DNA from: Oscillospiraceae bacterium
GTDB taxonomy: Bacteria; Bacillota; Clostridia; Oscillospirales; Acutalibacteraceae
Assembly (NCBI GenBank): GCA_902780565.1
Contig: CACZGD010000021.1
Location: 1-37,795 of the forward strand
DNA length: 37,795 nt
Direction: 5' to 3'
The first letter of the stretch is position 1; every line of letters starts with the position of its first letter. The position numbers were made by a program, and so were the translations under genes. Under the pieces are notes generated by a model. That model had not been told where the DNA came from. It searched no databases and was given only the letters and a program-made list of their open reading frames with translations. Shown piece after piece: positions 1-37,795 of this stretch.

Positions 1-1
1 G

Positions 2-1480
2 TTCGGCTATCTGCTGGGGCCCGCCGGGGCGTTGCTGCTGAACGCCGTTCTGGCCACCTACCTGAACGTCTACTACACCGACGTGCTGAACCTGACGCCT
101 TTATGGGGCGGCGCGTTCCTGACCGTGTTCCCCATCGTATCTAAAATCGTCGACGCGGTCACGAACGTGGTGATGGGGCAGATCATCGACCGCACAAAGA
201 CCAAAGAGGGCAAGGCGCGGCCGTGGCTGCTGCTGTCCGCGTTTCTGGTGCCCGTCACCGGTATTCTGCTGTTCACGGTGCCGGAAAGCAGCGATACGGT
301 GAAGGCGATCTGGGTGATGATCAGCTACAACCTGTTCTACTCCTTCGCCTATACCATCTTCAATATGAGCCACGGCCTGATGGTGCCTCTTTCCACCCGC
401 GACGGCACGGCGCGCGGCGGTCTCTCCGTCTTTAACCAGATCACCACCATCATGATGAGCGGTATTTTAGTGGCGCTGGTGTTCCCGATGGTCGTTATGC
501 CGATGATCGGCGTGGATAAGTCGAAATGGATCACGCTGATGACGATCCTTTCCATCGTCGCCCTGCCGCTGACGCTCCTCGAATACTATTTCACCAAGGA
601 ACGCGTCACCGAGGAAGCCAAGACAGAGGAAACCAAGCTCTCCTTCGGTAAGCAGATGAAGATCCTGTTCACGGACAAATACATGATCCTCATGTACGCC
701 TATTTCCTGATCTATACCGTCGGCATGACGCTGAAAAATCTCGGCCTCGTTTACTACTGCAACTACGTGCTGGGCACCTACAACGACGGGATCACGCAGA
801 TGCTGGTCTCCGTCATCGGCGGCATCCCCATGGGAATCGGCATTTTCGCCGTGTGGCCGCTGGCGAAGAAGTTCGGCAAGCGCAACGTGACCATGGTGGG
901 CTTTATCCTCTACGCCGTCGGTTCGCTGATTTGCTGGATATTCTCCCACAACCTCGTGATGGTACTGATCGGGCAGTTTATCAAGAACATCGGCGGCCTG
1001 CCCTGCGCATACGTGTTTATGGCGCTGTTCGCTGACTGCCTCGATCATCTGGAATGGAAAAAGGATCTTCGCATCGACGGCGCGGCCATGTCGATCTACA
1101 ACATTATCGCCGTAGCGATGGTGGGCATCATGACAGGCGTATTCAACTGGATGCTGGCAAAGGCCGGCTATCTCGCGCCAATCACCGCAACGAGTACGGC
1201 GGACGCTGCCGCCAAGCTTGCGGCGGGCGGCTGGACCTCGCAAATCCCGCTTTCGGATCTGAAACCCGCCGCCGACGGCGTTCTGACCGTCGCCATGCAG
1301 CAGCCTGCCGGCGTTTCCTGGGTGATCTCCTTCGCATTCGTGGGGCTCGAGGTCTTCACCGGCATCGCGCTGGTGGCCATCCTGTTCTTCCTGACTGTGG
1401 AAAAGAAGCTGCCCGAGGAGCAGGCGGAGATCAAAGCACGCCATGAAGCAAAAGAAACCGGGGAGGAGATCGAAAAATGA
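2..1480 (+). CDS. GPH-family sugar:cation symporter, 5' end outside window
   Basis: Partial gene: the frame is open from base 2, and residues before the first internal start ([15 protein letters not shown]) already read like the first membrane segment of the family, so the true start lies upstream. It shows about 12 hydrophobic segments and the loop [15 protein letters not shown], typical of glycoside-pentoside-hexuronide:cation symporters (MFS superfamily), which import glycosides with H+ or Na+. The C-terminus is charged and cytoplasmic. Its stop overlaps the start of the rhamnosidase (ATGA at 1477-1480), so the two are translationally coupled. The substrate is probably a rhamnoside or a rhamnose-containing oligosaccharide; this is inferred from the neighbour only. 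Family call firm, substrate uncertain. Confidence 0.88.
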
Positions 1481-3912
1481 AAGCGGTCAACCTCAGAACG
1501 GAATATCTGACCGATCCAGTGGGGATCGATATCGCCAATCCCCGCGTCTTCTGGAACTGCGAGGGCGGCGTGAAGCAGACCGCCTGCCGGATCGTCAGCG
1601 AGAAGTGGGACTCCGGCAAGGTGGAAACGGATTCCATGCATATGCGGTATCCGCTGGCGCTGGTCTCCGGCGAACGGGTCAACTATAAAATCAAGCTCTG
1701 GGACGAAAACGGGGACGAGGGCGAATGGAGCGAGCCAGCCTTTTTCGAGATGGGCCTGCTGCGGGCTTCCCACTGGCAGGCGAAGTGGATCACCGGGGAT
1801 TATACCGTCGATAAAAAGAAACGCTACCCCGCGGATTGCTTCCGAAAGGCGTTTTCTCTCAAAGGGAAGGTCGCTTCCGCGCGGCTGTATATCACCGCCT
1901 GCGGACTGTATGCCGCCGCGATCAACGACGTACGCGTCTCCATGCCGCTCTCTCCCGGGATCACCGATTACCGCAAGCGCGTACAGTACCAGACCTATGA
2001 CGTGACGGCGCTGCTGAAAGAGGAAAACGTCCTGACAGCGGAACTGGCGGACGGCTGGTACCGCGGCAGCGTCGGCGCGTGGGGCATCAGAAATCAGTAT
2101 GGTACAGAAACAAAATTGCTCGCGCAGCTTGATATAACATACGAAAACGGCATGAAGAAATCCGTGATAACCGATGATTCATGGCAGTGGTCAAATGATG
2201 GCGCTATTCGTTTTGCCGACAATAAAGACGGCGAAGTCGTTGACGCGCAAAAAGAGCCGTCATATACCGGCAGAGCAAAAATCACTTCGCATAATGTTGT
2301 TCCCACAGCGTCAAATAATGTACCGATTGCCGAAAAGGAAACCTTTAGCGGCAAAATGACCGTTGCGCCAAGCGGCAAAAAGCTGCTTGATTTCGGGCAG
2401 AATATCGCCGGATATATTTCCTTTAAGATTAAAGCAAAAGCCGGACTGAAGATCACTCTGCGCTTTGGTGAAATGATCAAAGACGGCGAGTTGTACCAAA
2501 AAAACATTCAGCTTTCAAACAAGAAAAAAACGACCCCTCTGCAAAGAATCGAGTATATCTGCAAAGAGGGTATAAATGAATATAAAACAAAGTTTGCGAT
2601 ATTCGGCTTTCAATATGCAGAAATTGACAGCGAGGCTGAAATCAGTGCAGACGATATCACGGCAATCGCCGTCTATTCCGATATGGAGGAAACAGGCTTC
2701 TTCCGTTCCTCTAATGAACTGCTGAACAAATTCGTTGACGCCACCCGCTGGTCCGCCAAAAACAACAGCGCCGACCTGCCCACGGACTGCCCCACCCGGG
2801 AACGCCACGGGTGGCTGGGCGACGCACAGATCTTCGTGGAAACGGCGAGCTATCTGTTCAATTACCTGCCCTTTGCGCGGAAATACGAAAACGATATCTG
2901 CGACGCGCAACATAAGAACGGCTGCTTCACGCAGATCGTCCCCACAGGCGGCATCGATTTCTACATGAGCCCCATGGACGGTTCCGCCGGATGGTCGGAC
3001 GCGGGCGTGTTCATCCCCTACCGGCTTTACCGGCAGTACGGCGACAAGGCCATGCTGACCGATTATTATGATAAAATGCGGCGCTACGCGGAGTATAAAA
3101 TCGGCACGCTCGGTAAGTGGTACCCCACCGCGAAACCGACGGGCGTCGGTCTGAAGGACCTCCGGCATATCTCCAACTACGGGCAGAGCTACGGCGAGTG
3201 GGCGGAACCGGCGGACGTGAAAGCCTTTTCTGTATCCGACTTCATCTCCCCGCACCCGGAGGAGACCACCGCGTATATCGTGTGGCTGATGGAGGTCATG
3301 GCGCAGATTGCGGAGATCCTGCGGAAAACCGACGACAGAGAGCGGTATCTTTCTGTCGCCGAAAAGGCGCGGTCCGGGTACCGGGCGCTGGTAAAAACAA
3401 AAAAGCATTCACTGGATACCGACCGGCAGGCGAAGCTGGTGCGTCCGCTGTATCTGGGCCTGCTGGATGAGGAACAGACCGCATACGCGAAAAAGCGCCT
3501 TATCACCGCGCTGGAAAACTACGGCTGGCGGCTGGGCACGGGTTTCCTCTCCACGCCTCTGATCCTCTACGTTCTGGCGGATACGGATATTGAATACGCG
3601 AATTCGACCTCCGGCGGCATCGGCAGCCTCAACCACTATTCCAAAGGCGCAGCCGTGGAGTGGCTGTTCAAGGAAATGTGCGGTATTCATGTGGACGGCG
3701 AAAACCGTTTCGTCATCGCGCCGAAGCCCGGCGGACACTTCACCTTTGCGAACGCCGAATACCAAAGCGTGTACGGACTTGTAAGATCCGGCTGGAAAAA
3801 GACGGAGACAGGTTGGGAATACCATATTGCGATCCCGGCCAACTGCACGGCGGAAGTTGCGCTTCCGGACGGAACGAAGAAAACATTGCAAAAAGGAGAA
3901 TATACGTTATGA
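1477..3912 (+). CDS. alpha-L-rhamnosidase, GH78 family
   Basis: 811 residues. It hydrolyses terminal alpha-L-rhamnose from plant glycosides or polysaccharides. The N-terminal half has the beta-sandwich pattern of bacterial GH78 enzymes ([50 protein letters not shown]). The (alpha/alpha)6 domain follows with the family signature [15 protein letters not shown] near residue 435, carrying the acidic catalytic region. No signal peptide is seen, so it is probably cytoplasmic and acts on imported substrate. It overlaps the symporter upstream and the surface protein downstream by ATGA each. Odd: bases about 2090-2740 (residues about 205-420) are clearly AT-richer than both flanks although the frame stays open. 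In hand counts on single 60-base lines the GC is 65 % at 2041-2100, then 40 %, 42 %, 37 % and 37 % inside, and 73 % at 2761-2820. This suggests a recombined segment or an assembly join. Confidence 0.9.
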
Positions 3913-4901
3913 GTTCAAAAGCAAAAATCATCATTGCTTCCTGCGCAGGCGCCGCGCTGCTAATCGGCCTGATCATTGCTGCGTGTATGCCGGTTACGAT
4001 CAAGGTCAGCATTCCGCAGCTTGAGAATCTGGCACAGCCGACAACTCCGGATCGTGCAGTACCGGTGGATACAGTTGTCGAACCCGCTTCATCTCTACCC
4101 GCCGCAACACAACCCGCTGGGACACAGCCTGCCGCAACACAACCCGCGGCAACACAACCCGCCGCGACGCAGCCCGCGGTGACACAGCCTGCCGCAACAC
4201 AACCCGCTGCGACGCAACCCGCCGCGACGCAGCCCGCCGCCGCGACGCAGCCCGCGGTGACACAGCCTGCAAACGGTGCGCTGTCAAAGAACGAGATCGT
4301 ATCGCTTTACAATACCGCAGTCAATAAAGTGAAAAAGGAAGCGTCGAATCTGACCAGGAACTACAAGCACGTATCCGCGCCGGAGGATCAGCTTGAGCTG
4401 CCGTCCGCGATCCAGGGGCTCGGCAAGACAGCCATCGGCACCTTTGTCAAAGGGACGGACACGCCGGAATCCTGGACAAGCAAAGAGGATATGCAGATCG
4501 TGTTTCCCGTGGGCGGCACGGACTATTCCTCCCATCTGACGGCGGATATGGTGGAAGCTGCCTCCTGCGAGGATACCGGCGGCAGCTATAAGATCACGCT
4601 GAAGCTGTACGACGACAAGCTTACCAGTCCCGCCAAGGGAGAGGGGTACGCGGGCGTCTTCAACACCACCACCGCCTCCACCTTTACGGAGATAAACATC
4701 CCCACCGTCACCTTCAACCGCTTCGATATCAACGGCGTGAACGGCTCCATCACCTGCACGATCGATAAGGAGTCGCAGCGCGTCACAGAGATCACCTTTG
4801 CGAATACGGATATCCTGAAGCTGGAGGTCAAGGTCGTTGTCGCCACGCTGAATGTAAAGCTGGCGCTGGCGGTGGAAGAAAACTATTCGATCGCGTATTG
4901 A
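3909..4901 (+). CDS. secreted or lipid-anchored TQPA-repeat protein
   Basis: 330 residues from the ATG at 3909, chosen because AAGGAG lies just upstream and the ATG overlaps the rhamnosidase stop; the open frame further 5' lies inside the rhamnosidase. The N-terminus is a signal or anchor helix (KAKIIIASCAGAALLIGLII) ending in IAAC, which fits a lipobox, so it may be a lipoprotein with Cys26 as the anchor. Residues about 67-122 are eleven TQPA(A/V/G) repeats, a likely wall-spanning spacer. The remaining 200 or so residues form a beta-rich domain that I do not recognise. As the third gene of the rhamnoside operon it may bind substrate at the surface. That role is inferred; the sequence gives only the architecture. 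Confidence 0.75.
   Translation: MSSKAKIIIASCAGAALLIGLIIAACMPVTIKVSIPQLENLAQPTTPDRAVPVDTVVEPASSLPAATQPAGTQPAATQPAATQPAATQPAVTQPAATQPAATQPAATQPAAATQPAVTQPANGALSKNEIVSLYNTAVNKVKKEASNLTRNYKHVSAPEDQLELPSAIQGLGKTAIGTFVKGTDTPESWTSKEDMQIVFPVGGTDYSSHLTADMVEAASCEDTGGSYKITLKLYDDKLTSPAKGEGYAGVFNTTTASTFTEINIPTVTFNRFDINGVNGSITCTIDKESQRVTEITFANTDILKLEVKVVVATLNVKLALAVEENYSIAY
4107..4274 (+). repeat. 15-base tandem repeat encoding TQPA(A)
   Basis: Eleven consecutive units of about 15 bases, one with an extra alanine codon. They vary at third positions (acacaacccgcc, acgcagcccgcg and similar) but keep Thr-Gln-Pro-Ala. The synonymous drift shows selection on the peptide rather than a fresh duplication. Copy number is likely to vary between strains by slippage. 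Confidence 0.9.
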
Positions 4902-4947
4902 TTGAAGGAAAAACCGGAAACCGAAGAAGAGATTGGAGAGTGTAGTA

Positions 4948-5961
4948 ATGAAAGTGTTTATGATCGGCGGAACGGGTCTGCTCGGCAGCGAGGCCGCCAA
5001 AGAACTGATAGCCAGAGGGCACGAAGTGGTATCGGTCGCGCTGCCGCCGCTGCCGGAGGGCGCCGTATTGCCGCCGGAGATGCAGATCGAATTCGGCAAT
5101 TATCTGGAAATGACGGACGACGAGCTGAAAGAAAAGCTCAGTGGCTGCGAAGGCTTCGTGTTCGCTGCGGGTGTGGACGAGCGCGTGGAAGGACCGGCTC
5201 CCATTTATGAGCTTTATAAAAAATACAATATCGATCCTGTCAAACGATTGCTGGGACTGTGCAAAGAATGCGGCGTGAAGCACGCTGTGATTCTCGGTTC
5301 TTACTTCTCCTACGCGGCAAAGAAGTGGCCGAAAAAGGAACTTACCAAACACCATCCGTATATCCGCAGCAGGATCGATCAGGAAGTCGCCGCGATGAGC
5401 TTTGCGGACGATGACCTCGACATTGCCGTGCTGGAACTGCCGTATATCTTTGGCACACAGCCTGGACGCAAGCCCGTTTGGGTCTTCCTTGTGGAAAACG
5501 TGATGAGCATGAAGGGCGTGACGATGTACCCAAAGGGCGGCTCTACCATGGTAACCGTCCATCAGGTGGGACAGGCGATCGCCGGCGCTCTGGAGCGCAA
5601 CAAGGGCGGACGGTGCTACCCGATCGGTTATTACAACATGACCTGGGTTGAACTTTTGAAGATCGTTCACAAGTATCTGGACTGCCCCGGCAAAAAGATC
5701 GTTACCATACCAAACTGGATGTACGCGATGGGCGGTAAGAAGATCATGAAGGAACAGGCCGAAAAGGGCATTCAGGGCGGTCTGCACATGGTCAAATTCA
5801 CCGATATTATGTGCTCCAACCTCTTCATTTCCAAGACCGAAGGCTGTGAGGTGCTCGGCGTGACCGCCGATGATATCGACGGCGCGATCGGCGATTCCAT
5901 TCTGCTGTGCAGGGCTATTCTTGAAAACAAGGCCAAAGTGATCGGCATGAAGGGAGAATAA
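4948..5961 (+). CDS. NAD(P)-dependent atypical SDR epimerase/reductase
   Basis: 337 residues. The ATG at 4948 was chosen over the TTG at 4933 because GGAGAG lies 7-12 bases before it and the Rossmann motif then starts at once (MKVFMIGGTGLLGS, GxxGxxG). The fold is that of the extended/atypical short-chain dehydrogenases: nucleotide-binding N-terminus, then a substrate domain with LELPYIFGTQPGR and a C-terminal helical part. The usual catalytic Tyr-x-x-x-Lys is not obvious; HPYIRSRIDQE gives Tyr-x-x-x-Arg at about residues 136-140, so it may be catalytically altered. It follows the surface protein by 46 bases and precedes the next SDR by 2 bases, hence the same operon. The substrate is unknown; it may modify the released sugar or aglycone. 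Confidence 0.78.
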   Translation: MKVFMIGGTGLLGSEAAKELIARGHEVVSVALPPLPEGAVLPPEMQIEFGNYLEMTDDELKEKLSGCEGFVFAAGVDERVEGPAPIYELYKKYNIDPVKRLLGLCKECGVKHAVILGSYFSYAAKKWPKKELTKHHPYIRSRIDQEVAAMSFADDDLDIAVLELPYIFGTQPGRKPVWVFLVENVMSMKGVTMYPKGGSTMVTVHQVGQAIAGALERNKGGRCYPIGYYNMTWVELLKIVHKYLDCPGKKIVTIPNWMYAMGGKKIMKEQAEKGIQGGLHMVKFTDIMCSNLFISKTEGCEVLGVTADDIDGAIGDSILLCRAILENKAKVIGMKGE

Positions 5962-5963
5962 CG

Positions 5964-7487
5964 ATGAAAAGACCCGTTGTATTCATGACCGGCGCGGGCG
6001 GCGGCATGGGCTATGAGAGCTTCAAAGCGATGCTGCCCGATCTCGGCAAGCTTTATGATCTTGTGATCCTCGTTCGGGACAGTGATAAGAACCGTAAGCT
6101 TTTTGAACGGTATATCGGTACGCCAGGTGTGCTTGTGAAGTTCGGCGATCTGCTCAACAAAGCGGATGTGGTCGACTGCGTGCGCCGCAGCGATATCTGC
6201 CTTCATATTGCTGCCTTCGTCTCTCCGCAAGCGGACTATCACCCTGACAAGGCAATGAAAAACAACTACGGCTCCACCCGCAACATCATCGAGGCCGTTT
6301 ATGAAACTGGCAAAGCCGATACCTATAAGTTTGTGTATATCGGTACCGTGGCGGAAACCGGTGACCGGATGCCGCCCATCCACTGGGGTCGTGTGGGCGA
6401 TCCCATCAAGCCCAGCATGTACGACTATTACGCCGTTTCCAAGGTGGCGGCGGAGCGGTACGTGATCGAAAGCGGACTGAAATACTGGGTCAGCTTGCGT
6501 CAGACCGGCATCATCGGTCCCGCGATGGCGAAGATCCGCGACGCCATCCAGTTCCACAACTGCATCGACGACGTACTGGAATACGCCTCCGACCGGGACA
6601 GCGGCCGCGCTATGCGAAACCTCTGCGCGTTCGATGGCGAAGGCACGCTGGACGGCAGCTTCTGGGGCCATATCTACAATATCGGCGGCGGCGCCACCTG
6701 CCGAGTGAGCACCGGAGATATGTATCAGATCATGTACGGCGAGCTGGGCTTTACGAGCCTCGATCCCATCATCGAGCCGAAATACTACGCCACCCGCAAT
6801 TTCCACGGGCAGTATTATCTGGATTCCGACAAACTGGAAAGCTATCTGCACTTCCGCTCCGACAGTATGCAGTTTTTTTACGACGCCTATCTCAAGGAGC
6901 TGGGTTCCGCGAAAGCGGCGGGCAAGGTAATGACGAAGCTCCCCGGCGGTGAAAAGCTGATGGGTTCCATCATCAAAAAGACCTTCGCGCCGCTCCTGGA
7001 TTCCGAACACGGCACGAAACACTGGCTGGTTAACGGTATGGAGGATCATATTGACGCCTACTGGGGCAGCCGAAAAGCGTGGGAAGCCATTCCGGAGAAA
7101 TTCAGCGAGCTCCGGCTTTTCACGGATTGGGATACCGTAGTACCCATCGACCACGGTTACGACGAAACGAAGCCGGAAAGCGAACTGAAATTGGAAGATA
7201 TGAGTGGAGCTGCCCAGTTCCGCGGCGGCACGCTGCTGAGCGAGAAAATGGCAATCGGCGACTGGAAAACGAAGCTCCGTTTCCGCTGTGCCTTCGGACA
7301 CGAATTCGACGCCAGCCCCCGTCTCGTTCTGGAGGGTGGCCACTGGTGCCCGGAATGCGAAAGAAAGAGCTGGAACTACGGCGCACGTGCCAAAGTAGAT
7401 CCGTTCTTCGCGCAGGTATGGAATCCATTGCACGCCGACGACGAGCTGCGGGAATACCCCAAGGTCGTTTCCGAGTTGGATGCATAA
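5964..7487 (+). CDS. SDR epimerase/dehydratase with C-terminal zinc-ribbon-like tail
   Basis: 507 residues, much longer than a typical extended SDR (about 310-350). The N-terminus has the Rossmann motif TGAGGGMG, and YYAVSK supplies the YxxxK catalytic pair. After about residue 330 comes an extension that I cannot match as a whole. Near its end are C442, H446, C462 and C465 (CAFGHEFDASP ... GGHWCPEC), resembling the small zinc-ribbon modules with GHEW-A-P and CPxC patterns (DUF4379-like). It probably uses NAD(P) on a sugar or an aglycone of the imported glycosides, but the substrate cannot be read from sequence. It is the last gene of the operon, followed by a terminator. The SDR call is firm; the metal site is inferred. 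Confidence 0.8.
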   Translation: MKRPVVFMTGAGGGMGYESFKAMLPDLGKLYDLVILVRDSDKNRKLFERYIGTPGVLVKFGDLLNKADVVDCVRRSDICLHIAAFVSPQADYHPDKAMKNNYGSTRNIIEAVYETGKADTYKFVYIGTVAETGDRMPPIHWGRVGDPIKPSMYDYYAVSKVAAERYVIESGLKYWVSLRQTGIIGPAMAKIRDAIQFHNCIDDVLEYASDRDSGRAMRNLCAFDGEGTLDGSFWGHIYNIGGGATCRVSTGDMYQIMYGELGFTSLDPIIEPKYYATRNFHGQYYLDSDKLESYLHFRSDSMQFFYDAYLKELGSAKAAGKVMTKLPGGEKLMGSIIKKTFAPLLDSEHGTKHWLVNGMEDHIDAYWGSRKAWEAIPEKFSELRLFTDWDTVVPIDHGYDETKPESELKLEDMSGAAQFRGGTLLSEKMAIGDWKTKLRFRCAFGHEFDASPRLVLEGGHWCPECERKSWNYGARAKVDPFFAQVWNPLHADDELREYPKVVSELDA

Positions 7488-7532
7488 AACGAGAAAAAGA
7501 TATAATTCTTTTTTTCCATTTCACTAGTTTGC

Positions 7533-7573
7533 ACTGCTCAATTACCATTCAATGGGAACTGAGCAGTTTTTTC
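7533..7573 (+). terminator. intrinsic terminator of the rhamnoside operon
   Basis: Perfect 8-base arms ACTGCTCA and TGAGCAGT enclose an inner CCATT/AATGG hairpin and run straight into six T residues. It lies 46 bases after the SDR stop. Confidence 0.85.
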
Positions 7574-7859
7574 TGTACACTGTTCGCCCTTCAGTCCATG
7601 CGTCACGCTTTTGTGTCGTGATTTTAAGCATCGGGAACGCCTAAATATCAACATGTTTATTCTCAAAGATCGACTCGGCAATGATAATACATTCCTTGAT
7701 TTGAATCAACACCGAAAACCCGCGCAGAATAAGGGGTTTTGGCTTCCAAAAGCGTGACAAAAAACACGACGAATGTTTGCCTGTCGAACAAGGATACTTA
7801 CCGACAAAGAAAAACAACATGACAACAAAAATGTTTTCAAAAGAATCCACTAAAAATAG
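7574..7859. other. AT-rich intergenic stretch without a supported gene
   Basis: Composition drops sharply below the neighbouring genes. A 74-codon frame on the minus strand (7641-7865) has no ribosome site and a hydrophobic, low-complexity start; only its last 20 residues (QIKECIIIAESIFENKHVDI) look protein-like, possibly a decayed gene end. No RNA gene was recognised. Confidence 0.5.
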
Positions 7860-7888
7860 TTGCAATTATATTGAGCTTATGGTATACT
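7860..7888 (+). promoter_or_regulatory. sigma-A promoter of the hicB remnant
   Basis: TTGCAA at 7860-7865, a 17-base spacer, and TATACT at 7883-7888, with the hicB-like ATG 20 bases further on behind an AGGAG ribosome site. The promoter looks intact although the gene is broken. Confidence 0.75.
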
Positions 7889-7907
7889 TGTTTTCAGAAC
7901 AGGAGTG

Positions 7908-8160
7908 ATGGCTATCAGAAACACGATGGAATACAAAAGCTACGTCGGCAGCGTAGAGTTTTCCGAGGAAGATTCGCTGTTTTTCGGCAAAGTTTTGGGC
8001 ATCCGTGCGCTCGTTTCCTATGAAGGTGAGAACGCGCATGATCTTGTAGAAGATTTTCACGGCGCATAAGGCCGCCGTGATCGCCGCCCTGCGCGATCAG
8101 ACATCACTCAACAGCTTCGTGGAAAACGCAATCGCAAACGCCGTAGGCGCGGCGGGATAA
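7908..8160 (+). pseudogene. HicB-type antitoxin remnant, internally deleted and frameshifted
   Basis: From the ATG at 7908 (AGGAG just upstream) the frame encodes 53 residues beginning MAIRNTMEYKSYVGSVEFSE and ending LVEDFHGA-stop at 8069. This matches the N-terminal half of HicB-family antitoxins (partial RNase H-like fold). In the next frame, from 8068, KAAVIAALRDQTSLNSFVEN and a further ten residues run to a stop at 8160; this is the C-terminal ribbon-helix-helix end of the same family. The middle (about 40 residues of an expected 105-115) is missing and the join is out of frame. No hicA toxin is seen nearby. The short N-terminal peptide could still be made from the intact promoter. Confidence 0.8.
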
Positions 8161-8910
8161 GTAATATACACCGTTCCCGGTGGCAACATTTTGGCAACAA
8201 AAAATCGGATAGTCCAAATTCTTCGGATAATACGGGTAATCCAGATAGCTTGTGTAAAATCCCCTAAACAAAATTGTTTAAAATCAGATTTGCAGGAGCG
8301 AGTGGGAATAAAGCCGCCGTCCGGGGACAAAACTCCTGAGCGTCAAACCGACACTTTTGATGAGGTGCGCAACCTGATGCGCTGAGGCTCCCAGATCGGC
8401 ATAAACAAAACAAACCTTGTGGCTGCAGAAACGCTGCAGTTACAAGGCTTTTTCTATGTCCTGACGCCTTGACGAAACCAAGTATCGACCAATACGCCAG
8501 TTCCTTCAGCTCCTGCAGCGGATCGAGCCGGTCCAGCTTCCTGCAAGAGATCAAAAACCGCGGCAAATTCAGCCGCCGTATGGATCCGTGTGAACGCGCC
8601 GAGTATAAAAAGCGTTTTCCCGGCGCCGCTGCAATCAATGCCGTCGGGCAGGCGAGCATCACAGCCTGTGACAAACAGACTGAGCCGCAAAAGCATCCAG
8701 AAATAACCGATCCATCTGCCGATGAACACGCACAGTACGCCTTCCCGCCTGGCGCAGCGGCGGATCATACGCATAGAAGCGCCAGCCGCCCGCAGCTGCG
8801 CGTACTCGGCCGCGTTTGACGTGATATCAAAGCATAGCTGTGAAGGACAAGCGGCTATAGGCGTTCTATTTGTCGATAGGCGATATCCCGGGATGTTCAC
8901 AGAAAAACAG
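8161..8910. other. gene-poor 750-base stretch, possible remnant region
   Basis: No gene is convincingly supported. TGGCAACA occurs twice with an 11-base period (8181-8188, 8192-8199). A terminator sits at 8415-8453 with no clear gene before it. A 148-codon minus frame (8454-8900, GTG start) contains stretches that look protein-like, such as SGAGKTLFILGAFTRIHTAA, but has no ribosome site and overlaps an equally long plus frame. It may be a decayed gene of a lost mobile segment. I cannot assign a function. Confidence 0.4.
8415..8453 (+). terminator. orphan intrinsic terminator
   Basis: Hairpin CCTTGT-GG-CTGCAG, loop AAACG, CTGCAG-TT-ACAAGG, then C and five T. No recognised gene precedes it within 250 bases except the hicB remnant and a 64-codon frame (8191-8385) without a ribosome site. 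It may have ended the intact ancestor of this region. Confidence 0.6.
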
Positions 8911-9033
8911 TCCGCCCGGCCTTGCCGCGAAACAGAAGAGACGACGCGGAAAAGCCGGGCGGAAGATGATTTTTCCGCCGCCGTTTCGTCCGGTTGAAAG
9001 CTACAAAGACCTCACGGCGGCAAGAAAAGATCA
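8911..9033. repeat. structured tandem element, unit 1 (hairpins A1 and B1)
   Basis: Hairpin A1: ten-base arms TCCGCCCGGC (8911-8920) and GCCGGGCGGA (8954-8963), a 4x4 internal loop, then CCGCG/CGCGG around a 15-base loop. Hairpin B1: GCCGCCGT (8977-8984) pairs with ACGGCGGC (9014-9021), and the stem continues with U-rich/A-rich pairs outward. The B1 loop holds TTGAAAGCTACAAAGACC (8994-9011), which recurs exactly in unit 2. On the minus strand A1 is followed by five T (8905-8909), so transcription could also run leftwards. It matches no riboswitch or ncRNA consensus I remember. Transcription and strand are not shown. Confidence 0.55.
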
Positions 9034-9051
9034 CACATGGGAAGCTGCCGA

Positions 9052-9178
9052 TCCCCCGGCCCCGCCGTGAAGAAAGGACTTTCACGGCAGAGCCGGATGG
9101 AAAATGATCATTCCTCCCCTGCCCCGGTTTATTGTGTTGAAAGCTACAAAGACCACACGGCAGGGAAGGAAAAATCAC
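9052..9178. repeat. structured tandem element, unit 2 (hairpins A2 and B2)
   Basis: Same order as unit 1. A2 has CCGGC/GCCGG outside and GCCGTGAA/TTCACGGC inside (9056-9096). B2 pairs CCCTGCC (9117-9123) with GGCAGGG (9159-9165), continuing through TTCC/GGAA outward. The loop copy TTGAAAGCTACAAAGACC (9137-9154) is identical to unit 1, offset 143 bases. Stem bases differ between units while pairing is kept, as expected of a selected structure. The shared 18 bases fall in different reading frames of the minus strand, so protein coding does not explain the match. The next gene on the plus strand is the sigma factor. Confidence 0.55.
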
Positions 9179-9385
9179 GCAACAAAACGCAGTGTGTCGG
9201 AACTGCGCATCTGCTCTATTAATATCGGAAAACGCAGTATTTGTGACATCAATTTTAAAAAAATGAAAAAGAAACCTTTATTTCCGGGTGCGGATATGAT
9301 ATATTGGAGTCCGGCAAGAATATTCTGATATTTCCGGTCACAAAACACGCAGAAAAACAGATTCATGTATTGAGAGGTCTCACTG

Positions 9386-9934
9386 ATGATATCTTTCTAT
9401 CTCTCCCTGATTGAAACCGAAGCGGATAAATCGCTGTTCGAGCGAGTCTATGAAGCGCATCGGCAGAATATGTTCAAATACGCAATGAAATTTCTGCATG
9501 ACGAAGGGAACGCCGAGGACGTTGTGCACGAGGTTTTTCTGGCGATCGTCAAATCCGGCGTCGGGAAGATCCGCGGCGTGGACGAGGAGGGAAATCTGTG
9601 GGTCTATCTGGCGACCGCCGTGCGCAATCAGTGCATCACCTTTATGAAAAAGCAGCGAAACGTGCAGCTCATTGAGCCGGGGGTGAACGAATTTTTCGGC
9701 AGTCTTCACACCGGGGACAGCACGGCGCAGGACGCGTCCTATGCCAGCCTGGTCCGAACGATCCGCGAGCTGGACCCGATCTATGCCGACGTTTTGTATT
9801 ACGATTTGGTGCAGGAGATGCCCTCCGACGCCATCGCCAACCTGCTGGGACTCAAGCCTGCGACCGTGCGCAAGCGGATCTCACGCGGGAAGGAATTGCT
9901 CCGCGAAAAACTGGGAAAGGATTACTTTGCTTGA
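9386..9934 (+). CDS. ECF-like RNA polymerase sigma factor
   Basis: 182 residues, usual length for an ECF sigma factor. Region 2 lies at about residues 18-90, with NAEDVVHEVFLAIV for core binding and LWVYLATAVRNQCITFMKKQ for -10 recognition. Region 4 at about 122-178 has the helix-turn-helix EMPSDAIANLLGLKPATVRK. The ATG at 9386 is preceded by GAGAGG at 8 bases. It directs RNA polymerase to a small set of promoters. The TTG start of the DUF4367 gene overlaps its stop, the usual place for a membrane regulator of the sigma factor. A possible promoter, GAAACC at 9271 and a TATGATATATT box at 9295, lies upstream, but I cannot tell whether it is sigma-A or self-recognised. Confidence 0.88.
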   Translation: MISFYLSLIETEADKSLFERVYEAHRQNMFKYAMKFLHDEGNAEDVVHEVFLAIVKSGVGKIRGVDEEGNLWVYLATAVRNQCITFMKKQRNVQLIEPGVNEFFGSLHTGDSTAQDASYASLVRTIRELDPIYADVLYYDLVQEMPSDAIANLLGLKPATVRKRISRGKELLREKLGKDYFA

Positions 9935-10608
9935 ATTACTCTAAAGAACAGCTTTCACGCGCATTGATTGAAGTACTGAGCGAACGGGTTCCGGCGCTTT
10001 CCGACGTGCCGGATCACGTCTTTTCGCCGCGCTTTGAACGGAAAATGGACAGGTTGATCGCCCGGGAAGCGGCGCATTTGAAGCCGGTGCGCCATACGCT
10101 GCGGAAGAGTCTGATCGCGGCGGTGATCGTGATCCTTCTGCTGTTTGCCCTGTGCATGAGCGTCAGCGCGGTACGGGAGGCGATCTTTGATTTCTTCCTG
10201 CGGCATTTTGACGATCACGACGACGTAGTGTTTGAGATCTCCGAAGAAAAGGATCATATCGAAACGGAATATGTGATCACAGACCTGCCGGAGGGATTCA
10301 CATTGGCTCAGAAAAATAGTTTGCCACATCTCATCATATGGGATTATAAAAACAAAAACGGTGATTGCATTTCTTTTTCGCAGTATACGGCAGATTCCAG
10401 CACTTTCAACGCTATCGACAATGAACGCGGACAAAGCCGCGAGATCGAGATCGACGGACAAAGCATGCTTTTATATGAGAGTCAGAAATATCTCCTCCTT
10501 TTCTGGGATTTTGAGGGATATCTCTTCAAGCTTGAAATATTCGGGAAAGCCGACTTCTCAAAGGATGGAATATGCAAAATAGTCAGATCCATTCAGCCAA
10601 TTACTTAA
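9931..10608 (+). CDS. DUF4367-type membrane protein, putative anti-sigma factor
   Basis: 225 residues from TTG at 9931, overlapping the sigma gene stop; AAAGGA lies at 10-15 bases. Residues 1-50 are a charged cytoplasmic part, one membrane helix spans about 55-75 (KSLIAAVIVILLLFALCM), and the extracellular part (VITDLPEGFTLAQ ... YLFKLEIFGKADFSKDGICK) follows the DUF4367 pattern. This family is commonly encoded next to ECF sigma genes, and the overlap supports an anti-sigma or signal-sensing role. No zinc anti-sigma motif is visible in the N-terminus. The 3' half is markedly AT-richer than the 5' half. Family call likely, role inferred. Confidence 0.75.
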   Translation: MNYSKEQLSRALIEVLSERVPALSDVPDHVFSPRFERKMDRLIAREAAHLKPVRHTLRKSLIAAVIVILLLFALCMSVSAVREAIFDFFLRHFDDHDDVVFEISEEKDHIETEYVITDLPEGFTLAQKNSLPHLIIWDYKNKNGDCISFSQYTADSSTFNAIDNERGQSREIEIDGQSMLLYESQKYLLLFWDFEGYLFKLEIFGKADFSKDGICKIVRSIQPIT

Positions 10609-10704
10609 AATTTCAGAAAAAAAATGTCACAAAAATCAATAAAAGCAAGATTATAAGATGAAAGGAGGATTTCTGTTCAAATCAAATTAAAAGGAGGATT
10701 ATTC

Positions 10705-11133
10705 ATGAAAAAACAGATGAAAAAGATTGTTGCGGTGCTTTTGATGCTGACGCTCAGTTTCTCCCTTTTTACAGTTCTTGTACATGCGGAGGGACCCGCC
10801 AAGTCAAAGTACTATGCGAACGTTCAAACAACTGCCGCAGTTTACTCCGGCGTTTTGGGAATCTCAAATCATTATATGGTCACAGGAGAAGGTTTTACAA
10901 GCGCGGAAATCCATACTTATGTGGAACGCCGCGTACTCGGAATTTTCTGGTTTAAGGTTGACAACGGACAATCGGATAACACCTGGATTGCCTTAACGAA
11001 CTTAAAGAACTACACGAAAACCTACTCCCTGACGCTTCCCCAGACCGGAACCTACCGCGTGACGGCGGAATACACGTTCTACGGCAGTAACGGAAGCGAA
11101 TCACTCACGAGACAACACACCGTAACCTATTGA
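10705..11133 (+). CDS. small secreted protein, unknown
   Basis: 142 residues with a clear signal peptide (MKKQMKKIVAVLLMLTLSFS, cleavage near VHA-EG at about residue 30). The mature part is about 110 residues, rich in Tyr/Thr, and reads as a single beta-sandwich ending TGTYRVTAEYTFYGSNGSES. No cysteine or wall-anchor is seen, so it is probably released. AAAGGAGGATT precedes the ATG; an identical AAAGGAGGATT occurs 29 bases further up (10661-10671), inside a possible 10-codon frame at 10658-10690. It lies 96 bases after the DUF4367 gene and may belong to the regulon of the sigma factor. Function unknown. Confidence 0.78.
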   Translation: MKKQMKKIVAVLLMLTLSFSLFTVLVHAEGPAKSKYYANVQTTAAVYSGVLGISNHYMVTGEGFTSAEIHTYVERRVLGIFWFKVDNGQSDNTWIALTNLKNYTKTYSLTLPQTGTYRVTAEYTFYGSNGSESLTRQHTVTY

Positions 11134-11141
11134 CCGCGCTT

Positions 11142-11184
11142 AAAAAACTGCATGCCCGCGCATCAAACGGGCATGCAGTTTTTT
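11142..11184. terminator. strong intrinsic terminator, A-tract and T-tract on both sides
   Basis: Perfect 12-base arms ACTGCATGCCCG and CGGGCATGCAGT around a 9-base loop, six A before and six T after. It ends the sigma/DUF4367/secreted-protein unit and could also work leftwards. Confidence 0.92.
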
Positions 11185-11471
11185 GTTATCCGGAGGCATA
11201 CGCCCCGTTGATCCATTCTTTTCCGAAGGGATTTACCGGACGGTTCATTTGTCCCTGTTCATTTTGCGCCGTGCCGCATTACAAAACAGACAGCGGCGCA
11301 ACGGAATCGCATGTTTTGTTTTATCCTGACCGACTGCCGAATGCACCCCCTGCCGCAATAATATCCCCGTTTTTCGCCGGGAAGCCGACCTGACGGTCAG
11401 GGCGGAAGCACGGTTTTTCTTCCGATTATTACAACAAAACAGCCAATCGTTACGACGCTACATCTTGTTGC
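11185..11471. other. intergenic region, nothing recognised
   Basis: About 290 bases between a terminator and the next promoter. An 87-codon plus frame that crosses the terminator has no start context and an unlikely composition. I see no RNA gene or repeat. Confidence 0.5.
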
Positions 11472-11500
11472 GTGACTTTTCGGGCGGGATATGCTATCAT
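11472..11500 (+). promoter_or_regulatory. extended -10 promoter of the XRE-membrane regulator
   Basis: GTGACT at 11472-11477, a 17-base spacer ending in TGC, and TATCAT at 11495-11500. The ribosome site AAGGAGG follows at 11519-11525. Confidence 0.6.
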
Positions 11501-11533
11501 AATGGCAGATCCGAACGAAAGGAGGAACCTCGT

Positions 11534-12997
11534 TTGATCAACATTTCCAAAAACATCAAAACCCTCCGGACGGGGCGTGGACTCACACAGGAGGCGCTTG
11601 CCGAGCGGGTCCACGTCACGCGGCAGGCGATCTCATCCTGGGAGACCGGAAGGACGCAGCCGGACGTCAACATGCTCGCGCTGCTGTCCGAGGCGCTGGG
11701 CGTCGACGTTGAAACGCTCATCTACGGCAAAAAGAACAAGGTCGGCCTGGAGGCCGATCCCGCGCAGCGCCGCCGCACGCTGACGCTGACACTGACCGTC
11801 ATGGGGTCGCTGTTTACCGCCGTTGGGGTGATCCTGATCTTCGTTTTCTTCTGGCGGGAGATCCCGGATTTCTTCAAGCTGGCGCTCGCCTTCCTGCCGT
11901 TTCTCGCGGGTGCCGCCGCAGGGCTGACGGTTCTGTTCAAAAAAGACGGGAATCAGATCCTCCGGGAGAGCGCCGCGGTGCTGTGGACGGCAGGGCTCGT
12001 TGCCTCCGGCGCGCTGGTAAACGCCGTGTTCCACGCGCGGTTCGGCTTCGGCAATCTGCTGATGGCGGAGATCCTGCTCACGCTGCCGCTGGTCTTTCTG
12101 CTGCGGTCCGTGTTCTCATTCTCGTTTACGCTGATTGCCGCCTCGGTCGAAACGGGCTGGCTCCTCTCGCACGCGCCCTATGACGCGCCAGCCTACCGGC
12201 TTTGGGTTTGGACCGTGATCGCGGTCTGCGCGGCGGTCCTGTGCCTCCTCTATCGGCAAAAGCGCGAAGCAAACGCCGTTGCGGCCCGGCTTGAGGCATG
12301 GCTTCTGATGCTGTTTGCGCTTATACAGCCGATCATGTTCTGGATCCGGTTTGAGCGCGGGGGCTACCGGGTGATCATGATCCTGATCCTGCTGCTCGGG
12401 CTCTGCCAGTTTCTGGCAGGCGGCGAGGAGAAGACCTCCCTGCCCCTGCGCACGCCGGGCGCGGTGATCTGCGGGATCGCGCTGTTCGTAAACGCGGTCG
12501 TATTCATTTTTATGGATCCGTACGGGTCGCTCGACTATCCGGATTTCGGGCTGCCGCTGCTCCTCGTGATGATCCTCTGCGTCGGGCTGCCGCTTTTGTT
12601 CGGTCTGCGCGGACGGAAGAAATACCGCCTCGGCAAGATCGGCGTCTGTTACGCCGTATGCATCGCCCTCTCCCTGCCGATTGTGCTCTTCGCATTCCGG
12701 AGCCTGCAGCTCCTTACGGTCCTGCCGAGTCTCGTGTTTGGCATTCTGACCGTGACTTCGGGGGTCAAAAACGTGAAGCTCGCCCGTGTGAACGCCGGGA
12801 TCATCAATATTTCGGCGCTGTTCATCCTTGTGACGGGGGCGTTCTCAGAAAACGTGCTGCTGCTCGGCGTGACCGCCCTGCTGACCGGCGCGGCGCTGCT
12901 GGCATCAAACAGATATATGCTGAAAAAGCTCGCGAAGGAGCGGGAGAAAACGACCGACGCGGCGACGACCGGAAAGGAGAAAGAGAATCATGCGTAA
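11534..12997 (+). CDS. XRE-type regulator fused to a DUF2157-like multi-pass membrane domain
   Basis: 487 residues. TTG at 11534 is chosen because AAGGAGG lies 8 bases upstream; earlier codons of the frame overlap the promoter. Residues 1-68 are a Cro/C1 helix-turn-helix (LTQEALAERVHVTRQAISSW). From about residue 85 to 470 there are roughly 12 hydrophobic segments; GLVASGALVNAVFH followed by LTLPLVFLLRS resembles the DUF2157 pattern. It would be a membrane-tethered DNA-binding protein that may sense an envelope state. It ends in a charged tail and overlaps the next gene by 8 bases. The HTH is certain, the DUF2157 match is by memory, the signal is unknown. Confidence 0.8.
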   Translation: MINISKNIKTLRTGRGLTQEALAERVHVTRQAISSWETGRTQPDVNMLALLSEALGVDVETLIYGKKNKVGLEADPAQRRRTLTLTLTVMGSLFTAVGVILIFVFFWREIPDFFKLALAFLPFLAGAAAGLTVLFKKDGNQILRESAAVLWTAGLVASGALVNAVFHARFGFGNLLMAEILLTLPLVFLLRSVFSFSFTLIAASVETGWLLSHAPYDAPAYRLWVWTVIAVCAAVLCLLYRQKREANAVAARLEAWLLMLFALIQPIMFWIRFERGGYRVIMILILLLGLCQFLAGGEEKTSLPLRTPGAVICGIALFVNAVVFIFMDPYGSLDYPDFGLPLLLVMILCVGLPLLFGLRGRKKYRLGKIGVCYAVCIALSLPIVLFAFRSLQLLTVLPSLVFGILTVTSGVKNVKLARVNAGIINISALFILVTGAFSENVLLLGVTALLTGAALLASNRYMLKKLAKEREKTTDAATTGKEKENHA

Positions 12998-13622
12998 GGT
13001 ATTTGCGATCGCTCTTGCAGGATTACAGCTCCTGCTGCTCTGTCTGCTTGCGGGGAAAGGAAATTTTGACAAAGCAAAAGCGGAAAAAAACGTGAAAAAC
13101 GCGATTACGTACGGTACGGTCGTATCCCTGAAGCCGGAGGGCGCGCTGATCGGCTTTTCCGAAGACGGGCAGTGGTTCATGTTCGACGTTGCCGTCTACG
13201 GCGACGACAGCTTTACCATTGAGGGACTGCGGGATCCTGCTCATTTCGAGACAGATGCGGAAACCGGAAAATATGTGGTACGCCCGGGGGAAGGGCACCA
13301 ACCGGAGCTATCCTTTACAAGGGGCGCGTACAAGGATATGTCCGCAGGGGCGTATACGCTTGATCCGGATGAAGCCGCGTCCCTGTTCGGACCGGACGTT
13401 GAGAAGCGCAGACAGGACGGAACCGCCTATTTTCAATGGCGCGAAGACGTCAGATTGCACTGGTACGCCTGCGACTGGGCGAATGAGATCGAGATCGGCG
13501 GCATCAGCTATCCCGTTTCCATTCAGGCGGCAGTCTATCAACAGGAGGTCTATCCGGTGTCGCTGACGGTCGGCAGCCGCGTTTTGACGCTCACACGGGT
13601 CCATCTTGAGGAAGACGACTGA
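12990..13622 (+). CDS. membrane-anchored or secreted partner protein, unknown
   Basis: 210 residues. The N-terminal helix (KVFAIALAGLQLLLLCLLAG) is a signal or anchor, and the rest is hydrophilic and beta-rich with many aromatic residues. GGAGAAAG lies upstream and the ATG overlaps the XRE-membrane gene, so the two are co-translated. DUF2157 proteins are often followed by GDYXXLXY-family proteins of similar size. The position fits, but I do not find that motif here, so I leave it unassigned. Confidence 0.7.
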   Translation: MRKVFAIALAGLQLLLLCLLAGKGNFDKAKAEKNVKNAITYGTVVSLKPEGALIGFSEDGQWFMFDVAVYGDDSFTIEGLRDPAHFETDAETGKYVVRPGEGHQPELSFTRGAYKDMSAGAYTLDPDEAASLFGPDVEKRRQDGTAYFQWREDVRLHWYACDWANEIEIGGISYPVSIQAAVYQQEVYPVSLTVGSRVLTLTRVHLEEDD

Positions 13623-13661
13623 GATTTCCGAAAGGATCCGCCGTCAGATCCCGATTCCCGC

Positions 13662-13691
13662 TTTACAAGCGGCAGGTGTTTGTGATAGAAT
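13662..13691 (+). promoter_or_regulatory. sigma-A promoter of the zinc-ribbon membrane protein
   Basis: TTTACA at 13662-13667, an 18-base spacer and TAGAAT at 13686-13691. The gene starts 63 bases further on. Confidence 0.6.
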
Positions 13692-13754
13692 AAAAGCGGA
13701 CGCAAGCAAATACAACGGAGCGGCTGCTGACACGGCCGGGGAACGGGTGGTCTT

Positions 13755-14267
13755 ATGAAGCTTTATACCTGCCCGCAATGCGGGAAGAATCTGAAAATCG
13801 ACCTTGACGAGGGCGTCGGGGTCTGCAAGGACTGCGGCGAAAGGACGCAGGCGGACGAAAAGGAGCTGCGCCGCCTGCGGGAGATCCGGGACAGCGCGGA
13901 CCGGATGATCCGCCACCACACCGCAGCGACGTATCGGGAGGCGATTCGGCAGTTGGAGTCGATCGCCGACGCTGCCGAGGTGGAGGACAGTATTCTATAC
14001 TGCAAGGCGGAGCTGAAGAAGCTGCAGGACGGCGGCTGGCGGGAGCAGATGAACAAAAAGGGCGCGGAGGAACGCCAATCCAAGCTCGGCCTCGTTCTGT
14101 TCGTGCTGGCTGTGCTGTTCGTGCTTGCCGCGATCGTCGGGTTCGTGGTGCTGCTCGTGTTCTGGAACAAGGGCAAGCTGTCGCAAACCGCCGTGACGGT
14201 CCTGCTGTGCGTGATCGCGGCGCTTGCCGTGCTGACGATCTTCGGCAAAATGAAGAGCCGCCGCTGA
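13755..14267 (+). CDS. zinc-ribbon membrane protein, unknown
   Basis: 170 residues. C6, C9, C24 and C27 (TCPQCGKNLKIDL ... GVCKDCGE) form a short zinc ribbon. Residues about 35-105 are helical and charged, probably a coiled coil. Two membrane helices follow (LGLVLFVLAVLFVLAAIVGF and LSQTAVTVLLCVIAALAVL), then a basic tail. It has its own promoter and is followed by terminators, so it is monocistronic. The layout is common among uncharacterised Clostridia proteins; no function can be given. Confidence 0.75.
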   Translation: MKLYTCPQCGKNLKIDLDEGVGVCKDCGERTQADEKELRRLREIRDSADRMIRHHTAATYREAIRQLESIADAAEVEDSILYCKAELKKLQDGGWREQMNKKGAEERQSKLGLVLFVLAVLFVLAAIVGFVVLLVFWNKGKLSQTAVTVLLCVIAALAVLTIFGKMKSRR

Positions 14268-14286
14268 AGCAAAAAAAATACGGAAT

Positions 14287-14318
14287 AGCCCCGGAATCGC
14301 TGGATTCCGGGGCTTTCG
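14287..14318 (+). terminator. intrinsic terminator after the zinc-ribbon gene
   Basis: Perfect 12-base arms AGCCCCGGAATC and GATTCCGGGGCT with loop GCTG. The T-tract is short (TTTC). Eight A residues before it make weak leftward action possible. Confidence 0.72.
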
Positions 14319-14331
14319 GTTCTGCGTTATG

Positions 14332-14352
14332 AGGGCGGGAGCCCGCCCTTTT
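14332..14352 (+). terminator. second GC-rich terminator hairpin
   Basis: AGGGCGGG and CCCGCCCT face each other across a minimal loop (effectively GGGCGG-GAGC-CCGCCC), followed by TTTT. It backs up the terminator 15 bases upstream in the gap between convergent genes. Confidence 0.55.
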
Positions 14353-14453
14353 GCCGGGGGCAGGGGCTTGGTATTCATGCCGTTATCCTGACGTTGATCA
14401 CATAGAAAGCGCGCGTTTTATCGCAAGCCTTCTGCTGCCGCCAACGGACGGAC

Positions 14454-15911
14454 TCAGGCGTTCCACCAGAAGAAAACCTGATTCAGGACGTAAAGAATGT
14501 GATGGATCAGCTCCGTCCACCAGCCGGAAATCGTTTTGCGGTCGTGCTTTTCGCCGCAATAGGGGCAGGTGCTGCCGGAGGCAGGCGTATCGGGCTCATC
14601 GGGCGTACCGGTCGCGGGGATGATCTTATCGTAAGTATCGGTATAGGTCTTGCCCTCGAACTCCACGGTCGCGGTGTAACGGATGAGGCCGTCCTCGGCG
14701 GCGGTGGCTTCTTTGATCACTTCGGCGGTGATCTCGTCGCCCGTCGCGGTCACGCTGATCTTCCGGTCGCCGTCCTTGCACACGAAGATGGCTCTGGCCT
14801 GCGTCTCGCTCTCCCATTGCCAGGTGGGCTCGTTGTTGACGTGAACGAATTGAACGTTCTCGGCAAAGAACGCGGCGGTAAAGGGGGTGGATGCCCAAGT
14901 GTGATCGGCAAGCGGATAGACGATGCTGAGGGTGCTCGTCGGACCGCCGGGATACAGACTCTGCTCGGTATTGACTTTATAGCGGAACAGATTGTCTTCC
15001 GCAGCGGTCGTATTGATTTCAATGTCTGTGTACAGTTCGACCTGCTGCGCAATATATTCGGCGATCGGAATCTCCTTCATCTCGCCCGTTTCATAATCGA
15101 CCGTCCCGATCACTTCCGCGTCGCCGACGATGCGGAGGATCATCTCTTTGACAACGGCTTCCAAAACGGCTTTGTCGAGGACATAGCCGCAGGTTGTCAG
15201 TTCGTCCGCGGAATCAACAACGGCGACCTTTTCCCAGTTTGCGCCATAGACCGTGAAGCATTCGCTGATGATTTCCTGTCCAACGTGGCCTTCATAGGGC
15301 GCGCCGTTTTGTTCGGCCTTGATCCAGTCGAAACCGCTGAAATTGAAGTCGACAAACCAGTCGAGGCTCCTGAGCTCGTCGATATACGCCTGCGCTTCGG
15401 CGTTCGCCGCGGCGACTTCATCGGGATACTTTTCGCCGAGGTACGCTTTGCCAAGCTTTTCGATCGCGGAGTAAGAGACGTCGACGCCCTTGGCGCTCAG
15501 CGCCTCGAAGAAGATATCTTCGGTGTCATACATCGGCCAGCCGCCGTTTTCCGCGTTGAAGTCATAATCGTCAAAGCCGGGATTCCGGCTCTTGAATTCC
15601 TCGATCGCCGAAGCCCAATCCTCGGGATAGGTATCCTTGAGATAGGTGACGCCGACTCTGTATTCGTTGTTCTCCGGAATGAGGTCATAGACGCTCTCAT
15701 TGGCGAAGATCTCCTTGTAGGCGTCCAGCCCGCTCAGATCGAACCAGTAGTCGCCTTCTGAAAGTTCCTCGGAAGAGGTGGGGACCTGTACCCAGTTTGC
15801 TTCGGGGTCATCCCCCTCGGCAAAAACCGGAAGCATTGCGCCGACTGCGAGCGAGAACACAAGCAGAACGCTCAGCAGAATGCTGATGGGTTTTCGGATC
15901 GTTTTTTGCAT
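14454..15911 (-). CDS. large secreted protein with CPYCG-type C-terminal tail
   Basis: 485 residues from the ATG at 15911, where GGAGG lies 8 bases upstream; an ATG 18 bases earlier has no such site. A signal peptide (KPISILLSVLLVFSLAVGAM, cleavage near VFA-EG) is followed by an acidic part of about 415 residues, then a Pro/Thr linker (ATGTPDEPDTPASGS) and a tail with CPYCGEKHD and a short amphipathic, aromatic end (ILYVLNQVFFWWNA). I recall similar CPxCG-x-H tails at the ends of exported Clostridia proteins and suspect a retention or sorting signal. The central part matches no domain I know. It is a single gene on its strand. Confidence 0.78.
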   Translation of the reverse strand: MQKTIRKPISILLSVLLVFSLAVGAMLPVFAEGDDPEANWVQVPTSSEELSEGDYWFDLSGLDAYKEIFANESVYDLIPENNEYRVGVTYLKDTYPEDWASAIEEFKSRNPGFDDYDFNAENGGWPMYDTEDIFFEALSAKGVDVSYSAIEKLGKAYLGEKYPDEVAAANAEAQAYIDELRSLDWFVDFNFSGFDWIKAEQNGAPYEGHVGQEIISECFTVYGANWEKVAVVDSADELTTCGYVLDKAVLEAVVKEMILRIVGDAEVIGTVDYETGEMKEIPIAEYIAQQVELYTDIEINTTAAEDNLFRYKVNTEQSLYPGGPTSTLSIVYPLADHTWASTPFTAAFFAENVQFVHVNNEPTWQWESETQARAIFVCKDGDRKISVTATGDEITAEVIKEATAAEDGLIRYTATVEFEGKTYTDTYDKIIPATGTPDEPDTPASGSTCPYCGEKHDRKTISGWWTELIHHILYVLNQVFFWWNA

Positions 15912-15943
15912 GAGATTACCTCCATTCATTCTTTGGTTTTGTT

Positions 15944-15973
15944 ATTTTACCATATCAATTGTGAATAAATAAA
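15944..15973 (-). promoter_or_regulatory. possible extended -10 promoter of the secreted protein gene
   Basis: On the minus strand TGG-TAAAAT (TAAAAT at 15949-15944) with a poor -35, TTTATT, 18 bases upstream. It sits 32 bases before the start codon. Confidence 0.4.
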
Positions 15974-16111
15974 GCATATGAAATAAAAAGTTCATAAAAA
16001 TATACAATACCTGATATAAAAATGCAAAATACGCAATCCCCGGCGGGAAGGTCCGCCGTATCGGGAAGGCGCGCTTTCGTTCCCTTTTCCTGCGATTTCG
16101 TTTCTCTGGTA

Positions 16112-16140
16112 TTGATTCCGCGTTGTGAATTTGATATAAT
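16112..16140 (+). promoter_or_regulatory. sigma-A promoter of sbcDC
   Basis: TTGATT at 16112-16117, a 17-base spacer and a perfect TATAAT at 16135-16140, followed by CGGAGG before the sbcD start. Confidence 0.85.
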
Positions 16141-16198
16141 AAAACGCAAAGAGCGACGCCTGCGACAGGCGCGCCCAAAACAAACGGAGGAATCCAGG

Positions 16199-17338
16199 AT
16201 GAAGCTGATCCACCTTTCCGACCTGCATCTCGGAAAACGCCTGAAGGAGTATTCCCTGCTGGAGGATCAGGCGTACATACTGAAACGCATTTTACAGATC
16301 ATAGACGACGAAGCGCCGGACGGCGTGATGATCGCGGGGGACGTTTACGACAAATCGTCGCCCTCCGCGGAGGCGGTCAGCCTGTTTGACGATTTTCTGT
16401 CGCGGCTGGCAAAGCGCCGCCTGAAGGTCTTTGTGATCAGCGGCAACCACGACTCGCCGGAGCGCATCGCGTTCGGCGGACGCATCATGGGTGAACAGGG
16501 CGTTTATCTGTCCCCCGTTTATGACGGAGAGATCAGGCCGATCACGCTGCACGACGACTACGGTCCGGTTCATCTGTATCTGCTGCCGTTTATCAAGCCC
16601 CAGCACGTAAGGCGCTTTCATGAGGACAGAGAAAACATGAGCTACACCGAGGCGCTGCAGTGCGTGATCGACGACATGCAAGTGAACGCCGCCGAACGTA
16701 ACGTGCTGATCACCCATCAGTTCGTCACCGGCGCCGCCCGCAGCGAATCGGAGGAGATCTCCGTCGGCGGGTCGGACAACGTGGACGCTTCGGTCTTCGC
16801 GCCGTTCGATTACGTCGCGCTGGGGCACATCCATTCCCCGCAAAGCTGCGGCTCCCCCACGATCCGCTACTGCGGCACGCCGCTGAAATACTCCTTCTCC
16901 GAAGCAAAGGACAAAAAATCCGTCACGGTCGTGGAGCTGCGGCAGAAGGGAGAGGTCGAGGTACGCGCCGTCGAGCTCCTCCCGAAGCGCGATATGGTCG
17001 AGCTGAAGGGGTCGTTCGCTCAGGTCACGGACAAATCGTTTTATGAGAATACCACCCTGCCGGAGGATTACACGCGCATCATTCTGACGGACGAAACGGA
17101 TATCCCGGACGCGTTCGCGAAGCTCCGGCAGATCTATCGCTGCCTGATGAGTCTGGATTACGACAACACGCGCACCCGCACGAACGCGGTGATCCTCGGC
17201 GGTACGGCAGCCGACGAAAAATCGCCCTTCACCCTGTTCGGGGAATTGTTCGAGCTGCAGAACAACCGGCCGATGACCGGGGAGCAGGCGGCATTTTTGC
17301 AGAAAATGATCGAATCGATCTGGGAGGACGCGCAATGA
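16199..17338 (+). CDS. sbcD: exonuclease SbcCD subunit D (Mre11-like)
   Basis: 379 residues from the ATG at 16199 behind CGGAGG; the in-frame codons further 5' contain the promoter. It is the nuclease subunit of SbcCD, which cleaves hairpins and blocked DNA ends. All five phosphoesterase motifs are seen: DLHLG, GDVYD, GNHDS, THQFV and GHIH, which bind two Mn2+. The capping and C-terminal regions that contact SbcC follow. Its stop overlaps the sbcC start (ATGA), so the subunits are coupled. Length is normal for the family. Confidence 0.95.
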   Translation: MKLIHLSDLHLGKRLKEYSLLEDQAYILKRILQIIDDEAPDGVMIAGDVYDKSSPSAEAVSLFDDFLSRLAKRRLKVFVISGNHDSPERIAFGGRIMGEQGVYLSPVYDGEIRPITLHDDYGPVHLYLLPFIKPQHVRRFHEDRENMSYTEALQCVIDDMQVNAAERNVLITHQFVTGAARSESEEISVGGSDNVDASVFAPFDYVALGHIHSPQSCGSPTIRYCGTPLKYSFSEAKDKKSVTVVELRQKGEVEVRAVELLPKRDMVELKGSFAQVTDKSFYENTTLPEDYTRIILTDETDIPDAFAKLRQIYRCLMSLDYDNTRTRTNAVILGGTAADEKSPFTLFGELFELQNNRPMTGEQAAFLQKMIESIWEDAQ

Positions 17339-20100
17339 GACCGATCAAACTGAAGCTATCCGCGTTCGGGCCCTACGCCGGCGAGACCGTTCTGGATTTT
17401 GAAAAGCTCGGCGAAAAGGGGCTGTATCTGATCACCGGGGATACCGGCGCCGGGAAGACCACGATCTTCGACGCGATCACCTTCGCGCTGTACGGCGAAG
17501 CCAGCGGCGACGTGCGAAAGCCCTCCATGTTCCGCTCCAAATACGCAAAGCCCGAAACCCCGACCGAGGTCGAGCTGACGTTCGATTACGCCGGGCGGCG
17601 ATATACCGTTAAGCGGAATCCGGAATACGAGCGCCCCAAAGCGCGCGGTACGGGGCTTACAAAGCAGTCCGCTGACGCCTGCCTGACCATGCCGGACGGC
17701 CGCGTGATCGCGAGGCAGTCTGACGTAGACGCGACGATCGAGTCCGTTATGGGCGTGAACCGCAATCAGTTCATGAAAATCGCCATGATCGCGCAGGGCG
17801 ACTTTATGAAGCTGCTGCACGCCTCCACGGATGAACGGATCGGCATCTTCCGCCGCATTTTCAAAACAGAGCGCTTTCAAACGCTGCAGGAGGAGCTGAA
17901 ACGCGAGGCAAAAGACCTGAACGAGCAATGCGGGGATGCGAAGCTGCTGAAAAAACAGCTTGTAAACGGCATTCAGGCGGCGGAAGACGACGCGCTGTCC
18001 CTTGACGTGGAAAAGGCGAAAAACGACGAGCTTCCCACTGAGGAGATCCTTGCCCTTCTGCAAAAGCTGATCGGGCAGGACGAAAGGACGGAGGCCGGTC
18101 TTTCGGAACAGCGGGAAGCCTTGGAAAAGTCTTTGGGCGAGACGAACGAAAAGCTCGGCAAGCTCAAGGAATGGGAAAGGGCGCAAAGAAAAGCCGCGGA
18201 GCTCAAAGCACTGCTGAAACAGGAAACCGAGAAAAGGGAGCGGCTGCGCGCGCAACTCGAGAACCTGCAGGCGAAGGTCCCCACGGCGGAGAAGGCCAAG
18301 GCGGAAAAGTTAAGGCTGGAGGACCAGCTTCCCCGATATGAGGAGCTGGAGGCGCTGCGCCGCGAGATTCTGGACGGCGAGAAACAGGAACTGCAGAGAG
18401 ACAAAACCGTAAGAGATCTGCAGGACAAAATTGCAAAATCAGAAAACGCCCTGCGGACGCAGAAAGAAGAACGGCTCAAGCTTGACCGCGCCGGGGAACT
18501 GAAGGAGACGCTCATCAGGCAGAAGGAAAAGACCGTCAACCGGAAGAAAGCACTTGCGGACGTTCGGGAGGACCTGACCGTGCGGCAAGAGAGCATGACG
18601 GCGCTGGAAAAGCTGCGGCAGGAGTATCGGGACGCCGCCGACGGCAGCGACCGCACAAGGGAAACCTACAACAGCATGAACCGGGCGTTTCTGGACGAGC
18701 AGGCAGGGATCATCGCCGAAAGCCTTACACCCGGCATGCCCTGCCCCGTTTGCGGCAGCACGACGCACCCGAGGCTTGCCGTAAAATCCGCGCACGCGCC
18801 GACTGAAGCAAGCCTGAAGGAAGCAAAGCGTCAAATGGAAACCGCCGACAGGCTTGCGCGCCAGAAAAGCGAACAGTGCGCCGACGCAAAGGCGGCGTTG
18901 GCGGCGTTGGAAAACACGATCCGCAAGGCGCTGGCAGCTCTGGAGCTGACGGACGAAACACAGGAAGCGCAGACGCTGCTGCCGGGTATGATCCGCGAGG
19001 CCGAGTCCGCGGCGCGGGATCTGGATAAAAAAATCCGGGAGGAAGAAATACGCGTCGCCCGAAGGGGAGAGCTGGACCGAACGATCCCGGAGCTGGAAAA
19101 CCGGCTTGCCGTCATGAAAAAAGAGCTTGACGAGCTGCGAAACCAGTTCACCGAGCTAAGGACCGGGATCAAAAATAAAAAGGAACAGCTCGCAAAAAAC
19201 ATGGAAAGACTCTCCTTCCCCGGCAAACAGGAAGCGCTTGCCCGCATCGGAACGCTGAAGGCGGAAATCAGTCGGATCACCGACGGGCTGGCGTCCGCGC
19301 AGACTGCGTATAACGAATCTGAAAAGGCTGTCAGCGGACGGCAGGAAGCGATCCGGGAGCTGGAAGCGAATCTGCCCGAAAGAACGGACCTCGACAAGGA
19401 CGCCGTGTTAACGGCGATCTACGAACTGGAAGCCAACCGGAAAAGCCTTGAAGCCGAAAGGAACAAGCTGCATATCCGGCTGCACGCAAACCGGCAGACG
19501 CTGAACGGGATCCGCGAAAAAGCCGCGGAGCTTGCCCGGCTCGAAACCCGCTACGCGTGGGTCAAGGCTCTTTCCGATACCGCAAACGGCACGCTGAACG
19601 GCAAGGAGAAGATCATGCTGGAAACCTACGTCCAGACCGCCTATTTTGACCGCATCATCGCGCGGGCAAACATCCGCCTGCGCAAGATGAGCGACGGCAA
19701 ATACGAGCTCAAACGCCGCACGGAATCGCAGAGCAGGCAGGGCAAGAGCGGGCTCGATCTGGACGTGATCGACCACACGAACGGGACCGAACGCAGCGCG
19801 ATGTCCCTGTCCGGCGGCGAATCCTTTGAAGCCTCCCTGTCGCTTGCGCTGGGCCTCTCGGATGAGATCCAGTCGTCCTCGGGCGGCGTCCGGCTGGACA
19901 CCATGTTCGTGGACGAGGGCTTCGGCTCCCTCGACGGCGATACCCTGAAAAAGGCAATCGATACCCTGAACGGCCTCGCGGACGGGAACCGGCTCGTCGG
20001 CATCATCTCCCACGTTTCGGAGCTCAAAGACCGCATCGATAAACAGATCGTCGTCACCAAGGACCGCGACGGCGCCAGCAGCCTGCAAGTGATCGGGTAA
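17335..20100 (+). CDS. sbcC: exonuclease SbcCD subunit C (Rad50-like ATPase)
   Basis: 921 residues. Walker A GDTGAGKTT is at about residue 35. Long coiled coils (about 170-460 and 490-780) flank the zinc hook CPVCG near residue 468. The ABC signature SLSGGESFE lies at about 824 and Walker B DTMFVDEGFGSLD at about 855. ATP binding drives the SMC-like clamp that presents DNA ends to SbcD. It is followed by a terminator shared with the convergent exporter gene. No anomaly was seen. Confidence 0.95.
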   Translation: MRPIKLKLSAFGPYAGETVLDFEKLGEKGLYLITGDTGAGKTTIFDAITFALYGEASGDVRKPSMFRSKYAKPETPTEVELTFDYAGRRYTVKRNPEYERPKARGTGLTKQSADACLTMPDGRVIARQSDVDATIESVMGVNRNQFMKIAMIAQGDFMKLLHASTDERIGIFRRIFKTERFQTLQEELKREAKDLNEQCGDAKLLKKQLVNGIQAAEDDALSLDVEKAKNDELPTEEILALLQKLIGQDERTEAGLSEQREALEKSLGETNEKLGKLKEWERAQRKAAELKALLKQETEKRERLRAQLENLQAKVPTAEKAKAEKLRLEDQLPRYEELEALRREILDGEKQELQRDKTVRDLQDKIAKSENALRTQKEERLKLDRAGELKETLIRQKEKTVNRKKALADVREDLTVRQESMTALEKLRQEYRDAADGSDRTRETYNSMNRAFLDEQAGIIAESLTPGMPCPVCGSTTHPRLAVKSAHAPTEASLKEAKRQMETADRLARQKSEQCADAKAALAALENTIRKALAALELTDETQEAQTLLPGMIREAESAARDLDKKIREEEIRVARRGELDRTIPELENRLAVMKKELDELRNQFTELRTGIKNKKEQLAKNMERLSFPGKQEALARIGTLKAEISRITDGLASAQTAYNESEKAVSGRQEAIRELEANLPERTDLDKDAVLTAIYELEANRKSLEAERNKLHIRLHANRQTLNGIREKAAELARLETRYAWVKALSDTANGTLNGKEKIMLETYVQTAYFDRIIARANIRLRKMSDGKYELKRRTESQSRQGKSGLDLDVIDHTNGTERSAMSLSGGESFEASLSLALGLSDEIQSSSGGVRLDTMFVDEGFGSLDGDTLKKAIDTLNGLADGNRLVGIISHVSELKDRIDKQIVVTKDRDGASSLQVIG

Positions 20101-20157
20101 GACGCGTATATCCGTGTCGCCGGTCACCTCAAAAGGCGCTAAAATTCCGTGAAAAGA

Positions 20158-20200
20158 AAACCGGACCGCTCTGCGCGCACAGGCAGGGCGGTCCGGTTTA
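20158..20200. terminator. bidirectional terminator between sbcC and the YhgE-like gene
   Basis: Perfect arms AAACCGGACCGC and GCGGTCCGGTTT around an 18-base loop, with A-rich and T-rich flanks, placed between convergent genes. Confidence 0.8.
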
Positions 20201-20213
20201 TTACGACGGGAGG

Positions 20214-22352
20214 TCAGACCATATCGGTCTCCTCGATCTTTTTGGTGAAAAAGCGCACGGGGCGTTTGAGCAGCCGCCGAACAAGCAGTCCGAAGACGAG
20301 CGCGGCCGGGATATACGCCGCGAGCTTGAGCAGGTCGATCCAGTAGTCGCTGCCCCAGATCTCACACACGCATTCCCGCATGGCGTTGATGACGAAGGTG
20401 AAGGGCAGATACGGATTGACCGCGCGGAAGAAGGCCGGCGTGACGTCGATCGGGAAGGTGCCGCCGGAGCCGCCGAGCTGCACGACCAGCAGGATTACGA
20501 CGATGGCCTTGCCGATATCCCCGAAAGCAGCGGTAAGCGAATAAATAAAGAACGAATAGACGAGCGACGCGCAGCACCCCGCGAGGATAAACAGGAAGGG
20601 ATGATTGCACTGGATCTTGAGGAAATACAGGTCGCCGAGGCAGATGATCAGTCCCTGCGCCAGCGCAAATACCAGGAAGGTCAAGCCCCTGCCGAAGTAT
20701 TCCTGATCGAGCGAGACGCCCCCGAGCGCCTTCTTTTTCTTCACGTCCGTCTTGAAGATGGCGATCATCACGATGCCGCCGACCCAGATCGCAAGCGTGG
20801 TATAAAAGGGCGCCATGGCGGAGCCGTAGTTTGCGATACCGTAAACGGTATCGGTATCCACGGACACGGGGCTTGCAAGGAACGCGCCGAGGCTGGAGCC
20901 GTTTGTGACCAGCAGGTTATACAGGACGTTTACGACCTCGTTCTCCCCCGCGCCGGAAACCAGCGTCTGCAGACTGTCCAGTCTGCCGGAGAAGCGGGTC
21001 AGCAGCGCCGACAGATCCTGCAGGATCGTGACGCCGGTATCGGCAGAACCGCCGACCGTTTCGGAGATCTTTGAGAAATCCGCGCTGCCGGTGACTGCGG
21101 TCAGGATCGAGGAAACGTCGCCAAGCACGTCCGCAAAGGAATCCGCAGCCGCGGTGAGGGCAGGCTGCACGGTGGTCTTATAATCCGAGCCGATCGCAGA
21201 CAGGGAGTCGGAAACGCCGGAAAGCTGCGTGCCGATCGACGCCGCAGCCTCGGCGGGCGTTGCGCCGTTCAGCGCGCCGGTCAGGGAGGTCTCCGCCTGC
21301 GCCAGCTCCGTCTGCACTGTTTTCAGCCGGGTGATGGTGTTACCCAGTCCCGCCGCGTTCGGCAGCGCGGTCTGCAGCGCCTCCAGAGACGTAAGCAGGG
21401 AGGAGATCCGGTTCTGATGGTTCCGGATCAGAGCAGATGCGCTTTGCAGATTGGTTTCGGCAGCAGCAGCATTCGCAAGGTGAGTTGCGCCATCCAGCAG
21501 CTCCGCGGCGGAGGCGACCTCCGCGGAGGTCTGCGCCAGCAGCACGTCCACCGAGGAAGTCAGGCCCGAGAGCGCCGCCTTGGTGACGCGGACGGCGTCC
21601 TGCGTGTTCTGAATGGTCCCGTTCAGGTCCCGGTTCAGTTTTTCAAGCTCACTGTCCGGCACCGCGCCGGAGAGATCCTTGACAAAGGTGAGCACGGACT
21701 CGAAGGAGCCGAGCGTCTGCTGCAGACCGTCCACACTTGCTTTGATGAGCCCGATATCCGCGGACAGATCCTGCGCCGTGGATGAAACGCCCGCCTTGCC
21801 GTTTGTGACGAGCGTGCCGGAGAGCTTATTGATCAGGTCCGCGATCGTCTCGATGAACGAGGCGTTTACCTCGCCCTGTACCGTCTGCACGACCTTATCG
21901 GTGATCTTGGTGGCGATCGCGTTCTTTTTCTCATTCGCATAATAGGTCAGCGTGGGCGCTTCAAAGGCATCCGTCACGATGCTGGTCAGCGATTCGCTGA
22001 AGTTTTCCGGCACCTCGATGGCGGCGTAATACGCGCCGGATCTGACGCCCTCGATCCCCGCGTCATGATCGACAAACTGCCAGTCGATCACGTCGTTGCC
22101 GGACAGGTTTTCCCGGATCTGTTCGCCGACGTTGACCGAGATCCCGCGAAACTCCACGCCCTTGTCTTCGATCATCACGGCGATCTGCATATTGCCCGTG
22201 CTCTGCTTGCCATATGGGTCCCAGTTCGCGTAAATGTTCACCCACGCGTAGAGCGAGGGCAGGATCAGCACGCCTGCTGCCAGAATGATCGCCATGGCGT
22301 TTTTGGTTATATTCTTCATATCGCGCGCGAACACGCGCAGCACTGTTTTCAT
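20214..22352 (-). CDS. YhgE/Pip-type membrane protein (ABC-2-like exporter)
   Basis: 712 residues from the ATG at 22352 (GAGGAGGAA upstream). One N-terminal membrane helix (AMAIILAAGVLILPSLYAWV) is followed by NIYANWDPYGKQSTGNMQIA, the recognisable start of the YhgE/Pip family. A large extracytoplasmic region (about 45-480) is rich in Ala/Ser/Thr/Leu heptads, probably coiled coil. Five or six membrane helices end the protein (about 500-690). Relatives include phage-infection protein Pip and partners of type VII secretion. It overlaps the small membrane gene by ATGA and lies in a TetR-controlled operon, which suggests an inducible export or stress function. Confidence 0.87.
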   Translation of the reverse strand: MKTVLRVFARDMKNITKNAMAIILAAGVLILPSLYAWVNIYANWDPYGKQSTGNMQIAVMIEDKGVEFRGISVNVGEQIRENLSGNDVIDWQFVDHDAGIEGVRSGAYYAAIEVPENFSESLTSIVTDAFEAPTLTYYANEKKNAIATKITDKVVQTVQGEVNASFIETIADLINKLSGTLVTNGKAGVSSTAQDLSADIGLIKASVDGLQQTLGSFESVLTFVKDLSGAVPDSELEKLNRDLNGTIQNTQDAVRVTKAALSGLTSSVDVLLAQTSAEVASAAELLDGATHLANAAAAETNLQSASALIRNHQNRISSLLTSLEALQTALPNAAGLGNTITRLKTVQTELAQAETSLTGALNGATPAEAAASIGTQLSGVSDSLSAIGSDYKTTVQPALTAAADSFADVLGDVSSILTAVTGSADFSKISETVGGSADTGVTILQDLSALLTRFSGRLDSLQTLVSGAGENEVVNVLYNLLVTNGSSLGAFLASPVSVDTDTVYGIANYGSAMAPFYTTLAIWVGGIVMIAIFKTDVKKKKALGGVSLDQEYFGRGLTFLVFALAQGLIICLGDLYFLKIQCNHPFLFILAGCCASLVYSFFIYSLTAAFGDIGKAIVVILLVVQLGGSGGTFPIDVTPAFFRAVNPYLPFTFVINAMRECVCEIWGSDYWIDLLKLAAYIPAALVFGLLVRRLLKRPVRFFTKKIEETDMV

Positions 22353-22741
22353 GGGTCTTCCTCCTCTTCGGGTTCTTCCTCTTCTCCGTCGTCCTCCCAC
22401 GGATCGTAAAGGTCCAGCGTCGTCTGCGCGTCGTCCGTCAGGAACGGGATGATTCTCGTTTCCATCACGTGCATACGCCGTTCCAGGATCACAAACACGA
22501 ACACGATCAGGAACAGCAGCGCGATCCAGATGATCAGCGGCGGCATGGGTCTGCCGGTGGCGGCGCCGAGCAGCGCCAGCAGCACCGAAAGCACCGTAAA
22601 GCCGACGGCAACGGCAAGCTTGCCGATGCGATAATACCGGCTGTTCCGCGTATGGCGCGTGAGCATCAGATCGCGCAGGACGCGGTACTTTTCCGCCAGC
22701 GCAGCGTCTGATTCAGTCTTTGCTGCGGGATTCTCATGCAT
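22349..22741 (-). CDS. small two-helix membrane protein of the TetR operon
   Basis: 130 residues from the ATG at 22741, with GGAAGG upstream inside the end of the TetR gene; a start at 22792 is possible but lies deeper in that gene. Two membrane helices (IGKLAVAVGFTVLSVLLALL, PPLIIWIALLFLIVFVFVIL) sit between a charged N-terminus and a strongly acidic tail (EDDGEEEEPEEEEDP). It is coupled on both sides by overlaps. It may be an accessory subunit of the YhgE-like protein. No family recognised. Confidence 0.72.
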   Translation of the reverse strand: MHENPAAKTESDAALAEKYRVLRDLMLTRHTRNSRYYRIGKLAVAVGFTVLSVLLALLGAATGRPMPPLIIWIALLFLIVFVFVILERRMHVMETRIIPFLTDDAQTTLDLYDPWEDDGEEEEPEEEEDP

Positions 22742-23360
22742 GATTTCCACTTCCTTCCGGGGGCTTCCCCGCCCCGTTTTCCGGTTGCGCACGGTGCGCG
22801 TCTTCCAGCCGATGGATCCCGGCGATCAGGAATTCCACGCCGAGGTCAAAGCTCTCCCGCACCGGGACGTCGCGCGAAAAGGAGCGATGCTTCGCCAGCA
22901 GGGCAAAGCCCTCCACATAGCTGCGGAAGACGCGCAGCACGTGCACCGCCTGCGCTTCACTCACGTCCCTTGCGCTGCAAAGGCGGTAGACGATCGCGCT
23001 CAGCCGATCCGCCGGGGAATCCCCCTCCCCGTCGTCGCTGTTATAATACGCCATTGCCTCGAACACGCCGGGGTTTCGGGCCGCGTAATCATAGATCACA
23101 TTACAGGCGCGGCGGATCGCCTCGTCTCCCGAAACGCCGATCAGCGCGTCGCTGATCTCATCGCCCAGCGTCTCCCAGCCATACGCCATCAGGTCCCGGC
23201 GCAGACGGTCCAGACTCTCCACATGGTTATACAGAGACGGCGGCTTGATCCCGAGGCGCGCCGCAAGGGCGTTGAGGCTTAGTTTTTTCACGCTCAGTTC
23301 GTTCGCCAGCGCCCCGGCAGCCTCCAGGATCTTTCGCTTATCCAGATTCATTCTCGGCAT
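22734..23360 (-). CDS. TetR-family repressor
   Basis: 208 residues. The N-terminal helix-turn-helix (LSLNALAARLGIKPPSLYNH) is typical of TetR proteins. The ligand domain from about residue 80 resembles the TetR_C_33/WHG-type. AAAGGAGG lies before the ATG at 23360. It heads the operon with the small membrane protein and the YhgE-like exporter. The palindrome inside its own promoter strongly suggests autorepression that is relieved by a small ligand, perhaps the compound handled by the exporter. Confidence 0.9.
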   Translation of the reverse strand: MPRMNLDKRKILEAAGALANELSVKKLSLNALAARLGIKPPSLYNHVESLDRLRRDLMAYGWETLGDEISDALIGVSGDEAIRRACNVIYDYAARNPGVFEAMAYYNSDDGEGDSPADRLSAIVYRLCSARDVSEAQAVHVLRVFRSYVEGFALLAKHRSFSRDVPVRESFDLGVEFLIAGIHRLEDAHRAQPENGAGKPPEGSGNHA

Positions 23361-23390
23361 GAGATCGCCTCCTTTGCTATTTCAATGTGT

Positions 23391-23419
23391 ATTTTAACTA
23401 ATTTAATTAGTTTTGTCAA
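23391..23419 (-). promoter_or_regulatory. TetR-operon promoter with operator in the spacer
   Basis: Reading the minus strand: TTGACA (23419-23414), a 17-base spacer, TAAAAT (23396-23391). AACTAATTTAATTAGTT at 23396-23412, a perfect 8-base inverted repeat around one base, fills the spacer. A protein bound there must exclude RNA polymerase. Confidence 0.88.
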
Positions 23420-23471
23420 GAGGTTCCGGGCATTTTTCCGCAATTTTTTCGCGGTGAACGTTTTTCTTCCA

Positions 23472-23500
23472 TTGACAACGCCGTATATTCGTTATATATT
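23472..23500 (+). promoter_or_regulatory. sigma-A promoter of the phosphoesterase/transporter unit
   Basis: Perfect TTGACA at 23472-23477, a 17-base spacer and TATATT at 23495-23500. It diverges from the TetR promoter, 52 bases away, and has no copy of the palindrome. Confidence 0.85.
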
Positions 23501-23536
23501 GTAAACAGAAGACAAAAAATGCGGGGAGGGTCGCCT

Positions 23537-24742
23537 ATGGATACCGAAACGAACGCCGACTCCTTTGCGGCGGCGATGCGCTTTCTGGTCTGTTCGGACG
23601 TGCATCTGCGCGGGGCGGCTGACCCGCGCCGGGAACGGCTGAAACGGCTGCTGCGCTCCGCATGGCGGCGGGCAGCGGCGGACCCGATGCACCCGACGCT
23701 TGACGCCGTAGTTTTCGACGGCGACCTGACGAACCACGGCACGCCGGAGCAGATCGACGCGTTTTTGGAGACCGTGCGCGGCGTTCTGCGGGACGAGGTC
23801 CCCTTTTTTGCGGTCCTGGCGAAAAACCACGATAACTGGACCGAAGGGCGCGTGTGCGTCAAGGACGGTCTGCGCGATTACCGGGCAAAGACCGGGCAGC
23901 CGTCCGATTTTCACACCGTGCTGCACGGGTTTCACCTGATCGGCGTTTCGACCTGCGAAGAGACCGGCGTTTATTACGCCGAAGCGCAAAGGTCCTGGCT
24001 CAGCGAAGAGATCCTGCGCGCGAAAGCCGACGCGCCGGGCAAGCCGGTTTTTGTGTTCACGCACGAGCACGCGCCGGATACCGTTTACGGCAGCAGCAAG
24101 ACCGACGGCTGGGCGCACCCGTTTTTTGCGGACATTCTCAAACGGCATCCCGAGGTCGTCCATTTCTCCGGGCACTCGCACTATCCCCTCAACGACCCGC
24201 GTTCGTTCTGGCGCGGCGCGTTCACAGCGCTTGGGACCGGCGCCGTCAGCTACGCCGAGCTCACCGTTGACGGCGTGCGGACGATCCACCCGCCGGGCTA
24301 TACCGAAATCGCGCAGTACTGGCTGGTTGAAGTGAACGAATACGGGCGGGTCCGCCTGACGGGGATCGACGCGCTGGCGGACGCGACGCTCGTTTCCTAT
24401 TCCTTCTCCCCTGCCGATCCGCCGACCGCGCCAACCTGCGCCGATACCGGCGAGCCCTCGTTCCCGCCCGACGCGAAACCGGAAGCTGCAAGGACCGGCG
24501 AAACGCTTACCGTGTCCTTTCCGCCCGCGACGATCCCGGACGGAACGCCCGTGACGCTTTACCGCGTCTTTCTGCTCTCCGAAGGCGAAGCGCCGCTCGT
24601 GCGGCTGGTGGTCCCGTCCTACTGGCGTGCGAACGCCGACGCGCCGCTGACCTGTTCCTTTGACCGCGTACCGGCGGAATACCGCTTGCACATCGTGGCG
24701 GAAAACGCCTTTGGACTGCAAAGCAAGCCCCTGCAATCTTGA
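23537..24742 (+). CDS. metallophosphoesterase, probably cytoplasmic
   Basis: 401 residues from the ATG at 23537 with GGGAGG upstream. The calcineurin-like motifs are CSDVH, DGDLTNHG, AKNHDNW (in place of GNHD, glycine to lysine), THEHAP and SGHSHY. After about residue 290 a beta-rich C-terminal part with fibronectin-like character follows (GETLTVSFPPATIPDGTPVT). No signal peptide is seen. The transporter gene follows 35 bases on, so it may act on the imported compound. Substrate unknown. Confidence 0.82.
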   Translation: MDTETNADSFAAAMRFLVCSDVHLRGAADPRRERLKRLLRSAWRRAAADPMHPTLDAVVFDGDLTNHGTPEQIDAFLETVRGVLRDEVPFFAVLAKNHDNWTEGRVCVKDGLRDYRAKTGQPSDFHTVLHGFHLIGVSTCEETGVYYAEAQRSWLSEEILRAKADAPGKPVFVFTHEHAPDTVYGSSKTDGWAHPFFADILKRHPEVVHFSGHSHYPLNDPRSFWRGAFTALGTGAVSYAELTVDGVRTIHPPGYTEIAQYWLVEVNEYGRVRLTGIDALADATLVSYSFSPADPPTAPTCADTGEPSFPPDAKPEAARTGETLTVSFPPATIPDGTPVTLYRVFLLSEGEAPLVRLVVPSYWRANADAPLTCSFDRVPAEYRLHIVAENAFGLQSKPLQS

Positions 24743-24777
24743 GCGATCCCCAAACCGACCCGAAAGGAGACAACCGT

Positions 24778-26292
24778 ATGGGTATTCCGGAAAAAGCAAA
24801 GACCGCCCTGCACAAGATCACCAACAACCCCTCCTTCACCGTGAAGGAGCAGCTCGGCTACGCCGGCGGTATGTTCGGCAATGCCATGGGCCAGGACTGT
24901 GTTTACACCTACTCCGGCAAATTCAACCGGGACTTTCAGATGATCCCGCCCGAAAAGGAGAACCTGATCGAGACCGCGTCCTCCGCGCTGAGCTTTTTCG
25001 TGCCGCCAGTGGCGGGCGCGCTGCTGGACCGCCCGGTGCGGGAGGGCAAAAAGAGCGTGACCAAACGCATTTTGCAGATCGCGCCCCTGCCCTTCGCCGT
25101 GACGAGCCTGCTGCTGTTTATCGTGCCGTCCGGCTCCATCCTGTTCAACATGGTCTGGGCCTTCGTCCTCACGCTGCTGTTTGAGACCGTGGACACCTTT
25201 TTCGATATGTCCCTGTCCACGCTTTCGCTGCGCATGACCGCGAACCCGGATGACCGCAAGAACTTCTATACCATCTCAGCCCTCGCTTCCACCCTCGGTT
25301 CCATGCTGCCCGGCTGGATCCTGCCGATCGCGGTGAAGCAGTTCAAAGCGGCGGAGCAGAAGAAATGGGCGTATTTCTTTGTGGCGCTGGTGTTCTGCGT
25401 GCTGGGCGTCGGCACCATGATCGCCCCTTATTTCACCCTGAACGAAAAGGTCGGCGGCCTAAAGGTCCATGACGACGAAAAGATCCACTGGGACCGCAAC
25501 ACCCTGTCGGCGATCCTGCACAACAAGCCCTTCCTCATCATGATGGTTGCGACCGTGTTTGAGACCGTGCGGCAGGTGACATACGATCTGCTGCCGGACC
25601 TTTACAGCGAAACCTTCAACGATTACAGCATGAAGGCGGGCGTGGATATGATCAGCGGCATTCTCTCCTACGCCGGGCTGTTCTCCGTCCCCTTCGTCGG
25701 CAAAAAGATCGCCCCGCGCACCATGCTGCTGGGCGGGCACCTGTATTCCGCCGTGTTTTACGGCGCGGCGGCGCTGCTCGGCATCAACTTCAACCTTGAA
25801 CGCGTCAGAAAGCTGCGCTGGGTGACGGGCGTTCTGATCGGCTTTTCCGGCATGCCGAACTCCGGCATGGGCGCGGCGCGCAAGATCCTGCTTGCGGACT
25901 CCACCGATTATATGGAGTGGGATACCGAGAACCGCTTCGGCACGCCGGTGCGCTCCGACGGTATGCTGCTGGCCTTCCAGAGCATCATCGGCAGGCTGAA
26001 TTCCCTGCTGCGCATCAACATCAAAAATCTGTCCCTGGTCAGGATCGGCTACCAGAGCGGACAGCAGGATGAAAACGGGAAAGCGATCGACATCGTGCAG
26101 AGCGACCGGACGCTGAAGGGCATTTACTTCGTGGTCACCCTGTGCGGCGTGATCGGTAATCTGCTGCCAGCGATCGTGTACTTTTTCGATAATTTCCACG
26201 GAGACAAACGGAAGGCGATCATGCAGGCGCTTGCCGAGCGGCGCGAACGGGACGCGCAGCGCGCACAGGAAATGCAGAAACATGTCAGATAA
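24778..26292 (+). CDS. GPH-like MFS transporter
   Basis: 504 residues from the ATG at 24778 (AAAGGAG upstream). About 12 membrane segments are visible. VKEQLGYAGGMFGNAMGQD at the start and the DSTDYMEWDTENRFG segment near residue 390 follow the glycoside-pentoside-hexuronide symporter pattern. It differs clearly from the partial symporter at the left edge, with an unusual first half (VPPVAGALLDRPVREGKKS). The C-terminus is long and charged. It shares a transcript with the phosphoesterase. Substrate unknown, perhaps a phosphorylated or glycosylated compound. Confidence 0.82.
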   Translation: MGIPEKAKTALHKITNNPSFTVKEQLGYAGGMFGNAMGQDCVYTYSGKFNRDFQMIPPEKENLIETASSALSFFVPPVAGALLDRPVREGKKSVTKRILQIAPLPFAVTSLLLFIVPSGSILFNMVWAFVLTLLFETVDTFFDMSLSTLSLRMTANPDDRKNFYTISALASTLGSMLPGWILPIAVKQFKAAEQKKWAYFFVALVFCVLGVGTMIAPYFTLNEKVGGLKVHDDEKIHWDRNTLSAILHNKPFLIMMVATVFETVRQVTYDLLPDLYSETFNDYSMKAGVDMISGILSYAGLFSVPFVGKKIAPRTMLLGGHLYSAVFYGAAALLGINFNLERVRKLRWVTGVLIGFSGMPNSGMGAARKILLADSTDYMEWDTENRFGTPVRSDGMLLAFQSIIGRLNSLLRINIKNLSLVRIGYQSGQQDENGKAIDIVQSDRTLKGIYFVVTLCGVIGNLLPAIVYFFDNFHGDKRKAIMQALAERRERDAQRAQEMQKHVR

Positions 26293-26297
26293 TACAG

Positions 26298-26330
26298 TCG
26301 CCGCGACCGGACTGGCCGCGGCGATCTTTT
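26298..26330 (+). terminator. terminator after the transporter
   Basis: TCGCCGCG and CGCGGCGA enclose an 11-base loop and are followed by TCTTTT. It lies 6 bases after the stop. Confidence 0.72.
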
Positions 26331-26332
26331 AC

Positions 26333-26363
26333 AAAAAGGCGCCGCCCACATTCGGGCGACGCC
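26333..26363 (-). terminator. terminator of the minus-strand phosphoesterase unit
   Basis: On the minus strand GGCGTCGCCC and GGGCGGCGCC pair with one mismatch and are followed by five T. It lies 10 bases beyond the stop of the gene at 26373. Confidence 0.75.
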
Positions 26364-26372
26364 GGTTTTGTT

Positions 26373-27014
26373 TTACGCGTGTTTTCTCTTTTTGGAGATG
26401 ATCACGGCGATGCCGACCAGAACAAGCAGTCCCAGCGCAGGCAGACCGATATAACGAAGAACGTTTTCCATATGCCACGCGGTCATATCCAGCTCGTATA
26501 GCTGCGGCTTCACCAGACTCAGCGCGGAATCGGAAAAACCGTAGTCGGCGGACCTCTCCTGATAAAACTCGACGATTCTCTGATCGGTCAGCTTTACGAG
26601 CTTGCCCTCCAGATGGATCGTGCCGTTATCCGTCAGAAGCTGCTCCAGCAGGGATTTCAGCGGCGAGTCGGAAGCGGTCTGCAGGACCTCGATATCCGAA
26701 GTCGCGCCTGCCTTGACGACGATCGCGTCGCGGTTTTTCAGGATCACGTAATAATAGCCGTCCTTGGTGGTCGGGACGCCATCCGTCGTATAATTCATCG
26801 TTGCGAACCGGGACAGCACGACCGCTCCGTCAATGCTGACGAATTTGCCCTCGGGGTACCCTGCCCCCGCGTCAAGGATCGTATACAGGTCCTCCGTTTT
26901 GCCTTTGGTCAGGAACTCCGGGTGGTCGTGGATCTGCTTGGTGACAAGGACCGTGATCAGCACCGCCACAACGGTGAGCAGGATCCTGACCGCAAACGCC
27001 ATTCCTTTTTTCAT
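26373..27014 (-). CDS. two-helix membrane protein, unknown
   Basis: 213 residues. An N-terminal helix (FAVRILLTVVAVLITVLVTK), an extracytoplasmic domain of about 150 residues with GKFVSIDGAVVLSRFAT and YYYVILKNRDAIVVKAG (small beta-barrel look), a C-terminal helix (YIGLPALGLLVLVGIAVIIS) and a basic KKRKHA end. AGGAGGA precedes the ATG. It follows the secreted phosphoesterase by 39 bases on the same strand, so they are probably co-transcribed. I cannot name the family. Confidence 0.75.
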   Translation of the reverse strand: MKKGMAFAVRILLTVVAVLITVLVTKQIHDHPEFLTKGKTEDLYTILDAGAGYPEGKFVSIDGAVVLSRFATMNYTTDGVPTTKDGYYYVILKNRDAIVVKAGATSDIEVLQTASDSPLKSLLEQLLTDNGTIHLEGKLVKLTDQRIVEFYQERSADYGFSDSALSLVKPQLYELDMTAWHMENVLRYIGLPALGLLVLVGIAVIISKKRKHA

Positions 27015-27053
27015 GCTTTTATTCCTCCTGCATCAAAGTGTTCTCCCGCAAGC

Positions 27054-28253
27054 TTACCGGAACAGATAGATCAGCGCCGAGATCATGGAGCGGAACAGAC
27101 TGAGGATCCTGCGCAGCAGCGCCAGGACGCCGGTATCCGTATGATAGGGCTTTTCCTCGTACTTCGTCACCTTCGCGGTGCCGAGGCGCGCGCTGCCGGA
27201 ATACTGATAGGTCTCGTTCGTATAGCTCCGGGGATCGTTTTCGTTGACGGTCAGCACGCGGAAGCCGTAAGGGCCGATTTTTGCCATCTCGCAGCCGTAG
27301 GTGAAGCCGAGCTCAACGCCCTCCACCTTGCCGGAGAAGCCTTCCACGTGCATATGCCCGAAGAAAGCGCCCATCACGTCCCCTGCCGCGACCCAGCGAT
27401 CGAACTGATAGGTCCGCTGCCCGGGCTCGTAGCTGAAGAAGTTATAGCCGGACGCGACGCTGCGGTCCAGCCGGACGTAGCCGTCCTCGCTCTTTTTCGC
27501 GCCCTCGTCCGTCGCTTTGCAGGGCACGAACAGGTTGCCGATATCCGCCGTGTGGATATGCTGGAAGGAAAATGCCGGAACCGGGGTCCCGCCGTTTGAA
27601 GCGGTAATCGCGGCGGCGGTATCATAATACCAGTCCGCCTGTTCGTCCGTCACCCCATGCAGGCGGGTATCCATCAGCCAGACGGTGAGCGCATCGGCGC
27701 CGTCGCCGCCCTTCACGCTGAGGTGATAGTCGATCGCGTCCGCTTCGTCCGGGCTCTCGTCGAAAAACAGGCAATGCGGATAGGCGGAGAGAATCTCGAT
27801 CCATTCGGCGCTTGAAAGCCCCACCTTGCGGTCGTTGTCGCCAAGGGCGATCGCATACGGCACGCCGTATTGTTCCAACACGCCGAAAATCGAAGAAACG
27901 GCAGACTCCACGTTTTCGCGGGTGCGGTCGTAATCAAGATTTCCCTTGAGGTCATAGACGTTCACGCCCTCCTTGCCCGGCTGATCGTCGGACGCGCGGT
28001 CGCCGACGCGCCGGTCCTCCACAAGGTCGCCGTTGATCACGATGAGATCGGGGTCGGCCGTCTCCACAGCAAGGGCAAGGAGCTTCAGCATATCGGGCGC
28101 GGGATGCGCGTCGTCCTGCGTATCGCTGAGGTTCAGGATCGTGAACGTGCCGTCCGCGCGGAAACACAGGTCCCCGGCAGGCTCCGCGAACGCGGTCGGC
28201 AGCGAGAGCAACAGCAGCAGCGCGCTTAAGAAAATACAAAGGGGCTTTTTCAC
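27054..28253 (-). CDS. secreted Dcr2-like metallophosphoesterase with altered motifs
   Basis: 399 residues from GTG at 28253 behind AAGGAGGG. It has a clear signal peptide (KPLCIFLSALLLLLSLPTAF, cleavage after AFA). The pattern LNLSDTQ, NGDLVEDR, ALGDNDRK, FQHIHTADIG, GHMHVEGFSG and FTYGCEMAKIGPYGFRV follows the Dcr2/Siz1-like phosphoesterases. Two ligand motifs differ from the usual: DxH is D-T-Q and GNHD is GDND, so the metal site is changed. A C-terminal amphipathic stretch (LALLRRILSLFRSMISALIY) may hold it to the membrane. It heads a two-gene unit. Substrate unknown. Confidence 0.83.
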   Translation of the reverse strand: MKKPLCIFLSALLLLLSLPTAFAEPAGDLCFRADGTFTILNLSDTQDDAHPAPDMLKLLALAVETADPDLIVINGDLVEDRRVGDRASDDQPGKEGVNVYDLKGNLDYDRTRENVESAVSSIFGVLEQYGVPYAIALGDNDRKVGLSSAEWIEILSAYPHCLFFDESPDEADAIDYHLSVKGGDGADALTVWLMDTRLHGVTDEQADWYYDTAAAITASNGGTPVPAFSFQHIHTADIGNLFVPCKATDEGAKKSEDGYVRLDRSVASGYNFFSYEPGQRTYQFDRWVAAGDVMGAFFGHMHVEGFSGKVEGVELGFTYGCEMAKIGPYGFRVLTVNENDPRSYTNETYQYSGSARLGTAKVTKYEEKPYHTDTGVLALLRRILSLFRSMISALIYLFR

Positions 28254-28284
28254 GGAAATCCCTCCTTTTCGTTTTTACCGCTTC

Positions 28285-28313
28285 AGTATACCATGAACCT
28301 TTCCTTTTGTAAA
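28285..28313 (-). promoter_or_regulatory. sigma-A promoter of the secreted phosphoesterase
   Basis: Minus strand: TTTACA (28313-28308), a 17-base spacer, TATACT (28290-28285). It diverges from the promoter at 28336; the two -35 boxes are 22 bases apart, so the genes may share a regulator. Confidence 0.82.
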
Positions 28314-28335
28314 GAGTGAAACATTCCTTTTCGCA

Positions 28336-28364
28336 TTGACAGGCTCGCGCGTTTGGGCTATACT
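28336..28364 (+). promoter_or_regulatory. sigma-A promoter of the beta-propeller-like gene
   Basis: Perfect TTGACA at 28336-28341, a 17-base spacer, TATACT at 28359-28364. Confidence 0.88.
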
Positions 28365-28410
28365 GGAATCGGATATCTCTGTTCAGGACCGAAAAAAGGA
28401 GCTGATCCAC

Positions 28411-29439
28411 GTGAAAAAGAACCGCAGGACCGAAAAACGCAGCGGCAGAATCCTCAAGCGCGTGCTGCTCGCGCTGGTCGCGCTCGTCGCCGTTTACGTT
28501 GCCCTGTGTCTGTTTCCGGGGCAGCTGTTCTACCCCGCGTTTTACCGCAGCGCATCGTTCGGACCTGCTTTCGCAGACCGGGCGGAGGGCTTTGTGCCGC
28601 AGGGCGTAACGAAAACGGCCTCCGGCGAAACGCTGGTATGCGGGTATATGAACGGGAAAGGCGCCTCACGGCTTTACGTCTACGCTCCCGACGGGCGGCA
28701 GAAAACGATTCTGCTGCGGACCGAGACCGGCGAGGACTATACCGGTCACGCGGGCGGCGTGACCGCCGCCGGGGACTGGATCTATATCTCGAACGCCCAC
28801 AAGCTCTTTGTGCTGCCGCTTTCCGACGTGCTGGCCGCGCCGGACGGCGGGACCTTGGCGTTTTGCGGTCACGTGGACGTGCCGGTCAACGCCTCCTATT
28901 GCTCCTCCACAGACGGAATGCTCTACGTCGGGGAATACCACGACGTGGGCTATGAGACGGACGAGCGGCACCGAACGGAAACCGGGACCGGGGTCTATCA
29001 GGCGCTCACGCTCGGGTACAGACTGGACCAAAACGGGGCGTTCGGCCTTGCAGAGCCCGCCCTGCCCGTGATCGCCTATGCAACGCCGGACGCCGCGCAG
29101 GGCTTCGCCGTGCTGCCGGAAGGCAGGGTCGCGGTCTCCTGCTCGCACGGCTTCCGGACCTCTCACCTCTTTGTTTATGACGGCGGCGACCCCGAGGGCA
29201 GCATAGATCTTTCGGAAGAACTCGACAGAGCCGTCCCGGGAGAGGGGACACTCCCGCTGGTCCTGCTGGACGGCGCGCGGCTGAGACTTGATCTGGAAAT
29301 GCCTCGCATGAGCGAAGACCTTGACCTGCGTGACGGGAAGCTCCTGATTTGCTTTGAAGCCGGAGCGAAGAAATTCGGCGCGGGCCTTCTGCCGCTTTCC
29401 GTCAGGCGGATCGCGGTCATCGAAGCAGACACGCTTTGA
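28411..29439 (+). CDS. membrane-anchored protein, probable beta-propeller
   Basis: 342 residues from GTG at 28411, with AAAAGGAG 8 bases upstream; the frame before it runs through the promoter. A basic N-terminus and one helix (VLLALVALVAVYVALCLFPG) anchor it outside the cell. The rest shows repeated strands of the kind (G)DWIYISNAHKLFVLPL, GMLYVGEYHDVGY and GFAVLPEGRVAVSCS, suggesting a propeller fold like that of the DUF6454/strictosidine-synthase-like group. It stands alone between its promoter and a terminator. Function unknown. Confidence 0.72.
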   Translation: MKKNRRTEKRSGRILKRVLLALVALVAVYVALCLFPGQLFYPAFYRSASFGPAFADRAEGFVPQGVTKTASGETLVCGYMNGKGASRLYVYAPDGRQKTILLRTETGEDYTGHAGGVTAAGDWIYISNAHKLFVLPLSDVLAAPDGGTLAFCGHVDVPVNASYCSSTDGMLYVGEYHDVGYETDERHRTETGTGVYQALTLGYRLDQNGAFGLAEPALPVIAYATPDAAQGFAVLPEGRVAVSCSHGFRTSHLFVYDGGDPEGSIDLSEELDRAVPGEGTLPLVLLDGARLRLDLEMPRMSEDLDLRDGKLLICFEAGAKKFGAGLLPLSVRRIAVIEADTL

Positions 29440-29449
29440 CGCAGACAAA

Positions 29450-29487
29450 AAACAGCCGTTTCCCAAGGACAAAGGAAACGGCTGTTT
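29450..29487. terminator. bidirectional terminator
   Basis: Perfect 14-base arms AAACAGCCGTTTCC and GGAAACGGCTGTTT around a 10-base loop, between convergent genes; A-rich on the left and TTTATT on the right. Confidence 0.85.
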
Positions 29488-29503
29488 ATTACCATGAATA
29501 GGA

Positions 29504-29668
29504 TCAAAGCCCGAACAGGCTCAGAAGCCAGGCAATCAGACCTTTTTCACCACGAAGAATTCTGTCTCTCAGATCATCGACCTCTTTATCAGACAGCTTC
29601 CATTTAATCTGAAGCGCTTCAAGAAGCTCTTCCAACTTGCGAAAATTCGGCGTATAATCTTTCAGCAT
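29504..29668 (-). CDS. 54-residue protein, unknown
   Basis: From the ATG at 29668 with AGAGGGG upstream. The sequence begins MLKDYTPNFRKLEELLEAL, continues with a charged helical part (LSDKEVDDLRDRILRGEK) and ends in a short hydrophobic stretch (GLIAWLLSLFGL). It has a strong promoter of its own and shares a terminator, which supports a real gene. The tail could bind a membrane. Too short for a family call. Confidence 0.72.
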   Translation of the reverse strand: MLKDYTPNFRKLEELLEALQIKWKLSDKEVDDLRDRILRGEKGLIAWLLSLFGL

Positions 29669-29698
29669 CTGGGATCCCCTCTCTAATTTGTTTAATAT

Positions 29699-29727
29699 AT
29701 TATACCATCGGTTTTCAGAAATGTAAA
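29699..29727 (-). promoter_or_regulatory. strong sigma-A promoter of the 54-residue gene
   Basis: Minus strand: TTTACA (29727-29722), a 17-base spacer, TATAAT (29704-29699). The start codon is 31 bases downstream of the -10. Confidence 0.87.
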
Positions 29728-29875
29728 TAGTTTTTTGCTGTGTTTTTATAAAAAAATGGACAATTTGCCAAAAACGCATATCAGCCTTTTCCGGGACATG
29801 GACAGAGGGAACCGAAAATCACGCGTTTTGATGGATCTTATCACGAATCCGAATCAAAACCGGGCGGATTGGGGC

Positions 29876-29904
29876 TTGCAATCCTTTTTCGATGCGTTTA
29901 TAAT
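29876..29904 (+). promoter_or_regulatory. sigma-A promoter of the pyrG leader
   Basis: TTGCAA at 29876-29881, a 17-base spacer, TATAAT at 29899-29904. The expected start near 29911 (ACCATA) lacks the GGG start of Bacillus pyrG, so reiterative G addition is unlikely here. Confidence 0.85.
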
Positions 29905-29942
29905 GACACCATATTGTTTTTCGCAGAAAAACCGGAGGGCAT

Positions 29943-29998
29943 ATGAAACGATTGACGAGCATAGTCGACCCGCATCCATATACTGAAAACGTCGCGCC

Positions 29999-30002
<4 letters not shown>
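29943..30002 (+). CDS. pyrG leader peptide, 19 residues
   Basis: MKRLTSIVDPHPYTENVAP and a stop. CGGAGGG lies 6-8 bases before the ATG, a full-strength ribosome site. The stop codon (30000-30002) forms part of the left arm of the terminator at 29999-30035, so a ribosome finishing the peptide would cover that arm. The peptide has no run of one amino acid. Translation is inferred. Confidence 0.6.
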
Positions 30003-31682
<1,680 letters not shown>

Positions 31683-31690
31683 CCGATCGT

Positions 31691-32527
31691 TTATCTCAGC
31701 GCGTCGATGACTTTCAGAAGCTCCCTGTGCGCCTTGACGTCGTGCACGCGGAGGATATCCGCTCCGTGCAGCGCAGCGAACAGATCCGCCGCCAGCGTGC
31801 CGGACAGCCGGTCGGCGGGGTCCGCCGCCCCGGTGAGCGCCCCGATGAAGCGCTTGCGCGACAGGGCGCAGAGCAAAGCCGCGCCTTCCGTTCGCAGCAG
31901 AGAGAAATTCTTAAGCAATTCGGTATTCTGCTCTGCCGTTTTTGCGAACCCGAAGCCCGGATCAAAGCAAAGCTGCTCGGGTGAAAGCCCCGATTGCGTC
32001 AATAACCGACGCATTTCGTCAAAGAATCCCTGCACGTGGTTCACGACGCCGCCGGGGTAAGACAGCACGTCCGCCGTTTTGCTGCCTGGCTCCCCCGCGT
32101 GCATCACGATATAGCCCGCCCCATAGCGGCGGACCAACGCCGCAAGCTCCGGCTGAAACACGCCCGACACGTCGTTGACGATCGCGGCGCCGGACGCCAG
32201 CGCGAAGGCGGCGACGGCAGGCCGAAAGGTATCCACCGAAACCGGCGCATGGACGGCTTTCACCAGCCGCGGCAGCGCGTCGCTGAGGCGGGCAAGCTCC
32301 GTCTCTTCATCCGCCACGTCCCCGCCGGGGCGCGTGGAGACCGCGCCGACGTCCAGAATATCCGCGCCCTCCGCCTCCATTTGCAGCGCGCGGTCCAGAA
32401 CGGCGCCGCCGTCCACCCGGCTGCCCGCGAAAAAGGAATCGGGCGTGAGGTTCAGAATCCCCATCAGCCAGGTTTTATTTCCGAGCGGCAGGCTGCCGCC
32501 CGCGAATTGAAAGCTTCTCATACGCAT
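31691..32527 (-). CDS. folP: dihydropteroate synthase
   Basis: 278 residues from the ATG at 32527; GTG at 32530 and ATG at 32521 are alternatives. It condenses 6-hydroxymethyl-dihydropterin diphosphate with p-aminobenzoate in folate synthesis and is the sulfonamide target. Motifs: MGILNLTPDSF, DVGAVSTRPGG (usually GGES), NDVSG, DPGFGFAKT, SRKRFIG and RVHDV. No ribosome site is present: the promoter -10 ends 11 bases before the ATG, so the mRNA appears almost leaderless. It stands alone, without other folate genes nearby. Confidence 0.92.
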   Translation of the reverse strand: MRMRSFQFAGGSLPLGNKTWLMGILNLTPDSFFAGSRVDGGAVLDRALQMEAEGADILDVGAVSTRPGGDVADEETELARLSDALPRLVKAVHAPVSVDTFRPAVAAFALASGAAIVNDVSGVFQPELAALVRRYGAGYIVMHAGEPGSKTADVLSYPGGVVNHVQGFFDEMRRLLTQSGLSPEQLCFDPGFGFAKTAEQNTELLKNFSLLRTEGAALLCALSRKRFIGALTGAADPADRLSGTLAADLFAALHGADILRVHDVKAHRELLKVIDALR

Positions 32528-32538
32528 CACCGTATTAT

Positions 32539-32566
32539 ATTATACGGCATTTTCGGAAATTTGCAA
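32539..32566 (-). promoter_or_regulatory. folP promoter, near-leaderless
   Basis: Minus strand: TTGCAA (32566-32561), a 16-base spacer, TATAAT (32544-32539), embedded in the palindrome CCGTATAATATAATACGG. A transcript start near 32532 puts the start codon within about 2-11 bases of the 5' end. Confidence 0.72.
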
Positions 32567-32584
32567 GCGAGTCGAAGAAAACGA

Positions 32585-32613
32585 TTGATTTTTTTCCGCA
32601 GTTCAGTTAAAAT
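32585..32613 (+). promoter_or_regulatory. sigma-A promoter of the ACT/UPF0210 unit
   Basis: TTGATT at 32585-32590, a 17-base spacer, TAAAAT at 32608-32613, followed by AAAGGAG before the start. Confidence 0.83.
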
Positions 32614-32641
32614 AGGGCTATTAAGACAAAGGAGTTCGACT

Positions 32642-32911
32642 ATGAAAGCTGTCATTTGCGTTACGGGTAAGGACACCAAGGGCATCATTGCCGCCGTCTC
32701 CGCCTACTGCGCCGAAAACGGGGCGAATATCATCGATATCACGCAGAGCGTTCTGCAGGAATACTTCGCCATGATCATGCTCGCCGAGATCGACGAGCTG
32801 ACGGTCCATTTCTCCGCGTTTGTGGACGGGCTGACCGCCCTCGGCAAGGAGCGGGGACTTGTGATCACCGTCATGCACGAGGATATTTTCAACACCATGC
32901 ATCACGTGTGA
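32642..32911 (+). CDS. ACT-domain protein, UPF0237 family
   Basis: 89 residues: a single ACT domain (KAVICVTGKDTKGIIAAVSA ... GANIIDITQSVLQEYF). ACT domains bind amino acids or similar small ligands; UPF0237 proteins are encoded with UPF0210 across Firmicutes and archaea. AAAGGAG precedes the ATG, and the UPF0210 gene starts 9 bases after the stop. The ligand is unknown. It probably acts as the ligand-binding partner of the next protein. Confidence 0.92.
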   Translation: MKAVICVTGKDTKGIIAAVSAYCAENGANIIDITQSVLQEYFAMIMLAEIDELTVHFSAFVDGLTALGKERGLVITVMHEDIFNTMHHV

Positions 32912-32920
32912 GGACCGACT

Positions 32921-34279
32921 ATGTTAAATACGGCTGATATTCTGGAAACCATCCAGATGATCCGTGAGGAGAATCTGGATATCCGCACCGTCACAATGGG
33001 CATCTCCCTGTGGGACTGCGTCAGCGACGACGAAAAACGACTTTGCGACAAGGTCTACGACAAGATCACGCGCGCTGCCGCGCGGCTCGTGCCCGTGGCG
33101 GAGGACATTGAGAAAAAATACGGCGTGCCGATCGTCAACAAGCGCGTCTCCGTGACCCCGATCTCGCTGATCGGCGGCGCCTTCGGCCCCGAGACCTACG
33201 TGAAGCTCGCCGAAACGCTGGACCGCGCTGCTAAAGACCTTGGCATCAATTTCATCGGCGGCTTTTCCGCCATGGTCGAAAAAGGATTCACAAACGGCGC
33301 CTCCGCCCTGATAGCGGCGATCCCCGAGGCGCTTGCCGCCACCGAGCGCGTGTGCTCCGGCGTGAACGTCGCCTCCAGCAAGGCGGGAATCAACATGGAC
33401 GCGATCCGCCTGATGGGCAGCACCGTGAAGCAGACCGCCCGCCTGACCGCCGCGCGCGATTCCATCGGCTGCGCCAAGCTCGTTGTGTTCGGCAACGCGC
33501 CGCAGGACAATCCCTTTATGGCGGGCGCCTTCCACGGCGTCGGCGAAAACGAGTGCGCGATCAACGTAGGCGTTTCCGGCCCCGGGGTCATGGCAAGCGC
33601 CATTCGCAGAGCCGGGGACTGCGACCTCTCCGCCCTTGCGGATGTGATCAAAAAGACAGCGTTCAAAATCACCCGCGTGGGCCAGCTTGTGGCAGGGGAA
33701 GCCGCAAAGGCGCTGAACGTCCCCTTCGGGATCATCGACCTCTCTCTCGCCCCCACGCCCGCGATCGGCGATTCCGTGGCGCGGATCCTGGAGGAGATGG
33801 GACTTGAGACCTGCGGCGGTTGGGGCACCACGGCGGCGCTTTCCATGCTCAACGACGCGGTCAAAAAAGGCGGCGTGATGGCGTCCTCCCACGTCGGCGG
33901 CCTCTCCGGCGCGTTCATTCCGGTGAGTGAGGACGAAGGCATGATCCATGCCGCGGCAAGCGGCGTGCTGACGCTGCAAAAGCTTGAGGCCATGACCGCC
34001 GTCTGCTCTGTGGGACTCGACATGATCGCGATCCCGGGCGACACGGACGAGAACGTGATCGCCGGCATTATCGCGGATGAGATCGCCATCGGCGTGCAGA
34101 ACACGAAGACCACCGCCGTCCGCCTGATCCCTGTGCAGGGGAAAGGCCCCGGCGATTCGGCTGTGTTCGGCGGGCTCCTCGGCTACGCGCCCATCATGCC
34201 GGTAAGCACGTCCTCCCCCGCGCGCTTCATCGCCCGCGGCGGCAGGATCCCCGCGCCGATCCATTCCCTGAAAAACTGA
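32921..34279 (+). CDS. UPF0210 (PFL family) protein
   Basis: 452 residues, full family length. It begins [20 protein letters not shown] and carries the conserved blocks [39 protein letters not shown] and [13 protein letters not shown]-like [13 protein letters not shown]. The family has the fold of anaerobic ribonucleotide reductase/pyruvate formate-lyase barrels but no known reaction. It is co-transcribed with the ACT protein and followed by a terminator. Confidence 0.94.
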
Positions 34280-34291
34280 ACCGGCTTCGCA

Positions 34292-34320
34292 AAAGGAACC
34301 GCACGCTCGGTTCCTTTTTC
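34292..34320 (+). terminator. terminator of the ACT/UPF0210 unit
   Basis: AAAGGAACCG and CGGTTCCTTT around a 6-base loop, running into TTTTTC. It lies 12 bases after the stop. Confidence 0.87.
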
Positions 34321-34389
34321 TGTTTTCGGGAATAATTGCGCCATAACAGGGCACCCTATCGGTATCAAACAAAAACGGAGGGCGCCCTT

Positions 34390-34776
34390 ATGACGTTTCA
34401 GGAAGCATTCAACGCACTGAAAAACACCTATGCCGAAACAACCGCCTTTGACGAGGTGCCGGACGATTTTGCCGCGGAGATCACGCTGACGGACCCCGAC
34501 TGCGGCGGGACCTTTTATATGGTCAAGAAAGACGGACAGCTTGAGATTGAGCCCTATGACTACAAGGACCACACGGTGAAGCTGACGCTGGACAGTCGCC
34601 TGCTGAAGGATATCCTGACCAACAAAGAAAGCGCCGTGGCAGCCTTCATGGACGGCAGACTCGACGCCGAAGGCGACGTGACGCAGGCGCTTGCGCTGGT
34701 AAATGCCTTGAAAAACCAAAAGCGAAAAGACGCCGCGGAGGATCGGACGAAAAAAGAAAAGCGTGCTCGGGAATGA
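34390..34776 (+). CDS. SCP2-like sterol/lipid-binding domain protein
   Basis: 128 residues from the ATG at 34390 (CGGAGG upstream). The SCP2 pattern runs over the length: MTFQEAFNALKNTY, ADITL-like AAEITLTDPDCGGTFYMVKK, VKLTLDSRLLKDILTNKESA and AAFMDGRLDAEGDVTQAL. SCP2 folds hold lipids or acyl chains in a hydrophobic tunnel. The tail is lysine-rich. No promoter is obvious. The bacterial ligand is unknown. Confidence 0.85.
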   Translation: MTFQEAFNALKNTYAETTAFDEVPDDFAAEITLTDPDCGGTFYMVKKDGQLEIEPYDYKDHTVKLTLDSRLLKDILTNKESAVAAFMDGRLDAEGDVTQALALVNALKNQKRKDAAEDRTKKEKRARE

Positions 34777-34786
34777 ACACGCTTTT
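34757..34786. terminator. bidirectional terminator overlapping the SCP2-like stop
   Basis: AAAAGCGTG and CACGCTTTT enclose a 12-base loop that contains the TGA at 34774-34776. Seven T follow on the plus strand; on the minus strand TTTTCTTTTTT serves ruvX. Confidence 0.85.
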
Positions 34787-34791
34787 TTTGT

Positions 34792-35214
34792 TTATCGGTT
34801 TTGCCGTTTGCGGAACCCGAGATAATCCTCCAGGATCAGCACCGCGCTGACGGCGTCCACCGTCTCCTTGCGTTTTTTGCCGCGCACGTCGTTCATACTG
34901 AGATAAGTATGGGCGCTGACCGTGGTCAGACGCTCATCCCGCAGCTCGACTTCGAGCCCCGTTTCCGCCTCCAGCTTCTCCCGGAAGGCCTTGACGGCTT
35001 CGGCGCGGAAGCCCTCGCTGCCGTCCATGTTCTTCGGCAGACCCATCACGATCAGCTCCGCTTTTTTCTCCCGGCAAAGCTCCGCAAGCCGCACCGCCAG
35101 TCGGTCGGCATTGCGCTCCGTGATCACGGTAACGGGGGTCGCCAGCATTTCAAGCCTGTCGCATACGGCAACGCCCGTTCGGACGTCTCCGTAATCCACA
35201 CTTATGATCACCAT
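34792..35214 (-). CDS. ruvX: RuvX/YqgF-type pre-16S rRNA nuclease, Holliday-junction resolvase-like
   Basis: 140 residues, normal for the family. RNase H fold: the first acidic residue in ISVDYGDVRTGVA, GLPKNMDGSEG, the glutamate in RDERLTT and the last aspartate in TVDAVSAVLILEDY. It is annotated either as a Holliday junction resolvase or as the nuclease that trims pre-16S rRNA. It follows the PBP gene by 18 bases and is probably on the same transcript. Confidence 0.94.
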   Translation of the reverse strand: MVIISVDYGDVRTGVAVCDRLEMLATPVTVITERNADRLAVRLAELCREKKAELIVMGLPKNMDGSEGFRAEAVKAFREKLEAETGLEVELRDERLTTVSAHTYLSMNDVRGKKRKETVDAVSAVLILEDYLGFRKRQNR

Positions 35215-35232
35215 ATCGGCAGGACCCGTGGC

Positions 35233-37554
35233 TTATTCATCGGCAGGGACGTCTGCACCGGCGTCCGGGGCGGGCGCTTCGGCGTTACCGCCGTCTCCGC
35301 CCTCACCTTCGACAGGCTCGTCGTCCCCGTGATCGCCACCGCCGTAACGACAGCTTATGCACTCGCCCGGCAGCGCGTCCACACGGTACCAGCCCGTTGC
35401 GGTGCTGCCGCAGTATTCGCTTGCGAGATCGCCGCTATAGGTACAGTAGGTGCGTGCGACGGCTTCGGAGGACCGCTCAAATTCCTTTTCGGGCAGCCCC
35501 TCATGGATGCTGTCCATGACCTTCTTGAACAGCGTGCCGCCGGGGTTTCTGCCGTAATACTGGGTGATCTCCTGATTGTACTTAAAGCCGGTCCAGGTCG
35601 CGCACACATAGTACGGCGTGCCGCCGCAGACCCACTTATCGTAGTTCTTGGAGGAGGTACCGGATTTGCCGTAGGTGGTGTAGCCGTCCACCTTGAACGG
35701 ATACACGGTACCGCTGGGCCAGTACACCGGGCACTGCAGCAGATGCAGCATGACCTCGGCCGTGCCCTCCTCGATCGCGCGCAGCGGCGTGTGATCGGGC
35801 TTCAGGATCACGTTATCGTCCGCATCGCGGACTTCGTAATAGCAATAGGGCTTATAATAGTTGCCGCCGTTGCCGAATACTACGTAAGCGGCGCACATAT
35901 CGAGCGGCGTCACGCCGTCCGTAAACTCACCGATCGCAAGTGCGGGATAGCCCTCGTCGGTCGGCAAAAGCGACGACATATGGAATCGGTCGCGCAGGTA
36001 GGAGAAGGAGTAGTTCACACCCATCGTTTCAACGATCCGCGCGGGGATGGTGTTCAGAGAGGGCGCGATCGCGTCCGCAAGGTTGCGCATATCGGAGGGA
36101 TCGCCGTAGTTGCCGCCGTAGTTGGAAGGCCAGACGCCGGTCGACTGACTCGCCCACGGCACCTCAATGCCCCAGTTCGGCAGGTAGGAGGACCAATAGT
36201 AGAACTTCCCGTCGATCGCAGGCGCGTAGCAGCTCAGAGGCTTGATGGACGAACCGGGGTTCCGGGGATCGTCCGTCGCGTAGCTGAGCACACGATTACC
36301 GATCTTGGGATCGAGCGCGCCGGCAATACCGAGGATGCGGCCCTCGTAATCCATCACGACGCTCGCGGACTGCAGGGGGTTATCGTCGTCGGGGTCTTCA
36401 GCAGGAAGGCCGATCCGGTTATAATAGATCTCCTCCATCTTATGCTGGATATCGTCGTCAACAGCGGAATAGATCTGCAGACCGCCGAAATACACCATTC
36501 TCCAAGCTTGATCCTTCGTAAGCGGATAGGCGGCGGTCAGGTCGTCGATCACGGTATCAATAATATAATCCGTATACCAGCTCTGATATTCATCTACAGT
36601 CTCGGAGGCCTCCGCCTCGATCTCCTCTTCTTCCTTATCCTTCTTCGTCAGCTTTCCGACGAACTGGATCTCCTCCTCCTTCGCCGCCTGACGCTCTTCC
36701 TCTGTGATCATACCGAGCTCCACCATCTTCGCAAGGCAGTGCAGCGCACGGTTATGGTTATTTTCCGGATTGATAATGGGGTCAAATTTTCTCGGCGCGT
36801 TCGTAATGGAAACCAGGATCGCGCTTTCCATCAGGGTCAGCTCGGAGACGTCCTTCCCGAAGTAATACTCCGCACCGGTCTTGATGCCGTAACAGCCCTG
36901 GTCCAGATAGATCGTATTCAGATACGCCTCCAAGATCTGACTCTTTGTAAAGTGACGCTCCAACGCAAGCGCGCTCTTGATCTCGCGGTATTTCCGGATG
37001 ACGGTTCGTTTATTATCACCGGTCAGGTTCTTGATGAGCTGCTGGGTGATCGTGGAACCGCCCTGCAGGTCGCCGCCGGTGATATCCATAACGACGGAAC
37101 GGATCGTGCCGATCCAGTCAACGCCGCGGTGATCATAAAAACGCTCATCCTCCAGCGCGATAACCGCCATCTGCGTATATTTCGGGATCTCGGAGAGAGA
37201 CGCGATCAGTCGGTTCTCGGTTCCGTGCAGGCGGGTATCCTCGACGAGATCACCATCCGCGTTGTATTTGTAAATAATGGAGGTTTTCTCCTGATTATTC
37301 AAATACATATCCAAGTCGAGATAGTCGACGCCGGCTACTTCCTCGCTCACCGACTTGCTGTCCTTGGATTCCACAAGACCGAGATCCACAAAGACCGTCA
37401 GCGCAACACTGGCTGCAGTCAGAAGCCCGATCATCATGATCACAAGAAAAATCGTGAACAGCAGCGTAAAGAATCCCCGGACCGTACCGGTCTTCTTCAC
37501 CTTCTTCTTCCTCTTCACCTGACCCGTGGTTACAGGTCTCTTCGTTTCTGCCAT
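35233..37554 (-). CDS. class A penicillin-binding protein (PBP1A-type)
   Basis: 773 residues from the ATG at 37554 (AAGGAG upstream). A basic cytoplasmic N-terminus (KRKKKVKKTG) and one helix (about 26-55) anchor it. The glycosyltransferase domain has EDERFYDHRGVDW near residue 135 and GGSTITQQLIKN. An acidic KE/EE-rich stretch near 315-330 precedes the transpeptidase domain with SSIK (about 435, active serine), SLN (about 498) and KSGT (about 631). The tail is long and rich in Gly/Asp/Glu/Pro. It polymerises and cross-links peptidoglycan outside the membrane and is the beta-lactam target. Confidence 0.94.
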   Translation of the reverse strand: MAETKRPVTTGQVKRKKKVKKTGTVRGFFTLLFTIFLVIMMIGLLTAASVALTVFVDLGLVESKDSKSVSEEVAGVDYLDLDMYLNNQEKTSIIYKYNADGDLVEDTRLHGTENRLIASLSEIPKYTQMAVIALEDERFYDHRGVDWIGTIRSVVMDITGGDLQGGSTITQQLIKNLTGDNKRTVIRKYREIKSALALERHFTKSQILEAYLNTIYLDQGCYGIKTGAEYYFGKDVSELTLMESAILVSITNAPRKFDPIINPENNHNRALHCLAKMVELGMITEEERQAAKEEEIQFVGKLTKKDKEEEEIEAEASETVDEYQSWYTDYIIDTVIDDLTAAYPLTKDQAWRMVYFGGLQIYSAVDDDIQHKMEEIYYNRIGLPAEDPDDDNPLQSASVVMDYEGRILGIAGALDPKIGNRVLSYATDDPRNPGSSIKPLSCYAPAIDGKFYYWSSYLPNWGIEVPWASQSTGVWPSNYGGNYGDPSDMRNLADAIAPSLNTIPARIVETMGVNYSFSYLRDRFHMSSLLPTDEGYPALAIGEFTDGVTPLDMCAAYVVFGNGGNYYKPYCYYEVRDADDNVILKPDHTPLRAIEEGTAEVMLHLLQCPVYWPSGTVYPFKVDGYTTYGKSGTSSKNYDKWVCGGTPYYVCATWTGFKYNQEITQYYGRNPGGTLFKKVMDSIHEGLPEKEFERSSEAVARTYCTYSGDLASEYCGSTATGWYRVDALPGECISCRYGGGDHGDDEPVEGEGGDGGNAEAPAPDAGADVPADE

Positions 37555-37597
37555 AGCAAACTCCTTACCTATCGCAATTTGCTTATAATCAAAGACC

Positions 37598-37626
37598 ATT
37601 ATAGCACAAACACTTAAATTTGTATA
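37598..37626 (-). promoter_or_regulatory. extended -10 promoter of the PBP-ruvX unit
   Basis: Minus strand: TATACA (37626-37621), a 17-base spacer ending TGC, TATAAT (37603-37598). Confidence 0.72.
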
Positions 37627-37666
37627 TAGGTTTTGGAAATTTTTCTATTACAGATTCGTTAATAAT

Positions 37667-37688
37667 AAAAAAAGCGTCAATCGGACGC
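37667..37688 (-). terminator. terminator hairpin, copy 1 of a 21-base repeat
   Basis: On the minus strand GCGTC-CGATT-GACGC followed by seven T. AAAAAAGCGTCAATCGGACG and the next C (37668-37688) recur at 37741-37761. It lies 41 bases upstream of the PBP -35 and would isolate that promoter from transcription coming from the right. Confidence 0.7.
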
Positions 37689-37740
37689 AACAGAGATCAA
37701 CCTCGTAGTCTACAAGGGGGATTATTAGCTTATAGAAAAG

Positions 37741-37763
37741 AAAAAAGCGTCAATCGGACGCTT
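37741..37763 (-). terminator. terminator hairpin, copy 2 of a 21-base repeat
   Basis: Same sequence as copy 1, with AAAGCGTC-CGATT-GACGCTTTTTT on the minus strand. Together they form a tandem terminator for a minus-strand unit beyond the right edge. Such pairs are usual after strongly expressed RNA genes. Confidence 0.72.
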
Positions 37764-37795
37764 TCACTTTCGTATTTCGATGCACCCTCAAAACT

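Follow-up and report, generated by a model that had tools for sequence, protein, structure and literature searches.

RNAs of the CsrB/RsmY type titrate a protein through repeated hairpin loops that carry GGA. Tandem riboswitches, such as those for glycine, place two similar structured units in succession. The LhrC RNAs of Listeria are repeated structured RNAs with redundant, single-stranded, pyrimidine-rich binding sites, made as separate transcripts with proven targets (PMC4132741). Long palindromic stems in intergenic DNA are found in REP/BIME elements and in palindromic candidates from gut metagenomes; in one survey the latter comprise 250 of 3161 candidate RNAs, many of them contain terminators, and large surveys list candidates by the thousand (PMC8040213).

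Here we describe an element at 8911-9178 of an Oscillospiraceae contig (CACZGD010000021.1, forward strand), analyzed as a stretch of 37,795 nucleotides that we call the window. Its repeated hairpin loops of one sequence could bind one protein, as in the CsrB/RsmY type, but its conserved loops number two instead of many and lack GGA. It shares repeated structure and redundant single-stranded pyrimidine-rich sites with LhrC, whereas its two units lie in one stretch and are known from sequence. Two similar structured units in tandem also recall riboswitches; unlike those, the element matches no aptamer family, and downstream of it on its better strand there is no regulated gene. From REP/BIME elements and the metagenomic palindromes it differs in its occurrence at one genome locus, its conserved loop and a bias of G-U pairs to one strand. 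We regard it as a structured candidate from a single genome, real but unproven.

Two hairpin pairs with one shared loop

The element consists of unit 1 (8911-9034) and unit 2 (9052-9178), each with a hairpin A and a hairpin B. Read along the minus strand, the hairpins run B2-A2-B1-A1, followed by CUG and then by U5 at 8907-8903:

9104-9178, minus strand: hairpin B2, first on this strand; about 19-20 pairs with verified arms, carrying the conserved loop
9137-9154, minus strand: invariant loop copy 2, an exact match; minus-strand RNA GGUCUUUGUAGCUUUCAA
9052-9101, minus strand: hairpin A2; about 20 pairs in the stem, with an unconserved loop
8966-9034, minus strand: hairpin B1, carrying the conserved loop
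8994-9011, minus strand: invariant loop copy 1, an exact match, within the conserved block 8993-9015
8911-8963, minus strand: hairpin A1, last on this strand; 18 pairs over 19 positions, a possible terminator stem
8903-8907, minus strand: U5 run three bases past A1; candidate intrinsic terminator tail, predicted from the sequence

Alignment of the units gives 89 identical columns of 125, with 10 gap columns and a longest shared run of 19, inside which the B loop GGUCUUUGUAGCUUUCAA is the same in both. The surrounding conserved block at copy 2 (9136-9158) reads GTGNGGTCTTTGTAGCTTTCAAC. A direct repeat of the loop region (8993-9018 and 9136-9161; 96% over 26 nt) has a spacing of 143, and an inverted repeat (8911-8929/8945-8963, 89% complementary) corresponds to hairpin A1. 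A preliminary description of this DNA had proposed tandem two-hairpin units offset by 143 bases, an identical B loop and copies of the 18-mer in different frames. The repeats, the alignment and the folding of all four hairpins bear out the first of these, the exact 18-mer at 8994-9011 and 9137-9154 the second, and a remainder of 2 when 143 is divided by 3 the third. Compared with the divergence it saw in the B stems, the 3' arm differs more (15/23 identical, in minus-strand columns) and the 5' arm less (18/21).

Stable folds and G-U pairs point to the minus strand

Both units fold to lower energies on the minus strand (-66.2 and -72.2 kcal/mol) than on the plus strand (-55.2 and -57.8), and so do the four hairpins: B2 (9103-9180), -35.7 vs -30.7; A2 (9048-9102), -36.5 vs -27.1; B1 (8967-9036), -28.4 vs -23.4; and A1, -36.5 vs -31.7. 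For both units and both strands, all 200 dinucleotide-preserving shuffles folded less well than the native sequence (minus, z scores of -6.40 and -7.88; plus, -4.73 and -6.15). Stable folds are common across this window, so the raw stability of the element is not exceptional: the best two 130-nt windows over it rank 10th and 15th of 3768 (1884 positions, both strands). The window's most stable minus-strand folds lie at 4121-4290, where the plus-strand frame reads repeated ATQPA/TQPA in a 413-aa protein.

In a common structural register for both units, the stems contain nine G-U cells on the minus strand and no A.C cells, which would be G-U on plus. Two of the G-U positions are common to both units, leaving about seven independent cases, for which a two-sided sign test on our own count gives about 0.016; a mutational strand bias could also underlie this pattern. 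The U5 after A1 occurs on minus only. Fold energy, G-U placement and the U run past A1 thus make the minus strand the one from which the element is best read. The preliminary description had left the strand open, citing a T-run for minus and the next intact gene for plus; fold energies and G-U cells side with the former, and the weaker plus-strand folds count against the latter. Hairpin A1 with its U5 is absent from our terminator scan, whose loop limit was 8 bases.

Compensatory changes and a kept loop

On a structural alignment whose register was made by hand and fitted to the structure, with four gapped positions dropped, 4 of 35 gap-free pairs carry double compensatory changes (null 0.00026). 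Two of these, in hairpin A, are independent of the hand alignment. A MAFFT alignment keeps the register in hairpin A only and yields two double changes (null 0.12), together with unusually many kept pairs in that hairpin (0.007). On the plain alignment, covariation was not significant by the tool's shuffles (120/500 for A, 258/500 for A and B together). Because its significance depends on the hand-made register, we consider the covariation suggestive rather than established. The earlier argument that diverged yet paired stems point to selection is weakened accordingly, although the stems do pair in both units. Where a conserved RNA class would show homologues together with covariation, the element offers covariation between its own two copies, on the structural alignment only.

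Loop identity is 19/20 in hairpin B and 5/13 in hairpin A (Fisher 0.0007), and this contrast is a better sign than the covariation that the B loop matters. Given 71% overall identity, an invariant run of this kind has permutation p values of 0.020 and 0.031 under uniform divergence and is by itself no more than a modest surprise.

The main competing explanation is a non-functional tandem palindrome, descended from an old duplication of two hairpins, in which template switching (quasipalindrome correction) instead of selection maintains the complementarity of the arms, and the identical loop reflects coincidence or local gene conversion. Template switching in replication is able to create and mend stems and to produce compensatory changes (PMC8794818). 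The insignificance of the plain-alignment covariation fits such an origin, as do loop-block p values of only 0.02-0.03, the orphan status of the element in our genus, family, order and phylum samples, and the HicB and FtsX permease fragments to its left. Arm-to-arm copying, however, gives Watson-Crick pairs and not nine G-U cells on one strand, and it leaves the kept B loop beside an unkept A loop unexplained. We give this explanation as a whole serious weight, while doubting it. If the element is transcribed, its conserved loop and free stem set two predictions apart: selection on pairing predicts G-U pairs on one strand, whereas template-switch repair predicts Watson-Crick pairs only.

Searches for relatives of the element

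The preliminary description knew of no riboswitch or ncRNA consensus that fits, and Rfam agreed at both thresholds used: the window gave 0 matches, and 8860-9390 at E up to 10 gave 12, the best at E 0.32 and all far under the gathering score. A tRNA/tmRNA scan found none. In the genome of origin, the 18-mer at up to three mismatches occurs in both element copies and at one unrelated place, and blastn of the element returned its self-match alone at E 0.001. REP/BIME elements and MITEs have many dispersed copies in a genome; the element was found at one locus, which disfavors, at the sensitivity used, the REP/MITE-like origin previously named as the main alternative.

We found no convincing homologue in samples of 26 genomes from the genus, 398 from the family, 394 from the order and 398 from the phylum, which overlap and each count the element's own genome. 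Absence from relatives, set beforehand in the preliminary description as grounds for rejecting a structured element, is thus what the sampled genomes gave. With blastn at E up to 10, the 26 genus genomes yielded pieces of about 15-40 bases only, and nine such loci, when folded, contained no such two-hairpin unit. Searches over 40 genomes used stricter filters, at which weak matches are lost.

We also built a covariance-type search model, R1, from the two sequences and an RNAalifold structure; a model of this construction would not detect a homologue whose loop differs. It returned three weak places in the genus sample (E 0.12-0.30), two in the family sample (E 0.004 and 0.009), eight in the order sample (E from 2.4e-4 to 0.016, including one already met) and, in the phylum sample at E 0.001, the element itself alone. 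One place was rejected as coding, lying inside a 447-aa frame that we take to be trigger factor. Three were a single homologous place in one genus's gene, presumably polymerase-like, and were also discarded. The match at E 2.4e-4 is a plain GC hairpin that has no B loop and borders on a 334-aa frame, so that it may or may not be coding; others were set aside for long frames or for matching hairpin A only. One further R1 place (L072) was examined by alignment.

Among 72,556 records of plasmids and 50,697 of phages, none matched the element. Searched as text, the 18-mer had no match in the literature, a search that did not extend to the 3161 candidates of PMC8040213. With no relative found to carry it, the element is for now a one-genome curiosity.

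Near copies of the loop lie in reading frames

At up to two mismatches, the 18-mer occurs at 24 places outside its own genome among 98 relatives, against 4 for a reversed control. In the folds examined, no long stem encloses any of the 24, and 23 fall within a frame of 100 aa or more. Since nearly all lie in long frames, the excess over the control is most simply that of a codon word. Exact copies were present in 7 stretches of a species-genome collection (chance estimate about 7.5) and 8 viral ones, each of the 15 within a frame no shorter than 100 aa. A longer loop pattern gave 0 matches in viral contigs; at up to three mismatches in the 398 family genomes it gave 7 places outside the own genome (control, 3), with longest frames of 150-569 aa.

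One may therefore ask whether the 18-mer is an ordinary codon word in the window too (xESYKDx on plus), the units being the remains of a coding repeat. Elsewhere, of 39 places where the 18-mer or a close variant occurs, 38 fall within frames of 100 aa or longer, mostly with an ESYKD-like reading. The window copies, however, stand in different frames and in unlike surroundings, the frames over the element have no family match, and the stems would be left unexplained. We consider the coding reading nearly refuted in this window and, among the explanations weighed here, highly improbable.

A possible minus-strand RNA

Our tentative preference, held at somewhat short of an even chance, is that the element is a lineage-specific structured RNA from the minus strand that presents one loop twice. 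It builds on features observed in the window, namely the anatomy, the conservation of the loop and the minus-strand bias of wobble pairs. The RNA would be about 280 nt or more in length and would end at hairpin A1 and U5, an old tandem duplication of the two-hairpin unit having placed two units in one molecule. Each B hairpin would display the same unpaired sequence, GGUCUUUGUAGCUUUCAA, on stems that may serve as a scaffold, free to change while pairing persists. Action in trans seems likely, with two equal loops binding one partner, either a protein or a complement in target mRNAs. Scanning for promoters revealed no minus-strand site upstream of the element, and pairing of the loop to the 27 gene starts of the window gave no outstanding target (best z -2.18 against shuffled loops).

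The stronger proposal is a previously undescribed lineage-specific tandem RNA whose two scaffold hairpins show an 18-22 base loop, GUGNGGUCUUUGUAGCUUUCAAC, to one partner, under selection on structure and loop since the old duplication; we rate this as unlikely, though worth stating. If transcribed, the element would be a clean small test case, a single molecule that contains an RNA module in two diverged copies. Otherwise it illustrates how a stretch in decay can mimic an RNA gene.

Gene debris around the element

Between 7490 and 9385 there is no recognizable intact gene. The start of a HicB-like antitoxin lies at 7875-8069 (PHROG 9151, E 9.8e-14). A genus relative (G005, contig 58) matches on both sides of a point near 8065 but has some 93 additional bases there, and the window copy accordingly looks shortened. 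At 8492-8819 on minus, 67-68% DNA identity connects the window to three places in two other genus relatives (G018 and G020), which we read as an FtsX-type permease beside ABC-transporter genes; in the window this frame is broken, and Pfam FtsX reaches E 0.035, below the cut-off. That the element lies in a decayed stretch among gene debris counts against a minus-strand RNA.

Such a setting might also contain what is left of a mobile element, either a piece of it or one of its control elements, for instance hairpins at an origin or end that act as single-stranded DNA. The flanking fragments recur in part in relatives, other stretches of the flank match two fecal phage records at 72-73%, and the genus genomes examined lack the element. 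Yet the plasmid and phage records hold no match to the element itself, the scanned frames of 7490-9385 include no transposase or Rep, and the one-strand G-U bias points to RNA. We think this origin improbable.

Downstream on plus are an ECF sigma factor at 9386 and a DUF4367 protein at 9931, likely a sigma/anti-sigma pair (9386-10608), the pairing being our inference. As the element ends 208 bases before the sigma factor start, it could be a tandem riboswitch or attenuator in the leader of a neighbor, either of this gene or on minus. Plus-strand folds are weaker, however, no Rfam family matches, and the sequence upstream of the two nearest genus sigma orthologues (52% and 48% identity) shows no such element by eye. 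On minus the next thing is the broken FtsX-type permease fragment, which makes a cis-acting leader unlikely there. A tandem riboswitch leads an intact gene on its own strand; here a broken fragment follows on minus and the folds weaken on plus, so the riboswitch analogy drawn earlier gains no support, and we judge a cis-acting leader very improbable.

Other hairpins occur nearby. A strong plus-strand terminator-like hairpin with 14 pairs and a T-run is found at 8415-8447; beside it, 8181-8318 resembles pieces found in other genomes of the genus, and two of these pieces lie at contig ends. A small terminator-like hairpin on minus, at 9187-9208, lies just before unit 2.
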